A stretch of DNA of 64,000 nucleotides from Thermoplasmata archaeon (lineage in GTDB: Archaea > Thermoplasmatota > Thermoplasmata > Thermoplasmatales > GCA-001856825). Both the position numbers and the translations under genes were made by a program. The notes under the pieces are model-generated. The model made no database searches. It was not told where the DNA came from and saw nothing but the letters and a program-made list of their open reading frames with translations. Below are positions 1 through 64,000 of the stretch, piece by piece. Every line of letters starts with the position of its first letter. The stretch's first letter is position 1. The DNA lies in assembly GCA_021816725.1 (NCBI GenBank), contig JAKAXD010000001.1, forward strand, positions 62,001-126,000, in the 5' to 3' direction.

Positions 1-411
1 AAATTTATCTATCGGTAGATGAGTATTCTCTTCCACACTTCTGATTCTCTTTACAGTTTCAGCATATTTCTCCAGCTCTTCATCACTGTTCCCCTTGAAC
101 CCTCTCATTATCTTCATTATGGAAGCTTTATTGAGACCTGACTCCTTTAAAGCTGCGTTAGTAATGAACATCTCATCCAGGTCGGATATGGAAAGATTCT
201 TCTCCTTCATGAACCTTGCAATTTCCCTTATCTCTGCCGAAAGGAGACCGCTCTCCGGTTCTATCCCCTTTCCAGTCTCCCAGTCACTTATGACAGCGTT
301 GACGATCCCTATGGACCTCCGTGTTTTCTTTGCTATGGTATTCTGAGAGTGGCCGTCCAGATAGAGCAGAATTATGCTCCTCTTCTCTTCAATGCTCAGC
401 TGTCTTGCCAT
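1..411 (-). CDS. HTH-domain protein, partial (3' end beyond window)
   Basis: An open frame of 137 codons starts at an ATG at 411 and runs without a stop off the left edge, so the C-terminus is missing. A GGGTGA motif lies a few bases upstream as a ribosome-binding site. The first 45 residues look like a helix-turn-helix of the Hin/resolvase type: a short basic start, the recognition-like stretch AKKTRRSIGIVNAVISDW, then charged helices rich in Glu and Lys that could dimerise. It is probably a DNA-binding regulator or a plasmid/virus-derived replication or partition protein; the function cannot be fixed. The nearby repeat array (934-1014) is a possible target. Read directly from the sequence; the family is inferred. 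Confidence 0.7.
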   Translation of the reverse strand, partial: MARQLSIEEKRSIILLYLDGHSQNTIAKKTRRSIGIVNAVISDWETGKGIEPESGLLSAEIREIARFMKEKNLSISDLDEMFITNAALKESGLNKASIMKIMRGFKGNSDEELEKYAETVKRIRSVEENTHLPIDKF

Positions 412-762
412 ATTTCACCCTCCCTAACACTGCTTTCCCCAGGACTGCAAATCAGTGGGAAAATCAAGCCTGCGCTGATATCCTCTATCGCTCGACATTT
501 CCTATCCGTCCATCTGATTTTTCCTATCATTTTTCCTTACCCTTTCAATCAGTGCAACATGCGAATCAGGAATAAATATATTATGATATAAATAAAAGTG
601 TACATTAATTTCCAAACATTCATATACCACTGTTTTCCAGATATTCTCACCGATGGCTGCGTATCTGTCTGTCGAGATTGCCATTAAATTATTCACGCTC
701 CTCCTGAATGCGGACATCGAACCATTTGTCACTCTCGCCAATCACCAATTTTAAGAGAGTGT

Positions 763-779
763 CAGTTCATATGACACAT
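763..779. promoter_or_regulatory. Inverted repeat TGTCA-N7-TGACA
   Basis: Two perfect 5-base arms, TGTCA and TGACA, are separated by seven bases. A TATA-like sequence follows directly (CATATAAATG). The symmetry and position suggest a repressor operator next to a promoter, but no gene start on either strand lies at the expected short distance, so its target is unknown. Confidence 0.35.
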
Positions 780-933
780 ATAAATGTTTCAAAATTTCAG
801 TGACAAGATTAATCGTACTACTTCCTTACCACTTAAGACAGATACTTTCACTTTCTTCATGGTTCATGTAAGTTCATTTTTCTAATATCAGATTATTATG
901 GGTTCCTATAAGGGGGTATGAAATCCCATGCAG

Positions 934-1014
934 TTTGAAAGTTTGAACGGCCATTTGAACACATTTTGAACTAAGTTTGAACGTCGTTTGAACATTGTTT
1001 GAATGTGGATTGAA
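934..1014. repeat. Iteron-like array: eight TTTGAA units, 11-base pitch
   Basis: TTTGAA occurs at 934, 942, 954, 965, 976, 987 and 998, with ATTGAA at 1009. From 954 on the pitch is exactly 11 bases, near one turn of B-DNA, while the bases between units vary. Most units extend to GTTTGAAC. The pitch is not a multiple of three, so it is not a protein repeat. Same-face spacing is expected of a cooperative binding array such as replication iterons, a partition centromere or a multi-site operator. The adjoining HTH gene is a candidate binder by position only. Confidence 0.75.
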
Positions 1015-1150
1015 TGGAGAAGGGGCGTCTGGTCGGAGGATGTAAGAATGCTTGAAAGGGGGCATCATTTACTATCCCCTAAAGGGTTCTTTCATAATAT
1101 GACCTGCTTACAGGGAAAAAGAACGGCCTTCTACTTTGAATAAAGTATTG

Positions 1151-1567
1151 CTATTTCACAAATGATCTGCTTCCCCTTTCATACGAATAACCTATCTTCT
1201 TCATCCTGACGTTTAGTTCTTCAAACCCTTTATCGAGGTATCTCTTCAGCTTTATCCTGCTTGGGGTGCTATTCATCTCTGATATATCAAGGTCGTATTT
1301 AGCTGCGAGTTGAGAAATATCTTCTACTCTTGATTCTCCAACACTTTTAATGCTTGCGTTTTGATTTTCTTCCTTGCCCCTAGCCTCTGCCCAGTAATAG
1401 TACGGATCAACCATCTTGTTGAATATCAGTGAGATCAGTTCTTTTTCGGAACGGGTCGGTCTCTTCCCTTTGGAAACCACTGATTTGATTTTCTCATATC
1501 TTTCTAAGGCCATTTCTACATACTGCTCATCCAACCATTCCTTCTGATTGTCTGTATTTTCTTTCAT
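1151..1567 (-). CDS. Hypothetical protein, 138 aa, charged
   Basis: This 138-residue protein is not recognised. It is hydrophilic and strongly charged, with no signal peptide or membrane segment, and is predicted by eye to be mostly helical; the C-terminal 40 residues are basic and could bind nucleic acid. A TATA-like tract (ATATATTTATAA on the minus strand, about 1595-1606) lies about 30 bases before the ATG at 1567, which supports expression from that start. It is divergent from the AbrB-like gene and its stop lies about 135 bases from the TTTGAA array. The setting suggests an accessory or element-borne gene; no function is proposed. Confidence 0.6.
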   Translation of the reverse strand: MKENTDNQKEWLDEQYVEMALERYEKIKSVVSKGKRPTRSEKELISLIFNKMVDPYYYWAEARGKEENQNASIKSVGESRVEDISQLAAKYDLDISEMNSTPSRIKLKRYLDKGFEELNVRMKKIGYSYERGSRSFVK

Positions 1568-1686
1568 ACTTCATCACTAAGATATTGCTATCTAGATTAT
1601 AAATATATCTATTCTTAGACCTATTGATTATCCTTTAGTTATCCCCACAGGAAGACTTATAGGATTATGTGCACTATCTATATTAC

Positions 1687-1878
1687 ATGGCAAGAAATAG
1701 AGGAGATAGAACCAAGCTCGTTTCTGCCGGAATTAAAACGGATTCTCTAAGAACAACGGTTCCTGGTTCTATAGTAAGACAGATGAAGCTCAATGCAGGA
1801 CACCAGCTGGAGTGGCAGATTGAGTCTCTTAACCCAGGAATAATTAAGGTTTCGATAATACGGTCGGAAAAAAAATAG
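1687..1878 (+). CDS. AbrB/SpoVT-like small DNA-binding protein
   Basis: A 63-residue protein starting MARNRGDRTK. Residues 20-35 carry the swapped-hairpin AbrB signature (SLRTTVPGSIVRQMKL followed by an alternating hydrophobic strand). Proteins of this fold act as transition-state regulators or as antitoxins. A longer frame begins at 1669, but the start at 1687 gives the usual domain and drops an untypical YLYY leader. No toxin gene follows, so a free-standing regulator is more likely than an antitoxin. It is divergent from the 138-residue gene and may control the shared 1568-1686 region. The fold call is fairly firm; the target is unknown. Confidence 0.7.
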   Translation: MARNRGDRTKLVSAGIKTDSLRTTVPGSIVRQMKLNAGHQLEWQIESLNPGIIKVSIIRSEKK

Positions 1879-2181
1879 CATAGAGGGACTGAAAAAACCA
1901 GGGAGGAACTCTGGTTGTAAATTTGTTTCAATCGACACCGGTATCCTTCATACAGGGTAAGTTCTCTTAGAATTGTCACCTACAGAATGGACTGGAATGC
2001 AAGCACAAGGTACACTGAGGGAGATGGGAAAGCTGGAAGTAGTAAAAGCAGAAGTTGCCTTGCATTCGAAGATACGATGTAACCAAAAGTTGAAAGTTTT
2101 CAGGGGTTTCATTAACTTATCCGATCTTGGCCCCTTACAAATTTCCGGATTTAGGATGTGTTTCAAATGAAATGCCATAAC
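1879..2181. other. Intergenic with possible decayed coding remnant
   Basis: No gene is called. One plus-strand frame is open from after a TAA at 1918 to a TAA at 2080-2082 and gives a peptide with GDGKAGSSKSRS near its end, a composition like the loose C-terminal tail of some archaeal TnpB proteins. No catalytic part is present. It may be a transposon tail remnant; evidence is weak. Confidence 0.25.
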
Positions 2182-2994
2182 CTATGTCTTTTTAGAAGCG
2201 TAAATTATTTTGAACTCATCGTAACTGATACCGGCTACGGGATTTTTAGAATTTATGGTAGCCAGGAATCCCCTGAGCGCTAAATGGCGCGACATCCTCT
2301 CAAGTCTCAGGAAGTCCAGGGGATGGAGGGCTATGCTCTTCATTGTCTCCCTCACCTCGTCGAACGTCTTATATTGAGATATCCTGAAACCCTGATTTAC
2401 CAGCACTCCAGGTATGTTTTGAACATTTTCCAGACCGTGAAGCTCCATTGAAATCTCCCTGATGCTTCGCATGAAGCTCATGCTCTTGAAAGCATATTTC
2501 TCAGCACCCTCTATGTCCATCTTAACGACTAAGTCTTTCCGGTTCTTCAGACCATATTCTTCGAGAAATGAATCAATTGATAGCGCTCTGACCCTTTCCT
2601 TCTTCTCATTCGTGTCCGGCGAAGCTTTAGATATCACGCTTCCGTCTCCATCCAAGTAGACATATCCGTCGGAGCCAGATATTGCGCACCCGCATATATC
2701 AACATTTTTTGCGTTGTTCATTTCAAGATTTTCCCTGATGATCTCAATATTCTTGCGGCTTGGCTCTATGGCTATAACTCTTCCGTCACCACGGAGCTTT
2801 GACGCAGCCTTCACTGTGAAATCCCCCACATTAGCGCCAAAGTCCAGCACGGTGTCACCCGGCCTCATTCTCAGCCTGCAGTATTCGTTGGCTATGAATG
2901 TTGCATAAAATACAAACAATTCTTCCTTCCTTACCAAAAGCTGCGTCTGTCCGTATTTTACCTTGGTCAGCTGTGTGAGCGTTTGTACCTCCAT
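2182..2994 (-). CDS. FkbM-family SAM-dependent methyltransferase
   Basis: From the chosen start at 2994 (MEVQTLTQ) the protein is 270 residues. Residues 49-60 hold the SAM-binding motif I (VLDFGANVGDFT), GRVIAIEPS near 71-80 is motif II, and VVKMDIEGAE near 156-165 is the FkbM signature. FkbM enzymes O-methylate sugars or other small groups and are common in surface-polysaccharide loci, which fits the flippase and epimerase genes nearby. The frame stays open upstream to 3081, but that overlaps the preceding gene, whose stop is at 3006-3008; the start at 2994 gives tight operon spacing. The substrate is probably a surface glycan (inferred). Confidence 0.8.
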   Translation of the reverse strand: MEVQTLTQLTKVKYGQTQLLVRKEELFVFYATFIANEYCRLRMRPGDTVLDFGANVGDFTVKAASKLRGDGRVIAIEPSRKNIEIIRENLEMNNAKNVDICGCAISGSDGYVYLDGDGSVISKASPDTNEKKERVRALSIDSFLEEYGLKNRKDLVVKMDIEGAEKYAFKSMSFMRSIREISMELHGLENVQNIPGVLVNQGFRISQYKTFDEVRETMKSIALHPLDFLRLERMSRHLALRGFLATINSKNPVAGISYDEFKIIYASKKT

Positions 2995-3005
2995 CTCATG
3001 ACTCC

Positions 3006-3404
3006 CTATCCTGTTTTGATGCTTTTCCCCCTTATCAGTATTCCGAAAATGAAATCCATTGCAAATGGGAGCTCTGCACATCGTTCATTGCTGGTCGCGC
3101 TATACCCGTTCAAAAAATATCGAAATTTTTGTCTGTGAACCTCAAAGCTCCTCCTTATAAACGTACATGTAATCCACTCCACTGTCGCGTTAATAACGTA
3201 TAGTGCTACACCCTTGATCATCATCTTAAGGCTCTGCTTCTTCTTTATGGCAATGGCCTTTTCAAAGGTGGACGAATCCTCTCCCTGGTTGCAGTCGTCG
3301 TAATATGATTGCCTATCATTTGCCATTAGATTATGTCCCCCCTCTTTGCCGGCATTGATTGTTTTTCGTCCATTTAATCTTTCTTTGGCAAGCAGGCTAT
3401 CCAT
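3006..3404 (-). CDS. Hypothetical protein upstream of FkbM gene
   Basis: A 132-residue frame whose stop lies 12 bases before the methyltransferase start, so the two are probably co-transcribed. The first half is polar; then comes a moderately hydrophobic helix (about 65-80) and a basic aromatic stretch containing RRSFEVHRQKFRYF, which resembles the C-terminal region of some family-2 glycosyltransferases. It could be a truncated glycosyltransferase or a small membrane-associated partner. An internal ATG at 3326 (MANDRQ), preceded by a G-rich ribosome-binding site, may be the true start. The function is not known. Confidence 0.5.
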   Translation of the reverse strand: MDSLLAKERLNGRKTINAGKEGGHNLMANDRQSYYDDCNQGEDSSTFEKAIAIKKKQSLKMMIKGVALYVINATVEWITCTFIRRSFEVHRQKFRYFLNGYSATSNERCAELPFAMDFIFGILIRGKSIKTG

Positions 3405-3652
3405 CCCAAGTTCATAATGTTATTAGAACAGATAGACAATCCCTTAAATCCTTACTATTTCCACTCTAGAAATCCACTCTCTAGAATTTAGAGATGCGAA
3501 AATGAAAAGTGTGCAAAAAAGGGTTTACTGATGAAAGTTCGCACATTCAAGTCCCATTTCATGAAAACATACGGGAAAAAATAAAAGAGGGCGTGCCAAT
3601 CCAATACGTCATAACATAAAATATCCTGATAGTGGCTTTGCCATTTGCCTTA

Positions 3653-5179
3653 TCAAACAAACAGGCTCCTTATGAACCTCTTCATCCTTTTATAGTTCCC
3701 AGGAATCATTCCCAGGAAGAGGTCTATGTCCCTCTCGTCGAACGTGTAGAACACCCTTATGAAGAAAAGATACACGGCGAGGCCAGTGACAAGGTAGACG
3801 AAGAGTTTGAGAATTGAATAGCCAAGCCTGTCCTGAACAACGATCATCAGGAAGAAAGTTATGAAACCGGAGCCGAATATCTTCAGCATCCTCATTTTCT
3901 CCATGAAGAACGTTCCATATTTTCTCGAGTAGTAGAGTATGACTGCGAAGCCAACAACAGAAGGGGAAGCGTATCCTATGGCTGCACCGTCTATGCCGTA
4001 GAGGGGAATTAGGGCGATGCTTATGACGAAGTTCGAGAGGAGCGCCAGGGAGGATGAGATGATGAATATCTTTGTCTTCCTGATCGCCTGGAGTGTTACA
4101 CCCAAAATGTTTACCGATACGGTAAGAGCACTAACGACCAGTATGATCGTTATTGGCACGTAGCCTGGAAGGTAGCTTCCATTTGACAGGAAGAGTATTA
4201 TGGAGGGAGAGAGAGCCGCGACAACCAGAGCCACAGGGATGTATATGGCCGTGAGCACCTCAACGCCCTTTAGCGAATAAAGGCGGAAGCTTTCCATGTC
4301 CTTCTTCCCGTAGAACTCCGATAGCCTCGAGAAGAGGATGACGGTGAAAGGAGATACCAGTAGACCAAGGGATGTGACTATCAGCAGTGAGAAATTGTAA
4401 ATGCCCAGTTCAGAGAGGTTCAGGAAGAATGATACTGTGAACCTGTCCACGTAGCTCGCACCGTATCCCATGAGCCCAGAAACAAAGAGGGGGATGGAGT
4501 ACGAGAAGACGGGCCTCAGGTCGACCTTCGCATCATTTCCCGGCTGAACATTTTTCAGTCTCCTGTGCAGGAAAAGGAGTATGATGGCCGTAGTGGCGTA
4601 GTAGCCTATTATCCATGCATATATTATCCTTATGGGGTTCATGTTCACGAGAAGCATGGGTATTATCAGGCCGTAGCCTATCGCATTCACTGCTATGTTC
4701 GCGATGCCGCCCATCTTGAAGCTTTGGAGACCAAGGAGCATGCCGATCATTATGCCGTTCAGTACCATCGCAAACAGTTCCACGTCTATGAGCTTCAGAT
4801 AATCTAGGAATGCATACGTGTGGAAGAAGACGAGGGAGAGAAAGGGTGATAGAAACCAGAGCGTCAGGAAAGCAAGTGCTGAAAGGATGAGCGCAAGGAT
4901 GGAGAATTTCCTGACGAATTCCCTTATAGCTCTGTCCTCCCCCCTGCCGAGGTGGTAGGAGATGAAATGCTGCATGCCTGATTGGAGGCCTATGATGAAG
5001 ACTGTGCTGAAGAGGTAGGCTATGGCGGAAAGAAGGGAGAAGACACCAACAATTTCAGTGCTGTAAACGTGGACGATGAATATGTAGAAAAGCGCCCCTA
5101 CGAGCACAAGGAATATAGATGACACGTACTGCCAGTAGAGTCCCCTTACCGTCGTATCCTTGCTCTCGTAGAGGGTCAT
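3653..5179 (-). CDS. Wzx-like polysaccharide/oligosaccharide flippase
   Basis: A 508-residue protein with about 14 hydrophobic helices and short charged loops, opening with a cytoplasmic KDTTVRGLYW stretch before the first helix. This is the layout of the MATE/MviN/Wzx (polysaccharide_synt) flippases, which move lipid-linked sugars across the membrane. Length is typical of the family. Neighbours support a glycan role: methyltransferase, epimerases and heptose-activation genes within 12 kb. It probably delivers a lipid-linked oligosaccharide for attachment to surface proteins such as the two downstream giants. The fold is firm from membrane topology; the substrate is inferred. Confidence 0.85.
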   Translation of the reverse strand: MTLYESKDTTVRGLYWQYVSSIFLVLVGALFYIFIVHVYSTEIVGVFSLLSAIAYLFSTVFIIGLQSGMQHFISYHLGRGEDRAIREFVRKFSILALILSALAFLTLWFLSPFLSLVFFHTYAFLDYLKLIDVELFAMVLNGIMIGMLLGLQSFKMGGIANIAVNAIGYGLIIPMLLVNMNPIRIIYAWIIGYYATTAIILLFLHRRLKNVQPGNDAKVDLRPVFSYSIPLFVSGLMGYGASYVDRFTVSFFLNLSELGIYNFSLLIVTSLGLLVSPFTVILFSRLSEFYGKKDMESFRLYSLKGVEVLTAIYIPVALVVAALSPSIILFLSNGSYLPGYVPITIILVVSALTVSVNILGVTLQAIRKTKIFIISSSLALLSNFVISIALIPLYGIDGAAIGYASPSVVGFAVILYYSRKYGTFFMEKMRMLKIFGSGFITFFLMIVVQDRLGYSILKLFVYLVTGLAVYLFFIRVFYTFDERDIDLFLGMIPGNYKRMKRFIRSLFV

Positions 5180-5541
5180 TTAATTCCCAAACAGCTACTA
5201 TTCTAAATATATTTCACTTTGATTGGAGAAAATCTTGTCGACTAAGTGCTCATCCTTAAATCTCTCTTAGGGTTTTCATATTTCAAGAGGACGAAAATCT
5301 CAAAATCTAGGTATTTTCTCCAAAGTCAGGGACGAAAGTAATCCTAAGAGTAGAAGAAAAGCTTGAAGGAATCGATGCGCTGGGCTTGTCATCTCATTGT
5401 ATGACAGTTTTGCAAAATCGCAGAATGTATCAATTCCAGGAATGCGGTCTTTCACCATTCAGCGTTGTGTATGACCGTGAAATATTTATTCACAACATTT
5501 AAATATTATCAATCTTCTCCATTAGATGGAGGTTTTAATTA
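5180..5541. promoter_or_regulatory. Intergenic promoter region of surface protein gene 1
   Basis: A 362-base divergent gap without a gene. TATA-like tracts lie at about 5480-5490 (AATATTTATT) and 5497-5506 (ATTTAAATAT). A strong Shine-Dalgarno GGAGGT at 5528-5533 sits 8 bases before the ATG at 5542. This combination, less common where many genes appear leaderless, fits high expression of a surface protein. Confidence 0.6.
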
Positions 5542-8500
5542 ATGTATAAACCTAACAACAAAAAAACGCTTACGGTATTGATCGCAGTAGCAATGATTTT
5601 CAGCGCTTTTGCAATCCTGTCATTTGCAGCGCAGCCAGCATACGCACAAACGATGCAAGGGACAGTATCGTACACACCTACGTCCGTAACAATCGCACAA
5701 GTAACCGATCCTTCCTCAGCACATGCAGTAATATTCGCGAATGGAGGGACATTCAGCTCAGTCACGACATTCTATTTCTTCTGGAGCACGACTAACTCTT
5801 TCACAACGTATGCTTCGGGATCCCCATCCACGGGATTCACTGGAACCTATACTACCGATTCGTTCACATATTCGCCACAAGCCGGCAGCACGACATTCAC
5901 CAATGCACTTCTAACACCAGCATCGACCGGACCAACGAACGTAATTGCTGGCCAGACGCTTTATCTCCTTGTATCTGATGTAACCCCACTCACAGTCACT
6001 TCTTCTGTAATGGGGTCAATAGCATTCACCGTTTCCCCGTACTCACCAACAATAACAGTGACTAGCACCGTTACTGGAAGTACAAATGTCCCTGCGGGAC
6101 AACTTGTCAAGATAATAGGATCGGGATTCGCACCGACGGCAACGGGTTCAGCATCGGTATATATAGCTGCAGATGGAGTGAACATGGGAATAGGCTCGAT
6201 TTCACTCATCAACGGAGCCGTTGCTCCAAAACAGTATGTTACTATCCCGAACACTCTTCCGTACCTTTCCGCGGGCTATCATGTATACGTAGCTGATCCT
6301 GTCGGAGCAGAGATTGCAACAGAACCAGTAACGCTGATACCGTGGGTCACAACAACGCCACTCAGCATATCAGGGGCGATCAGCTCTACTCTCACAATAA
6401 ACGGATACGGCTTTACTGCAGGAGAGGTAATACAGCCTTCGACTACCTCTTCGACGGCAGTTGAGATTGGTTCAGGCATCTATGCGATCCAGGCTGGTAC
6501 AAAAGCAGGGACGAACGGACAGTTTACTCTGACTGTTACCGGCTTAACTTCAGCAATATCACCAACTCCGGGAGGCCCTGAGCTCATAACAATAGCGGGA
6601 TCTCCAACCACTTTGACCGTAGCGGATGACAACAGCGTAATCTATGTCTCTTCGCCGAACAACGCTCACCTTAATTTTGTACTAACGGACCAAGTGACCG
6701 GTGTTTCCACCTATGGTTATCCTGACGATCCTGTGATGGGCCAAGTGTTTGACTTCCCTGCTAACACGCAGGTCACCGTGACACTTGGAGCCTACACAAT
6801 TGGTACGCTCACAACGGACTCAAATGGCTTCGGTCAACTTCCAAGTACGGCAGTTATACCTGAAATTCCTTACGGCTCATATATGCCAGTTGCATCGATT
6901 CCGTCTCAGGGACTCTACGTTGCATCATCTTCCTTTGAAGTCAACTCGTTCATCTACGTTCTGGATCCGAGCGGCAATTCGCTTCCCGAATATGTTCCAA
7001 CCAACGGAAATCTGACCGTGTATGCATACGGTCTTAACCCAACGAATCTCTACGAACCTTTCGATACTGGGCTGGGCTACAATCTCATATATGAGGGGGT
7101 TATGATTTCGGTATCAGTGGGGACAGAGTACAATCTCGGACTCTACCCAGCAGCCAATGGTACCCTAATCTTCACCTACGAGCCATCTTACACTGTAAGC
7201 AGTTCAACCTCAACAGGGACGACCGGTATATTTGAATTCCAATCGGGATATATTGAATTCCTTGCATCCGGGACGACGCCAACACTTGTCAACCTTTCAA
7301 ATCCCTCTGCTTCGGGGCTTACAGATAACGATATATTCGGAACAGGCACGTACGCTTACGGCACTTATTATTCCGAAATCGGGATACCAACTATATCCGT
7401 AACTTCCGGCCTCTTTACGTATCCCACACTTGAGGTAGGTAGTCTGCAGTCTGCAACAGTAGGCAACATTATCCCCGCTGGATCGCAAGTGTATCCGAGC
7501 GCTAGCACAGATTATTCGCTCTACATCGGCACGCAGCTTCTTACGGTTACGTACTCCGTATCTGGAGGCTCAATAACGTCCACTACCTTCCCGGCTTCAG
7601 GATCGACCAACCCTGCATCGCAAGCTGTAACGTTCAAAGTGCCGAACGTACAGGGCCTACAATCGCTGGTTGTTGTGTATTCTGGTCAGACAATATCGTC
7701 AGCCCTGAAGAGCGAGTACGTTGTTGTCAGCACTCCAGGCACGACATATGGAACCCTGCAGGCGCTCTATGTCCCCGCACACCAACTGCTTATTCTTGCG
7801 GGATATAACTTCGCGCCCTCCTCTACGGTCAGTCTTTACTACACAACATTCCCTGGCGCATCCATAGTGGGATCATCATCGCCAATTTCAGCAAGTCCGA
7901 ATTCCTACGGAGCGTTCGATTATGCAGTCACAGTTAACGAGCCCTCTGGAACATACAGCGTGTTTATGGAAACCAGTGGAGGTCAGGCAGTCGGGACGCC
8001 AACAACATACACAGTTACTCCCTACTTCGCAAATCTCTTTGGAGGCTTCACTTCAGTCGGGACAACTATGGGTACCATAACAGCTTACGGTCTCCAACCA
8101 AACACATACTATGACCTTCTCCTAAATGGCACATTGGTTGATCAGGAAGCTACCCTAAGTGACGGAATCTGGAGCTACTCTGAACTGACACCGCTAATAT
8201 CCGCGGGAACGTACACACTATCTATTGCCGCAGCATCTTCACCAACAACGACCGTAGTGTCTCAATCGTATGTTGTAGTCGAGAATTCTAATCTTGCATT
8301 GAGCACGATGTCGCAGTACGCATTCCCAGGTCAGATAGTGCAATTCAGCGCCGTTGGACTGACGGTGCCTCCACTTTACCAGAGCAACGGTTTACCATCA
8401 ACAACCGATGTTGCTGTAGGGTATGAGGCAAACGTCTACCTTAACGGTACCCTGCTTGCAACAGTTCCTGCAAGTTTCACAACATCGACTGGAAGCGTAT

Positions 8501-9327
8501 CATATCTAAACGGTTCATTCAGAATGCCTAACAATGCACCCGGCTCGTACTATCTGCTTGAAATATCGGGACTTGTTGAATACAGCAACTATCAGGACGG
8601 GTCACTGCTCGGAAGTACGCTTCTGACGACAGGAACAACTCCTATGGCAGGCAGCCAGTCGGACTTCCTCGGTCTAGCTGAGGGTAACGGTGCGCTGCTC
8701 ACTGGAATAACGCCATCCGAGATAGCAACAATAGAATTCGACATAAATAGCACAGTGACGAAGTCATTAAGCGTGCCAATTGCGCAGCTTGATGCGGCAA
8801 TAACATCAATAAACGGTGCGGTGGCAGAACTGAAGACGACTGTGGGTAACATATCTGTGGCGCTGAGCACGATAAACGCAACAGTGCTCTCCATACAGAA
8901 GGGAGTTGTGACGCTCTCAACAGAGCTCGGGAACGTGCAGACGTCGCTTGCATCTGTAAACGCAACGCTCGTTTCTTTGAACGGTAACATTGCCACACTC
9001 CAGACAACAGTAGGCAGCGTCCAGGCTTCCCTATCCGCGCTGAATACAACGGTAACTGTAACATCAGGCAACGTTGCGAACATACAGACATCCCTTGGCT
9101 CCCTCACGGGAACAGTAACATCAATGAACGGAACGGTTGCAACTATAAGCACGAAACTCGGAACACTGACCACAAACGTAACGAAGCTCACCAGCCCGGT
9201 GAACACGCTCGAAATATTCGAGATAGTCATCGTCGTCTTGGTGCTCATTACGCTGGTACTTTCGTTCCTGGCGATAAGCAACGTCAACAAGGTAGCCAAG
9301 AAAGTCGAAGAGCAGAAGAAGCAGTAA
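5542..9327 (+). CDS. Giant secreted surface protein 1 (S-layer/stalk candidate)
   Basis: A 1261-residue secreted protein. It has a signal peptide (about residues 1-35, ending near AYAQ), then about 1050 residues of Gly/Ser/Thr/Tyr-rich beta-type repeats, each about 80-100 residues with recurring GYGFTAGE-, GSGFAP- and GYNFAPSS-like turns. A run of near-perfect heptads (about 1085-1220) and a C-terminal membrane helix (about 1222-1245) with a basic tail complete it. Charged residues are rare and N-glycosylation sequons (NGT, NAT, NTT) are many. This fits a membrane-anchored S-layer subunit or stalk in an acidophile. The gene has a strong SD and is followed by a T-rich terminator and a paralogue. 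No catalytic motif is seen; the S-layer role is inferred from architecture. Confidence 0.85.
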   Translation: MYKPNNKKTLTVLIAVAMIFSAFAILSFAAQPAYAQTMQGTVSYTPTSVTIAQVTDPSSAHAVIFANGGTFSSVTTFYFFWSTTNSFTTYASGSPSTGFTGTYTTDSFTYSPQAGSTTFTNALLTPASTGPTNVIAGQTLYLLVSDVTPLTVTSSVMGSIAFTVSPYSPTITVTSTVTGSTNVPAGQLVKIIGSGFAPTATGSASVYIAADGVNMGIGSISLINGAVAPKQYVTIPNTLPYLSAGYHVYVADPVGAEIATEPVTLIPWVTTTPLSISGAISSTLTINGYGFTAGEVIQPSTTSSTAVEIGSGIYAIQAGTKAGTNGQFTLTVTGLTSAISPTPGGPELITIAGSPTTLTVADDNSVIYVSSPNNAHLNFVLTDQVTGVSTYGYPDDPVMGQVFDFPANTQVTVTLGAYTIGTLTTDSNGFGQLPSTAVIPEIPYGSYMPVASIPSQGLYVASSSFEVNSFIYVLDPSGNSLPEYVPTNGNLTVYAYGLNPTNLYEPFDTGLGYNLIYEGVMISVSVGTEYNLGLYPAANGTLIFTYEPSYTVSSSTSTGTTGIFEFQSGYIEFLASGTTPTLVNLSNPSASGLTDNDIFGTGTYAYGTYYSEIGIPTISVTSGLFTYPTLEVGSLQSATVGNIIPAGSQVYPSASTDYSLYIGTQLLTVTYSVSGGSITSTTFPASGSTNPASQAVTFKVPNVQGLQSLVVVYSGQTISSALKSEYVVVSTPGTTYGTLQALYVPAHQLLILAGYNFAPSSTVSLYYTTFPGASIVGSSSPISASPNSYGAFDYAVTVNEPSGTYSVFMETSGGQAVGTPTTYTVTPYFANLFGGFTSVGTTMGTITAYGLQPNTYYDLLLNGTLVDQEATLSDGIWSYSELTPLISAGTYTLSIAAASSPTTTVVSQSYVVVENSNLALSTMSQYAFPGQIVQFSAVGLTVPPLYQSNGLPSTTDVAVGYEANVYLNGTLLATVPASFTTSTGSVSYLNGSFRMPNNAPGSYYLLEISGLVEYSNYQDGSLLGSTLLTTGTTPMAGSQSDFLGLAEGNGALLTGITPSEIATIEFDINSTVTKSLSVPIAQLDAAITSINGAVAELKTTVGNISVALSTINATVLSIQKGVVTLSTELGNVQTSLASVNATLVSLNGNIATLQTTVGSVQASLSALNTTVTVTSGNVANIQTSLGSLTGTVTSMNGTVATISTKLGTLTTNVTKLTSPVNTLEIFEIVIVVLVLITLVLSFLAISNVNKVAKKVEEQKKQ

Positions 9328-9336
9328 ACGAATCTA

Positions 9337-9358
9337 ATTTTATTCCTTTTTCTTTTTT
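9337..9358 (+). terminator. T-rich terminator after surface protein gene 1
   Basis: Right after the stop codon comes a T-dominated tract with runs of five and six T. Archaeal RNA polymerase terminates at such U-rich tracts without a hairpin. It separates the two surface genes, and the second has its own promoter. Confidence 0.6.
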
Positions 9359-9372
9359 CACCATTTTAAAGC

Positions 9373-9413
9373 AATATTTTTATATTTGCCGATGCATTGT
9401 TGAATCGGTGGTC
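9373..9413 (+). promoter_or_regulatory. Promoter and SD of surface protein gene 2
   Basis: A TATA-like tract (ATATTTTTATAT, about 9374-9385) lies about 35-45 bases before the ATG at 9419, and GGTGGTC at 9407-9413 serves as the ribosome-binding site. It shows independent transcription from the upstream paralogue. Confidence 0.5.
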
Positions 9414-9418
9414 ATCCA

Positions 9419-12400
9419 ATGAATTCTAGGATTAAAATCGTATTGATCGTTGCGATTATGCTTGCTTCCGTTGTCCTGTCAACCTCCTTTTCCAGTGCAC
9501 AGGCATCCGGGAGCGTTGCATATTCGCCCACCGTCTTCTCCTCCGGAACGACGGTTCTGGCTGAAGCAAACGGAGGCAGTTTTGGGTCCGGCATCACTGT
9601 ATACTTCTACCTGAGCACGTCACCTAGTTCATCCGGCATATCCGGAAGCTACATCGGGTCCGTGTCACTCACAGCAGGATCAACAACGCTCAGCGATGCT
9701 CAGGTGAAATTCACAATTCCGTCTGTTTCAGCAGGCACTTACTACATCATAGCGAGCGACTCTTCATCTGCAACTTCATCCGGTGCGGAATTTGCGTCAG
9801 CATCACAGATAACTGTAAGCACCCTGAAGCCATCAATATCTGTGACGGGTACGCAGCCGACCACGACTGGCACCGTGGCAGGTTCAGGATGGGACCCTTC
9901 GTCTTCAATTTCCGTATACCTTGCGGGTCCCCAGGGATCTTCCATTTTTTCAACGCTCCTAGGAACGTTCACTGCAACATCTTCTGGAAGCATACCCTCT
10001 GGTTCTTCTTTCACGCTTCCTGAAGTGGCTAGCGGGTCATATACCGTCGTTGCACAGGAGTCTTCGGCCTCCTCTAACTCAGGCATAACAGCAGACGGTT
10101 CATTGACGATATCGCCTATACTATCTGTTTCACCGTATGACATAAGCGGTGCCGTCGGGCCTCAGTTCACCGTTTATGGCTACGGTTTCCCTTCGCTCGC
10201 AACAATCCCCTCTGATGGCATATCCGTTGGGGCCGCCAAGGCCATAAATTCCGCTACATCAGCTTCAACGTCAGGCACATTCTCAGTGACTGCATCTCTT
10301 GCATCCGCGATCACAACTTCCGGACCAGCAACAGTTACGGTGCAATACAATTCCACATCGTACTCGCAGGCGAACGCGATACTTATCTCCATACCCAACC
10401 CTGTCTCTCTTGGTTTCACATTCACGCCAACCTCGCTCACCCCTAATACAGCGTTCACAGCAATGGTTTACAACTTCCCATCGGGAGCACAGGTCTCAAT
10501 AACAATCGGTTCAGCCGTCCTCGGTCAGGTGACTGCGGACGCAAACGGCTATGCCAAGCTTTCGGGCAAAGTTCCAGCAATAACTGCAGGAAGCTACAGT
10601 GCAGTCGCATCTTCCTCCGGCCTCTATGCCAGCGTCTCCGTGACGGTTTCCAGCTACTTTTCAGTTGTTGATCCGGACGGAATTGCCATGGTATCGACAA
10701 GCGAGTACTTCCCGTCATCCGGCTATTACACCGTCATGGCCTACGGCCTGAGCCCTGGAACCACATACACGTTCTCGGATTCAGCTGCATCATCCAGCGC
10801 GACCGTGCTGTCGGTCACATCAGGAAAGTTGACCGTGGATAATGCACCAACTTTCGAGTTCCAGCCATCATCAAACGGCACACTCATGTTCGGATTTGAG
10901 CCAAATTTCGGTTCGTCTGCATCTACATCAACGATCACGCTTTCATACTCAGGCGGTTCCGTGAGTGGCTATTCTGGAAACACCTACGGGTATACGGCGG
11001 TTCAGCCCCCACACTTCAGCATATCATACGGCACGGTAAGCATACTTGAGCAGGGGGCCACGGAGACCGTTACGGTCTCAGGCATAATACCCTCCGGCTC
11101 ACTTGTCTATCCGGGACTTAGCACGTCATACAACATATACTTGGGAACAAGCGAACTGTCGTTCCTCATAGGTTCAAGTACTCAATCCACAACTACCCTT
11201 TCGTCTACTACATCATCAGCATCAATATCATTCACGGCACCTACAACGAGCGGCCTTTACTATCTCGCCTTGACGTATTCCGGTCAGCCCCTCTCCTCAG
11301 CAGTATATTCCACTCCAGTAGTCGTCTCATACCCGTCAACGGCACTCAGTTCTGGAAGCGTTCAGGCAGTTACAATAACAACAGCCGGGGAGGTAACAGG
11401 CTACTACATCGTTGGCTACTCTTTCTACTCCCCTGCTACAGTCAAGGTTTACTATTATACGGAAACATCTATGGTTTCGTCGGCGCCCAGCCTAACGTAC
11501 GGAGGATTCTCTTTCAGCATCTCTCTTGCCTCATCACCTGAACCTTCAGGCAATTATGCGGTGATCGCACAGGCGACGTACCAGTCTTCAACATATACAG
11601 CATATTCATCGTATACCGTATACCCGATATTTTCTGTCGCGAGCGGCGGAAATTACAGAGGGCCCATTGGTAGCCAGTTCTCGTTCACTATGACAGGCTT
11701 TTCGGCAGATGAAAACTACAACATCTACTTCTCGTCTCAGAAAGTCTTCTCTGGCACTACGGATGGCACGGGGTCCCTTTCATCAAGCTTCAACATACCT
11801 GCCTTCAAACCTGGAAGCTACAACATAACAGTTGTTCAGCCTTCATCATCCACCACAGTTGCGTCCAGGGAGTTCAACGTGACACCCAGCACATCCCTGA
11901 CAATCCTCAGCGGATATTACTCATTCCCAGGGCAGCTGGTGAATTACTCGTGGAAGACGTCAGTCGCGCCTGATGCTCCTGGCGGCACCAGCGGAGGTCC
12001 ATACTATGGGAACGTATACGTCACAGTATTCTTCAACGGCTCCGCAATATTCACGTCAGCAAGTTCGCTGAAGACAACAGCATCCGCATCCTACCTGAAT
12101 GGCTCGTTCCAGATGCCGAACGGCAACGCTGGCAGCTTCTGGAGCGTCACGCTCTCCTGGCAGCAGGATGAGTACATACTGGAAAGCTCTGCTACAACGA
12201 CAGAGACAATAAGCTCATACCACGCAATGTCAGGAGGCGGGGTATTCCTAGGGCTGGTGAGCGGAAACGGTGCCCTTGTTACAGGAATATCACAGAACCA
12301 GGTTGCCCAGATTACTGCGGCAGTCAACTCATCTATTTCCGCCAGCCTCAGCGTCCCGCTAAGTGAACTGAACGCAAAGATATCCTCCATTAACAATACC

Positions 12401-12832
12401 GTCGTATATCTCAACACATCCTTCGGCACTATGAAGTCATCCGTGACGGCACTTGATGCATCAATAACGGCCCTGAACGGTACGGTTGTAACACTCGAAA
12501 CAACTGTTGGCACAGTGCAGACATCCCTCAGCTCTCTCAATGCTACGCTGGAGTCTATGAACGGTAAGGTCGCTACTGTTGAAACATCCGTAGGAACGCT
12601 TACAGGTAACGTAACGTCCATAAATGGAAGAGTTGTCACGATACAAACATCTCTGGGTACTTTGAAGATGGGTGTGAATTCCCTGCAGAACAAAACAAGC
12701 AACATAGTGAACTACGGGCTCATAATTGACATCGTGATAATAGCCCTGGTTGCCGTGACCCTTGGGATGGCTGCTGTCAGCCTTATGGGCATGAGGGACT
12801 TGAGGAAAAGATTCGGGATGAAGAAGGAATAA
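9419..12832 (+). CDS. Giant secreted surface protein 2 (paralogue of protein 1)
   Basis: A 1137-residue paralogue of the preceding gene. It has a signal peptide (about residues 1-29, ending near AQA), tandem beta-type domains rich in Ser, Thr, Gly and Tyr, the shared segment GNGALVTGI before the stalk, about 110 residues of regular heptads (about 985-1095), a membrane helix (about 1100-1125) and a basic cytoplasmic tail (RDLRKRFGMKKE). The matching segment in protein 1 is GNGALLTGI, so both share a C-terminal module. Two such subunits could build one lattice or be expressed in different conditions. Sequons are frequent, in line with a glycosylated surface protein beside a sugar-activation cluster. 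The S-layer role is inferred. Confidence 0.85.
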   Translation: MNSRIKIVLIVAIMLASVVLSTSFSSAQASGSVAYSPTVFSSGTTVLAEANGGSFGSGITVYFYLSTSPSSSGISGSYIGSVSLTAGSTTLSDAQVKFTIPSVSAGTYYIIASDSSSATSSGAEFASASQITVSTLKPSISVTGTQPTTTGTVAGSGWDPSSSISVYLAGPQGSSIFSTLLGTFTATSSGSIPSGSSFTLPEVASGSYTVVAQESSASSNSGITADGSLTISPILSVSPYDISGAVGPQFTVYGYGFPSLATIPSDGISVGAAKAINSATSASTSGTFSVTASLASAITTSGPATVTVQYNSTSYSQANAILISIPNPVSLGFTFTPTSLTPNTAFTAMVYNFPSGAQVSITIGSAVLGQVTADANGYAKLSGKVPAITAGSYSAVASSSGLYASVSVTVSSYFSVVDPDGIAMVSTSEYFPSSGYYTVMAYGLSPGTTYTFSDSAASSSATVLSVTSGKLTVDNAPTFEFQPSSNGTLMFGFEPNFGSSASTSTITLSYSGGSVSGYSGNTYGYTAVQPPHFSISYGTVSILEQGATETVTVSGIIPSGSLVYPGLSTSYNIYLGTSELSFLIGSSTQSTTTLSSTTSSASISFTAPTTSGLYYLALTYSGQPLSSAVYSTPVVVSYPSTALSSGSVQAVTITTAGEVTGYYIVGYSFYSPATVKVYYYTETSMVSSAPSLTYGGFSFSISLASSPEPSGNYAVIAQATYQSSTYTAYSSYTVYPIFSVASGGNYRGPIGSQFSFTMTGFSADENYNIYFSSQKVFSGTTDGTGSLSSSFNIPAFKPGSYNITVVQPSSSTTVASREFNVTPSTSLTILSGYYSFPGQLVNYSWKTSVAPDAPGGTSGGPYYGNVYVTVFFNGSAIFTSASSLKTTASASYLNGSFQMPNGNAGSFWSVTLSWQQDEYILESSATTTETISSYHAMSGGGVFLGLVSGNGALVTGISQNQVAQITAAVNSSISASLSVPLSELNAKISSINNTVVYLNTSFGTMKSSVTALDASITALNGTVVTLETTVGTVQTSLSSLNATLESMNGKVATVETSVGTLTGNVTSINGRVVTIQTSLGTLKMGVNSLQNKTSNIVNYGLIIDIVIIALVAVTLGMAAVSLMGMRDLRKRFGMKKE

Positions 12833-12856
12833 ATTTTCTATTTTTTTATTTTATTA
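12833..12856 (+). terminator. T-rich terminator after surface protein gene 2
   Basis: A tract of almost only T and A, including seven consecutive T, begins one base after the stop codon. It fits an archaeal U-tract terminator for a highly expressed gene, just before a convergent epimerase gene. Confidence 0.6.
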
Positions 12857-12921
12857 TCTTCCTCTTGAGTTGTCTGGGTTGATGAAACTTCTGAAGATTT
12901 CAATCCTTAATGTCGTAAACA

Positions 12922-13833
12922 TTACGTTTTACTACTGCTTCCTTTAGAATCCAGTATATCCCTTACTCCCTTCCTTACATCATACTCCGGCAGGAACTTC
13001 AGCTCTGCGTTTGATTTCGACATATCCGCCTGGGTGAAATACTGATAGCTCTTCAGGGGGTTTGGAACATATTCTGCTTCTCCTTCATACCCCATCTCCT
13101 CCTTCACTATTCTGAAAATTGAATTGAAATCGACAGATTGGCCCGTGCCAACGTTGTATGCTTCTCCCGGCTTCCCATTCTCCATTGCCAATATTGATGC
13201 CCTTGCAGTATCCTTGACATAAATGAAGTCCCTCCTCTGCGTCCCGTCTCCGTATATCGTAGGCTTCTTCTTGCTCCTGATGTCGTCTATGAATTTCCAT
13301 ATCACGCTTGAGTAGTTCCCCTTGCTGTTCTCGCCGATCCCGTAGGTGTTGAAATATCTCAGGAAAACGGTCTCTATATCATAGTTAAGGAATATCCTTC
13401 CAGTTATCTCGTTTATCCTCTTGCTTCCAGGGTAGAAATTTGTGTATGTACTGGGCAGCTCTGCCTCTTTTGCAGGCACAGATGTCTGGCCGTAAATGGA
13501 TGAGGACGATGCCAGTATGACCCTCTTAACTTTATTCGCAGCGCTCGCAGCCAAAACGTTGTACGTCCCGATGACATTTACCCCGTATCCCTCCCCCGTC
13601 AGGTTTTCGAATTCAGGAGGGGATGTCACGGCTGCAAGGTGAAAAACATAGTCTATTCCCTTGCACGCCTTCAAAAGCATATTCATGCTCCTTACATCCT
13701 GCATTATGTGGTAGTCAGCTTCTGAATCCTTATCCCTGATATCCAACGTTCCTACCGTATAGCCTTCCTTCTTGAGAAGACTGACTATATTCCTGCCTAT
13801 GAACCCCGAGCCTCCGGTAACGAGTATGTTCAT
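12922..13833 (-). CDS. NAD-dependent nucleotide-sugar epimerase/dehydratase
   Basis: A 303-residue extended short-chain dehydrogenase. It has the Rossmann motif GGSGFIG at residues 7-13, HLAAVTSPP near 65-73, the active-site serine region SSSSIYG at 109-115 and YPGSK at 134-138 as the catalytic YxxxK. RRDFIYVKD later in the chain is typical of UDP-glucose 4-epimerase-like enzymes. It probably epimerises or dehydrates an NDP-activated sugar for the surface glycan. The gene is divergent from the hddA homologue with a 113-base gap, and converges on the surface protein genes. Exact substrate not readable; a GDP-heptose or UDP-hexose is possible. Confidence 0.85.
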   Translation of the reverse strand: MNILVTGGSGFIGRNIVSLLKKEGYTVGTLDIRDKDSEADYHIMQDVRSMNMLLKACKGIDYVFHLAAVTSPPEFENLTGEGYGVNVIGTYNVLAASAANKVKRVILASSSSIYGQTSVPAKEAELPSTYTNFYPGSKRINEITGRIFLNYDIETVFLRYFNTYGIGENSKGNYSSVIWKFIDDIRSKKKPTIYGDGTQRRDFIYVKDTARASILAMENGKPGEAYNVGTGQSVDFNSIFRIVKEEMGYEGEAEYVPNPLKSYQYFTQADMSKSNAELKFLPEYDVRKGVRDILDSKGSSSKT

Positions 13834-13946
13834 TCACTACCACAATCGATAAAACAATAAATTTCTATCTACAACCATGAATGTGGGAGAATTAGAGTCT
13901 TGCCATCAGGAAACTGTTATTAATTGGAAGGTGTTATTTTGCCATT

Positions 13947-14933
13947 ATGCTCGATAGAATGGTGATGACGCGTGCACCCCTCAGGATAACGTTTGTAGGT
14001 GGAGGGACGGACCTTCCGTTCTACTACGAGAAGAGGGATTATGGCGCAGTCGTTTCATCAGCGATAAACAAGTATATTTACGTCACAGTCAACAAGAAAT
14101 TCGACGACAAGATAAGAGTGAGTTACTCAAAGACTGAGATTGTAGATGACGTGGGCAGCATAGAGCACCCTTCCGTAAGGGAGGCGCTGAGGTTTCTTGG
14201 CATTGAGAAGGGGATAGAGATAGTGAGCATATCAGACATCCCGTCAAAAGGAACCGGACTGGGTTCGAGCAGTTCCTTTCTTGTAGGGCTTCTCCATGCG
14301 CTTCACAGTTACAAGGGGGAGTTTGTAAATTCGGACGAGCTAGCCAGGGAGGCCGTGAAGATAGAAAGGGAGATACTGAGGGAAGAGGGGGGGAAACAGG
14401 ACCAGTACATCGCCGCACATGGCGGAATCAACCTGATGAAGTTCATGAGGGACGGGAGCGTCGATATGACGAGCGCAATATCCCACGACAGTAACCTTAA
14501 GAAGATAGAGGATTCATTGCTTCTACTCTACACGAATGTGGAGAGAAGTTCTACTGAAATACACAAGGACCAGATAGTGAATTCAGCACAGAAGATGGAG
14601 ACTTATGACGAAATGAAGAAACTTGCAGAACTGGCGTTCAGGGCAATATGCGACGGAGATGTGGATTCTCTTGGCGATATGATGGACAGGAATTGGAGGA
14701 TGAAGAAGTCTCTTTCCAGCAAGATAAGCGACGGCTGGATCGACGAGAAGTATGAGATGTCACTGAAGCTGGGTGCAAAGGGAGGGAAACTGGTTGGTGC
14801 GGGAGGGGGTGGATTCCTTCTGCTCGTAGCCGAACCTGGGAAACATGAAATGATTGCGACGGAACTGGGGCTGAGGAAGGTAGATTTCAAGTTCAGTCAG
14901 TCGGGGAGCAGGGTGATTTTCGTTGGGGATTGA
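13947..14933 (+). CDS. hddA: GHMP kinase, heptose-7-phosphate 1-kinase type
   Basis: A 328-residue GHMP kinase. The N-terminal TRAPLRITFVGGGTDLP (residues 8-24) is the hallmark of D-glycero-alpha-D-manno-heptose-7-phosphate kinase (HddA); the phosphate loop GTGLGSSSSF is at 102-111 and the C-terminal glycine motif VGAGGGGF at about 283-290. HddA makes heptose 1,7-bisphosphate in the GDP-heptose route. Its stop overlaps the start of the gmhA homologue, the enzyme one step earlier, which strongly supports the assignment. A start at 13959 (MVMTRAP) is an alternative. A related sugar-1-kinase activity cannot be excluded. Confidence 0.85.
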   Translation: MLDRMVMTRAPLRITFVGGGTDLPFYYEKRDYGAVVSSAINKYIYVTVNKKFDDKIRVSYSKTEIVDDVGSIEHPSVREALRFLGIEKGIEIVSISDIPSKGTGLGSSSSFLVGLLHALHSYKGEFVNSDELAREAVKIEREILREEGGKQDQYIAAHGGINLMKFMRDGSVDMTSAISHDSNLKKIEDSLLLLYTNVERSSTEIHKDQIVNSAQKMETYDEMKKLAELAFRAICDGDVDSLGDMMDRNWRMKKSLSSKISDGWIDEKYEMSLKLGAKGGKLVGAGGGGFLLLVAEPGKHEMIATELGLRKVDFKFSQSGSRVIFVGD

Positions 14934-15489
14934 CGTAAGTGATTTGAAAAAATATGTTGATGACGGAATCAAGGCAAGGAAGTCTATAGACGTTCAGGAA
15001 ATTGCGAATGTTTCCAAAATTCTGTACGAACGTCTCAGAAGAGGAGGGAAGCTCATAACGTTCGGTAATGGGGGATCTGCTGCCGACGCACAGCACTTTG
15101 CTGCTGAACTGTCAGGGAAATTCATGAATGAGAGGAGATCGTTCCCAGCAGTTGCACTTACAACCAACACCTCTTCCATCACAGCAATAGGCAACGATTA
15201 CAGCTATGCTGAGGTCTTCTCAAGGCAGCTGGAGGGCATATGCACAAAGGACGACTTTGTAGTTGGAATAAGCACATCCGGAAACTCACAGAATGTCATA
15301 GGTGCAATGAAAAAAGCGAGGGAAGTAGGTGCATTCACCCTAGGCCTGACGGGGAAGGATGGAGGAAAGTTGAAGAATGTTGTGGATCAGTGCATCAATG
15401 TTAATTCCGACCTCACCCCAATAATTCAGGAGGTGCACATAGCAATTATCCACATGATTTGCTATTCCTTCGACGCCATGCTGGAGTAG
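14923..15489 (+). CDS. gmhA: Phosphoheptose isomerase (SIS domain)
   Basis: A 188-residue SIS-domain protein. FGNGGSAADAQHFAAEL (about 47-63) matches GmhA, with the metal-site His and Glu at about 58 and 62; GISTSGNS (about 115-122) binds the sugar phosphate, and IQEVHIAIIH (about 167-176) supplies the late Gln and His. GmhA converts sedoheptulose 7-phosphate to D-glycero-D-manno-heptose 7-phosphate. The start is a TTG at 14923 preceded by GGGTGA, overlapping the end of hddA by 11 bases, so the two are translationally coupled. Its 3' end overlaps the convergent epimerase gene by 28 bases. Assignment is firm on motifs and context. Confidence 0.88.
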   Translation: MGIDVSDLKKYVDDGIKARKSIDVQEIANVSKILYERLRRGGKLITFGNGGSAADAQHFAAELSGKFMNERRSFPAVALTTNTSSITAIGNDYSYAEVFSRQLEGICTKDDFVVGISTSGNSQNVIGAMKKAREVGAFTLGLTGKDGGKLKNVVDQCINVNSDLTPIIQEVHIAIIHMICYSFDAMLE

Positions 15490-16382
15490 AGAAGTTTCAG
15501 TCCCTTGTCAAGGCTGATCTTTGCGGAGAATCCTATCTCCCTCTTCGCTTTTGAAACATCTGCCTGCGTTACCATGACATAGTTCTTGACGGGCATCTTG
15601 ATGTACTTTGGTTTGATATTCATCTTGGTTATCTTCTGCAGCCTATCAACGGCTTCATTGAGGGAGTAACTCTTGCCGGTTCCAACATTGAGGATGTTGA
15701 AACCCTTTGCCCCAGAAGCCTTCAGGAGTGCATCCACTACATCCGACACAAAAACGAAATCCCTGCGCTGTTCCCCATCTCCGTATATCACAGGTCTCTC
15801 CTTGTGCATCATCGCATTCATGAACTGCGTCAGGAGGTTGGAATATACCCCCTTCCCTATATCATTGTAGCCGTATATTGAAAAGAACCTCATGGCTGAA
15901 ACGTTCACGTCGTGGAGTCTCGTATACAGTTCTCCCATTCTTTCACAGGCTATTCTTGCCTCAGTGTAATAATCCGTGACGCCTGGAATAACGCTCTCCT
16001 TGTGCGGAGGCGGTATGCCGTTGTATATTGAGGATGTTGACGCGAACACCAGCGGTGTGTTATGTTCCCTGCAGTATTCCAGAACGCTCGTAATACCGTA
16101 GACTACTTCACCTACGAGACTCGGGTTATTCCTGTACATAGGAGATGCGGAATAGATTCCAAGGTGGAAGATGTAGTCAAAATCTTCCTTCATTTTACTG
16201 ACATTCTTGGAATCACCTTTCACGAAGACAGCTCCGTTATCCACTGCACCCTTTATGTTACTCTTCTTACCAGTATGAAGATTGTCAAGAACGACAACTT
16301 CGTTATCCTTGTAAAGGCTATTTACAAGATTGCTGCCTATGAATCCCGCCCCGCCCGTTACCAAAATTTTCTTGCCTTTCAC
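15462..16382 (-). CDS. Second nucleotide-sugar epimerase, YxxxR variant
   Basis: A 306-residue extended short-chain dehydrogenase with the NAD motif GGAGFIG (10-16), STSSIYNG (about 115-122) and RRDFVFVSD, as in UDP-glucose 4-epimerases. The catalytic tyrosine is followed by TEAR (139-143), so the usual YxxxK lysine is an arginine. This may mark an archaeal subfamily or altered chemistry. It differs clearly from the epimerase at 12922, so each probably handles a different sugar. It ends inside the last codons of the convergent gmhA homologue. A role in making the activated sugar for the surface glycan is inferred from context. Confidence 0.8.
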   Translation of the reverse strand: MKGKKILVTGGAGFIGSNLVNSLYKDNEVVVLDNLHTGKKSNIKGAVDNGAVFVKGDSKNVSKMKEDFDYIFHLGIYSASPMYRNNPSLVGEVVYGITSVLEYCREHNTPLVFASTSSIYNGIPPPHKESVIPGVTDYYTEARIACERMGELYTRLHDVNVSAMRFFSIYGYNDIGKGVYSNLLTQFMNAMMHKERPVIYGDGEQRRDFVFVSDVVDALLKASGAKGFNILNVGTGKSYSLNEAVDRLQKITKMNIKPKYIKMPVKNYVMVTQADVSKAKREIGFSAKISLDKGLKLLYSSMASKE

Positions 16383-16548
16383 AGAAAGAAATCCATATGC
16401 GGTATAAAATAACTCTGACTCCCTTCTGCATTTGATTGAACGCTTCTAGATCAGCGTGGCCAATAAGTAGGAGTTCCACATTTCATGTATGAAATTTTAA
16501 TTCCATGAATTCGTCGTGTGAGTAGTACGCCAAAATAATTCACGGACT

Positions 16549-17229
16549 TCATTCTGAATAGATTTTCCGAATCTCATCGTAATCTTTGATTGTGTCTACA
16601 GGTTTCCAGAAACCACTGTACCTGTAGGCAGCTATCTCTCCCTTTCTGGCAAGTGCTTTGAATACTGAGCCTTCTATCCCCTTGTCCGCATAATTCCTCT
16701 TCAGGAAAGGCTTGATTCCACGCTTCAGGAAATATGTGCCACCGTTGACGTAGTAAGGAAGATAAGGTTTCTCATCAAATCTTGTCACAACACCATTGTC
16801 AATTGAAACCATACCGAATGGGCTTCTCATCCTGACCACCATCATGCTCGCAACCTTTCCGTTTGACTGTGAAAACCTTATGAATCTATTGAGATCAAGA
16901 TTGCAGATCGTATCGCCATTCCGTAGCAGTACATCAGAATCAATATTTGAAAATAGGTTGCGAACCGCCCATAAAGTTCCCATGGGCTCACGTTCCCTGA
17001 GATAATGAAGCTTTAGTCGATTCCACCTGTTGCCATATCGTCTCTCAATTGCATCTCCCTTGTAGCCAGTCAAAAGGTAAACATCATCTATTCCTGCGGA
17101 TTCGTAATCTGAAAGTTGTTTGTCTAGAATGACAAAATTGTCTTTAAGGGGGAGCAGAACCTTAGGAAGGTCTGAATCTACAGATTGCAGTCTCTTTCCA
17201 TAACCCCCCGCAAATATGGCACCGATCAC
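16549..17229 (-). CDS. hddC: Sugar-1-phosphate nucleotidyltransferase, HddC-like
   Basis: A 226-residue nucleotidyltransferase of the GT-A fold: AGGYGKRL at 7-14 and PKVLLPL at 22-28 form the NTP-binding signature, RNGDTICNLD at about 108-117 holds the metal-binding Asp, and FDEKP and GGTYFL follow as in sugar-nucleotide pyrophosphorylases. Size and motifs fit D-glycero-alpha-D-manno-heptose 1-phosphate guanylyltransferase (HddC), which would complete GDP-heptose synthesis with the gmhA and hddA homologues 1-3 kb away. Glucose-1-phosphate thymidylyltransferase-like enzymes look similar, so the nucleotide and sugar rest on context. It is transcribed alone on the minus strand. Confidence 0.75.
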   Translation of the reverse strand: MIGAIFAGGYGKRLQSVDSDLPKVLLPLKDNFVILDKQLSDYESAGIDDVYLLTGYKGDAIERRYGNRWNRLKLHYLREREPMGTLWAVRNLFSNIDSDVLLRNGDTICNLDLNRFIRFSQSNGKVASMMVVRMRSPFGMVSIDNGVVTRFDEKPYLPYYVNGGTYFLKRGIKPFLKRNYADKGIEGSVFKALARKGEIAAYRYSGFWKPVDTIKDYDEIRKIYSE

Positions 17230-17285
17230 ATATAGAAAATTCCAACCAGTCGATAAATGTTTGCAAGTAAGAAAGGAAAGAGAAA

Positions 17286-17377
17286 TTTAAGATATAAAGC
17301 GGCCAGTGGTTATTATAATGACTATCAGGAAGGTAACTCCAATCGTATTGCAGAAATATAAAAAATGGAAGAGATAA
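17286..17377 (+). other. TATA box and 19-residue basic ORF
   Basis: A TATA-like tract (TTTAAGATATAAAG, 17286-17299) lies at the right distance for a leaderless transcript beginning at the ATG at 17318. That frame gives a 19-residue basic peptide (MTIRKVTPIVLQ then a Lys/Arg/Trp tail) ending at 17377, directly against the stop of the convergent thermopsin gene. It may be a true microprotein or chance. The peptide cannot be assigned. Confidence 0.3.
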
Positions 17378-19717
17378 TCATCTCTTCCGTCTAAGCAAAA
17401 CAACAGCAACCAATGCTAGGATCACAACAACAGCAACGGCTGCAATTATTATGGAGTAATTGAAATTCTTGCTTGCTTGTACTGACAATCTCAATATGGA
17501 ACCTGAGACAGTTGCAATTCCTGAAAGTTGAGAACTAGATTTCGCGCTGTAATCAGTGGGAAGGTGGACCTTATAGGAATACGTCCCGTTTGGAACATTG
17601 AACGTTATGGCGCCTGAAGTGGAGTTCTGTGTTATGTTGATGCTCTGTCCGTTGAATGCCGTTCCAGTCAGAGTTACTGACCATGATGTTCCGTTGGGAA
17701 TTCCGCTTTGACTGACTAATAAGGCATATCTTGCGACGCTCCACGAGATAGAATTGCTAGCTGCGTTTCCATTAACCATGACTACACCAGAGTTGGGAGT
17801 GGAATTGTACCCATGAATTACCTGGACCTGGTACTGGTATGTGCCATTTGGTTCCTTCACCGTGATGGTGCTGCCGGTTGATGTCAGGTTGGTGCCGTTG
17901 AATGTTACTGCCCACGAAGTTCCAGTGGGAAGCCCAGTTTCAGAAAACGTCACTAGGAATTCGACTTCTGTGAAAGTCACTGGCTGATAGACGGACGAAC
18001 CAGCTACTGAGAAGGAGCCTCCCCCGGATTCATATATCTTGTCGTTAGTCTCAATGGAATATTGGTAAGTACTGTTAGGGAGGTTAGCCGTATAGGATGA
18101 TGAAGTAATTGGTCCTGACGATTCCCCGTTGCTAAGGTTGACGTACCAGATCTCACCGCTAGGCAGTCCTTGCTCTATGAAAGTCACTTGGTATGTCTTC
18201 AGCAGGAACTGTATTTGTTCCGTGATACTGAACCCCGCTACCGTGAAGCTCCCTGAATGCGAAGAGAGATAGTAATCACGATCAACGCTAGAAACAGTGT
18301 AGGAATAGGAGTTGTTGACTAGTGCGATGTAGTACACGCTCCCAGAAATTGGCCCTGAAGATAGCTGTCCGGTGACGTTCACGTACCAGATCGACCCAGA
18401 CGGAAGCCCTATAGAACTGAATTGAACCTCGTACAAATGAGCATTAAGTACATACTTCGTCCCAGCAGAAAACGTATGATTTCCAAGGCTAGTTACCTGG
18501 CCAGTTGCATAATTGTAGATTTGTATTGAATATGTACCGGGATATATTGACAAGTTGGCGGAACCTCCAGTAAAGTCCACCGAAGACGTCCCTCCAAGTA
18601 TCACCGTTCCGCTCTGTACGTTAGTGTGTATCTGAACATCCGTTAAAGAGGAGCTAAACCAAAGACTTCCTAAGGATCCTGATCCGTTCGCAACGTTAGC
18701 GAAGAGCTCGCCGCCGCTGCTAAAGTAGCCAGCACTGATGGCATTGAAAACACCTTCAGCTGTGTCGCTTCCAAAGTTGAAAGCATTTGGTATCGTCTGG
18801 AAGTTATATCCGTTCCAGTACTCCAGCTCCAGGTTGACATTTGATGCCAACAGTTCAGTTTGGCTCCCCCCTCCAGGTCCTCCGAGAATCAGTTCAGCAT
18901 CGTAGAAGGAGTAGCCGTTTGGCTCGTATATATTTCCATCAACCAGGAACACAGGCGTTGTCTTCAGCTGTGTTGCGAAAATAAGTGCTGCGTTATCGAA
19001 GGTGATCCAGCCGTAGCCGTCATTGTACAGGAAATCCACCTCAGGGAAACCATGAGAATTTATGAACGTATCAGCCTCTAGGTAGAGTGTTGAACCTAAG
19101 TTAATGCTTATGTTGTTCCCCGGTAGATTTGCATTCGCAAAGTCGTAGTAGTACTGCTGGTTTCCAGACAAACCAACTGTCCCGTTCCCAAGCACGGTAG
19201 AGTTGTACATCGAGGCTCCGTAAGACGAAACATTCCAGATGTTATCAATAAAGATAATGTTGCCATTGGTGGTATTCAGTGCAGCAACGTCTTGGACCCA
19301 GTACACGTAGAGCGCATTCAGGTTTGCGTTATAGAAATACATGTTGACATTCAGTTGGAAAGTGATTTCCGGGCTGTGCTGTGACGAACTGTAGGTCTGC
19401 AGTGATCCTATCTGGACCATCCCCTGAAACGAAGATGTTGTGTATGAATAGGGAAAACCAGACTGACCTATTCCATAATCAGCTATACCCATCGGTGCAG
19501 GTTCCTTTTGGTACCCCGAAAAAACGGATACCCGTTGCCCCTTAGGAAGGATAGGGTTTCCAGATATGGGTGTGAGTTGAGCGTGACCAGATTTAGCACT
19601 AGCAGAATTCCCATCAGACATGCCAGCCCCAAAAACGTATGAAGAGCCAAGCATCAGTGCTATCAAAACGACAAGAAAGACTAGTGCCATTGATGGCGGT
19701 TTTTCATTAGTCATCAT
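17378..19717 (-). CDS. Membrane-anchored thermopsin-family acid protease
   Basis: A 779-residue secreted protein. It has a signal sequence (about 8-30), then the peptidase A5 (thermopsin) domain with the hallmark PMGIADYGIG near 75-84 and the conserved YWVQDVAAL and DNIWNVSS stretches. Four repeats of about 75-79 residues start near 429, 507, 586 and 661, each with a (V/L)xFxExGLPxGxxW-type opening and a closing strand. A membrane helix (about 753-774) and RRKR tail anchor it. Thermopsins are acid-stable extracellular endopeptidases, so this enzyme likely digests protein outside the cell while tethered to the surface. Many N-glycosylation sequons are present. The family is firm; catalytic residues cannot be pointed out with certainty. 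Confidence 0.85.
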   Translation of the reverse strand: MMTNEKPPSMALVFLVVLIALMLGSSYVFGAGMSDGNSASAKSGHAQLTPISGNPILPKGQRVSVFSGYQKEPAPMGIADYGIGQSGFPYSYTTSSFQGMVQIGSLQTYSSSQHSPEITFQLNVNMYFYNANLNALYVYWVQDVAALNTTNGNIIFIDNIWNVSSYGASMYNSTVLGNGTVGLSGNQQYYYDFANANLPGNNISINLGSTLYLEADTFINSHGFPEVDFLYNDGYGWITFDNAALIFATQLKTTPVFLVDGNIYEPNGYSFYDAELILGGPGGGSQTELLASNVNLELEYWNGYNFQTIPNAFNFGSDTAEGVFNAISAGYFSSGGELFANVANGSGSLGSLWFSSSLTDVQIHTNVQSGTVILGGTSSVDFTGGSANLSIYPGTYSIQIYNYATGQVTSLGNHTFSAGTKYVLNAHLYEVQFSSIGLPSGSIWYVNVTGQLSSGPISGSVYYIALVNNSYSYTVSSVDRDYYLSSHSGSFTVAGFSITEQIQFLLKTYQVTFIEQGLPSGEIWYVNLSNGESSGPITSSSYTANLPNSTYQYSIETNDKIYESGGGSFSVAGSSVYQPVTFTEVEFLVTFSETGLPTGTSWAVTFNGTNLTSTGSTITVKEPNGTYQYQVQVIHGYNSTPNSGVVMVNGNAASNSISWSVARYALLVSQSGIPNGTSWSVTLTGTAFNGQSINITQNSTSGAITFNVPNGTYSYKVHLPTDYSAKSSSQLSGIATVSGSILRLSVQASKNFNYSIIIAAVAVVVILALVAVVLLRRKR

Positions 19718-19850
19718 AAGAATTACATCAACTCAGATTTTATGGGTTAAAATACTTTTACCAACTTAGTATCTTTAGATTGGTGCTACCTTGATTGTCA
19801 CTTCACCTTTCCCGTTGGAGGTTAAATTGCGTCAAACCTTCAGTAAAAGC

Positions 19851-19859
19851 ATAAATATA
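19851..19859 (+). promoter_or_regulatory. TATA box of tRNA-Met gene
   Basis: ATAAATATA lies 22-30 bases before the first base of the tRNA, the distance expected of an archaeal TATA box from the transcription start. Confidence 0.7.
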
Positions 19860-19880
19860 GTACCAGCATCCCAGAACCGA

Positions 19881-19955
19881 AGCGGGGTGGGGTAGCCAGG
19901 GTATCCCGACGGGCTCATAACCCGTAGACCGATGGTTCAAATCCATCCCCCGCTA
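19881..19955 (+). tRNA. Initiator tRNA-Met (CAU)
   Basis: The acceptor arms AGCGGGG and CCCCGCT pair over all seven positions, including the A1-U72 pair typical of archaeal initiators. The anticodon loop is CTCATAA (anticodon CAU), flanked by GGG and CCC, the three G-C pairs that mark initiator tRNAs. The T arm is GATGG-TTCAAAT-CCATC. The discriminator is A at 19955 and CCA is not encoded. No intron is seen. A degenerate relative of this sequence lies at about 21546-21614 on the other side of tnpB. Confidence 0.95.
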
Positions 19956-19988
19956 TGTTTCAAGTCGTATTGTTGAAAGCAGTTTTAC

Positions 19989-20300
19989 ATGATGAGACAA
20001 AAGGCTAAGAAATCTAAACCTGCTCCAGATTTGGAGTCCGATAATTCAGTACCTATTCTTTAACTGAAACCAATACAAAACAAAGTATCTAAAGTAGGAT
20101 ACAGATATTACAATTTTCTTACTGAATCTGGGCTGACTAAAGAGAAATTGGCAGGAGATACGAGGTGTGTTGTTTCAGTGATATTTCTACTCAGAATTCA
20201 TTCATTTTTTCATTTTATTCATTTCTCAGGACGCATAGAGAGATTTATGTACCATACCCTGGATAATAAGCCAACGACCGGTTCGTCAAAGAGAGGAAAA
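19989..20300 (+). pseudogene. Broken ORF with one in-frame stop
   Basis: From the ATG at 19989 a basic, polar reading frame (MMRQKAKKSKPAPDLESD and on) meets a TAA at 20061-20063, then continues in the same frame with coding-like sequence (LKPIQNKVSKVGYRYYNF and on) to a stop near 20300, the later part being less convincing. One nonsense change therefore separates the two halves. The protein is not recognised. Its place between the tRNA gene and tnpB suggests a decayed gene of an inserted element. The first half may still be made as a 24-residue peptide. Confidence 0.35.
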
Positions 20301-20304
20301 TGAA

Positions 20305-21546
20305 TTGACCCACCTTTGGAAATCGAATGGCACAAAGAGAACGATATTGTGGTCTTATAACCCATCTCCCCTTCTGCTGCAATACCTAGAAGACATGAGG
20401 GACGCAATCAGGTATGGGGTTATGAAATCATATCTTCAATGGGAGAACAGTGGATATATGCCCTCCCCTATAGACCTGAGGAGGGAGATGAAGCAGTGGT
20501 TTGATTCTCGCTATAGTTATGCGAAACACCACATCAATCCCGTGTGCAGATCTTCCGTTGCAATACTGAAGTCGTTCAAAAAGAACCACCACAAGAAGAG
20601 GTACCCCGAGGTAATGAGACTCGCAATCAGACTAGACTCAGAACTAGTAAAGATTGCTGGTGACAAGATAAGGATAACTATCAGACCAGGCGAATACGAC
20701 TACATCCCTATCAACTCACGAAACAAGAAGTGGAGGGAGTATTCTAACTACAGGATAGGTGAGGTTCTCATAACGGATAAAGTAATTGCTATATCGTTCA
20801 TATTCCCAAATAATGAACTGAGCGATGAAAAAGTTGGTATCGACATCAACTTCAAATCAATAGTCGGAACAGTCGTGAATAAGGGCGAAGTAAAAGAAAC
20901 ATTCACAGAATACATTCCCAACATAGCGAGGATACAGAACGACTTCTCTAGGAGGAGGCGCCAGTTACAGAGGCACATAAAAAACAAAGAGAAGAGGTAC
21001 AAGAAACTCAAAGAGAGTAGGGGAAGGCAGAGGAACAGGATAAAAGATGCCCTACATAAACTCTCTTCTAAAATTGTCAGTGAGCATCTCGAATCGTCGT
21101 TCATCCTTGAGGACCTAAGAACAATTAAAAAGAGTTCCAATAACAAATCAAAGAAGCTGAGAACTTATCTCAACAGGTGGCCGTATTCACAATTCCAGAA
21201 AATGCTGGAATACAAGAGTCAATTCAGGTCAGTATACGTGAATCCAGAAGGGACTTCGTCAGAATGTCCTGTTTGTGGTGGTAGACTTGAGCACCCTATC
21301 TGGAAGATGTCTAGATGCAAAAACTGTGGTAGGGACTACGACAGGGACAGGCTTGCTTCACTTGCAATAACCCTTCGTGGCATCTATCTTTGCGGAGGCC
21401 CGTTCCCCGTGAGTGCGATAGCCTCTTTATCATTAGTGAGGAATGAATACCTGTACATCAACCACAGACCTGATGTGGCTGAAGCAGGAGGGACCGATAT
21501 GGTAAACGCTTCGAATATCCTTGTACAAGAGAGTATAAGACCCTAA
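20305..21546 (+). CDS. tnpB: TnpB-type RNA-guided nuclease of IS200/IS605 or IS607 group
   Basis: A 413-residue TnpB. The RuvC residues are all present: D180 in VGIDIN, E269 in FILEDLR and D348 in DYDRDRLAS. The four-cysteine zinc ribbon lies between the last two (C321, C324, C338, C341). A basic coiled stretch (about 215-245) is usual for the family. The start is taken as TTG at 20305 after GAGAGGA; an ATG at 20395 is the next choice. No TnpA gene is near, so the element cannot move by itself. The catalytic set is intact, so it may still cut DNA guided by an RNA from its 3' end. The gene stops exactly where a decayed initiator-tRNA copy begins. Confidence 0.9.
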   Translation: MTHLWKSNGTKRTILWSYNPSPLLLQYLEDMRDAIRYGVMKSYLQWENSGYMPSPIDLRREMKQWFDSRYSYAKHHINPVCRSSVAILKSFKKNHHKKRYPEVMRLAIRLDSELVKIAGDKIRITIRPGEYDYIPINSRNKKWREYSNYRIGEVLITDKVIAISFIFPNNELSDEKVGIDINFKSIVGTVVNKGEVKETFTEYIPNIARIQNDFSRRRRQLQRHIKNKEKRYKKLKESRGRQRNRIKDALHKLSSKIVSEHLESSFILEDLRTIKKSSNNKSKKLRTYLNRWPYSQFQKMLEYKSQFRSVYVNPEGTSSECPVCGGRLEHPIWKMSRCKNCGRDYDRDRLASLAITLRGIYLCGGPFPVSAIASLSLVRNEYLYINHRPDVAEAGGTDMVNASNILVQESIRP

Positions 21547-21614
21547 GAACGGTAGCCAGGAATCCCGATGGACTCATAATCTCCAGACAGGAGATTCAAA
21601 TCAATTTCTCGTTG
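21546..21614 (+). pseudogene. Degenerate initiator-tRNA copy
   Basis: Aligned from GGTAGCCAGG, about 47 of 64 bases match the real tRNA at 19881-19955, including the whole anticodon loop CTCATAA, ATCCCGA and TTCAAATC. Changes are mainly C to T and G to A. The acceptor, anticodon and T stems no longer pair, so it cannot work as a tRNA. It begins at the tnpB stop codon. It is either a duplicated target copy left by integration at the tRNA or an old second tRNA that decayed. Confidence 0.75.
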
Positions 21615-21942
21615 CAAAATTATGGTCACATACGAATCGCTACAAAATCACCACTTCACGGTTCATATGACGAAGGTGAGAACAGACTGTTCAGCGCATT
21701 TGAAAGTGCCCTGCTCTTTGTGTCATCGTTTTTTCATCCAGCAGAAGACATATAATTGCCTGAATCAGTATAGAAACCTTTCTCCAAATCTGTTGGCCGG
21801 TTAAAAATGTCGTGTTCATTTGGAACCATTCTTCCCTCATTTCAGAATTAACTGAGGATATAGTTTTATATATCTATTGTTTACTAAGAATAAATGAAAA
21901 TCCCTAGATTAGAATCTAGGGCTAATTAAAAGAAATAAGAGA
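21615..21942. other. Intergenic remnant region
   Basis: No firm gene. A plus-strand frame is open from within tnpB through the decayed tRNA to a stop near 21756 and looks weakly coding (a YDEGENRLFSAFES stretch), but it has no clear start and overlaps the tRNA ghost. The rest is AT-rich and ends in a perfect hairpin at 21902-21921. Confidence 0.3.
21902..21921. terminator. Perfect 9-base hairpin
   Basis: CCCTAGATT and AATCTAGGG are exact inverted copies with a 2-base centre. It lies 22 bases beyond the stop of the minus-strand oxidoreductase genes, with a T-rich tract between them on that strand. It may help end that transcript or be the end of a mobile element; symmetry alone cannot decide. 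Confidence 0.45.
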
Positions 21943-22878
21943 TCAGCAGAACGATTCCATAAGTTTAGTGATGTCATTCAGCGGCTTTCCAGCAGAATCA
22001 ATGGGTTCCATAACGTAGTTCTTTTTGCCGTAGTCAGGTACAAGTTTCTGCAGCTTCTGGTCGTACGTTTCAGTCTGGTAATCAATGAAAACTCCCATCG
22101 GTATCCTGTCACCCCATTCCATTGACTTTGCGACTGCTTGCGGAAGCTTCTGCTTGTATTCTTCCTCATTGTTTGCAGCAGGATTCCATCCTTCCTTCTC
22201 AATGTCGTATAGCCTTGGATCGTAGAATTCCTTTGTGTTTATGTTGTTGTAAGTCACGCAGGGCTGCATCACGTCCACCAGCGCCAATCCCCTGTGCTTC
22301 ATTGCCCTTATCAGCGTCTCCTTCAGGTGCTTTATGTTGTACGAATAGCTCCTTGCCACGAATGTGAAGCCGGATGCAAGGCCAAGGAAGAGCGGATTTA
22401 CCGGGAACTTCAGGTTTTCTGTCTCTATGCTCTTTGGCATCTCCCCATATGGCAGAGTTGGAGAAGCCTGACCCTTTGTCAGTCCATAAACTCCATTATT
22501 GAAAAGTATGTAGGTGAGGTCGACATTCCTCCTTCCAGCCGCAACAAAGTGTGCAGACCCTATTCCCAGTCCGTCCCCATCACCTGAAGCAGATATAACT
22601 TCCAGTCGTGGGTTTGCCATCTTAACCGCCTGTGCCTGTACCAGCGACCTGCCGTGGAGCGTGTGCAGCGTGTTCACGTTTACGTAATGAGGTATCTTGG
22701 AGCTGCACCCTATACCTCCTGTGAGGACAACATCTTCATTGGGTATCTTCATTTCCTGGAGTGCCAGCACCAATGCGTTGAGTATACCGAAATCTCCGCA
22801 ACCAGGGCACCAGTCTATCTCCACGTTTGTCCTGTAGCTCTGCGGTTTTGCCGGCGGAGTTGCAGCGGTACTAATCAT
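21943..22878 (-). CDS. 2-oxoacid:ferredoxin oxidoreductase, beta subunit
   Basis: A 311-residue thiamine-diphosphate-binding subunit. DWCPGCGDFGILNA (about 23-36) is the family start, GDGDGLGIGSAHF (about 96-108) with NNGVYGLTKGQ (about 127-137) forms the TPP/Mg site, and ATPTxP-like ASPTLPYGE follows. The length and two-subunit layout match the archaeal type known from Sulfolobus. It oxidatively decarboxylates 2-oxoacids such as pyruvate or 2-oxoglutarate to acyl-CoA, reducing ferredoxin. The start overlaps the upstream alpha gene's stop by 8 bases, so both are made from one mRNA. Substrate range cannot be read. Confidence 0.92.
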   Translation of the reverse strand: MISTAATPPAKPQSYRTNVEIDWCPGCGDFGILNALVLALQEMKIPNEDVVLTGGIGCSSKIPHYVNVNTLHTLHGRSLVQAQAVKMANPRLEVISASGDGDGLGIGSAHFVAAGRRNVDLTYILFNNGVYGLTKGQASPTLPYGEMPKSIETENLKFPVNPLFLGLASGFTFVARSYSYNIKHLKETLIRAMKHRGLALVDVMQPCVTYNNINTKEFYDPRLYDIEKEGWNPAANNEEEYKQKLPQAVAKSMEWGDRIPMGVFIDYQTETYDQKLQKLVPDYGKKNYVMEPIDSAGKPLNDITKLMESFC

Positions 22879-24601
22879 AACTCAACACCTCCCTCTTTCC
22901 AAGCTTTGGTTTGCTGAGCACTTGAACCATCTCCTCAAATGCGATCGGCCTCCCGTTGAATTTCACTATTCTTGAGATGGCTTCCAGTCCCGTCTTCTCC
23001 CTCAGCAGGTCAGCAAGCTGTCCGCTGTAATTCTGTTCAACGTCTATTATCGTCTTTCCATTCAGATATTTCATAACTGCCTCCACAGGGAACGGCTCCA
23101 TCATCCTTATCTGAAGTAGTGAAACGTCCTTCACTACTTCCATTGCATCAAGGATCGGTCCCTTCGCCGAACCCCATGATACTATTACCTTCTTGTTCTC
23201 CGGCTTCCCATAGAACTTTACTTTCATATCAGGAGGAACTTCCTTGAGGATAGAAGAGGTCTTGTGCATCCTCTTGTCCATCATCTTTATCCTGTTGTCA
23301 GCATCCTCTGTGAATATGTGACCGTCCTCATCGTGCTCATCGCCTGCTATCGTCACAAGTCCGCCCTTGACCCCTGGTACGGATCTTGGTGAGATTCCAT
23401 CTTCCGTGAATCTGTATCTCAAGTAGTCCTTCGTCTCTTTCAAGATCAGTTTCCCCCTGTCAATTCTTGTCTTGCTGAGATCAAATAGATCTACAGTATA
23501 GTTACTCATTGCCATTGCCTTGTCTAGGAGAACGATGACGGGTAGCTGGTATTTCTCAGCAATGTTGAATGCTTCAACTGTGTCGTAGAACGCTTCCTTG
23601 TGATCACCTGGCGCTATCAGAACCCTTGGGAACTCACCGTGACCTGCGCTAAGTGCATACTTCAGGTCACCCTGCTCATGCCTCGTCGGCATTCCTGTCG
23701 CCGGCCCAGCCCTCTGGTAGTAGAATATCACCACAGGTGTTTCCGTCATCCCTGCATATGAGAGCGCTTCCACCATGAGCGAGAATCCTGGTCCTGATGT
23801 GCTTGTCGCAGCCCTCAGTCCAGTGTTGGCAGCTGCAATTGCCATGTTTATGGCTGCTATCTCATCCTCAGTCTGCTCAACCACGAAGTCATACTTGTCC
23901 ATTATAGTCTCAAGGTAGTTTGACTCGTCGCTCGCAGGCGTGATCGGATAGTAAGACTGGAACTTCAGACCAGCAACCATCTTGCCCATTCCGACTGCGT
24001 GGGTGCTGTTTATCAGCATCCTCTTCTTGTAAGTGACGGGTTCCAGGTCAAATGTTTTTGAAGGCTTGAATTCAGCATACACCTCGTCAACTATTGCATT
24101 GTTCATCTCCGCAATCTTTGGCCTCGATGCGAAATTCTCTGAAATGATCTTCTTGAGCTTCTCCTTGTCGATGCCTATCATCTTCGTTGCACCTGCAAGG
24201 GCTACAGTGTTCTTCATCACGTTGAACTCCGACAGTGCCTTCCCGAATTTTGTAGCGACTGTCTGCAGAATGTCATTGTAAGGTATTATTGCGTGCCTTG
24301 GGTCGTCAAGTTTGTCCTCATAAATTATTGAACCGTCCTTTGACAGCTCCTTCACGTGAAGGAGGACGCTCTTAGAATCCAATGGGATGAGTATGTCTAT
24401 CCTCTCTGAATAGCTCCTGATTATATCCTTGCACACTCTTACCCTGAAATAAGAGTGTTCACCCTTTATCGTTGAGAAGAGTTCAGCATTCGTGAATACC
24501 TGATATCCCTCCCTTGTCATAAGCTTCGCAAAACTATCAGACGTGAAATTGATTCCGCTACCTTGGGGGCCGGCTACCATAAGATTTAGGTCATGCATCA
24601 T
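22871..24601 (-). CDS. 2-oxoacid:ferredoxin oxidoreductase, fused gamma-alpha subunit
   Basis: A 576-residue fusion: the first 190 residues are the gamma domain (GPQGSGIN near 11-18, a typical opening), and the rest the alpha domain with the YPITPASD motif near 217, which matches the conserved YPITP element of this archaeal enzyme class, and VSWGSAKGP near 480. It pairs with the TPP-binding beta subunit downstream to form a heterodimeric enzyme in the cytoplasm, serving central carbon flow between 2-oxoacids and acyl-CoA. The ATG at 24601 is well placed; the upstream gap to Sec61-beta is divergent. Confidence is high on both domain motifs. Confidence 0.92.
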   Translation of the reverse strand: MMHDLNLMVAGPQGSGINFTSDSFAKLMTREGYQVFTNAELFSTIKGEHSYFRVRVCKDIIRSYSERIDILIPLDSKSVLLHVKELSKDGSIIYEDKLDDPRHAIIPYNDILQTVATKFGKALSEFNVMKNTVALAGATKMIGIDKEKLKKIISENFASRPKIAEMNNAIVDEVYAEFKPSKTFDLEPVTYKKRMLINSTHAVGMGKMVAGLKFQSYYPITPASDESNYLETIMDKYDFVVEQTEDEIAAINMAIAAANTGLRAATSTSGPGFSLMVEALSYAGMTETPVVIFYYQRAGPATGMPTRHEQGDLKYALSAGHGEFPRVLIAPGDHKEAFYDTVEAFNIAEKYQLPVIVLLDKAMAMSNYTVDLFDLSKTRIDRGKLILKETKDYLRYRFTEDGISPRSVPGVKGGLVTIAGDEHDEDGHIFTEDADNRIKMMDKRMHKTSSILKEVPPDMKVKFYGKPENKKVIVSWGSAKGPILDAMEVVKDVSLLQIRMMEPFPVEAVMKYLNGKTIIDVEQNYSGQLADLLREKTGLEAISRIVKFNGRPIAFEEMVQVLSKPKLGKREVLSYD

Positions 24602-24788
24602 TTATTTCCCCTTCCACTCATATAACATTTGGGTAGAAATATCTTGGGCTCGTACTTTATATATTTACTGGAAATAAAATGAATTCACGCTATAGGAATT
24701 TACTGCTTCCAAATTGATTCCATCATTTTTAATCACTCTTAAACGTTCCCGAAGAAAGGTTTAAACGACCTGTTGCCATCACGAATCG

Positions 24789-24956
24789 TTGCCAGACGAT
24801 AGGAAAGGTTCTGGATTCCAGTCAGCTGCTGGTCTTATACGGTACTTTGACGAAGAGGAAGACAGGGGTCTGATTTTCGACCCGAGACTGGTCTTATACA
24901 TAGCAGTGATTTTTGGTGTTGTAATAGAACTGCTGAAGGTTTTCTGGCCACTGTGA
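24789..24956 (+). CDS. secG: Preprotein translocase Sec61-beta (SecG-like) subunit
   Basis: A 55-residue gene. It reads MPDDRKGSGFQSAAGLIRYF from a TTG start at 24789, then the acidic DEEED, the conserved FDPRLVL and one membrane helix (about 34-53) ending FWPL. This is the archaeal Sec61-beta pattern: SxAGLxRYFDEEE-GxxxDPxxV then a single helix. It sits in the inner face of the membrane beside SecYE and helps protein export, which this cell needs for its giant surface proteins. The TTG start is the only sensible start in frame, as upstream codons do not fit the family. Very short length explains why it is easily missed. Confidence 0.9.
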   Translation: MPDDRKGSGFQSAAGLIRYFDEEEDRGLIFDPRLVLYIAVIFGVVIELLKVFWPL

Positions 24957-25047
24957 CGTTCCCCTTTCAATAACAGAGTCACATGGTGCAACTTTACAGT
25001 TTTCAGAATGAGGAAAGTGCTAAGTCCTCATTATTCATGCAATCACA

Positions 25048-26094
25048 ATGAAGGAAGCTTTCCTTTACTCTACGGAGAGGGGTAGAGTCAGGTGCACGGC
25101 CTGCAGCAGGTATTGCCTTTTGGGAGAAGGGCAGACAGGATTCTGTGGCATCAGGAAGAACATAGGAGGTCATCTCTTCCTACTGTCATACGGCAGGGCA
25201 GCAGCAGTTGCAGTCGACCCCATAGAGAAGAAGCCGCTTTACCACTACCTGCCTGGAGGAAGGGTGCTTTCACTGGCTACCAGCGGCTGTTCATGGGCAT
25301 GCAAGTACTGCCAGAACTACGACATATCACAGAGGAGGGAGATCACGGGAGACTATTTCAAACCGGAGGATGTCGTAAGCATGGCCATACAAAGCGGATC
25401 AGACGGCATTTCCTACACCTATAATGAACCTTCAATATTTGCTGAATATGCTCACGACATAGGCATACTTGCCAAGAAGCGTGGACTTTTCAGCACATTC
25501 GTGAGCAACGGATATGAATCATCCGAATCCATACCTTACCTCAAAGAATTCCTGGATGCAATAAGCATAGATTTCAAGGGGAACGGAAACGACATCTTCG
25601 GCAGGAAGTACATAGGGATAATGAGCTACGCACCGGTCTTCGACACGCTCAAGAGGCTGAAGTCAGCTGGCATCTACACAGAAATCACCGATTTAGTGGT
25701 ACCTGTGAAAGGCGTAGGGGACAATCTCGATGATGCACGCAACCTTGCAGTATGGATCAGGGAGAATCTTGGGACGGACGTGCCTCTCCATTTTACCAGA
25801 TTCCATCCGGACTACCTTATGAATAACGTCCCCGCCACGCCAATTGAAACACTGGAGAGACACCACTCCATAGCAAAGGAGGAGGGGCTGAAGTTCGTTT
25901 ATATCGGCAACGTTCCCGGGCATCCCTTGGAAAACACCTACTGCCCGAACTGCGGCCACGAACTTGTCAAAAGGTTCGGTTTCCAGATAATGAGCTACAG
26001 GATCACAGAAGATGGCAGATGCCCGTTCTGCGGTGAGGACATGCACATAATAGTGAAGGGCAAGAGGGAACGGAACCCTATTACGGCTAGATGA
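25048..26094 (+). CDS. amrS: AmrS-type radical SAM enzyme
   Basis: A 348-residue radical SAM protein. The cluster motif is C81-x3-C85-x2-C88 (CSWACKYC), preceded by four cysteines near 16, 19, 23 and 33 and followed by two C-terminal CxxC pairs (CPNC, CPFC) that form a zinc ribbon. This arrangement matches AmrS of the AmmeMemoRadiSam group, formerly called pyruvate formate-lyase activase-like. The usual partners AmmeMemo (Memo and AMMECR1) are not in this window. The reaction of the family is not settled. The gene is followed by the gamma-carbonic-anhydrase-like gene on the same strand with a 70-base gap. Confidence 0.85.
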   Translation: MKEAFLYSTERGRVRCTACSRYCLLGEGQTGFCGIRKNIGGHLFLLSYGRAAAVAVDPIEKKPLYHYLPGGRVLSLATSGCSWACKYCQNYDISQRREITGDYFKPEDVVSMAIQSGSDGISYTYNEPSIFAEYAHDIGILAKKRGLFSTFVSNGYESSESIPYLKEFLDAISIDFKGNGNDIFGRKYIGIMSYAPVFDTLKRLKSAGIYTEITDLVVPVKGVGDNLDDARNLAVWIRENLGTDVPLHFTRFHPDYLMNNVPATPIETLERHHSIAKEEGLKFVYIGNVPGHPLENTYCPNCGHELVKRFGFQIMSYRITEDGRCPFCGEDMHIIVKGKRERNPITAR

Positions 26095-26164
26095 TGTCCT
26101 TTCTCTGTGAAGTGGTAAGGGGAAAGGAAAGAAACGGATAAATATACTCAAAGCCTGAAGAAAC

Positions 26165-26662
26165 ATGAAAATAGGCAATAACGTTTTCATTGCTCACAAT
26201 GCCACTATCATAGGGGACGTTACTATCGACGATAATGTCGGCATATTCTTCGGCGCCGTACTGAGGGGTGACCAGAATTCCATCCACATAGGGAAAAGGT
26301 CAAACATCCAGGACAACGTCGTGGTCCATGTGGACAGGGAGAACAGGACTGAGCTTGGCGAAAACGTATCCGTTGGTCACGGTGCAATAGTTCATGGTGC
26401 CACTGTGATGGACAACGCGCTCATAGGCATGGGCAGCATCCTCCTTTCTGGTGCCGTTATAGAGGAGGGAGCGGTCATAGGTGCTGGGGCAATAGTGACA
26501 TCAGGCAAGGTCATAGGAAAGAACTGCCTTGCTGTCGGCAGCCCGGCGAAGATCGTGAGGTGCGATGAATCCGTTGGAGAACAGGCAAGGAAAAATGGAG
26601 AAACGTATCAGGCGCTAATGAAGATGCACATTGATGGGAAGTTTGCTGAATACAGTCACTGA
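26165..26662 (+). CDS. Gamma-carbonic anhydrase-like hexapeptide protein
   Basis: A 165-residue left-handed beta-helix protein built of hexapeptide turns (IGDVTI, IGKRSN, LGENVS and so on). The three zinc histidines of gamma-class carbonic anhydrases are present at about 55, 72 and 77, along with R34, D36 and Q49. It may hydrate CO2, but many family members are of unproven activity and the acidic loop of the classic enzyme is absent. The 3' end overlaps the convergent srp54 gene by 7 bases. Trimeric and cytoplasmic by family knowledge. Confidence 0.82.
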   Translation: MKIGNNVFIAHNATIIGDVTIDDNVGIFFGAVLRGDQNSIHIGKRSNIQDNVVVHVDRENRTELGENVSVGHGAIVHGATVMDNALIGMGSILLSGAVIEEGAVIGAGAIVTSGKVIGKNCLAVGSPAKIVRCDESVGEQARKNGETYQALMKMHIDGKFAEYSH

Positions 26663-28020
26663 CCGAGATTGCCCAAATCCTCCGGGAGATTTCCTCCCTT
26701 GAACTGCTTCTTCATCATGCTCAGTATCTTCCTGTTGCCCTTTATGTTCTTGACCATGTCTTTCACCCTCTTGTAGTCCTTAAGCAGCTCCTTCACGTCA
26801 GAAGTGTTGTAGCCTGAGCCCATCGCTATCCTCTCAACCCTTGATCCCTTAATCTCATCCGGGTTCTCCATCTCGTGATACGTCATTGAATCCATGATGA
26901 CCTTGTATTTCTTCAGTTTCCCCTCGGATTCGTCGAAGAACTTGTCGTCCAGGTCCTTCTTCATTCCTCCTGGAGCCATTGGCAATGAGTCGAATAGCTT
27001 CTTGAATAGGCCCGGCTTGTTCATCTGCTCCCATACGTCGTACATCTCCTTGAGTGTGAACTTTCCCTGGACCATCTTCTCCATCGCATCCTCGTCCATC
27101 TCCTGCTGGAATTCTTTTGCAGCGGCCATCAGTGTCTCGAAATCGCCCATTCCCAGCAGCCTTGAAAGGAACCTTGCGGGGTTGAAGTACTCCATGTCCT
27201 CCATGTGCTCCCCGGTACCTATGAAAAGTATTGGTGCACCAGTAGACGCCACTGCGCTTAAAGCTCCGCCACCCTTCGCAGTTCCGTCCAGCTTTGAAAT
27301 GAAAACACCTGTGATGTTAACTGACTCATTGAAGGCTTTTGCCTGTTTCCCAGCAGCCTGGCCTATGCTCGCATCTAGTATGAGGACAACTTCATCCGGC
27401 TTAACGAGGGCGTTGATGTCCGATATCTCCTTCGTAAGCGAAGAATCTATAGCGTTCCTCCCGCTCGTATCAATGATCTTCACGTCCCAGTCCCTGTACT
27501 TCTCGATCCCCTCCCTCACAACTTTCCTGCTGTCCTTTTCACCGTATATCCCGAAGAAGCTTGCTCCAACTGATGAAGAAACCTGTTCCAGCTGCTCGTA
27601 TGCGCCCAGTCTCTGGGTATCTGCAGCTATGAGAACCACCTTGTACCCATGCTTGATATAGAATTTTGCAAGCTTTCCTGCGCTCGTTGTCTTTCCCTGT
27701 CCGTAGAGGCCGACAAGCATAATCGTTGCCGGCTTCACGTGGAACTCCCTCGGCTTCCCCAGTATCCTGAGGAGCTCCTCGTAAATGATCTTGATAAGGT
27801 GGTTCCTCGGGTTGGAATTCTTTGGTACCGGTTCCTCCTTCGCCCTCTTCTCCACCCTGTTCGTTATTTCCAGGGTGAGGGAGACGTCCACATCAGCCAT
27901 CAGAAGCGCCCTCTGCATCTCCTTAACGATCTCTTCCACAAGCCTGTCGTCAACGAGGGAACTCTTGTTGATCCTCTTCAGCGCGTCACGCAGGCTCTTC
28001 GCTAGCGAATCCAGCACCAT
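26656..28020 (-). CDS. srp54: Signal recognition particle 54 kDa protein
   Basis: A 454-residue SRP GTPase. N domain about 1-95; G domain with P-loop GLYGQGKTT (104-112), DTSGR (about 189-193) and SKLDGTAKGG (about 249-258); methionine-rich M domain from about 300 (MMKKQ, GMGD and MGSGYN). It binds 7S RNA and signal sequences and brings nascent membrane and secreted proteins to SecYEG. The start is 18 bases after the stop of rpo3 in the same direction, so it is the last gene of a ribosomal-RNA polymerase operon. Archaeal type, full length. Confidence 0.97.
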   Translation of the reverse strand: MVLDSLAKSLRDALKRINKSSLVDDRLVEEIVKEMQRALLMADVDVSLTLEITNRVEKRAKEEPVPKNSNPRNHLIKIIYEELLRILGKPREFHVKPATIMLVGLYGQGKTTSAGKLAKFYIKHGYKVVLIAADTQRLGAYEQLEQVSSSVGASFFGIYGEKDSRKVVREGIEKYRDWDVKIIDTSGRNAIDSSLTKEISDINALVKPDEVVLILDASIGQAAGKQAKAFNESVNITGVFISKLDGTAKGGGALSAVASTGAPILFIGTGEHMEDMEYFNPARFLSRLLGMGDFETLMAAAKEFQQEMDEDAMEKMVQGKFTLKEMYDVWEQMNKPGLFKKLFDSLPMAPGGMKKDLDDKFFDESEGKLKKYKVIMDSMTYHEMENPDEIKGSRVERIAMGSGYNTSDVKELLKDYKRVKDMVKNIKGNRKILSMMKKQFKGGNLPEDLGNLGQ

Positions 28021-28038
28021 TGTTCTTCCCCTTCTTTA

Positions 28039-28860
28039 TTACTCGCCCGGAACTTTCTCGACGATTCCCGAAAGCCTTTCCCTTATCCTGGAAAGTGCAT
28101 AATCAAGAACCTCTCTTGGTTTCAGGCTACCGTCAGTTTCAAAATAGAATATAAACCTTTTATCGTCTTCCTTCTCTTCCAGTGAGTCCATCCTGTAGAG
28201 TTTGCTAACGTATTTTGAAGGGTAATCAGTTGTGAATACGACTTCCTTGTCGTTCTTCCTTAGCACGTTCTTTGGTGAGTGCTTTATTATGTCATCCAGT
28301 TCAGGCTCCCTCGCAGATACCTTCAGCTCCCTGCCGTACCTGTAGGAAACGCCGCTCGTTGCCTGGAATCTTGCATGCTCCCTTGCCCTGCCCATGTAGG
28401 CTTCCGCATCGAGCATGATTGCCTGCCTCTCGTTCAATTCCACAATAGGTATTTCCTTGTCCGTAGGTGCCATCTTCGAGTCGCCTATGGCTACCAGGTC
28501 ACCGCTCATAACCTTCTTCGGTCCAACGACGAATAGGCTGTAGTTGACTGTGCAAAGAGAGCATCCCGCACCGCCGCAGGTGCAGCTGTCCCTTTCGTTC
28601 ATCTTCAGGTCCGTGGGCAGAGGAACCATGCCCAGCCTTGACGCTATGACCTCGTCGAAAAGAGAAGTTAGGGATGAGTACACCTTGTCCTCCCCCTGCC
28701 TTATCTCACCATGATGGAAATTCACCTTTGATATCGCCAACTTCGGGATATCGTTTAAAAGCGTTCTCCTGAGCATGTTCGCGTATGCAGGCGTGACGTC
28801 GCTTAGCTCGAATCTTATGAACGATTCCCCTTCCTCTATTATCTTTATTGATTCGCTCAT
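28039..28860 (-). CDS. rpo3: RNA polymerase subunit Rpo3 (D)
   Basis: A 273-residue subunit, homologous to the bacterial alpha N-terminal domain and eukaryal Rpb3. The N-terminal region contains [17 protein letters not shown] (27-43), the conserved dimer interface with Rpo11. An inserted ferredoxin-like domain carries cysteines at 93, 95, 100 and 103, the pattern that can bind an iron-sulfur cluster in some archaeal Rpo3. It overlaps rps11 by 4 bases, indicating translational coupling. The subunit forms the assembly platform of RNA polymerase. Full length; assignment firm. Confidence 0.97.
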
Positions 28861-29240
28861 ACTCTTCTTCCCCTCTTCCCCCCTTTCTTCTTCGTTCCAT
28901 CGTGGGGAGTGGGGGTCGAGTCTTCTATCCTCGATATCTTTATCCCTGCCCTTGCAAGCGCCCTGACCGCCGCCTGGGCACCTGGTCCCGGATTGTGGCT
29001 TTTCGCCCCGCCCGGAGCCCTGATCTTGATCACAACATCCGTTATCTCCTTCTCCCTTAGCTTTTCCACTATGAGGTCTATCTCCTTCATGGCAGCATAG
29101 GGGGAACTTTCGTCCCTGTCAGCCTTCACGACCATTCCACCGGATGCCTTTGCAAGCGTCTCTGCACCCGTGACGTCCGTGACAGTTATGACCGTATTAT
29201 TCTGTGAAGCGTATATATTGACTACTCCTAACTTACCCAT
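28857..29240 (-). CDS. rps11: Ribosomal protein uS11
   Basis: A 127-residue small-subunit protein of the platform. It begins [12 protein letters not shown] and carries the family stretch SPYAAM near the middle, [13 protein letters not shown] and the conserved [18 protein letters not shown], ending in a basic tail ([11 protein letters not shown]). Its start abuts the stop of rps4 with no gap and its end overlaps rpo3 by 4 bases. Typical archaeal length. Confidence 0.97.
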
Positions 29241-29819
29241 TTATGCATCCTCCTTCTTCTCTGCGCCCTGCTGTCCCTTGTCCCCTTCCCTCTTCTCCCC
29301 AACAATCCTCATCGGGTGAAGTTCGTTCGTGAAAGGTGAATTTGGTGCGTAGCTCACGGAGTCTTCCTCAACCTTCAGGACCTTGTATCCTGGGATGGTG
29401 ATCTTCCTGTCGGCCACTGATATGTGGCCATGGACTATCATCTGCCTTGCCATGCCAGGTGTCCTTGCCAGCCCCTTCCTCATTACGAACGTCTGGAGTC
29501 TCCTCTCAAGGAATGATTGAACGTTCAGCGCCAAAATATCGTCTGCAGTCGCCTTCTCGCTCAGTATACCGTACCTTGAGAGCCTGCCTATCATGCTCCT
29601 GACCTGCTCCATTGCCCTCGCATCCCCCAGCCTCAGGCTGGCCTGTATGTCCCTTGCATTCGTCCTGTACTTCCTGAGCTCAGATTCCGCTTTCCACAGT
29701 TCCCTCTTGTTCTTCAGTCCGTATGCACCGACCATCTGGCTCTCCGCCTTGATGCGCTCCCCCTCGAACGGGTGCCTGGGCGTTTCGTACTTCTTCCTAA
29801 TCTTCTTTGGATCTCCCAT
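29241..29819 (-). CDS. rps4: Ribosomal protein uS4
   Basis: A 192-residue S4 protein starting MGDPKKIRKKYETPRHPF, the usual archaeal start. The S4 RNA-binding domain is near 100-165 (LQTFVMRKGLARTPGMARQM then IVHGHISV). It nucleates 30S assembly by binding 16S rRNA. The C-terminal tail is charged (KREGDKGQQGAEKKEDA). It lies 6 bases after rps13 and directly before rps11 in the operon. No zinc-binding cysteines. Confidence 0.97.
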   Translation of the reverse strand: MGDPKKIRKKYETPRHPFEGERIKAESQMVGAYGLKNKRELWKAESELRKYRTNARDIQASLRLGDARAMEQVRSMIGRLSRYGILSEKATADDILALNVQSFLERRLQTFVMRKGLARTPGMARQMIVHGHISVADRKITIPGYKVLKVEEDSVSYAPNSPFTNELHPMRIVGEKREGDKGQQGAEKKEDA

Positions 29820-29825
29820 AAATCA

Positions 29826-30374
29826 TCACTTCTTCGTTTCAGCTGGCGCGGGTGCGGGTGCTGCAGGTGCTGCAGTTGCAGGTGCCGCTGCTCCTGCCTC
29901 AGCAGGTCCCTCCCTCCTCTTCACCACTCCAACGGCAAGTCCCTTCCTCCCGTTTGATCTTGTTCTCTGTCCCCTGACCTTCTTTCCCTTCTCATGCCTC
30001 ATTCCCTTGTAGCTTCTTGTCCTCTTCATCCTGTTGATGTCATCCTGAAGTGCGACGCCGAGATCTGGTCCGACCTTCATGAGGTTCTCTCCCGTTTGGA
30101 TGTCCTTCTGGTGGTTGAGTGTCCAGGTCGGATAGAATTCGTTGTACCTTCTCTCCATCGCTTCCTTTATCTCCTCTATCTTGCTGTCATCCAGCTCGCC
30201 GAGTTTCACGTTCCTCGGTATGTTCATCTTTTTCAGCAATATCTCTGCTGTCCTGTAACCAATTCCCTTTATATTTGAAAGAGCGTACACAGCACTCCTA
30301 GTACCATCCAGGTTTGTGTTAGCAAGCCTCACAATATATTTTATGTTCTCATTCTTCTCTTTCTGCTCAGCCAT
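29826..30374 (-). CDS. rps13: Ribosomal protein uS13 with Ala/Pro-rich tail
   Basis: A 182-residue S13 protein, first gene of the rps13-rps4-rps11-rpo3-srp54 operon. It has the usual IKYIVRLANTNLDG start, the helix-turn region LSNIKGIGYRTAEILL and the basic RTRSYKGMRHEKGKKVRGQR stretch that binds 16S rRNA and tRNA. After about residue 155 an extra 27-residue tail of Ala and Pro (AAAPATAAPAAPAP) follows, unusual in length for the family. The promoter should lie in 30375-30500. Confidence 0.96.
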   Translation of the reverse strand: MAEQKEKNENIKYIVRLANTNLDGTRSAVYALSNIKGIGYRTAEILLKKMNIPRNVKLGELDDSKIEEIKEAMERRYNEFYPTWTLNHQKDIQTGENLMKVGPDLGVALQDDINRMKRTRSYKGMRHEKGKKVRGQRTRSNGRKGLAVGVVKRREGPAEAGAAAPATAAPAAPAPAPAETKK

Positions 30375-30705
30375 ATCATCACTGCGAAGTAAAACCCTAA
30401 GATGTTTTCAATATAAAACCTTTTGATTTTGCAGGACAGCGAGGATTCGCCGATTATTTCTGTCTCCCCAGCAAAGACAGAAAACGGGAAATACGTTTAC
30501 CAAATCATTTCAACTGGTTGGTTTTGTGGTATGGATAGGACAGCTTGGTGTTTTCGAAGGTCCGCAAATAACAACTACGGTCACTGAAGCGCGGAGCCCC
30601 CTGCGTTAGCTGGGGGTCATTCCGTTGATACTAGTTTGAGAACTGGGAAAATTCTTTACTTCGTGAAACATCTGGACCCAGCAATCCATTCCTACGATAT
30701 TTACA
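30375..30705. other. Intergenic with operon promoter and IS remnant
   Basis: A 331-base gap. The first 100 bases beyond rps13 are AT-rich and likely hold its minus-strand promoter. From about 30515 a plus-strand frame ends TTTVTEARSPLR followed by a stop inside the hairpin at 30595-30622, as in the tails of many TnpB genes. No intact gene is present. Confidence 0.45.
30595..30622 (+). mobile_element. IS200/IS605-like terminal hairpin remnant
   Basis: CCCCC (30597-30601) and GGGGG (30612-30616) enclose TGCGTTAGCT, and the flanks read GGAG before and TCATTC after. This closely resembles the right-end hairpins of archaeal tnpB-carrying elements (GAAGCCCC-loop-GGGGTCATTC type, known from the family), in which the tnpB stop codon lies in the loop: here TAG is within it. 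Upstream coding has decayed, so only the end remains. Confidence 0.55.
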
Positions 30706-31011
30706 ATGTCAAAGGCCAATCCTGGAATCAGGACTGTTGCAGGACTTAAGGTACTTATCAGGCGAATTGCCCCTTCTGCATTCTTTGGATTCGAGTTCCT
30801 GAAATATTCAGGAATTTTCGTGCCAGTAGCAGTACCTGAAAAAATCTTTCTCGACCTTCTCTATTTCAGAATAAGAGTGGATGAAGAAACATTGTCCAAT
30901 TTAATGGATCTAGTAGATGTTGAGACTCTTGGAAGTTATGCTGCCAGACTTGGGAGCTTTTATGTCAAGAGAATTGAAAATATCATCCGAGAAGAAAGGA
31001 AGTCTCCATAA
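30706..31011 (+). pseudogene. AbiEi-like antitoxin/regulator, N-terminally truncated
   Basis: A 101-codon frame, open back to a TGA about 40 bases before the ATG at 30706. Its sequence fits the central and C-terminal part of AbiEi-type proteins: VAGLKVLIRRIAPSAFFGFE, then VPVAVPEKIFLDLLYF, then a helical tail. The N-terminal winged helix, which binds DNA, is missing, and there is no AbiEii nucleotidyltransferase gene downstream. An IS-like hairpin lies 80 bases upstream, so insertion and deletion probably removed the 5' part. It is likely a pseudogene, though a short product is possible. Confidence 0.55.
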
Positions 31012-31040
31012 CTGCATTCATCTGAAATCATGATTGTATT

Positions 31041-31250
31041 TTGCAATGGATGAATATAGCAGATTTTTTAGGGAAGGATGCAAGGAAGCTGAAGGAACTG
31101 CTCCTGAAGGATGCGATTGTGGGGCTCGTTGAGGGGGAGATATTCAGGGCAGGAGAGAGCGGGTTTGAAAGGATAAACATAGCATGCCCCAGATCCACTC
31201 TGGAGAAGGCGCTGGAGCAGATGGCCAAGGTGCTGGGGAAGAGGAAGTGA
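31041..31250 (+). pseudogene. C-terminal fragment of PatB/MalY-type aminotransferase
   Basis: About 65 residues match the end of pyridoxal-phosphate cystathionine beta-lyase/aminotransferases of the PatB/MalY group: DARKLKELLLKDAIVGLVEG, then the signature GFERINIACPRSTLEKALEQ. In the family this is the final part of a protein of about 390 residues; the PLP lysine and the large domain are absent here. It is a gene remnant next to another (the AbiEi-like gene), so the interval 30515-31250 is a decayed patch. Confidence 0.7.
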
Positions 31251-31338
31251 AATGACAATTATCACATCACGTGCAACTTGCTACCCATGGGAACTGGCAT
31301 GAGTAACGATTTATCTCTTTGTATCCATTACAGTCAGG

Positions 31339-31986
31339 ATGATCAGGCTTCTCAAATGCATCCCGATGGATTATGGGAAATGCCTCGAGATGCAGAGGGG
31401 TATGAACGCCCTCAGGAATGAGGGGAAGATAGGCGATACGATAATTGCAACGGAGCATGACGACACCTATACGGGGGGCATCCATTACAATCCTGAAGTT
31501 GGTGGAACGTACTCCGTCCCCATACTGAGGGTGGAAAGGGGCGGCAACCTCACGTATCACGGCAAGGGGCAGGTCGTCCTCTATTTCATATTCAACCTGA
31601 AGGAGCGGGGAATAAACGTGAGGGAGCTCATAGAACAGGTCCAGGCAGCATTGATAAAGACGCTTTTTTCTTACGGCGTGAAAGGCGAAGGCAGGCTCTA
31701 CAAGGAAACAGGAGTGTGGGTAGGAGACAGGAAGATATGCTCAATAGGCTTCGCAGTGAAGGGTTTCTCCACACTGCACGGAGTAGCCGTGAACATCAAC
31801 ACGGACCTATCGAAATTCTACAGCATAAGCCCGTGCGACATGGACCCAGGGGTGATGACTTCTCTGGAGAAGGAAACTGGGAGGAAGGTGGATGAGATGG
31901 AATTCCTGGAAATGATGGTAGGGAATTTGTCAGAAACATTCAAAGAAAATATAGAGAAAGAACCATGCGAAATCATTAATAAATGA
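31339..31986 (+). CDS. lipB: Lipoyl(octanoyl) transferase LipB
   Basis: A 215-residue LipB. RVERGGNLTYHGKGQVVLY (64-82) is the family signature, K132 in GDRKICSIGF and C166 in SPCDMD are the catalytic lysine and the acyl-enzyme cysteine. It transfers octanoyl groups from acyl carrier protein or an equivalent to lipoyl domains. Archaea with LipB need a lipoylated partner such as glycine cleavage H protein or a 2-oxoacid dehydrogenase, none of which is in this window. A TATA-like sequence at about 31309-31317 precedes the start. Complete and intact. Confidence 0.92.
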   Translation: MIRLLKCIPMDYGKCLEMQRGMNALRNEGKIGDTIIATEHDDTYTGGIHYNPEVGGTYSVPILRVERGGNLTYHGKGQVVLYFIFNLKERGINVRELIEQVQAALIKTLFSYGVKGEGRLYKETGVWVGDRKICSIGFAVKGFSTLHGVAVNINTDLSKFYSISPCDMDPGVMTSLEKETGRKVDEMEFLEMMVGNLSETFKENIEKEPCEIINK

Positions 31987-32058
31987 TTTGTTTTATTTTT
32001 ATAGCACAATAATTTTACAAGTAAGAAAAATATATATCTTCTCTTGTGATTTTGTTGT

Positions 32059-33393
32059 ATGTTTAATCAAGAGATGCTGGACGCGGATGAAATTAAAAAA
32101 ATGATATCATCTCACATGCTCGCCGACGGTATGCCACTCATTCTTGACCTCAAGAGGAGCAAGGGGATGAGGATGTATGACCTGGAAACTAAGAAGGAAT
32201 TCCTCGACTTTTTCGGATTTTTCGCATCTAATGCAGTCGGGATGAACCATCCAGACATGTTCGACAAGGATTTCCTTGAGGACCTGAAATGGGCTGCGAT
32301 CACTAAGGTCACGAATTCCGATATCTACACCCCGGAAATGGCAACGTTTGTCGACACGTTTGCAAAGGAGACCGGCCCTGAATACATGAAGCATTATTTC
32401 TTCATAGACGGTGGTGCACTTGCAGTTGAGAATGCTCTCAAGACTGCATTCGACTGGAAGGTGAGGAAGAATATCAAGGAAGGCGTGAAAGGTGAGAAGG
32501 GGACGAAGATCATGCACCTCAAGGAGGCGTTCCACGGAAGGAGCGGTTATACCATGAGCCTCACAAACACGTTTGACCCCAGGAAGACGATGTACTTCCC
32601 CAAGTTCGACTGGCCGAGGATAACGAACCCGAAGATCTCTTTCCCTATTACTAAGAGATCAATCGAGGACGTGGAGAAGCTGGAGGAAAAGAGCATTGAG
32701 GAGATGGAAGCTGCATTCAAGAAGTACAAGAACGACATAGCAGGATTCATAATGGAGCCCATACAGGGTGAGGGAGGGGACAATCACTTCAGGAGGGAAT
32801 ACTTCCAGAGCGCGATGGAAGTCGTGCATGAGAACGACGCACTGTTCATGGTTGATGAGGTGCAGTCCGGCATGGGAATAACTGGTAAATGGTGGGCGCA
32901 TCAGCACTTCGGCATAGAGCCGGATGTTCTCGCATTCGGGAAGAAATCACAGATATGCGGCATAATGGCAGGGAAGAAGGTTGATGAGGTGGAAGACAAC
33001 GTGTTCAAGGTATCCAGCAGGATCAATTCCACGTGGGGAGGGAACCTGGCTGACATGGTAAGGTCAACAAAGACAATCGAGATAATCAAGAAGTACAACC
33101 TGCTGAAGAATGCTGAGAATATGGGGAAGATATTAGTTGAATTCCTGGAGGAGATGAACCAGAAGTTCCCGAACGTTCTTCTCAACCCGAGGGGAAGGGG
33201 GCTGATGGATGCTTTCGATTTCAAGAGCGACAAGAAGAGGGACGAATTCTACGACAGGCTTTATTCTAAGGGAGTGGTGGTGCTGAAGGCGTCTGAGAGG
33301 ACGATAAGACTGAGGCCACCGCTCATTGTGGACGAGGAGGACGTGAGCGAATTCTCGACAAAGGTAAAGCAGGTACTGGCCGAAATGTCCTGA
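32059..33393 (+). CDS. lat: L-lysine 6-aminotransferase (class III)
   Basis: A 444-residue class III aminotransferase. MVDEVQSGMG (about 264-273) binds the PLP ring, and AFGKKSQICG (292-301) holds the PLP lysine (295 or 296) in the form seen in lysine epsilon-aminotransferases. The overall sequence (HPDMF, NSDIYTPEMA, STWGGNLADMVRS) fits that group rather than ornithine or GABA aminotransferases. It transfers the epsilon amino group of lysine to 2-oxoglutarate, making 2-aminoadipate semialdehyde, so it starts lysine breakdown or feeds pipecolate synthesis. The TPR gene follows 45 bases downstream. A TATA-like tract (AAATATATATC) lies about 25-30 bases before the ATG, suggesting a leaderless mRNA. 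Confidence 0.88.
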   Translation: MFNQEMLDADEIKKMISSHMLADGMPLILDLKRSKGMRMYDLETKKEFLDFFGFFASNAVGMNHPDMFDKDFLEDLKWAAITKVTNSDIYTPEMATFVDTFAKETGPEYMKHYFFIDGGALAVENALKTAFDWKVRKNIKEGVKGEKGTKIMHLKEAFHGRSGYTMSLTNTFDPRKTMYFPKFDWPRITNPKISFPITKRSIEDVEKLEEKSIEEMEAAFKKYKNDIAGFIMEPIQGEGGDNHFRREYFQSAMEVVHENDALFMVDEVQSGMGITGKWWAHQHFGIEPDVLAFGKKSQICGIMAGKKVDEVEDNVFKVSSRINSTWGGNLADMVRSTKTIEIIKKYNLLKNAENMGKILVEFLEEMNQKFPNVLLNPRGRGLMDAFDFKSDKKRDEFYDRLYSKGVVVLKASERTIRLRPPLIVDEEDVSEFSTKVKQVLAEMS

Positions 33394-33438
33394 AATTTTT
33401 GACAAATATTTTATTTCCTCCTTTATTTCCAAGTTGCA

Positions 33439-34056
33439 ATGGACTTTAGAGTAACGAAGGAAAATAAGGAAGAGAACGAGAAGGTCGAGAGGGCAGTCAG
33501 TGCCGAGATTTACTTCGAGAGGGGATCAAGATACCTGTCGCTCAAGAAGTACAAGGAGGCAATTGACAACTTCCAGAAGGCTCTTGAACTGGACAAGGAT
33601 GATTATGAGACAAGGTTCAATCTGGCAGTGACGTTCTTCCACTCCGGGAAATATGACAAGGCTCTTGAGATATTTGACGAGCTGATAAGGGAAGGGAAGG
33701 ACGACCAGGAACTCTATTTCAACGTTGGCAGCGTTTACCTTGAGAGGGGTGACTACAGGAATGCTGTCGAGAATCTCAAGAAGTGCGTTGCTATGGACGA
33801 GCTGTACCTTGACGGTTTCGTGAACCTGGGGAATGCGTACTTCTACCTCAAGGAATATGATGAAGCGATAAAGAATTACGACCAGTCTATAAGGCTAAAC
33901 CCGCAGAATGCCGATTATTACGTCAACAGGGGGCTTGCTTACATGTCCAAGGGGGACAATGCAACTGCAGTCGCTGATTTCGAGAAGGCGCTCTCCCTGG
34001 ACCCATCGAACAACAAGGCGAAAATAAACCTGCAGAAGATAGAATCTGAATCCTAG
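33439..34056 (+). CDS. TPR-repeat protein
   Basis: A 205-residue protein made of about five tetratricopeptide repeats (from about residue 23 to 200), each with the A-G/A-Y-F/L pattern: YFERGSRYLSLKKYKEAIDNF, TRFNLAVTFFHSGKYDKALE, LYFNVGSVYLERGDYRNAVE and so on, with [WLY]-x-LG spacing of 34. TPRs bind other proteins. There is no signal peptide or membrane segment. It follows the lysine aminotransferase by 45 bases and overlaps the convergent GGGP synthase gene by 4 bases. Partner unknown. Confidence 0.88.
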   Translation: MDFRVTKENKEENEKVERAVSAEIYFERGSRYLSLKKYKEAIDNFQKALELDKDDYETRFNLAVTFFHSGKYDKALEIFDELIREGKDDQELYFNVGSVYLERGDYRNAVENLKKCVAMDELYLDGFVNLGNAYFYLKEYDEAIKNYDQSIRLNPQNADYYVNRGLAYMSKGDNATAVADFEKALSLDPSNNKAKINLQKIESES

Positions 34057-34769
34057 CTCTTTATAGCGCTCACTATCTTTCCAAGTACGGCTGGATCGCT
34101 TTCCGCCACAGTTCCAGTGACAACGGCTGCTGCGCCAGAGTCAAGTATCTTCTTCGCAGTTGCAGGATCCCTTATCCCCCCACCCACTAACACCGGGATT
34201 GTCATGTCTTCGCACACCGCTTTAACGACTGCCGGGTCTATGCTCAACGGTGCTCCTGAACCGGCCTCCAGATATATTGCCTGGAAGCCCATGAGTTCAG
34301 CTGCTGTAGCATAATCAAGCGCAGTTGAAACGTCCTCCCGCCCTATAAGCTTCGCACTCCCAACCTTCCCCACGGTCATGCCCGGCTCAAATACGAGATA
34401 CGCAACTGATATTACTTCCATCTTCGTGCGCTTGAGCAGCCTAGCCGACTGCACCTGGTAACCAACTACGTACTTCAGGGATGATGAATTCAGGAGGCTG
34501 AGATAGAATATGGCATCCGCGTGAGGAGAGAGCGCCTCTGGGCTCGAGGGGAAGAGGATGACTGGTTTTTTGGTGGACCTCTTTATGGCAACGACCAGTT
34601 CGTCAACTGACTCCTGGTCGGTGTTGGTGGACCCTCCGACCATTATGCCGTCGCTCCCGGAATCGTTTATGAATTCTATGACACCCTTTATGTTGCCCGG
34701 TCCGTTCTTCTCCGGGTCTAAAAGTGTAAGGTGCCTTATTCTTCCGTATTTTATGTTCTCGAGGATCAT
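34053..34769 (-). CDS. Geranylgeranylglyceryl phosphate synthase
   Basis: A 238-residue TIM-barrel protein. It starts MILENIKYGRIRHLTLLDPE, the family start, with GSDGIMVGGSTN (about 33-44) and VPVLVGGGIRDPATAKKILD near 200-219 as the phosphate-binding loops. It joins sn-glycerol-1-phosphate and geranylgeranyl diphosphate, the first ether bond of archaeal lipids. Its start overlaps the stop of the upstream UbiA-family gene, which makes the second ether bond, so the two are translationally coupled. Length is typical of the Thermoplasma-type enzyme. Confidence 0.93.
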   Translation of the reverse strand: MILENIKYGRIRHLTLLDPEKNGPGNIKGVIEFINDSGSDGIMVGGSTNTDQESVDELVVAIKRSTKKPVILFPSSPEALSPHADAIFYLSLLNSSSLKYVVGYQVQSARLLKRTKMEVISVAYLVFEPGMTVGKVGSAKLIGREDVSTALDYATAAELMGFQAIYLEAGSGAPLSIDPAVVKAVCEDMTIPVLVGGGIRDPATAKKILDSGAAAVVTGTVAESDPAVLGKIVSAIKS

Positions 34770-35608
34770 ATTATACTACCAACCAGGAATGCTACGAGGC
34801 CCAGCATCATTCCTACCTTTATCAGATTTTGCCCCTTTGTCTGGTCGCTGAAGAAGTATGCAACTGATATGAGGAATGTGATATCTGAAAGCGCTACGGT
34901 GAATGCATAGAACCCGTTCCACTTGAAGAACACATACGGTATGGGCGTGAGGGAGACTGCAAGAATTATGAGGATGGCCGCGGCCACCAGGCTCAGTCCT
35001 TTCCCTATCTTCTTGGGTAGCGTCGTCCTGTTTATGTCACCAGAAACGTCCTCCACGTCCTTCACAATTTCCCTCGCAAGATTTGCAAGGAATGCCATGA
35101 GGGAGAGTATGATAACAACGTAAGTCAACTTTATAGACATGCTCCCGTAGACGAACACGAGGCCCACAAGGGAAGAGATGATGATGTTACCTGCAAGCCC
35201 CCATGCCTTCGTCTTCCATTCATATGTTGCAAGGAGGAAGATTGCAAGTGCAGCTACGATGAACTGGAGGATGTTTAGCGTGAATATGGAAATGACCAGT
35301 CCTGCTACGAACATTGCTATGGCTAGATATTTTGCTGAATTCCTTGATACCTGACCTGACGGTATCGGCCTGTTAGGGTGGTTGATCTTGTCTATGTCGG
35401 CATCAAAGTAATCGTTCAGTATGTTCCCGCCCAGGAGGATGAGGAAAACGACGGCCATTGCAAGGTAGAGGCGGGGGTACAGTAGTCCTCTGAAGCTCTC
35501 GACTGCAATTACGCCCCCTATAACGGTACCAAATGACGCCATCACAGCATTAACAGGTCTCATCAGGGCGAGATATCCTTTCATGCCTAGAACCGAAGAA
35601 CCAACCAT
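34766..35608 (-). CDS. Digeranylgeranylglyceryl phosphate synthase (UbiA family)
   Basis: A 280-residue membrane prenyltransferase with about nine helices. The first Asp-rich motif NDYFDADIDKINHPNRPIP is near 64-82 and the second (DVEDVSGD) near 185-192, both facing the active site. It adds the second geranylgeranyl chain to make digeranylgeranylglyceryl phosphate. The start may be at 35584 (MKGYLALMRP) as the first eight residues are not conserved-looking. The overlapping gene order with GGGP synthase makes a lipid operon and is good evidence for the assignment. Confidence 0.92.
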   Translation of the reverse strand: MVGSSVLGMKGYLALMRPVNAVMASFGTVIGGVIAVESFRGLLYPRLYLAMAVVFLILLGGNILNDYFDADIDKINHPNRPIPSGQVSRNSAKYLAIAMFVAGLVISIFTLNILQFIVAALAIFLLATYEWKTKAWGLAGNIIISSLVGLVFVYGSMSIKLTYVVIILSLMAFLANLAREIVKDVEDVSGDINRTTLPKKIGKGLSLVAAAILIILAVSLTPIPYVFFKWNGFYAFTVALSDITFLISVAYFFSDQTKGQNLIKVGMMLGLVAFLVGSII

Positions 35609-35636
35609 TAAATAAGTTCTTTTAAATATAGCTTTT

Positions 35637-36635
35637 TTATAGAGATTTCAGGATTTTTGTATACTCATCTCTATCACAGTTAGACTTGATGCCCTTTTCA
35701 TTGAAATTTGTACTTCCCGCTTTATAACTCTTCTCCTTCAGTTTTTCTATTATGGTAGACTTCTTTATCTCCCTTCTATCATTGGAATTGGAAAAGAACA
35801 GGAACATCAGGTCCTCGTTCCTGAAGTTCGCGAACAGCCTCCTTGAATTCTCGGAAAATGGGAAATCTTCCATCTTGTTGATGACTTCAGTATCGTACAG
35901 TTTGCCCATGTAAAGGGGACCGACGGCCTTTCCTTCAACTTCCGCCGCCCTCAACTCCCCCAGGGAGTCATCTGCAATCTTGTTTCCCTTCCTGAATTTC
36001 ACGAAAACTCTTATGAAGTGGCCGTCCCTTACCGCTAGCAGCGGTTTGCCTGCCCTTCCCAGTGATGCGCCCCTCTCCATCACATACTTCACGAATATCC
36101 TTGTTGAAATCTCCCTTGAGTAAATGCCATGGATGGACCTCGAACCGTAGATCCTGATGCCCTTGTCCAGCGACTTCCCCTCGAGGTTTGCAGTATCCGT
36201 CATGGTAACACCAATGATCCCGTTGTTCTTCAGGTTCATTATTGCAGCTTCCAGCAAGCCGGAAGGCGTCCCGAAGGGGTCGACGTCAATGTAATCCCAC
36301 TTTCGCGATGAGACTGCACAGAAATAGTCCTCACCCATTATCTCGACTTCAAGGGAGTTCAGCGCAGAATTCCTCTTCTCTATATCCGTGTTCCTGGGGT
36401 CCCTGTCGTTCAGCACAACATTCCACCCCGTTTCCTTCGCAATTCTCAACCCCCTAATCCCCGTCCCTGCCATTGAATCGAGCGCTATCCCTGGCTTCAT
36501 TGTTTTAAGCAATGCGACGGAGAAGTCCCGCGATGCCTCCATTAACCTGTTGTAGAAGCCAGGTGAAACACTCCCCGGCCCCTTTTCAAACGATGAAATT
36601 GTCTCTATCTCTACTGCTCCTTCCCGGACAATCAA
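35637..36635 (-). CDS. trm1: tRNA (guanine-26-N2) dimethyltransferase
   Basis: A 332-residue SAM-dependent enzyme. LDSMAGTGIRGLR (about 52-64) is the SAM loop and VDPFGTPSG (about 117-125) the DPFG catalytic motif of Trm1. FFSNSNDRREIKK and the C-terminal basic part bind tRNA. It makes N2,N2-dimethylguanosine at position 26 of most archaeal tRNAs. The stop of the upstream NTPase gene overlaps its start by 4 bases, so it is part of the mptD-NTPase-trm1 operon. Complete; identity firm. Confidence 0.93.
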   Translation of the reverse strand: MIVREGAVEIETISSFEKGPGSVSPGFYNRLMEASRDFSVALLKTMKPGIALDSMAGTGIRGLRIAKETGWNVVLNDRDPRNTDIEKRNSALNSLEVEIMGEDYFCAVSSRKWDYIDVDPFGTPSGLLEAAIMNLKNNGIIGVTMTDTANLEGKSLDKGIRIYGSRSIHGIYSREISTRIFVKYVMERGASLGRAGKPLLAVRDGHFIRVFVKFRKGNKIADDSLGELRAAEVEGKAVGPLYMGKLYDTEVINKMEDFPFSENSRRLFANFRNEDLMFLFFSNSNDRREIKKSTIIEKLKEKSYKAGSTNFNEKGIKSNCDRDEYTKILKSL

Positions 36636-37171
36636 GCTTCCTCTCCCTTAAGGAGCTGGGCTATCTTGTATGGTAGGAGCGTCCTGTTGATCTGCGTCAC
36701 CTCTAGGCTCCTTACGTCATCCCTCTTCTTCACTTCCTGGAGCAGCGGGTTCCTGCCTTTCTTGTGTAGCGTGAGGATCATCATCTTGTCCAGTTCCAGC
36801 ACTTCCTTCACTATTTCCGTATAAGCCTTGCTCTCCTGCTCAATCTTCCCAACCTCGTCTATGACTATCACGTCAGCATTCTCCCTCGCCCATTCTATTG
36901 CAGGTACCGCTACCTGGTCGAACGCCTTCAGGTCAACGCCAAACTTCCCTATCCTTATCCTTGAGTTGATGCTCTTGTGCGCAAAAATTATTGATGTCTT
37001 GCTGTGCCAGTCGAGAACCTTGAGGCCGACTGCCTCCTTCCCGTCCATTACCTTCTCGGTCAGTATTCCACCGACAACGTTCCCCTCCTTCTCCAGAATG
37101 TCAATCGTCTTCAGAAGGGTTTGTGTCTTGCCTACTCCCGGCATTCCTGCCAGCGATATCTTAACCTTCAT
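36632..37171 (-). CDS. Nucleoside-triphosphatase of the THEP1 family
   Basis: A 179-residue P-loop NTPase. Walker A is GMPGVGKTQ (8-16), Walker B VIVIDEVGKIE (about 99-109), and LTLHKKGRNPLLQEVK follows as in THEP1. Family members hydrolyse ATP or GTP in vitro; their cell role is not known. The gene overlaps trm1 downstream and mptD upstream by 4 bases each, so all three are made together. A role tied to folate or tRNA modification is speculative. Confidence 0.88.
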   Translation of the reverse strand: MKVKISLAGMPGVGKTQTLLKTIDILEKEGNVVGGILTEKVMDGKEAVGLKVLDWHSKTSIIFAHKSINSRIRIGKFGVDLKAFDQVAVPAIEWARENADVIVIDEVGKIEQESKAYTEIVKEVLELDKMMILTLHKKGRNPLLQEVKKRDDVRSLEVTQINRTLLPYKIAQLLKGEEA

Positions 37172-37539
37172 TCCTTAAGCACCTTGAACCTCATTAGCGG
37201 GTATTTCATGGAAGACACCCATGCCATCCTGCCCTCTACCAGCGCCTTCCCATACCTTATGTTGATCTTGACGTCCATCATGTCCCCGAGGAGTGTCTTG
37301 TACTTGTATGCCGGTCTTGATCTGCCAACCTTCCTCCTGTCAATGCTCACCTTGACCTTTGTCACGAAGGGCTGTGCCGAAACTGCCTTCTCTATTGCCC
37401 TTTCCAGGAATTCGACGTTGCTGTCGTTGATCGGTATGCCTGTGTACTGGTGGTAAATGGAACCAAGCTTCACTCCAGCCTCGAAAATTGCCCTCTCCTT
37501 TTCGCTGCATGAAAAATAACTCGTCGCAGGATCAACCAC
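37168..37539 (-). CDS. mptD: Archaeal dihydroneopterin aldolase (MptD)
   Basis: A 123-residue protein of the archaeal-type dihydroneopterin aldolase family. It starts MVDPATSYFSCSEKERAIFE then AGVKLGSIYHQYTGIPI, the family pattern, followed by NVEFLERAIEKAV. It cleaves 7,8-dihydroneopterin to 6-hydroxymethyl-7,8-dihydropterin and glycolaldehyde on the tetrahydropterin path. Three genes are coupled in order mptD, THEP1 NTPase, trm1. Identity rests on the sequence pattern; the reaction on family knowledge. Confidence 0.82.
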   Translation of the reverse strand: MVDPATSYFSCSEKERAIFEAGVKLGSIYHQYTGIPINDSNVEFLERAIEKAVSAQPFVTKVKVSIDRRKVGRSRPAYKYKTLLGDMMDVKINIRYGKALVEGRMAWVSSMKYPLMRFKVLKE

Positions 37540-37579
37540 ACAGCATGATAGCGCTATCGATAATAAAACTTTATTTTAG

Positions 37580-38686
37580 TCAGGAATAAAGGGCCTCGAT
37601 TGCCGATAGATGAAGCAGGAGCCCATATTTCAGTGCGTCCTCATTGACATCAAATATGCTGGAGTGCTTCGAAACCTCAATGCCCTTTATCTTACCCGTG
37701 CCAAGGAATGCGAAGGCGCTCGGTACCCTCGAGCAGTAGAACGCAAAATCTTCACCGCCCATCGTGGGCCTTGCCGAAACAGGCTTAAGGTATTTGGAGG
37801 CAACGGAATCTATCTTCCCTGCCGATCTCTCGTCATTTATGAGCGGAGGAAGCTCACGCATATAATTGACTTCCACGTGCTCACCCCTGAATTTCGTCAC
37901 CTCCCGTTCAATAGTCTCGGAATCTTCGCGGGTATAAGTTCTCACAGTTCCGCCTATGTTCACCTCCGCAGGAATTATGTTCTTTGCCTTCCCTCCGTTC
38001 ACGTATCCTATGCTCAGTACAGCTGAGTTAAGTGGATCTATCTTCCTGGCTGGGACTGTGAGGAGGTACTGGATGATCCTTGCGGATTCCAGCACTGAAT
38101 CGTATGCGAGATGGGGATATGCTCCATGACCTCCCGACCCCTTCACCTTTATTTCAAAACTGTCAACTGCAGCCATTGCCTTCCCCCTGCATATAGCGTA
38201 TTCCCCCACGTTCAGTGATGGCCATACATGAAGACCGAACGTATTTGCTATACCTTCCAACGCCCCTCCATCTATCATCATGGATGCCCCCTGTCCTATC
38301 TCCTCCCCAGGCTGGAATATGAACCTCACTGGTTTCAGGTTCGTGCGCTTTGAGTATACCATCGCACCCATGAGCACGGCGGTGTGGAGGTCGTGCCCGC
38401 AGGCGTGCATCCTTCCGCTCACCTTCGACGAGAACTTGAGGCCCGTTTCCTCCACTATGGGCAATGAATCCATGTCTGCCCTCAGCGCTATCTTTGGGCT
38501 GGTGCCGTAATCAACTATCAGGCCGTTGCCCACTTCCTTGATGCTGAAACCGAGGTCAGATGCGAGTTTCTTCACGTAATTTTTTGTCTCAACCGTATCC
38601 ATCCCCAGTTCAGGGTTCTCATGGATGTGCCTCCTGTATTCTACCATGAGAGGATATATCTTGTCCACTTCAGCCAGTTCAATCAA
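37580..38686 (-). CDS. M20D-family amidohydrolase (N-acyl-amino-acid deacylase)
   Basis: A 368-residue metallohydrolase of the M20D/ACY1-like group. HENPELGMDT (20-29) opens the fold, MHACGHDLHTAVLMG near 92-106 holds the metal ligands, GEEIGQGA near 127-134 gives the catalytic Glu, and GGEDFAFY near 315-322 the last His/Glu side. HIHENPELG and the dimer lid GSGGHGAYP match aminoacylases and N-acetyl-diaminopimelate deacetylases. It removes an acyl group from an amino acid in the cytoplasm. Its start overlaps the end of the enolase-family gene by 8 bases, so the two act together; an N-acylamino-acid racemase plus deacylase pair is the simplest reading. Confidence 0.85.
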   Translation of the reverse strand: MIELAEVDKIYPLMVEYRRHIHENPELGMDTVETKNYVKKLASDLGFSIKEVGNGLIVDYGTSPKIALRADMDSLPIVEETGLKFSSKVSGRMHACGHDLHTAVLMGAMVYSKRTNLKPVRFIFQPGEEIGQGASMMIDGGALEGIANTFGLHVWPSLNVGEYAICRGKAMAAVDSFEIKVKGSGGHGAYPHLAYDSVLESARIIQYLLTVPARKIDPLNSAVLSIGYVNGGKAKNIIPAEVNIGGTVRTYTREDSETIEREVTKFRGEHVEVNYMRELPPLINDERSAGKIDSVASKYLKPVSARPTMGGEDFAFYCSRVPSAFAFLGTGKIKGIEVSKHSSIFDVNEDALKYGLLLHLSAIEALYS

Positions 38687-39764
38687 GGAGCCTTCCCCCC
38701 TCTACCTGAACGCTGTTGAAGAATTCATAATCCAGCGATACCCCGATGCCCGGTCTACCGTAAGGTTCTATGAAGCCATCCTTCATTTCAAACGTCTCAT
38801 TGGTTATGTCCTTCCTGAAATACTTGTCGTTTGGAGACGTATCCCCCGGGAGGTTCACGAGCACATTGGATGCAAGTGATATGTTGAACGATCTTCCAAT
38901 CCCAGTTTCAAGCATACCGCCAATCCATATCTTCACTCCATTCTCCTTTGCCCTTTCCATGACTTCCAGTGAATTCTGCAGTCCGCCTATCCTTCCCGGC
39001 TTGATGTTGATGATGTCCACAGCCCCCATCTCCATTGCATTGACTGCAGATGCAACTGATTCGATGCTCTCGTCCAGGCATATGGGGGTCTTCAGCTCCT
39101 TCCTCAGGAGCGCATGGCCGTTTATGTCCTCAAGCGGGAGTGGCTGCTCGATGTACTTCAGATTGAACTCATCCAGCTTCTTCAAAATCTTGAAATCGTT
39201 CCTCGTGAATCCCTGGTTTGCGTCAACGCTGAGCGGGATGTCTCCGTATTTTTCCCTTATTGCCTTTATCAGCTGTACGTTGTACCCCCTTTCTATCTTC
39301 ACCTTTATCCTCCTGTACCCCCTCTTCACCGCATCCCCTATTGTCTTCAGCTCATCGTCTATGGTTGACATGCCTATCGATATTCCAACCTCAGCCTTCC
39401 CCCTGCTCTTCCCGAGGAACTTGTGCAGAGGTTTTCCTTCCCTCTTTGCATTTATGTCCCAGAGCAGCATCTCCACCGCCCCCTTCGCCATGTTGTGACC
39501 CCTTATCGCCTTGGCCTTATCGTTGAATTCTTCAGGCTCCATATCTGGCGAAAACATTCCCTTCAGGTGATTGTTTATGACGTGGATTACGGTGAAGTTG
39601 TCCTCGTAACCGTAAAGGGGTGCTTCATCTGTTACAACCTCTGCAAACGCCTTCTCCCCCTTTCCCTGGTAGAGAAGGGTGATTGCATCCCTTGTCAGTT
39701 GCGTGCCAAAACTCGTCTTGAACGGTTTCAGAAGCGGGATGGATATCTTGCTGTAGGATAACAT
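38679..39764 (-). CDS. Enolase-superfamily N-acylamino-acid racemase / o-succinylbenzoate synthase
   Basis: A 361-residue enzyme of the muconate-lactonising subgroup. Base KVKIERG (about 163-169), the metal ligands D in VDANQGF (about 185-191), E in YIEQPLPLE (about 214) and D in CLDESIE (about 242), and the second base K in NIKPGRIGG (about 266) are all present. The family includes menC (o-succinylbenzoate synthase) and N-succinylamino-acid racemases. No other men gene is near; the overlap with an M20 deacylase favours the racemase role, for example turning D-amino acids to L. A short TATA-like tract precedes it. Confidence 0.82.
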   Translation of the reverse strand: MLSYSKISIPLLKPFKTSFGTQLTRDAITLLYQGKGEKAFAEVVTDEAPLYGYEDNFTVIHVINNHLKGMFSPDMEPEEFNDKAKAIRGHNMAKGAVEMLLWDINAKREGKPLHKFLGKSRGKAEVGISIGMSTIDDELKTIGDAVKRGYRRIKVKIERGYNVQLIKAIREKYGDIPLSVDANQGFTRNDFKILKKLDEFNLKYIEQPLPLEDINGHALLRKELKTPICLDESIESVASAVNAMEMGAVDIINIKPGRIGGLQNSLEVMERAKENGVKIWIGGMLETGIGRSFNISLASNVLVNLPGDTSPNDKYFRKDITNETFEMKDGFIEPYGRPGIGVSLDYEFFNSVQVEGGRLLD

Positions 39765-39820
39765 GAAAGTTGCATGAAGTTCACCAACTAATATTTTTGT
39801 CGTTTCCTTTTTTTTGGCAG

Positions 39821-40597
39821 CTATCTCAACGTTCCCCTCAATGCGCTCACGATTGAGCTTATGTCTTCCGTTGCAGTCAGCTCTATGAACAGGTCCTCAA
39901 GGTTCCTCTCCTTGAGCAGTTCAGATGTCTTACCCTCCGCAACTATTTTCCCCGTCTTCATGATTGCAATTTCATCGCACACGTTTGCCGCTATATCCAG
40001 GATGTGCGTTGAGAAAACGACGGTCATTCCGTCCTGTGCAAGGCTTCTCAGGAGATCCCTGAATATCTTTGCAGATTGTGGGTCAAGGCCGTTTATGCTT
40101 TCGTCAAGTATCAGTATCTTCGGTGCATGGATCAGGGATGCGATGATGGACACCTTCTGCCTCGTGCCGAATGAGAGGCTTCCTATGAACTGGTCGTTGT
40201 ATTCCTCCATGCCAAAAGCCTTCGTGAGATCGTTCGCCCTGCGTTCCGCGATTTCCTTTGGTATCTCCCTTATGGACCCTACGAAGCTGAAGTATTCGTA
40301 CGGTGTGAGGCTCTCGTAAAGATACGGCGTTTCTGGCACGTATCCAACGATCTTCCGCACTGCTATCTGGTCTGACCTTGCATCTATGCCTTCAACGGTG
40401 ACGGTCCCCCTGTCGAAAGGTGAGATGCCTGCCATGATCTTCAGCAACGTCGTCTTTCCAGAGCCGTTTGGTCCGAGTATGCCGTAAATCTCGCCGCTTC
40501 TGATCTCTATGGAAAAATCAGAAAGAACCTCCTTCTCACCATAAAACTTGCTAAGGGACTGGACCCTAATGGACACGTAACGATTAGACAAACTCAA
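39821..40597 (-). CDS. ABC transporter ATP-binding protein, orphan
   Basis: A 258-residue ABC ATPase. Walker A GPNGSGKTT (about 38-46), signature LSFGTRQK (about 137-144) instead of LSGGQ, Walker B ILILDESINGLDP (about 158-170) and switch His in STHILDI (about 194-200). The architecture resembles the CcmA/NatA drug-type or lipid exporters. No permease gene lies next to it, so the membrane partner must be elsewhere. A C-terminal regulatory domain is partly present (RNLEDLFIELTATED). Confidence 0.85.
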   Translation of the reverse strand: MSLSNRYVSIRVQSLSKFYGEKEVLSDFSIEIRSGEIYGILGPNGSGKTTLLKIMAGISPFDRGTVTVEGIDARSDQIAVRKIVGYVPETPYLYESLTPYEYFSFVGSIREIPKEIAERRANDLTKAFGMEEYNDQFIGSLSFGTRQKVSIIASLIHAPKILILDESINGLDPQSAKIFRDLLRSLAQDGMTVVFSTHILDIAANVCDEIAIMKTGKIVAEGKTSELLKERNLEDLFIELTATEDISSIVSALRGTLR

Positions 40598-40739
40598 TTA
40601 ATTATCTTTTCTGAATTGCGGAATGAAATTATAATTGTATAGCCGTTATTGTTTTTCTGCAAAGTGGCACAATGACCATGCAACATATCAGAAAGGCGAG
40701 AAGTAGCAAGATAAATATTCAGAATCGATATCTGCAAAG

Positions 40740-41879
40740 ATGGTCTCGTCGAGATTCAGGTCTATTCTCCCTTCCCCTACAGTTTCACTAAACAACAAGT
40801 TTGCCGAATTGAAGGAGAGAGGGGAGGATGCCATTTCCTTCGGTGTCGGTGAACCGGATGCAACCACCCCGGAGGATGTCATAGATTATGCTATGAGGAA
40901 GGCAAAGGAGGGGAAGACACACTACACCTCTTCACTGGGCATCAAGGAACTGAGGGAGAAAATTGCACTGAAATACAGTGCAATGACGGGAAAGGAGGTG
41001 AAGGCAGCAAACGTAATAGTCACGCCGGCGAAATTCGCAATAAACATGGCAGTGCAGGCGGTGATAGAGAATGGGGATAATGTGCTGATGCAGGACCCCA
41101 GTTTCGTTTCCTATCCAGAGATAGTGAAGATAGCAGGCGGCGTCCCCAGGTACTTCCCTTCCAAGGAGGACGGCAGCCCGGATATAGACGCAATGAACGA
41201 GATGATTGACAGCAGAACGAAGATGATACTGATAAACTCACCTTCCAATCCGCATGGATGGGTGGCATCCGATGCTGATATGAAGGGCATAACTGAAATA
41301 GCCTCAGACAGGAAGATATACGTGGCAACGGACGAGATATACGAGAAAATCATATATGAGGGAAGGCACATCTCTCCCCTTTCATATCCCGGCATGGAGG
41401 AAAGGACATTCGTCATTAACGGCTTCTCAAAGAGTCACGCCATGACAGGCTGGAGGATCGGGTATCTCATACCCCCTCCAGAATTCATGACCTACATAGA
41501 CGCTTATCAGCAGCAGACTCTGACATGTGCGCCGTCCATATCTCAGTATGCAGCTCTTAGGGCGATGGAAGATACTTCATTCCCAGAAACAATGAGAAAG
41601 ACATTCCAGAAGAGGAGGGACAGGCTGTATGACATATTGTCGAAGAGCAGCAAGATGGAATTCAGGAAGCCAGCGGGCACATTCTACGCCTTCCCAAGGC
41701 TGAAGAACGGAATGAGCGGCGAGGAATTCTCCAACAAGCTTCTTGAGAAGGAGAAGGTGCTGGTAACTCCGGGATCTGGCTTCGGCCCATCAGGAAAGGA
41801 CAGGATAAGGCTGTCGTTCGCGCTCTCGGACAAGGAACTGGAAGAGGGTGCGAGAAGGATTGTGGAATTCCTGGGATAA
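40740..41879 (+). CDS. aspC: Class I aminotransferase (aspartate/aromatic type)
   Basis: A 379-residue aminotransferase starting MVSSRFRSILPSPTVSLN. The PLP lysine is in NGFSKSHAMTGWRIG (about 228-242), NPHGW near 180-184 is the aspartate-family N-P motif and RIRLSFA near 360-366 holds the carboxylate-binding Arg. It transfers amino groups between aspartate or other amino acids and 2-oxoglutarate. The TATA-like tract AAGATAAATATTC about 25-35 bases before the ATG at 40740 fits a leaderless transcript. Full length. Confidence 0.9.
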   Translation: MVSSRFRSILPSPTVSLNNKFAELKERGEDAISFGVGEPDATTPEDVIDYAMRKAKEGKTHYTSSLGIKELREKIALKYSAMTGKEVKAANVIVTPAKFAINMAVQAVIENGDNVLMQDPSFVSYPEIVKIAGGVPRYFPSKEDGSPDIDAMNEMIDSRTKMILINSPSNPHGWVASDADMKGITEIASDRKIYVATDEIYEKIIYEGRHISPLSYPGMEERTFVINGFSKSHAMTGWRIGYLIPPPEFMTYIDAYQQQTLTCAPSISQYAALRAMEDTSFPETMRKTFQKRRDRLYDILSKSSKMEFRKPAGTFYAFPRLKNGMSGEEFSNKLLEKEKVLVTPGSGFGPSGKDRIRLSFALSDKELEEGARRIVEFLG

Positions 41880-41896
41880 ACGGGAAATCGGTCGAT

Positions 41897-42280
41897 CTAT
41901 TTTCTCTTCTTCCTGTAGGCGGTATACTTCATCTGGTCGAATTCAAGGACGTGCCTTATCTTCTTAGATATGAGGTACTTGCTGATGTCCTCTGAAACGT
42001 CCCTCACGTAGGTTTCCGGGAGCGGGGCAAGTATTGTTATCTCCTTCTTGTCAAGTGGGAATATCATCCTCAGCTTCCCTTCCCTCGTATAACCCTCGGG
42101 CTTCCTGTTATTCTTTATGTCCTGCATGTTGAGCATGATTATCACGTCCCTGTGGTCTGGCTCGTCCTCCATCTCGTTTGTTTCCTTGAAGAATAGTTCC
42201 ATCATGCCCCTGAAGCTCTTTTCCATCTGTTTCCATTCGAAGTTCTGGGGGAAAATTATGTGGCCACTCCAGTTCTTCAT
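41897..42280 (-). CDS. Hypothetical protein, 127 aa, paired with rpo6
   Basis: A 127-residue soluble protein not recognised. It is charged, with alternating strands in the middle (KLRMIFPLDKKEITILAPLP) and a basic C-terminus (KYTAYRKKRK). It is 7 bases downstream of rpo6 on the same strand, so the two are co-transcribed. Such a position and size suggest a small conserved protein of translation or transcription, but no motif supports a function. Confidence 0.7.
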   Translation of the reverse strand: MKNWSGHIIFPQNFEWKQMEKSFRGMMELFFKETNEMEDEPDHRDVIIMLNMQDIKNNRKPEGYTREGKLRMIFPLDKKEITILAPLPETYVRDVSEDISKYLISKKIRHVLEFDQMKYTAYRKKRK

Positions 42281-42287
42281 GTATAAC

Positions 42288-42479
42288 CTACTTCGCCCTA
42301 GATCTCTTCTTGACCGTCATTGGGATCGCATCGTTTTCAAATTCGATAAGCGCTATCCTGAGGGGGTCAGTTATGTCCTTAGGTATTTCAATTATGATCG
42401 GTGCGCCCATAGAGATCTGGAGGGCCCTCGCACCAACTATCCTGGCCTTTTCATATTTTGTAAATCTCCTGCCTGACAT
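42288..42479 (-). CDS. rpo6: RNA polymerase subunit Rpo6 (K/omega)
   Basis: A 63-residue subunit from the start at 42479 ([20 protein letters not shown]). [21 protein letters not shown] is the invariant archaeal RpoK/eukaryal Rpb6 core; [19 protein letters not shown] follows. It wraps the Rpo1 subunit and aids assembly. A longer frame reaches 42521, but the extra 14 residues do not resemble the family. In many archaea this gene sits in the rps13-rpo3 ribosomal operon; here it is 12 kb away. Confidence 0.93.
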
Positions 42480-42536
42480 TAAACCACCTGTAGAGTACCT
42501 TATAATACTTGAAACTGTCACAAATCTCCTTTTAAG

Positions 42537-42989
42537 TTATAGCCTTCTCCCTATTAAATTTGTTATCTTGTCCAGGAAGTGCCTGTCCTGGTTCGTGAAA
42601 GGATCAACAAAATCGCTGTCTATGTCTACTTCCCCAATCACCTTCCCGTCCCTGAATATGGGCGCAACTATCTCTGATTTAGTTTCCGGGAAGCAGGCAA
42701 TGTACCTTGAGTCCTTTGAGACATCAGGCACAACAACAGTAAGCTCCTTTTTTGCGGCAAGACCGCATATACCATCCCCTACCTTTATTTTCGTATGCTC
42801 CGTCTCCTTTGGTCCGGAATAAGTGAGCAGTTCCAGGTTTTCACCACGAATCATGTAAATGCCGACCCAGTTGTAATGTCTCACCTTTTTGTTCAGGAAT
42901 TCAACCGTTAAGGATGCGACGTCCCCTTTCCCAGACTTTAATCTGGCCTCAAACTCCTTGAAAAGCGCATTGAAGTCTGTGTTTTGCAC
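42537..42989 (-). CDS. Free methionine-(R)-sulfoxide reductase, GAF type
   Basis: A 150-residue GAF-domain protein starting on GTG at 42989 after GGTGG. GDGICGLAAKKE (about 72-83) and YIACFPETKSEIVAPIF (about 98-114) bear the two conserved cysteines of fRMsr (near 76 and 101). It reduces free methionine R-sulfoxide with thioredoxin and so repairs oxidative damage. The gene is divergent from nop5 with a 70-base gap that likely holds both promoters. Identity firm on motif. Confidence 0.88.
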   Translation of the reverse strand: MQNTDFNALFKEFEARLKSGKGDVASLTVEFLNKKVRHYNWVGIYMIRGENLELLTYSGPKETEHTKIKVGDGICGLAAKKELTVVVPDVSKDSRYIACFPETKSEIVAPIFRDGKVIGEVDIDSDFVDPFTNQDRHFLDKITNLIGRRL

Positions 42990-43059
42990 CCACCATCATT
43001 TTCAACTGTTATTTAATATTAAGGCCAAGAAAGTTTTTATCCGTAACGTTCCTCAACGA

Positions 43060-43860
43060 ATGATGCTCTACCTAGTTTCCGTTGACAAAATAAAGGGCGA
43101 TGACAAAGAATTCCCGCTGACTAAGGAGGAATTCACGTCAATCTATCTCGACATCCTGCAGAACGGGAGGGGAACGTTCAACGGTGAAACGGTATTGCTT
43201 TCACCTTCCTTTAAGAAAAAAGGGGTGGATTACGGAATCCTGAGGGAGAGCCTTGAGATGCTGAACAGGAAATTGCTCTCATCAAGACTGACGGAGGACC
43301 AACTGATAGAGAAGATCATCTCAACCCTCGATGAGATGGAAAAATTCGAGAATTTCCTGGAACAGAAGGTGGATGAGACATCCATATTCATGAATTATGC
43401 AACGTCTGCGAAAGGTGACTTTTCAGAGCATATCGCGAAGATGCTGGCGGAGATAAGGGGGTTTGTCAAGGAGCTGGAGAAGACGCTGGATGAATACGTG
43501 GAGAGGAGTGCGCCGAACCTGAAGAAGATCGTCGGATACAAGGTGGCCGCGAGGCTGCTGAAGTCGTTCGGAGGCATCAGGAACCTGGCGCTCAGCTCAT
43601 CTAGCACCGTCCAGATAATCGGTGCTGAAAAGGCGTTCTTCAGGTTCAGGAAGGGTAGGGGAACTCCACCCAAGCACGGTATCATATATGAGATACCAGA
43701 CATATACAAGGCGTCCAGGAGCAATGCAGGCAAGATATCGAGGGCATATTCAAATGCAATAGTGAAAGCAGCAAGGGCAGACCTGGTTGGTATAGTTTCG
43801 GAATCAGATTCAAAGCTCAAGAAGAGGGTAGAGGAGATTAAGAGATCAAACAGGAAGTAG
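43060..43860 (+). CDS. nop5: Box C/D RNP protein Nop5, short form
   Basis: From the ATG at 43060 the protein is 266 residues, shorter than the roughly 370-400 usual for Nop5. The Nop domain (about 145-265) is clear: ERSAPNLKKIVGYKVAARLL, TVQIIGAEKAFFRF and PPKHGIIYEIPDIY, with the coiled coil before it (about 75-145). The N-terminal fibrillarin-binding domain is cut to about 70-100 residues. It scaffolds C/D guide RNPs that 2'-O-methylate rRNA and tRNA. The fibrillarin gene that usually follows is absent; downstream is a convergent unrelated gene. A TATA-like sequence sits about 25 bases before the start. Confidence 0.85.
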   Translation: MMLYLVSVDKIKGDDKEFPLTKEEFTSIYLDILQNGRGTFNGETVLLSPSFKKKGVDYGILRESLEMLNRKLLSSRLTEDQLIEKIISTLDEMEKFENFLEQKVDETSIFMNYATSAKGDFSEHIAKMLAEIRGFVKELEKTLDEYVERSAPNLKKIVGYKVAARLLKSFGGIRNLALSSSSTVQIIGAEKAFFRFRKGRGTPPKHGIIYEIPDIYKASRSNAGKISRAYSNAIVKAARADLVGIVSESDSKLKKRVEEIKRSNRK

Positions 43861-43871
43861 GGGCTATGCAG

Positions 43872-44549
43872 TCACTGCGCATAAACAGTGAAGTGCACAG
43901 TAAAATGAAGGAAAGCAATTGCACCCCATTCATCAGCGACTATCACCGTGTACTGGCCAGCGGGAAAATAGACGAAGTGGTACGAATCGTTGAATGGGTT
44001 TGAAGCGACCCAGTACCCTGAAAACGTTGCTGTGCTAGTTAGAGTTATCGGTATTGGCGTATTGCTGGACGAAAGGATGTATCCATTGCTGCTCAGGCCG
44101 ATGATCTTGTAACTGCTCACCGGGTAGATGGCCGGGCACATATATACCCCTGGCTGCCACATGTTCAGGGGCTTTGCAGTTAAGATGGAACTGCCTGAAA
44201 CATTTCCAGGGACTACTGCGAAACCGTAGGGTATATCTGCGCTGCAGGGAGAGATGCCAAGTCTATCTTTTTCCCCTCCTATCGTTGGCCACAGATCACT
44301 CACGTTGAAGATGGACGTTGGTCCGTTGTTGAATATTCCCAGTCGAAAAGTGATGTTCTCGCCAGATATTATGCTCTGGCTATCATCAGATGCAATCAGA
44401 GTCAACTGTTTCTCGCTGTTTGAATAAAGTAAGAAGGGACCCCAGTAGTAAAGGGAGACCACGGCTATGACTATAATCACCGCAACGGCAGCTGAAATTA
44501 TTGCAACTTTCCTATTTTTATGTAGCGTCAAATGGTTCTTCCCCTTCAA
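43872..44549 (-). CDS. Membrane-anchored extracellular hypothetical protein
   Basis: A 225-residue protein with an N-terminal basic stretch and membrane helix (about 15-36), then about 185 outside residues rich in Ser, Gly, Ile and Tyr. Four sequons (NIT, NVS twice, NDS) suit glycosylation. Two cysteines (in SPCSADIP and YMCPAIY) may form a disulfide. The fold looks like a beta-sandwich of the Ig/CARDB type (SGENITFRLGIFNNGPT) used for surface interactions. The function is unknown; the neighbouring 353-residue secreted protein on the same strand may be related in role. Confidence 0.7.
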   Translation of the reverse strand: MKGKNHLTLHKNRKVAIISAAVAVIIVIAVVSLYYWGPFLLYSNSEKQLTLIASDDSQSIISGENITFRLGIFNNGPTSIFNVSDLWPTIGGEKDRLGISPCSADIPYGFAVVPGNVSGSSILTAKPLNMWQPGVYMCPAIYPVSSYKIIGLSSNGYILSSSNTPIPITLTSTATFSGYWVASNPFNDSYHFVYFPAGQYTVIVADEWGAIAFLHFTVHFTVYAQ

Positions 44550-44692
44550 GCAATGACTGATAACTCACTATATAGGATTTTCACAGAAGTTGATAAGGTC
44601 TTGATAGATGGAAGAAGCAGGCGTCAAGGCATTCATGCAAAGAAATAAAGGTCAATTCTAGGTGAGGAATAATAAAAATAAATGAAAAAAAT

Positions 44693-45754
44693 CTAATTCT
44701 TCTTTCTCCTTCTACTTATGACGTAACCTGAAATTCCGCCAACCACCACGACCGCTATCACCACAATTGCAACTATGTAACTGGTGGATGCCCCCTGGGG
44801 TGAGTAGGAGACAACGGCAAGATCGTTGGCCGAGGTAGCAACTGCGTCACCGTTCGTAGTCAAGGCAGCATTAGGGTCGATCCTAAGCTTAAGGGTGTAT
44901 ATGCTCCCATTGTCGTTTATGGTAGAGTTTACGGTGTAGTTTGTCGTTGCGTTGTAGTAGAAAGTGGTAGTGTTTGCACTGCTGTCATAAACCCTTACCC
45001 ATGTCGACAGTGGTCTGCTGAACACGTGGAAGTTTACAGTATTGTATGATGCTATGTCCCCATTGAATCCCGATTGCTCAAATAGCATGCTGAGATCAAG
45101 CGAACCGGAGTTACCATTTCCAAGCCCCAGGTTCATGTCTCCAAGCTCATTTACGTCAATATTGCTTGTTATGCCTGCATTCACCGTTATGTTCAGGAAC
45201 GGGACCTTCATCGCCAGATTGCCATGGAACGTGCTTTCCAGCTTTCCCTGTACGCCAAATGCTCTCCATGACATGTCTATCACCGTGGAATTACTTCCTG
45301 TCTTCTTGGTAAAATTTGTGACAGTAAGGTGGAGCGTCATGTTCCTGTAGACGGTGAGGTTCGTCTGGTTCGCGAAGGCGTGCACCTGATAAGCGATGGT
45401 CGCATTTATCACATGAATAACCGTAGTATTTGTTCTAGATGTCCCAGTCGCATTTACACTCCCAGTTGAAGTATTGCCACTGACCTCAACCCGGTTCATG
45501 TCCTGCTGTATTTCCTGCCTTGTCGTTGCATTCACATACGAAGTCGCATTGAGCCACATTACTGTGCCGTTGAGCTGATGAGAAGCGTTGCTTCCTGAAG
45601 GGTAGGTGTAGTAGAGCACGTAGTTGCTGGTCGTGTTCACGTTTGCGACGTTTGTCTGTGTGTTTATGGTCGCGTGCATGGTTGTGGCAGATCCTAGAGG
45701 GATCGCCATCATGCCGATGACCAATGCCAACATCAGTACTACCGAATACCTCAT
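44693..45754 (-). CDS. Secreted, C-terminally anchored hypothetical protein
   Basis: A 353-residue secreted protein. Signal peptide about 1-23, then a Thr/Asn/Ser-rich chain with about 20 possible sequons (NTT, NAT, NST), then a membrane helix (about 325-347) and a basic tail (SRRRKKN). No catalytic motif is seen. The abundance of sequons and lack of charge match the other surface proteins in this window, so it is probably a glycosylated surface protein of unknown role. The next gene downstream on this strand is another anchored extracellular protein. Confidence 0.72.
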   Translation of the reverse strand: MRYSVVLMLALVIGMMAIPLGSATTMHATINTQTNVANVNTTSNYVLYYTYPSGSNASHQLNGTVMWLNATSYVNATTRQEIQQDMNRVEVSGNTSTGSVNATGTSRTNTTVIHVINATIAYQVHAFANQTNLTVYRNMTLHLTVTNFTKKTGSNSTVIDMSWRAFGVQGKLESTFHGNLAMKVPFLNITVNAGITSNIDVNELGDMNLGLGNGNSGSLDLSMLFEQSGFNGDIASYNTVNFHVFSRPLSTWVRVYDSSANTTTFYYNATTNYTVNSTINDNGSIYTLKLRIDPNAALTTNGDAVATSANDLAVVSYSPQGASTSYIVAIVVIAVVVVGGISGYVISRRRKKN

Positions 45755-45944
45755 GTTCTTTTGACTGGTGCATATTTTAACTAATTATTGGTACAACCTT
45801 CAAAAATTAATACAATATTCGAACGAGATGCTTATAAAGAGGCTCAACGCCCATTATTTAACCCATTAGTTCCAGGGCTGCACGGCATTGACACAGTTGA
45901 TGGAACCAACGTTCCTTCATGATAAGTTAATGTAGTCATTTTCC

Positions 45945-47255
45945 ATGTTCACTGGCGATAATATGGAACCAGTTTTACAGGTCGCCCTGGACTTTGAGAA
46001 TCTACACAGAGCCCTTCAGGTGGCAAAGGAGGCAGTTGAGGGAGGCGCTGACTGGATTGAGGCGGGCACTCCCCTGATTAAGAGCGAAGGAATGAATGCC
46101 ATCAGGGAAATAAAGAAGAACTTCCCGAACAAGATAGTTGTTGCTGACATGAAGACTGCGGATGTCGGAGGGTTCGAGACTGAACTAGCTGCTAAGAGCG
46201 GAGCTCAGATAGTCACGATACTGGGGATAAGCGACGACCCCACAATAACGGAAGCGGTGAAGGCTGGGAAGAAGTATGGTGCAGAGATTATGATAGACCT
46301 CCTCCAGGTTGAGAACGTGGAGGAGAGAGTAAAACAGCTGGAGAAGCTTGGAGTGAAATACTTCTGTGAACACGTAGGCATCGACATGCAGATGATAGGG
46401 AAGAATCCGCTGAAGTTGCTGGAGAGGGTCGTTGCTTCAACGAAGCTCCCTGTAGCTGTGGCAGGCGGGCTGAACAAGGAATCCATCCCCGATGTGGTAA
46501 AGAGAGGAGCATCAGTCATCATAGTTGGAGGTGCCATAACGAAGGCGCCCAACGTTTCAGAGGAAACTGCAGCTATCAAGAGGGTCATAGCGACTGGAAT
46601 CGCCGAGCACGATGACATGTACAAGAAATACTCCAAGGATGAGATCGTGGAAGCGCTGTCAAAGGTATCGTCATCGAACGTTTCCGACGCCATGCACAGG
46701 GGCGGCGCAATCCATGGCATAGTGCCCAGGATACCTCCCGGTACCAGGATTGTTGGTAGGGCGCTAACGGTGAAGACAGTGAACGGAGACTGGGCCAAGC
46801 CCGTTGAGGCCATTGACCACGCGAAGCCAGGCGACATTCTTGTAATAGATGCAGACGGTGGGGAGGATGCCGTATGGGGGGAACTGGCATCGTGGAGCTG
46901 CGTGACGAAGAAAGTGAAGGGCGTTGTGATCTGGGGTGCGATAAGGGACCTGGATTCGATCATGAAGATCCCCTTCCCTGCATTCTCCAGGTACGTATCC
47001 TCAAACGCTGGCGACCCCAAGGGTTTCGGCGAAATAGGGAGCGAGATTGAGATCAATGGAAGGAAGATAAGAACTGGTGATTACATAATAGCTGATTATT
47101 CAGGCGTTGTCGTCATACCGGAAGAGGAAGCGCTTGAAGTTGCAAATAGGGCTGTGGACGTTGCTGAAAGGGAGAATAGGGTGAGGGAGGAGATAAGGAG
47201 GGGAAGTACCCTGTCATCTGTCCAGAAGCTTGAGAAATGGGAGAAAGTTGGATAG
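45945..47255 (+). CDS. 3-hexulose-6-phosphate synthase fused to RraA-like domain
   Basis: A 436-residue fusion, with a start at 45945 or 45963 (MEPVLQVALD). Residues about 7-215 are an orotidine-decarboxylase-like barrel of 3-hexulose-6-phosphate synthase with VALDFENL and VADMKTADVGG active-site motifs. Residues about 225-430 are an RraA/HMG-aldolase-like domain (GDILVIDADGG, WGAIRDLD). In archaea this HPS is run in reverse to make ribulose 5-phosphate and formaldehyde, giving pentoses where the oxidative pentose path is absent. The RraA-like half is of unknown role. The 3' end overlaps the convergent membrane glycosyltransferase by 143 bases. Confidence 0.88.
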   Translation: MFTGDNMEPVLQVALDFENLHRALQVAKEAVEGGADWIEAGTPLIKSEGMNAIREIKKNFPNKIVVADMKTADVGGFETELAAKSGAQIVTILGISDDPTITEAVKAGKKYGAEIMIDLLQVENVEERVKQLEKLGVKYFCEHVGIDMQMIGKNPLKLLERVVASTKLPVAVAGGLNKESIPDVVKRGASVIIVGGAITKAPNVSEETAAIKRVIATGIAEHDDMYKKYSKDEIVEALSKVSSSNVSDAMHRGGAIHGIVPRIPPGTRIVGRALTVKTVNGDWAKPVEAIDHAKPGDILVIDADGGEDAVWGELASWSCVTKKVKGVVIWGAIRDLDSIMKIPFPAFSRYVSSNAGDPKGFGEIGSEIEINGRKIRTGDYIIADYSGVVVIPEEEALEVANRAVDVAERENRVREEIRRGSTLSSVQKLEKWEKVG

Positions 47256-49224
47256 CAGAAGGACTGGAGGTCCTGTTGTTGTACAGCCCCTCATAGTAAG
47301 AAAGGCTGTACCCCTTCTCTCCTAGGTACGTCCAGTTGACCTCGAAGAGATAAGTGGTGCTATTGGTCGTGATGGACGAATTCTCAAATGCAAGGACGAA
47401 AGGTTCCTTGAAGAATTTCGTGAACGATGAACCGTTAACGGGTATGGACGGCTCGTTGGGGTTAAGAGAGCTGTTGTACCCCCATACCCCGTAGCGAAGC
47501 ATGTAGCTGTTGAGGAACACGTATCCTATCGGGGCGTAGGAACCGTTATCCCCTGTTATCTCATTGATTGCAGAATGCCAGCTTGTTGAATTCCAGAGGA
47601 CGGAAACATTGTTGAAAGGTGAGCTGAACCCGTAGGAGTAAAGGAGTATGCCTATCTGGTGGTCGGTAGCAACCGAAAGGCTCCTGTTGCCTTCTGCAAC
47701 CAGGTACTGGATGGTCGCATTGTCCTCCAGGGTGATGGCTTCTGAGTGCGAAGGAACGAAGTCCGAGACCATAGGGTAGCTTGCCACGCCCATGAGCAGC
47801 ACCAAGGAGACTGCCGCTATGAATACGACGTTTTCCACCGGTCTCCTTGCGGAATAGGAGACGTGCCTTACCGCATCGACGGCCCTTACCCTCGGCACGG
47901 AAATTATGTTCACTCCAGCTGCGCTATTGATGGCTATTGCAGATGTGACCTGCTGCCCTCCGGAGAATACCCGCTTCACCTTTGTTCCCTTCTCACCCTT
48001 CTGTGCCCTGAAGTGATGATACCACCTTATCAGAACATACCCGGCAATGATGCAGAAAGGTTCTGAAAGATATTCAATGTTCCTTGCAGGTAGCAGCACG
48101 GTGTTCTTTGAAGCGAAGCTATATAGCAGGGAGAGCATGATTGCCATGGACCATCCCAGTACCTCGTAGATGTTGTTCTCCACAAGGAAATACTTGACAC
48201 CGATGACGGAGACGGAAATGAACACCAGGAATGGGAGGGATATGACGAGGGCGTAGTATGTAATATACGCAGGTATCACCCCTGTCATCTTCAGCGCTGC
48301 AAAGATCACTACCAGTGCGAAAGCAGCCACGAAAACTAGACCGACATCCCTCTTCGGCGCAATTTCAAGCTTCATCTTCTCTATTGCCTTCACAGCATAC
48401 CCCTTTATCTTTTCAGAATCGACCCTCCTGAGGAGGATGAACATGCAGATGACCATTGCATAGAATATGGCTACCACAGCTCCATAGCCTAGACCGTGGA
48501 TAGCCTTGGAAAAGAATGATACCATATCCGGTACCCTTAGGAGAAGGTATGTGATCATCAGCGTCCCAGAAAGTTCAATTATCATCATGTCGGAAAACAG
48601 CCTTGACTTCCATTTATTGCTGAAAAGGTTGACTGTGAATACCATTCCTATGATTGATATCAAGAAGAAGTACGTGGAGAGCTGGTGTGAAAGCACCAGC
48701 AACACTATGGAAACTGCCATGGGTAGGGCATACACCCTCTTCCTGTGGTATACGAGGAAGAAGTAAACGGATAGGAGGAGGAAGAAGTGGCCTGTTGTCA
48801 GGTAGTTTGGCTGTGATGTCTGGTAGAGCTGGATCGGACTAACTACGAGGAGGAAACCGATGAGGGCAGATGTCATCCTGTCAAAACCCACTTCCCTAGA
48901 TATTGCATAGAGAAGGATTGGGGTGAGGCCACCGAGTATGGGTATTGAATAGTCAAGGGAAAGGTTAACGGGCAATCTAGTGACATAATGAACGATGTCA
49001 ACGATTATGTATGTCAACGGAAAGTACTGGTATCCGTCCGTTCCCCATGGTGAGCTTGGGGGGTAGGCCAGGGCATTCCCGCTCAGGAACGCCTCGCTGA
49101 GGTAATAGTAGATGCCGTAATCGTTCCCCCAGGCGTAGTAGAGGATGTTGGGAAGGAGCCTAATGGCTACTCCTGCTAATATTATGGCAGATATGATGGC
49201 GATGTCCCTCCGTTCCATCCTCAT
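47113..49224 (-). CDS. GT-C family membrane glycosyltransferase, large
   Basis: A 703-residue membrane protein with about 12 helices in the first 510 residues, then an extracellular part of about 190. Near the start, GNDYGIYYYLSEAF places an acidic residue in the first outside loop, as in GT-C enzymes that use lipid-phosphate sugars. No WWDYG motif of AglB is seen, so it is more likely a polyisoprenyl-phosphate sugar transferase than the oligosaccharyltransferase. The last 47 residues are Pro/Ser/Gln-rich and are encoded opposite the end of the HPS-RraA gene, and may be an unevolved tail. It probably works in surface glycan assembly (inferred). Confidence 0.75.
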   Translation of the reverse strand: MRMERRDIAIISAIILAGVAIRLLPNILYYAWGNDYGIYYYLSEAFLSGNALAYPPSSPWGTDGYQYFPLTYIIVDIVHYVTRLPVNLSLDYSIPILGGLTPILLYAISREVGFDRMTSALIGFLLVVSPIQLYQTSQPNYLTTGHFFLLLSVYFFLVYHRKRVYALPMAVSIVLLVLSHQLSTYFFLISIIGMVFTVNLFSNKWKSRLFSDMMIIELSGTLMITYLLLRVPDMVSFFSKAIHGLGYGAVVAIFYAMVICMFILLRRVDSEKIKGYAVKAIEKMKLEIAPKRDVGLVFVAAFALVVIFAALKMTGVIPAYITYYALVISLPFLVFISVSVIGVKYFLVENNIYEVLGWSMAIMLSLLYSFASKNTVLLPARNIEYLSEPFCIIAGYVLIRWYHHFRAQKGEKGTKVKRVFSGGQQVTSAIAINSAAGVNIISVPRVRAVDAVRHVSYSARRPVENVVFIAAVSLVLLMGVASYPMVSDFVPSHSEAITLEDNATIQYLVAEGNRSLSVATDHQIGILLYSYGFSSPFNNVSVLWNSTSWHSAINEITGDNGSYAPIGYVFLNSYMLRYGVWGYNSSLNPNEPSIPVNGSSFTKFFKEPFVLAFENSSITTNSTTYLFEVNWTYLGEKGYSLSYYEGLYNNRTSSPSAIQLSPISQASGQMTGYFPSLSPPSPYSPFQQRPQPYLQLQALPLPV

Positions 49225-49375
49225 TTGATACTTTAAATACTACGGAAATTTCTATTTTATCCTTTCCATCTTCTCCCGTCCCCTTCTGTATTTTTAAATA
49301 TTTGTTGTTGATTCCATCCCAACGATGTATATCTTCTTTGCAAGTGCTTTTCTGCTCAATGGAGGGGCATGAGGC

Positions 49376-50182
49376 ATGAAGATCGGGTTTGTCTCAAAGC
49401 CAGAGTGCCCCAGGTGCCATGAGCTCATTAAATTCCTGTCAGCATACCTCAAGGAAAACGGTCACGACTTCGTCATTGAATCAGGAACTGCTAAGGAAAT
49501 GAAGATGGAAGGGGAGAGGATTGACAGGATCAGCGCTGATGCCATTGTAACTGTCGGCGGTGACGGAACGGCCCTGTGGACTCTCCAGAAGACTAAGCTG
49601 CCAGTTCTGCCTGTGAATGTAAGCAGTCTTGCATTCCTGTCAGAGGTTGACTCATCCGGCGCTCTAGGATGCATCAACAGGTTCCTTAAGGGTGATTACA
49701 GGCTTGAAAAGAGGGCAAGGATAAAGACGATGGTCAATTCAACTAGGCTTCCTGACTCGCTCAACGAGGCTGTCCTGAAGTCGATGATAATGTCAAAGAT
49801 AAGGTGGTTCGGCGTCTACCTTGACAACGATTTCATCCACAATGTCAGGGCTGATGGCATAATCATAGCAACTCCCACTGGCTCGACGTCATATTCCCTG
49901 AGCGTTGGTGGCCCCATACTTGACCCTAAGGTCAAGGGGTTCATCATATCGTATATGGCACCGTTCACCTTAAGCGCAAGGAGCATGGTAGTTCCTTCCC
50001 AGTCCACGATCAGGGTGGTGACACTTGACAAGGGGAAGAGCATAATGCTCACCCTGGACGGGCAGAACGGGGTTGAGGTCGGTTTCCATGATGAGATATC
50101 ATTCACTGAAAGTGAATATCCCGCAAAGTTCATCAGGTTCAACTCTGATTTCTACAAGAACACCAGGGAGAAAATGTCATGA
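49376..50182 (+). CDS. nadK: NAD kinase
   Basis: A 268-residue NAD kinase. The GGDGT motif (61-65), the NEAVLKS-type stretch (about 124-130) and TPTGSTSYSLSVGGPI (about 163-178) are all present. It phosphorylates NAD to NADP in the cytoplasm. GGAGGGGC serves as the ribosome-binding site. Residues 8-20 include a CPRCHELI stretch, a CxxC that is not usual in NadK and may bind metal or be redox active. The next gene starts 4 bases before its end, so the nadK-JAMM-comB trio is translationally coupled. Confidence 0.92.
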   Translation: MKIGFVSKPECPRCHELIKFLSAYLKENGHDFVIESGTAKEMKMEGERIDRISADAIVTVGGDGTALWTLQKTKLPVLPVNVSSLAFLSEVDSSGALGCINRFLKGDYRLEKRARIKTMVNSTRLPDSLNEAVLKSMIMSKIRWFGVYLDNDFIHNVRADGIIIATPTGSTSYSLSVGGPILDPKVKGFIISYMAPFTLSARSMVVPSQSTIRVVTLDKGKSIMLTLDGQNGVEVGFHDEISFTESEYPAKFIRFNSDFYKNTREKMS

Positions 50183-50541
50183 AGATAAGGAAGGGGGTCA
50201 TAGACCTCGTGATGGAGAGCAGCAAGGACTCCCTGCCGAACGAATTCGCTGCCCTCCTAAAGGCGAAGAGGGATGTGATCTACGAGATTGCCCTGCTGCC
50301 TGGTACCATATCAGGGGACAGGAGTGCCATCATGCAGCTGTGGGCCCGCCCCATGGACCTTGGCTACGTGGGAACCATCCACTCCCACCCTTCTGGGGTC
50401 ATTCATCCGAGCGATGAGGACAGGAATCTATATTCGAAGTTCGGGAATATTCATATCATCGTTGGCTATCCGTTCAACTCATACTCCTGGAGAGCTTTCA
50501 ACAATGAGGGTATTGAGATAAAACTGGAAATGATACCATGA
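50179..50541 (+). CDS. JAMM/MPN metalloprotease, archaeal small form
   Basis: A 120-residue JAMM protein. The motif is complete: E22 in NEFAALL, HSHPSG with the two His about 68 and 70, and SDED giving Ser and Asp about 78-81. Small archaeal JAMM proteins remove ubiquitin-like SAMP modifiers or act as plain zinc peptidases. It overlaps nadK by 4 bases upstream and comB by 4 downstream. There is no ubiquitin-like gene in the window. The protease role is known for the family; the substrate and reason for this operon are unknown. Confidence 0.85.
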   Translation: MKIRKGVIDLVMESSKDSLPNEFAALLKAKRDVIYEIALLPGTISGDRSAIMQLWARPMDLGYVGTIHSHPSGVIHPSDEDRNLYSKFGNIHIIVGYPFNSYSWRAFNNEGIEIKLEMIP

Positions 50542-51170
50542 TAAGGATAACGGATGGGAGGTACATAAGGCACGTTTACGGAATCCCTGTTGTAGCAGAC
50601 ATCTTCAGGGCAACATCCAATATAGTCACGATGCTTATGAAGGGCGCGAAGGAGGTCGTGCCTGTTGACAATGTTAACTCAGCATATATCCTACAGAAGC
50701 AGGGGTACATCCTGTTCGGAGAAAACAACCTGCAGCCCATAGAGGGGTTTGAACACGGAAATTCACCTACAGAGACTTCAGGACTTGAGCTTGAGGGCGC
50801 GAAGATAGCATTGAAGACTACCAACGGGACGCAAGCAATTGTGAGTGCTGGGGAGGGAACCCTGATAGGCTCGTTCCTGAACATCAACTCCCTTGCAAGG
50901 CACCTGAGGAACAAGGAGGTTCACATATTCCCTGCTAACCTGAGGAATGGAGTGTCAACGGAGGACAATGAGTTCGCTTACGCCCTAACAAAGAAGATCC
51001 TAGAACCAGGGTCTAACATTGACGTGAATGTTCAAAGGGCGAGGAATGGGAAAGGCGCAGTTTTGCTGAAGCAACTCCATTTCGAGAGGGACATAGAATT
51101 CTGCCTCCAGCTGGACGTCACTGACATCATACCGATATACAAGGAAGGAAGGATAGTAAAGTTGGAATGA
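50538..51170 (+). CDS. comB: 2-phosphosulfolactate phosphatase-like (ComB)
   Basis: A 210-residue ComB-family protein. VVADIFRATSNIVTML (about 18-33) is the N-terminal metal/phosphate motif, GNSPTE (about 74-79) and LKTTNGTQAI (about 91-100) are the other two conserved parts. In methanogens and some bacteria it dephosphorylates 2-phosphosulfolactate in coenzyme M or sulfolactate synthesis. Coenzyme M is not expected in a Thermoplasmatales-like heterotroph, so the substrate may be another phosphoester. It is the last gene of the nadK-JAMM-comB unit and abuts the stop of the convergent MFS gene with no spacer. Confidence 0.82.
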   Translation: MIRITDGRYIRHVYGIPVVADIFRATSNIVTMLMKGAKEVVPVDNVNSAYILQKQGYILFGENNLQPIEGFEHGNSPTETSGLELEGAKIALKTTNGTQAIVSAGEGTLIGSFLNINSLARHLRNKEVHIFPANLRNGVSTEDNEFAYALTKKILEPGSNIDVNVQRARNGKGAVLLKQLHFERDIEFCLQLDVTDIIPIYKEGRIVKLE

Positions 51171-52415
51171 TTATTTCGTCCTCTCACGAAGGAATATTGT
51201 CAAACCTGCTATCACCACTATTGAGGCTACGACATAATCAACGTAAAATCCGAACCTTAGGACAATCAACCCGGTGAGTGCTGATCCTATCACTGCACCG
51301 AAGCTCTGTACAGCGTTATAAGTCCCGCTCACCCTCCCCCTCTCTTCGGGCTTGGACAGGTTTGAAACGAGCGTTCCGGTACCCACGGAAATGAAAGCCC
51401 ATAGCGCACCTAGGAAGGAATAGATGAGCAGAAGGCCGACAAAGAGCAAGGGTCTCGATGCAACTAGTGCAACTAGCGCAATTGTGGAAGGGAATATTAT
51501 GATCCTCGCTATAACTGCCATCGTTGATACCTTCTTGTTCCCGTACTTCTGGGCTGTCTGCCCGGAGAAGCCGAACGTGATTGCTCCAAAGAGGTAGTTG
51601 CCAAGGTATATTATGAAATAGACGGAAGAAGATACACCGAGGTTGTGCGTGAGCATGATAGGGAATTCAACGAAGAAAAGCTGGAAACCTGTCATCATTA
51701 CAAGGAATCCTAAAATGATAAATTTCAGGTCCTTGTCAAGCTCCCTGAAGTGGAAATTGAAATGAATCAGCTGGGAAGGGAGATACCTGACCCTCTCGAA
51801 GACCCTGAACGTCCTCAAAGGCACCTCATCCCTGTTTATCCTCTTCTTGCTTTCCGGGACGTACAGGTACCCAAGTAAGACGGAAACAAGGTAGAATGCA
51901 GCTGAAATGACGTAGAGGTACCTCAGCATCGATACTTTCGGGAATGCCCCTGTGAAGAGCACCGAGAAAAGGACGCCTGCTATGTTGCCGTAGCTGTTGT
52001 ACTGTGAAAATTTAGATATCTTCACTGACCAGTCCTTCCTCTCTGCAAGCTCCATTATCAGGATGGATGAAACTGGAGTGGCGGCACTGCCGAAAAATCC
52101 TGACAGGAATGAGATGATCACGAAATACTCGATGTTGAAGGAGATGGAGAACAGGAGGGATGTGATGGCTAGGGAGATGAAGCCTATGTAGACGAACATC
52201 TTCCTCTTGCCAAGTCTATCCGACAGGCTCCCCCATACCACGAGGCCAAGTATGGTTGCAAGTGAAGCTACGATAACGTAAATGGAATATTCGAACGCCC
52301 CTCCTGCAAGTAGCTCCGTGATGAACAGCGGAGCAAGCGGGCTGGTAATGCCCGCGGAAGCATTCATTGGGAAATAGGACATGAACCATCTGTCCCTTCC
52401 CGGAGGTTCGCTCAT
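51171..52415 (-). CDS. MFS transporter
   Basis: A 414-residue transporter with 12 hydrophobic helices and the loop 2-3 motif GSLSDRLGKRKMF (about 61-73), the MFS signature. A central loop follows helix 6 (about 185-225). Typical of drug or metabolite exporters, but the substrate cannot be read. The start at 52415 is in a divergent arrangement with no gene within 95 bases upstream on that strand. It converges on comB with no gap between stop codons. Confidence 0.85.
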   Translation of the reverse strand: MSEPPGRDRWFMSYFPMNASAGITSPLAPLFITELLAGGAFEYSIYVIVASLATILGLVVWGSLSDRLGKRKMFVYIGFISLAITSLLFSISFNIEYFVIISFLSGFFGSAATPVSSILIMELAERKDWSVKISKFSQYNSYGNIAGVLFSVLFTGAFPKVSMLRYLYVISAAFYLVSVLLGYLYVPESKKRINRDEVPLRTFRVFERVRYLPSQLIHFNFHFRELDKDLKFIILGFLVMMTGFQLFFVEFPIMLTHNLGVSSSVYFIIYLGNYLFGAITFGFSGQTAQKYGNKKVSTMAVIARIIIFPSTIALVALVASRPLLFVGLLLIYSFLGALWAFISVGTGTLVSNLSKPEERGRVSGTYNAVQSFGAVIGSALTGLIVLRFGFYVDYVVASIVVIAGLTIFLRERTK

Positions 52416-52511
52416 TCTGAGGTTATTTCCTGCAAATATTTCTACTAAACGATGCTTCTATGGAAAGGGATGTGACAACGCAGTTTATTCTAGAGGGTCA
52501 AGCGAGATGCG

Positions 52512-53324
52512 CTAGCATTCCTCTTCCCAGTCGAATGGCTCCGATGCATTCATGCCATTCCTGAGGTAGAATCCTGTTACAGTATTTGCGCATGAAATTG
52601 CCTCCTTGATCTTCATGCCGCGGTAAATGGCGGAATAGAAGCCCGCCCTGAATACGTCGCCCGCGCCAAGTGAAGAGGTCCTTGCTATAATCTCAGTGGG
52701 TATCAGCTCATTCTGGAATATCGCACCCCTCCCTCCCAACGTGACTATTGTCTTCTCCGCATCCACCCTCGTGAATGACGAGAGGTAGTTGAATTCCGGC
52801 TCGTTCAATATCACAAGGTCTGCCATCCTCACTGCCTCCACGAGTTTTTCCCTCTTCCACCTGTACTTGATCTCCTGCCCGGGGTCGAGGACCTTGATGC
52901 TTGTGCTCTTCCTCATCAGGTTGAGTATCCATTCAGGGTTGGACGTAGCAAAATGGCAGTACTTGCTGTCAATGACGAAGTCGCCTCCAGCATTGCTCAT
53001 CGGACCCTGATACATGTATGCTATCTGGTTATCCTTCGCGTCTGCAATGTAACAGACCGGTCCCTCCTCGTCTGAAGTTTCGAGCGAGAGGGTTATCAGT
53101 TCATTCCTGAGCGGTGCGAGAAGGTCTTGCGGGAAGTTCTTCGATATCCTTGATACAAGTGTGACAGGAGTCCCAAGAGAAGCAGAGAATCTTGCTATGT
53201 TGGCCCCTGTTCCCCCCAGTTTCCTATCTATCCCCCTTATCTCCTCGCTACCGAACGAAGGTATCTGCTTTATGTCGAATATTACATCAATGTTGATGTG
53301 GCCGACAACGGTCAGGAAAGACAT
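52512..53324 (-). CDS. PfkB-family sugar/nucleoside kinase
   Basis: A 270-residue ribokinase-fold protein. KLGGTGANIARFSASLG (about 36-52) is the first PfkB signature and SSLGAGDVFRAGF (about 217-229) the second, with the catalytic Asp. NEPEF near 175-179 is the usual bridging motif. It phosphorylates a sugar, nucleoside or vitamin. It follows pdxS by 9 bases, so it may phosphorylate a vitamin B6 precursor or help make ribose phosphate for PdxS; it could also be unrelated. Identity of the family firm, substrate open. Confidence 0.87.
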   Translation of the reverse strand: MSFLTVVGHINIDVIFDIKQIPSFGSEEIRGIDRKLGGTGANIARFSASLGTPVTLVSRISKNFPQDLLAPLRNELITLSLETSDEEGPVCYIADAKDNQIAYMYQGPMSNAGGDFVIDSKYCHFATSNPEWILNLMRKSTSIKVLDPGQEIKYRWKREKLVEAVRMADLVILNEPEFNYLSSFTRVDAEKTIVTLGGRGAIFQNELIPTEIIARTSSLGAGDVFRAGFYSAIYRGMKIKEAISCANTVTGFYLRNGMNASEPFDWEEEC

Positions 53325-53333
53325 TGAGTGTAT

Positions 53334-54341
53334 TTACCATCCTCTGCCCTGAATCTTCTCAGATTCATCCATCTTCTCCACGTCCCTCCCCTTCATGCCT
53401 GATAGTCCCTTGCTCATTTCCACCATCACTGAAGGGTCGTCCCAGGCTGCTGTTGCCTGGACTATGGATGAAGCCATCCTTTCCGGGTTGGGGCTCTTGA
53501 AAATGCCGCTACCTACGAATATGCCGTCAACGCCGTGTTCCATCATCAGAACTGCATCTGCAGGTGTTGCGACCCCGCCTGCTGCAAAATTGACTACAGG
53601 GAGTCTTTTGGCCTTCTTGACCTCCTTTAGTACTTCATGTATCCCTGATTTTATCTCCCCGTAAGTATAATTCCCAAAGATGACATCCTTGTCTGATACC
53701 ATCTCCCTCCCATATAGGCCGCTCCTTACCTCCCTTATGAGATTCTCGTAACTCTTTGAAATGTTTATTGCCATCTCCCACAGTTCATTCTCGTCCGCGA
53801 GCACGACCTCCTGGATTCCCTGGTTGACCATCCTCACGTGTCTCACAGCCTCTATTATATCCCCAGTTCCTGCCTCCCCCTTCGTTCTTATCATCGCTGC
53901 ACCTTCCCATATCCTCCTGACTGCCTCACCAAGGTTCCTTGCGCCGCATACGAACGGGATGGATATCTCCTTCTTGTTCACGTGGAAGAACGGGTCTGCA
54001 GGAGTGAGAACTTCAGATTCATCGATCATGTCTATGCCAAGCTGTTCGAGTGCCTTTGCCTCTGCAAGATGTCCTATCCTGACCTTCGCCATGACGGGTA
54101 TCGTGACTGCATCAACTATCTCCTTCACCTTCAGCGGATCGGCCATCCTGGCAACTCCGCCCTCTGCCCTGATGTCTGCCGGTACCCTCTCGAGCGCCAT
54201 GACTGATATTGCACCAGCTGCCTCTGCTATCTTTGCTTGATCTGCATTAGTGACGTCCATGATGACTCCCCCCTTCGTCATCTTGGCAAATCCCTTCTTC
54301 AATAGGTCTGTACCGTACTTAACCTTAATTTCAGTTGCCAT
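53334..54341 (-). CDS. pdxS: Pyridoxal 5'-phosphate synthase subunit PdxS
   Basis: A 335-residue TIM-barrel protein with start at 54341 ([20 protein letters not shown]), which gives the usual length. [20 protein letters not shown] (about 44-63), [20 protein letters not shown] (about 88-107), the lysines of MAKVRIGH, and [20 protein letters not shown] (about 245-264) are family landmarks. It builds PLP from ribose 5-phosphate, glyceraldehyde 3-phosphate and ammonia. The glutaminase PdxT is not in this window. The kinase gene follows 9 bases downstream. The longer frame to 54434 has no family similarity and is rejected as start. Confidence 0.95.
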
Positions 54342-54479
54342 AGTATAGGCATTACAACCATCAAAATATATATTTCCAAGGTAGGAGACCATACCAACAT
54401 CCACATTTCCAGATAACTCCGATGCGAATTTCAAACAAAAATTTACGAAAAGTTAAAGGTTCGCCTGAGATGAAGAAGC

Positions 54480-55370
54480 ATGAAGCTTCTCAGAAAAGGC
54501 AAGGTGAAAGAGGTTTACGACCTGGGAGAGAATCTGCTTTTTGTATTCACCGATCAGATTTCAGTTTTCGACAAGATCATCCCTTCGCTAGTACCGGATA
54601 AGGGTGAATCACTGGCAAGGACTTCGAACTACTGGTTTGAGCAGGCCACCAGGCTCAATATACCCAATCACCTTCTTGAGTTCAGGAACAAGCGGGAGAT
54701 GGTGGTTAAGAAGTTCGACATTTATGAAACAGGTGCAACTACGGACAAGAAGAACTATCTCGTTCCACTTGAATTCATAGTCAGGTATTACGTTGCCGGT
54801 TCCCTCCTGGACAGAATTGAGAAGGGAAAGACAAAGTACCAGGACCTGGGTTTTATGAATCCGCCAAAGCATGGGGACAAGATACCTGAACCCCTGTTTG
54901 AAACGACAACCAAATTCGAGAAAACGGACAGGTTGCTTGACTTGCAAGAAGCGAAGAAGATTGGCGGACTTACGGACGAGGACGTTGAGAACATAAGGGA
55001 AATGACACTAAAAATGGACAGGGAGATCAACAACAAGGCCCTGGACCGCGGGTTGATACACGCAGACGGAAAGAAGGAGTTCGCGCTGGATTACGAAAGA
55101 CAGCCTGTTCTTGTCGACACATTTGGCACAGCAGATGAGGACAGATTCTGGGAGAAGGAAGAATTCGAGAAGAATGGGACGCTGGTTGAAAGGAGCAAAG
55201 AGTTTGTGAGACAGTATTACAGGAAGACAGGGTACTATCAGAAGCTAATGGATGCGAGGAGCAAGAAGGCCGAAGAGCCTGCAATACCACCACTGCCTGA
55301 TGATGTTATAGCTGAAACATCCAAGCTGTACAGGGACCTCTTTGAGAGAATAACAGGACAGAAATGGTAG
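54480..55370 (+). CDS. purC: SAICAR synthase (PurC)
   Basis: A 296-residue purine enzyme. It begins MKLLRKGKVKEVYDLGENLL, with FTDQISVFDKIIPS (about 23-36), VPLEFIVRYYVAGS (about 95-108) and LIHADGKKEFAL (about 191-202), all PurC landmarks. It condenses CAIR and aspartate with ATP in IMP synthesis. C-terminal residues 260-296 are polar and variable. No other pur gene is here. Divergent from pdxS with a 138-base gap that holds both promoters. Confidence 0.92.
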   Translation: MKLLRKGKVKEVYDLGENLLFVFTDQISVFDKIIPSLVPDKGESLARTSNYWFEQATRLNIPNHLLEFRNKREMVVKKFDIYETGATTDKKNYLVPLEFIVRYYVAGSLLDRIEKGKTKYQDLGFMNPPKHGDKIPEPLFETTTKFEKTDRLLDLQEAKKIGGLTDEDVENIREMTLKMDREINNKALDRGLIHADGKKEFALDYERQPVLVDTFGTADEDRFWEKEEFEKNGTLVERSKEFVRQYYRKTGYYQKLMDARSKKAEEPAIPPLPDDVIAETSKLYRDLFERITGQKW

Positions 55371-55472
55371 TTACAGTGGAGTATTGTTGTTGAAATTGCA
55401 TCCCTGAAGGGACTCTCATTCAAGGGAGAAAGTACAAAACAGGCAGAAAAACGGGCCTTTTATCGAGAAAGG

Positions 55473-55480
55473 ATAAATAA
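55473..55480 (+). promoter_or_regulatory. TATA box of tRNA-Leu gene
   Basis: ATAAATAA lies 22-29 bases before the tRNA, as for the other tRNA gene in this window. Confidence 0.65.
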
Positions 55481-55501
55481 AATGAATACCTTTTGTCGTG
55501 G

Positions 55502-55586
55502 GCGGAGGTTGCCGAGCTAGGTCAAAGGTGCCAGATTGAGGGTCTGGCTCCGTAGGGATCCGAGGGTTCAAATCCCTCCCTCCGCA
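55502..55586 (+). tRNA. tRNA-Leu (GAG)
   Basis: The acceptor GCGGAGG pairs with CCTCCGC over seven positions. The anticodon stem is CCAGA/TCTGG with loop TTGAGGG, giving anticodon GAG, and a long variable arm (CTCCGTAGGGATCC) marks a class II tRNA. The T arm is GAGGG-TTCAAAT-CCCTC. The discriminator is A (55586) and CCA is not encoded. No intron. A toxin-antitoxin pair follows 150 bases downstream. Confidence 0.97.
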
Positions 55587-55718
55587 TCTGGAAACAGATG
55601 GTTGCGTTATCGTAACTTAACTTCATCCAAACAAGTGGCTTATAAAGAAATGTTAAGGACACCCTTCTATGACTTTTGGGGTGCGATAAAAATCACTCAA
55701 CGAACCATTTATGCTTAC

Positions 55719-55736
55719 CATACGTATATACGTATG
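55719..55736. promoter_or_regulatory. Perfect 18-base palindromic operator
   Basis: CATACGTATATACGTATG reads the same on both strands and ends one base before the vapB start codon at 55738. Its place at or near the start site of a leaderless mRNA suits binding by the VapBC complex and autorepression, as known for toxin-antitoxin loci. Confidence 0.75.
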
Positions 55737-55737
55737 T

Positions 55738-56010
55738 ATGACCAAGCGAAAGGTGACGCTATCTGTTGATGATGGCATTCTCAATGAGGCTAGATCAGCA
55801 ATAAATGCATCAGGTTTAACCCTCAGCTCCGCGTTCGAAGGTCTACTGGCATCTTTCACGAGCAGGGGGCTGGAAATGTTGGCTAAAGGAGTAGGCGTTG
55901 AGATCAGATATGTAGGTTTTGAAGACGTTATAAGAATGAGAGGAGAAGGTGGGAAGTCAGGGGAGACCATAAGAGGGATGAGAGATGGGAGAACGCGACG
56001 TCTATCTTGA
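55738..56010 (+). CDS. vapB: VapB-type antitoxin
   Basis: A 90-residue antitoxin starting MTKRKVTLSV, with the ribbon-helix-helix pattern (KVTLSVDDGILNEARSAINA, residues about 5-24) that binds DNA, then a Gly/Arg-rich C-terminal tail expected to cover the toxin's active site. Its 3' end overlaps vapC by 26 bases. A perfect palindrome one base upstream of the start is its likely operator. The frame is open to 55711, but those nine codons lie in the palindrome and are not kept. Confidence 0.82.
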   Translation: MTKRKVTLSVDDGILNEARSAINASGLTLSSAFEGLLASFTSRGLEMLAKGVGVEIRYVGFEDVIRMRGEGGKSGETIRGMRDGRTRRLS

Positions 56011-56428
56011 TACCAGCGCATTGGCCAAGAGATATTTGAAAGAAAGGGACAGCGACAAAGTTGATGAGCTTTACAGGAACGCAGAAATGGGGAAGACAAA
56101 ACTTCACTTCTCTCTCTGGAACATTGGGGAGGTATGTGGCGTGTTCGACAAACATAGAGAAAATACCAATCCCAAGTCTGACCTGGAACTTCTGCTCGGC
56201 GAGAGTACCAGATTAGTTGTTTCTGGGCGTTTGAATGTGATGGAAATCTCTAATGATGTCGTCATGGGAGCCTTAGAAATTGTGCTGAAATATCATATTT
56301 ACGTTGCAGGTGCCCTCCAGCTAGCGACTGCTCACATTGCAGGAGCCAAGAGATTTGTGACGGCCGACAAGATGCTTATCCGGATAGCGAAGAAGGAGGG
56401 ATTTGATGTCATCGAGCTTGCAGGTTAA
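55985..56428 (+). CDS. vapC: VapC-type PIN-domain toxin
   Basis: A 147-residue PIN nuclease. D9 in YLDTSALAKRYL, E49 in WNIGEV and D128 in FVTADKML are the acidic residues; the one usually found in the DALHLATA motif is Gly at 109 (AGALQLATA). PIN toxins cut RNA, often tRNA or rRNA, using metal held by these acids, so the loss could weaken activity or be compensated. It overlaps vapB, as toxin genes do. The pair sits just after tRNA-Leu, a common landing place of accessory genes. Toxin role is inferred from family and pairing. Confidence 0.85.
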   Translation: MGERDVYLDTSALAKRYLKERDSDKVDELYRNAEMGKTKLHFSLWNIGEVCGVFDKHRENTNPKSDLELLLGESTRLVVSGRLNVMEISNDVVMGALEIVLKYHIYVAGALQLATAHIAGAKRFVTADKMLIRIAKKEGFDVIELAG

Positions 56429-56544
56429 AACAGATGCTTGATACGAGTTCTGATACATTCCCCTTAATGTTAAGTGAAATTGTACAGTTTTGAGTATGAG
56501 CGCTCCAATCCATCTACCTGCATTCATTGCATCCTTCCTCGTCG

Positions 56545-57720
56545 TTATCTTTTAACATCTATCCATTCTTTTTCAATTGAGAAGGCTATGCCTGCAAATA
56601 TCTTTGGCGAAAAGAATGTTGATTTTGGGGGTAGAATCCTCCCGCTGGAAACAACACGGGCGAATATCTTTTTCTTCCACGGTGGCATCAGGAGAGCTGC
56701 CTTCGCGTTCCCCTTATCAACTTCCTCTACCGCCCTCATCTCATAGGGTGTATAGTCTATCATATTACCGTCATCACCGTTGCCTATCCCCATAGACTCA
56801 CCGTGCATGGCGAAATGGGAGTAGTCTGCCGGTGTTTCAGGATTCGCTCCCCTGGCTCTTATCAATTTCACTGTATTTGGCAATGGATAAATCTCCCTGT
56901 AGTTTCCGTCGTACAGAACAACATTTCCTTCAAGTCTATATGTTTCCGATCTGTTTATCCTGAAACCAGAATGTATTCTTTTCATCACATTCTCACTTCC
57001 ATTCTTAACGAGCCTGTGGATCCCAGATATGCTCATGGAAGGGCTATCAAGGCTTGTGATGTATGAAAACAGTGGTAAACTCATCTGGCCATTTTCTTCC
57101 CTTTCCCTGTTGATCTCAGTAAGTGCCTTGACTCTGTGATGTCCATCGGCAATTATTCCCCTGAAGCCTTCCAGGAATTTTGATATCTCCTGCATCCTTG
57201 ATTCATCATTCAGGAGGTATACGGTGTTCTCTACTCCAGCAGAATCCAAAAATGCAAACAATTCATCTATACCGTCTGCAAATTTAATGAGATAGTTCTC
57301 AATTTCATCGCCAGGCACTACTATGAATACCGGCTCAGTTTGAGCACCTGTTTTCCTCAGAAATTCCTTCCTCCGTTCCACATATTCCCTAATGGTGGAT
57401 TCATGAGGTACTAGTTGGTCATCTCCATTCCCGAGATTCAGGGAACATATCAATCCAATCCTTGTTGCATGTTTTCCATTCTGCATGAATCTCTGTTTGA
57501 GCATCAGCATCGAGTTACTGCTGATCTTTGTGATCTTTCCACCGTCTATCATTTCTTTCAGTATTCGAGCCGGATCACTGCCGAAAGTGACCCTTGTAAC
57601 ATTGTTCCTTCTGGAGGATAGGGTGACGATCTCATTTTTGGACATCATGTCTGTGGGTGGCGAAACGAATTCGCCAATATTCCCGTTAAAGACATAAGGG
57701 GAAAAACCACTTACTTTCAA
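56545..57720 (-). CDS. DUF1015 family protein
   Basis: A 391-residue protein of the DUF1015 (COG4198) family. It opens with KVSGFSPYVFNG; the family marks are VPHESTIREYVERRKEFL (about 104-121) and IIADGHHRVKALTEI (about 191-205). The DGHHR motif resembles ParB/sulfiredoxin-like nuclease or kinase folds. In bacteria and archaea members have been tied to serine kinase or related roles, but no activity is shown here. No operon partner. The family is firm, the function open. Confidence 0.78.
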   Translation of the reverse strand: MKVSGFSPYVFNGNIGEFVSPPTDMMSKNEIVTLSSRRNNVTRVTFGSDPARILKEMIDGGKITKISSNSMLMLKQRFMQNGKHATRIGLICSLNLGNGDDQLVPHESTIREYVERRKEFLRKTGAQTEPVFIVVPGDEIENYLIKFADGIDELFAFLDSAGVENTVYLLNDESRMQEISKFLEGFRGIIADGHHRVKALTEINREREENGQMSLPLFSYITSLDSPSMSISGIHRLVKNGSENVMKRIHSGFRINRSETYRLEGNVVLYDGNYREIYPLPNTVKLIRARGANPETPADYSHFAMHGESMGIGNGDDGNMIDYTPYEMRAVEEVDKGNAKAALLMPPWKKKIFARVVSSGRILPPKSTFFSPKIFAGIAFSIEKEWIDVKR

Positions 57721-57829
57721 TAGTCCCCCACCTTCCCATCCCTTGTTCTGTATACTCCAATTTTCCCTGCAGGTTGTCTTTCATTTATTGATGAGCAGTC
57801 AACAATAAGCTGCATCATTCCTGATTCCA

Positions 57830-59182
57830 TCAATCGTTCACAAGACTTGGATAGCTGAATTCCTGCGGTTCCCAGTCCTCAAGCTTCTTGTGGTTGTAAA
57901 GGTCGTACGCAGCAAGATCCAGAAGCCCGTGGCCTGAGTTGTTGAATATGATGACCTCCTCCTTGTTCTCTTTCTTGCATCTCAATGCCTCGTCAATGAC
58001 GAATCTTATTTCATGTGCAGATTCTGGTGCGGGTATGATGCCTTCTGTCCTTGCGAATATCGTTCCTGCCTCAAACACTGCTGTCTGTGGATAGGCATAG
58101 GATTCCATATGACCTTTGTTTATGAGGTACGATATTATGGGAGACATGCCATGATACCTTAACCCTCCTGCATGAATTGGGGGATTCCTGTATTCGCTTC
58201 CAAGCGTGAGCATCTTGAGCAGTGGTGTCAAGTGGCCCGTGTCACCGAAGTCGTATGTGTACTTGCCCTTCGTGGTGTGGGGGACTGCCGCAGATTCGCA
58301 TGCAACGAACCTTGCGTCAAGCTTGCCCTTTAGCTTCTTCCCCATGAACGGCAGGGAGAAACCACCGAAGTTTGACCCTCCACCTATATTACCAACTATC
58401 ACGTCCGGAACTTCATCAACAATTTCCAGCTGCTTTTCCACTTCCTGCCCAATCACCGTCTGGTGCAGAAGCACATGGTTCAGAACGGAACCAAGGGAAT
58501 ATTTGGTATTCTCATGCGTTACTGCATCCTCAACGGCCTCAGAGATTGCGATGCCGAGGGAACCAGGGTTGTCTGGGTTCTCCTTGAGGAGCCTTCTACC
58601 GTATTCCGTGAATTCACTTGGAGAGGAATAGCATGTTGCACCCCAGGTTTCCATCATAATCTTGCGCCCAGGCTTCTGCCTAAAGCTTGCAGAGACCATG
58701 TACACCCTTGCCTTTATTCCAAAGTAAGCTGCTGCCATGGAAAGTGCGGAGCCCCACTGACCAGCACCAGTTTCTGTTGACAGGGTCTCCACCCCTTCCT
58801 TTGCATTGTAGTACGCCTGTGCCAGCGCTGTATTGGGCTTGTGGCTTCCGGCTGGATTTACCCCCTCCCACTTGTAATATATTCTTGCAGGTGTCTTGAG
58901 GAACTTTTCAAGCCCGTAAGCCCTGTAAAGAGGTGACGGCCTCGGTAGCCATCTATATGCCTCAAGAACTTCCTCAGGTATGTCTATATACCTTTCCCTG
59001 GATACTTCTTGGAGGACAAGTTCCTTGGCAAAAATCCTCGTAAGCTTTTCAGGATTCACTGGCTGGTGAGTCTCTGGATCCAAAGGAGGCGGCAGGGGTT
59101 CTGGAAGGTCTGCCTGGATGTTGTACCATCTTTTTGGGATATCATCCTGGTCTAGAAATATGGCTCTATCTTTTGTAGTCAC
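57830..59182 (-). CDS. trpB2: Tryptophan synthase beta chain type 2 (TrpB2)
   Basis: A 450-residue PLP enzyme. The start [20 protein letters not shown] is typical of TrpB2, with [20 protein letters not shown] (about 112-131) bearing the PLP lysine and [13 protein letters not shown] (about 271-283) binding phosphate. GAGQWGSAL (about 139-147) is the family's strong marker. It condenses indole with serine (or O-phosphoserine) and may act without TrpA. No other trp gene is near, which fits the type-2 form. Starts at ATG 59182 after a TATA-like region. Confidence 0.92.
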
Positions 59183-59423
59183 AACGAAATAGTAAATTTA
59201 TGTACATTAATGTTTCGAATTTTACATTATTGTTACAATCCTCTCATTAATGTCATGATTGAATGGGGAGATGAGCAACAGTTTGTCTATCCATTCTATT
59301 AGACCAATAGCTTTGGTGAAAGATCTGGGCTAGGTCTTACCAATAAGTCTTTAGTTAGAGGGAAGCACCACAATGAATACCACTAAATACCAGATGTGCG
59401 TATTAAATAACGAGGAGATAGCA

Positions 59424-59579
59424 ATGGAAGAAGAAAAGAAAAAAGAAGGGGCGGTTGAGAAGTCAGGCGAGGTAGTGGGCAAGGCAGCCAAAAAAGGGGC
59501 CGAAGTAGTCAAAGGATTTGGCAAAGGGCTCTCTAAAGGTTTCAAGAAGGATGACAAGAAGGAAGAGGAAAAGAAATAG
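59424..59579 (+). CDS. Lysine- and glutamate-rich 51-residue protein
   Basis: The likely start at 59424 (MEEEKKKEGAVEKSG) has GAGGAG about 9 bases upstream. The 51 residues are almost only Lys, Glu, Gly, Ala, Val, Ser and Phe, with an amphipathic KKGAEVVKGFGKGLSKGFKK middle. The high charge and Gly content suggest a disordered or membrane-surface helix; it could bind nucleic acid or membranes. A longer frame from 59373 lacks a ribosome site. Not recognised. Confidence 0.6.
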   Translation: MEEEKKKEGAVEKSGEVVGKAAKKGAEVVKGFGKGLSKGFKKDDKKEEEKK

Positions 59580-59789
59580 GGCTCCTCTCAAATTTTATTA
59601 ATTTTCTTTATTCTACCTGGAAAACAAGCATAATTCTCTACTTTGGGTTATAATTAGGATTAGCGAATTACAACGTAAGCTCTTATTATTCTCTGTGATA
59701 AATTAGCTGAGACGAATTCAGTTGACTAAATCAGCTTCAATTTGATATAACAGATAAAGTTTTATAAGATATTATTTAAGGTATATCAC

Positions 59790-61652
59790 ATGAAAAGTTC
59801 TGCAATCTCAAATAGGAATCTATTCTCACCTTCAGAAGCAAAAAAGATTGAACTACTTGACAATAGGGAACTGCTGGAATTCATTTCCCATTACACAGAC
59901 CTCATGGAACCTTCGTCCGTATTCATTGTCACCGATTCGGAAGATGATTATGAATTCATTAAAAAGAAATCGCTGGAATATGGGGAAGAAAGGCCTCTGT
60001 CAGCACCCAATCACACATACCACTTTGACAACTACTACGACCAGGCAAGGGACAAGGAGAACACAAAGGTGCTGACTCCGAACGGTGAGAAACTTCCTTT
60101 TATTAACACCATGGAACGCAATGCTGGCATAAGGGATATTGAAGGTCTGATGAAAGGAATAATGCGTGGCAGGACCATGATTATAGGTTTCTTTTCCCTT
60201 GGTCCAAGAGATTCAAAATTATCGCTAAAGGCAGTTCAGATTACGGATTCGTATTACGTGATGCACAGTGAAATGATGCTTTACAGAACTGATTACCAGT
60301 TCTTTGTAAATCACAAGGATGCTGAATTCCTTAAGTTTGTCCACAGCCAGGGGGAAGTGGATGATAGGAAGGTCAGCAAAAACCTGAAAGATAGAAGGAT
60401 ATATTTCGATCTCCAAGGGAATAGGGCTCTTTCAGTGAACACGCAGTACGCCGGCAACACTGTCGGGCTAAAGAAAATGGCTTTCAGAATCACCATAGGA
60501 AGGGCACTGAACGAGGGATGGTTATCAGAGCACATGTTCCTGATGGGCGTGAATGGAAAGGACGGCAGGGTCTCCTACATGACCGGGGCTTTCCCTTCGG
60601 CTTGCGGGAAGACATCAACCTGTACCGTGCCTTCTGAAAGACTTGTCGGAGATGACCTGGTTTTCATTAAGGAGTATAATGGGATTGCAAGGGCAATCAA
60701 TGTGGAATACGGCGTGTTTGGGATCATAGACGGAGTGAACAGGGAGGACGACGGGAAAATCTGGGATGTGCTGAACAGCGACAATGAGATCATTTTCTCC
60801 AATGTCCTGGTATCTAACGGAAAGCCATACTGGAATGGCATGAACATCCCGATCCCTGACTTTGGAGAGAATCACAGCGGTGAATGGAAGAGGGGGAAGA
60901 GGGACGCGGAAGGGAAGGAGATACCACCTTCGCACAAGAATGCAAGATTTACCGTGAAGCTGAGTGCATTCTCTGGACTTGACGTGGAAGCCCTGAACAG
61001 CAAGGAAGGCGTCGAGGTTAAGGGAATGATATTTGGTGGAAGGGACAGCGACACGTGGCCTCCTGTGTGCGAATCCCTGAACTGGGATCATGGCGTGATT
61101 AACAAGGGTGGGAGCATCGAATCTGAAACAACAGCTGCTTCACTGGGGAAAACGGGGGTGAGAACTTTCAATGCAATGTCAATAATGGAATTCCTTTCTG
61201 TGGACCTGGGCAAGTACCTGAAGAACTATCTAGAATTCGGCGCAAAACTGAATAAGAAGCCGCACATTTTTGCAGTCAACTACTTCCTGACAGAGAATGG
61301 GAAGTACCTTAACGATAAGGTGGACAAGGCGGTATGGCTTAAATGGATGGAGAAGCGTGTTCACGGCGAGGTGGGTGCGATACTCACTCCAATAGGGTAC
61401 ATACCTAGATATGAGGATCTGGCGCCATTATTCAAGAACGTGCTGGGAAAGGAGTATTCAAAGGAGCAGTACGAAGACCAGTTCAAGATAAGGGTCTCAA
61501 AATTGATAGAGAAGGAGGAAAGGATCAAGGAAGTCTATGAAGGGATACCAACAACACCTTCAAAGGTGAAGGAAGAATTAAACGCTGAGATAGAACGGCT
61601 CAGGGCATTGCAGCCGTCGCACGGAGACGAAGTATCACCAACAGCACTCTAG
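59790..61652 (+). CDS. pckG: Phosphoenolpyruvate carboxykinase, GTP type
   Basis: A 620-residue GTP-dependent PEPCK. FPSACGKTSTCTVPSE (about 269-284) is the kinase-1a loop; RTMIIGFFSLGP (about 130-141) and the DRKVSKNLKDRRIYFD stretch fit the family. MKSSAISNRN is the start at 59790. It converts oxaloacetate and GTP to PEP, or the reverse, and so links the TCA pool with sugar synthesis. Unusual: GACGK in other family members is SACGK here. A TATA-like region precedes the start. Complete. Confidence 0.94.
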   Translation: MKSSAISNRNLFSPSEAKKIELLDNRELLEFISHYTDLMEPSSVFIVTDSEDDYEFIKKKSLEYGEERPLSAPNHTYHFDNYYDQARDKENTKVLTPNGEKLPFINTMERNAGIRDIEGLMKGIMRGRTMIIGFFSLGPRDSKLSLKAVQITDSYYVMHSEMMLYRTDYQFFVNHKDAEFLKFVHSQGEVDDRKVSKNLKDRRIYFDLQGNRALSVNTQYAGNTVGLKKMAFRITIGRALNEGWLSEHMFLMGVNGKDGRVSYMTGAFPSACGKTSTCTVPSERLVGDDLVFIKEYNGIARAINVEYGVFGIIDGVNREDDGKIWDVLNSDNEIIFSNVLVSNGKPYWNGMNIPIPDFGENHSGEWKRGKRDAEGKEIPPSHKNARFTVKLSAFSGLDVEALNSKEGVEVKGMIFGGRDSDTWPPVCESLNWDHGVINKGGSIESETTAASLGKTGVRTFNAMSIMEFLSVDLGKYLKNYLEFGAKLNKKPHIFAVNYFLTENGKYLNDKVDKAVWLKWMEKRVHGEVGAILTPIGYIPRYEDLAPLFKNVLGKEYSKEQYEDQFKIRVSKLIEKEERIKEVYEGIPTTPSKVKEELNAEIERLRALQPSHGDEVSPTAL

Positions 61653-61794
61653 TGAAATTCGTAACTTATTTCCCTGAACATTGCAAGACGGAGGAAGGAA
61701 GTGATCAAGCCTACCCTCCATGTTCACAATCTTATTCTTAATTTCATGAGTCAAAAATTTACCAGTATTCATTTCATTTGACCAATATTACAGC

Positions 61795-62058
61795 CTAATG
61801 AAACTTGTTCCTCTTTGCCAATTCCCCTCCCCTGGATGGCCTCAGCGGAGTTGAATCATGGATTTTCACCCTGAAGTAACCTGATAACAACAGTGCGGCA
61901 CCCAGAGCAAATGCGATGGTGAATGGGGCCCAATACGTTGTAGCAAATGACATGAATACCAAGGCCAATACTATGGATACAAGTATCAGGGCAATGCCCC
62001 CGATTATATCTACCAGCCATATATTCATTGTACCTGCCCTTCTCGCCACAACTGTCAT
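61795..62058 (-). CDS. Small two-helix membrane protein
   Basis: An 87-residue protein with two hydrophobic helices (about 12-33 and 40-60) and a basic tail (RPSRGGELAKRNKFH). It starts at 62058 (MTVVARRAGTMN) or at an internal ATG at 62028. A TATA-like tract (CTATTTTAT) precedes it. The family is not recognised. It is followed by a divergent gap and lies next to the two larger membrane genes; a link is only positional. Confidence 0.6.
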   Translation of the reverse strand: MTVVARRAGTMNIWLVDIIGGIALILVSIVLALVFMSFATTYWAPFTIAFALGAALLLSGYFRVKIHDSTPLRPSRGGELAKRNKFH

Positions 62059-62196
62059 CTTAAACGAACTAATCTATTTTATGACAGTATTCTTCAATGA
62101 TGTGAGCTGGCAAAGACGATTGCGGTTCAGACATTGAAAAACCACTATGAGGCTATAGATCGGTATATGTATATGTGCTCTCCAACAGATGAGTTG

Positions 62197-63672
62197 TCAG
62201 GACGATTCCACGGCATTTTCGGCTCTTTGAGTGCTGATTGAGAGATGGGGTTGAACTGATGAGAACAGGCTTTTCTGTGTTGATAGCCACATGAATGGAA
62301 GCATTACTATCCACAGAACTATTGATAGGTCTGCCTGCTGTGGAGCTGTCCAAAAGGTCCATATTGATCTTTGAAGTGAGAAAACTAGATAATAAATGAC
62401 GATGGGAATGATGCCAATCGATACTGCAAATGCCTCAATGAATGCAATGCCGATAGATGGTTCGGAAGAGAAGTAGACTATGGATATCAGGAAACCTGCT
62501 AAGAAAGCAGCATAGGACATTGTGGAAAACCAGAGGGGGTTTGTTACAGCCTTCAGCGTGATATCAGGAATGAACCAGACAAGAACTGAAACTACAGATA
62601 AGATGAGGAAGAGGGTCGAATACAGCGGCCCAATAGTCCTGCGTGGAAAGAGGAAATATACAAGATAGTAAGCAAGGAAACCGTTGAGGATCATTTCCAT
62701 GGAAGTTCCAAAGAGGAATATCGGGACGTCCTGCAGACGGAAAAATATGCCCGCTACAACAAGTATCTGTGACAGCACTATAAGGAGCTCTATTAGCATC
62801 ACCTTGCTGCGTTTCTTCAGTGAAAATACATGAGGAAATTTTGGCAAACGTCTTGGCTCGTAGTATCTTACAATCATAACGTATGTCAGTACGAGTAGAA
62901 CGACACTGAGCAGGAGGAATGGAACAAGCAAGAAATTGAATACGAGCATGGTGGCAGCGGGAAAGATGCCAATTGCGCTCTCGCACTGGCAGCCGAGGGC
63001 GCTCACTGCCCCGTATCCGGCAGTCACCAGTCCCCTTCTCTTCTTTGTCAGAAGGAGAATGATGCGGTGGTAGTTTTCCACCAAGAGTGAAGATATGAAG
63101 AAGAACAGGAGGAATTCAAACGGTCCTGTTATGAAGTCAAGGTACCTTGTACTTATGAACAATCCGAGGTATTCCGTTATCGGAACTGGAAGACCAACAG
63201 TGGTCAGCCTGTCAGCAAGCAGTTGAATGGTCAAGGGCCCCGGTACCTGCTGGGGTGATATAACCAGGACCTTTCCTATGATGTCCATAAACACAAGTAC
63301 GGCAACCAAAGAAACTCCTTTCGTAACCTTGTAGCGGGTGCGGAGGGTAAAGAGTGCAAGGAAGGAAGCGCATATCGAGGGCACTATTAGAAGAGCCGTT
63401 GTCAAATTGCCAACAAAGATGACAAGTGCGATCAAGTATATGGTAACATAAAGTATGGAATAGAAAGACGCTCCATCTTTCTTCGTTACTAGGGGAAAGA
63501 TGAGGAACAGGTTTACAACCAATGCAGAAACGAAGAAGAGGAGTGTGGAATCTGAGGATGTGAAAACGAGTCCTACAAAGTATCCAAATAATATATAGAA
63601 GTCCAGAAAAAAGAGGGAAAGAATCAAGAAAATTGCTTTCAGTGGAATGCTCCTTCTACTCATTGTAAGCAT
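62197..63672 (-). CDS. Multi-pass membrane protein with GCQCE motif
   Basis: A 491-residue protein with about 13 hydrophobic helices. A loop between helices near residues 220-235 reads SALGCQCESAIGIFPAA, with a CxCE motif that could bind a metal such as copper or iron. There is no similarity by eye to MFS or cytochrome families. It overlaps the upstream partial membrane gene by 17 bases, so the two form a unit. The function is not known; the conserved-looking metal motif is the only clue. Confidence 0.7.
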   Translation of the reverse strand: MLTMSRRSIPLKAIFLILSLFFLDFYILFGYFVGLVFTSSDSTLLFFVSALVVNLFLIFPLVTKKDGASFYSILYVTIYLIALVIFVGNLTTALLIVPSICASFLALFTLRTRYKVTKGVSLVAVLVFMDIIGKVLVISPQQVPGPLTIQLLADRLTTVGLPVPITEYLGLFISTRYLDFITGPFEFLLFFFISSLLVENYHRIILLLTKKRRGLVTAGYGAVSALGCQCESAIGIFPAATMLVFNFLLVPFLLLSVVLLVLTYVMIVRYYEPRRLPKFPHVFSLKKRSKVMLIELLIVLSQILVVAGIFFRLQDVPIFLFGTSMEMILNGFLAYYLVYFLFPRRTIGPLYSTLFLILSVVSVLVWFIPDITLKAVTNPLWFSTMSYAAFLAGFLISIVYFSSEPSIGIAFIEAFAVSIGIIPIVIYYLVFSLQRSIWTFWTAPQQADLSIVLWIVMLPFMWLSTQKSLFSSVQPHLSISTQRAENAVESS

Positions 63673-64000
63673 GAGACCTGTAAAGGGCTATGAATGCAGT
63701 CCCTAGAAGAAACAGCAGTCCCAGTCCGACTCCGTACAATGACTGGTTGAATGTTGTCGTAGGTGGAATTACCGAAATGATAGAAATAATTGCCAGTGCA
63801 AGGAATCCGTAGAGGCCACCAAACACAACATATCCCTTTCCAGAGAGCTTCTTTTGCTCACCGGTTCTCTTCACTCCGTATATGCTGGCGTAGAGGGCAG
63901 TTATCGATATCCCTAGAATTACAAGCAGGAATATCGTTGCGGTCGTGTAATATATCGTTCCCTGTTTAACTGCGGCATATATGGATATACCTGCCAGAAT
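63656..64000 (-). CDS. Membrane protein, partial (5' end beyond window)
   Basis: The frame is open from the right edge to the stop at 63656, giving at least 114 residues and running off the window. Three or four helices can be seen (TIFLLVILGISITALYASIY and others). A GTG within it at 63872-63874 was a possible internal start but the upstream frame is membrane-like throughout, so the gene is longer. It overlaps the start of the 491-residue gene by 17 bases. They probably form one complex or transporter; no family assigned. Confidence 0.65.
   Translation of the reverse strand: MLAGISIYAAVKQGTIYYTTATIFLLVILGISITALYASIYGVKRTGEQKKLSGKGYVVFGGLYGFLALAIISIISVIPPTTTFNQSLYGVGLGLLFLLGTAFIALYRSHAYNE

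What the first reader, a model, noticed from the sequence alone, without database searches (positions are those of the whole stretch)
19881..21614. Lone TnpB between the initiator tRNA and a decayed copy of it
About 47 of 64 bases of the tRNA recur at 21546-21614, starting at the tnpB stop. Known: TnpB takes a guide from sequence right after its element's right end. Inference: if that end is at the stop, the guide would resemble the initiator tRNA gene itself, so the element may sense, protect or re-enter tRNA sites; alternatively this is integrase-type duplication.
Basis: partly seen in the sequence, partly recalled or inferred. Interest (0 to 1): 0.7.

Follow-up and report, generated by a model that had tools for sequence, protein, structure and literature searches.

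The report
TnpB relic beside displaced tRNA copy
In an acid-loving archaeon an old jumping-gene nuclease (TnpB) sits between the start tRNA gene and a worn-out copy of that tRNA, so its guide RNA would be made from tRNA sequence; the layout is best explained as one insertion on top of another at a busy tRNA insertion site, and the guide no longer matches the cell's own tRNA.

Summary
A lone tnpB (20305-21546) lies between the initiator tRNA (19881-19955) and a decayed copy of tRNA positions 11-75 (21551-21614; E 4e-7, above 1000 shuffles). IS607-type homologs in the order nearly all end in (G/A)(A/G)GAACGG just before host DNA. The window's element ends the same way at 21552, exactly where the copy begins, so a TnpB guide would indeed be tRNA-derived. 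The sister genome (Thermoplasmatales archaeon I-plasma) shares the arrangement and shows a tandem: tRNA - tnpB - copy - AbiE toxin-antitoxin - second copy. More distant relatives have tRNA - AbiE - copy, or no insert. This fits repeated integrase-type insertion at the tRNA, with the IS607-type element landing at the GG that opens a displaced copy. tnpB is vertically inherited and under purifying selection (dN/dS 0.18), but the guide drifts between the two species and does not match the host's tRNA (9 of 20 mismatches ungapped, 1-nt offset after position 8). Sensing, protecting or re-entering the tRNA is therefore not supported; integrase-type duplication is. The left end is decayed and only approximately placed, and no integrase for this site was found. 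A new instance of known element types, with an unusual guide source.

The parts
19881..19955 (+). initiator tRNA-Met (CAT), intact
19956..20129 (+). spacer between tRNA and element, shared only with G006; probably remainder of an earlier insertion
   Evidence: 76% identity to G006, no other hit better than E 0.04 in seven genomes
20130..20131 (+). best candidate for the left end (TCTGG|GCTGACTAAAGAG), decayed; alternative near 20055
   Evidence: position relative to tnpB and to a conserved T-rich stretch in lone-tnpB homologs; no significant PWM hit
20305..21546 (+). tnpB, 413 aa, RuvC acidic residues D180, E269, D348 and zinc-finger cysteines present; no tnpA
21520..21539 (+). predicted hairpin CTTGTAC-AAGAGA-GTATAAG near the 3' end of the presumed omega RNA
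   Evidence: same position as the TTATGCA/TGCATAA hairpin of homologs, inner pairs changed on both sides
21540..21552 (+). right end of the IS607-type element, ...AAGAACGG, GG core 21551-21552
   Evidence: conserved in the homologs with a readable end
21551..21614 (+). decayed copy of tRNA positions 11-75; natural guide would begin at 21553
21615..21904 (+). relic of an AbiE cassette: leader and start codon of abiEii (21894), then a deletion joined at AAATCCC (21898-21904)
   Evidence: alignment with G006 and G001

Best explanation
The initiator tRNA gene is an insertion site in this genus. Insertions of integrase type keep the tRNA intact and leave a displaced copy of positions 11-75 on the far side (inferred). 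One brought or carried an AbiE toxin-antitoxin pair; another left the copy next to tnpB. An IS607-type element, which recombines at GG, inserted at the GG that opens this copy (right end shown, left end inferred). It then lost tnpA and its left end decayed, while tnpB stayed under purifying selection (shown) with a predicted omega-RNA hairpin. Its guide is tRNA-derived only because of where it landed; it has since drifted and should not cut the host's own tRNA (inferred from mismatches).
For: Conserved right end AAGAACGG abuts the copy. Homologs carry a serine recombinase tnpA upstream and share a left-end motif GG|GYTTTAACNG. A second, unrelated cassette (AbiEii/AbiEi) at the same tRNA ends in a copy starting at the same tRNA position. 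Empty sites: G008 and probably G012, tRNA followed directly by the oxidoreductase gene. Native downstream sequence resumes after the last copy in G006. All three AbiE-side copies share a changed U8 and D-loop while in G001 the 3' 50 bp match its own tRNA, as in a hybrid attR. IS607 targets (G)GG (PMC6188088); archaeal integrase sites can span the D-loop to the tRNA 3' end and occur in tandem (PMC8371274). tnpB dS 0.25 between window and G006 is like nearby downstream genes (0.15-0.33) and dN/dS is 0.18.
Against: No integrase lies at this tRNA in any genome read, tested integrase-bearing tRNA loci gave no comparable copies, and no IMG/VR contig carries this tRNA 3' end. The left end is not significant by PWM. 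Landing exactly at the copy's first GG is a mild coincidence: 14 GG (20 CC) in the reconstructed 514-bp region. Purifying selection on an immobile tnpB suggests some retained function that this account does not name.
Confidence: 0.75

Rival explanations
1. The TnpB element itself moves as a tRNA cassette: it carries tRNA positions 13-75 at its left end and inserts by its GG right end into the tRNA, restoring it each time.
For: Copy begins exactly at the IS607 GG core; the AbiE copy also begins at this GG; the tRNA has GGGG at positions 9-12, a preferred (G)GG target.
Against: AbiE copies carry U8->C in three genomes, which cannot come from a working tRNA unless the change arose once afterwards; the AbiE cassette has no IS607-type right end; no homolog of the family has a tRNA at its left end.
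Confidence: 0.1
2. The TnpB is kept because its tRNA-derived guide cuts initiator-tRNA attachment sites of incoming DNA or sibling species, guarding the insertion site.
For: Window guide plus GG matches the initiator tRNA of G001 and G010 with 2 mismatches in 21, and G002 and G011 share that D-loop length, while its own tRNA is offset by one base; tnpB is under purifying selection.
Against: The G006 guide differs and matches no tRNA within 3 mismatches in four genomes; the mismatch at guide position 9 lies in the likely seed; left flanks of homologs favour AGG before the target, the tRNA offers GGG.
Confidence: 0.07
3. An old tandem duplication of the tRNA gene, later interrupted by tnpB, with no integrase involved.
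For: Copies cover the whole gene except the first ten bases.
Against: The AbiE copy lacks positions 1-10 too, without any tnpB; native downstream sequence follows the last copy, as in site-specific insertion.
Confidence: 0.06

Closest known systems
IS607-family TnpB elements (homologs of 45-68% identity in Thermoplasmata)
   Same: TnpB domains, right end GAACGG with GG core, hairpin before the right end, serine recombinase in mobile homologs
   Different: tnpA missing, left end decayed, guide lies in a displaced tRNA copy
Archaeal tRNA-integrating elements of tyrosine integrases
   Same: intact tRNA on one side, displaced 3' part on the other, tandem insertions, hybrid copy
   Different: cassettes of only about 1.7 kb without an integrase gene
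AbiE type IV toxin-antitoxin
   Same: AbiEii and AbiEi models hit in the relatives
   Different: sits as a tRNA-flanked cassette; only its leader remains in the window

Membership tests
IS607-family element | serine recombinase TnpA | tested here: not met
   no tnpA in the window; present in close homologs such as G010. Hence a derivative, not a complete member
IS607-family element | GG core and conserved ends | tested here: inconclusive
   right end met; left end only approximate
TnpB RNA-guided nuclease | RuvC acidic triad and zinc finger | tested here: met
   D180, E269, D348 and four cysteines invariant in alignment A1
TnpB RNA-guided nuclease | omega RNA from the 3' end of tnpB | tested here: inconclusive
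   hairpin at the conserved place, about 3% by chance; no RNA data
Tyrosine-integrase insertion at tRNA | direct repeat of the tRNA 3' part flanking the insert | tested here: met
Tyrosine-integrase insertion at tRNA | cognate integrase | tested here: not met
   none at this tRNA; integrases occur elsewhere in the genus, so the insert is called integrase-type, not an integrase element
Nuclease-dead TnpB-like repressors (TldR) | loss of RuvC residues | tested here: not met
   residues present

The most novel reading that the evidence does not exclude
A TnpB retained after immobilisation uses a guide copied from a displaced tRNA attachment site to cut initiator-tRNA sites of competing elements or sibling species, while its host's own tRNA escapes through a one-base D-loop difference.
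Probability: 0.05. Interest if true: 0.85.

Novelty: new member of a known kind. Interest (0 to 1): 0.38.

Why it matters
It is a clean natural case of a TnpB whose guide would be taken from a tRNA-derived sequence and which is nevertheless tolerated, because the displaced copy differs from the working gene. It also shows how small defence cassettes (AbiE, TnpB) pile up at one archaeal tRNA without their own integrase.

Tried and rejected
No standalone omega-RNA copies of the tnpB 3' end in the own or sister genome. No attP-like hit in IMG/VR. Tyrosine integrases next to other tRNAs in the genus did not show comparable tRNA copies. Independent transfer of AbiE as a cassette was considered from dS 0.32 (G001-G006) against 1.67 for the neighbouring oxidoreductase gene, but the thermopsin gene upstream of the tRNA shows the same low dS (0.35, window-G001), so transfer of a larger block by homologous recombination is equally possible. 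Left-end PWM gave no significant site. Paper searches for TnpB together with tRNA genes found nothing on point.

Full report
What is there. The window lies in a Thermoplasmata metagenome assembly (G000:C17). Its sister genome G006 is Thermoplasmatales archaeon I-plasma. The initiator tRNA is at 19881-19955, followed by 174 bp of spacer, a lone tnpB (20305-21546) and a decayed copy of tRNA positions 11-75 from 21551. The copy scores far above shuffled controls and is shared with G006, whose tRNA, tnpB and copy are collinear.

Where the element ends. Twenty-six of 117 genomes of the order have related TnpB proteins at E<=1e-20. In the homologs whose 3' junction could be read, host DNA starts right after a conserved (G/A)(A/G)GAACGG, the GG being the exchange core known for IS607 elements (PMC6188088). 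The window reads CCCTAAGAACGG|TAGCCAGG, so the right end is 21552 and the flank used as guide is tRNA position 13 onward. In G006 the motif is AAGAATGG. Mobile homologs carry a serine recombinase upstream; the window does not. The left end has decayed: comparison with lone-tnpB homologs favours 20130, but a motif scan finds nothing significant.

What surrounds it. In G006 the copy is followed by AbiEii/AbiEi genes and a second tRNA copy, then the oxidoreductase operon. In G001 the tRNA is followed directly by AbiE and a 95% identical copy of positions 11-75; G003 has AbiE and an 89% copy, and G011 has AbiE after the tRNA up to the contig end. G008 has neither. In the window the AbiE leader survives to its start codon and the rest, with the second copy, is deleted at a 7-base microhomology. 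Three AbiE-side copies share U8->C and a D-loop variant, whereas in G001 the 3' 50 bp equal its own tRNA; this is what a crossover within the tRNA would leave, although gene conversion could do the same (inference).

Is it alive. Between window and G006 tnpB has dS 0.25 and dN/dS 0.18, matching dS of the nearest downstream genes, so it has been inherited and constrained since the species split. A 7-pair hairpin sits where homologs have theirs, with five inner pairs changed on both sides; about 2.8% of window positions show such a hairpin by chance. The tRNA copy itself is about 84% identical between the two, close to neutral.

What the guide could hit. The window guide has no other match within 3 mismatches in its own genome. 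It matches the initiator tRNA of G001 and G010 with 2 mismatches in 21. The G006 guide matches nothing else in four genomes. Own tRNA and guide agree for 8 bases, then are offset by one. Left flanks of homologs end mostly in AGG, the tRNA offers GGG. So neither conserved targeting nor self-cutting is indicated.

Conclusion. Two known processes stacked at one site: integrase-type insertion that displaces part of a tRNA, and an IS607-type element landing at the GG of the displaced part. The tRNA-derived guide is real by position but looks accidental. What keeps tnpB under selection is unanswered.

Noticed in passing
window 12925-24601 with L156, L157, L033: The tRNA is a recombination boundary: downstream genes of window and G006 have dS 0.15-0.5 or so, genes upstream are near or at saturation; thermopsin next to the tRNA has dS 0.35 between window and G001 while genes on either side exceed 1.2.
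   Followed up: partly
L076 (G005:C19) 333-2471: A close TnpB homolog without tnpA sits inside a tyrosine-integrase-like gene.
   Followed up: no
L033 4858-7302: Between the AbiE cassette's tRNA copy and the oxidoreductase genes, G001 has an AAA/DUF4143 protein (PADLOC PDC-S01) and a HepT/MNT pair; G003 keeps HepT/MNT.
   Followed up: partly
L002 (G000:C12:24771-24896): A second, broken TnpB remnant in the own genome.
   Followed up: no
L043 end and L074 start (G014:C27, G014:C26): Contigs break within the 3' 55 bases of the initiator tRNA, hinting at mixed occupied and empty sites in that population.
   Followed up: partly
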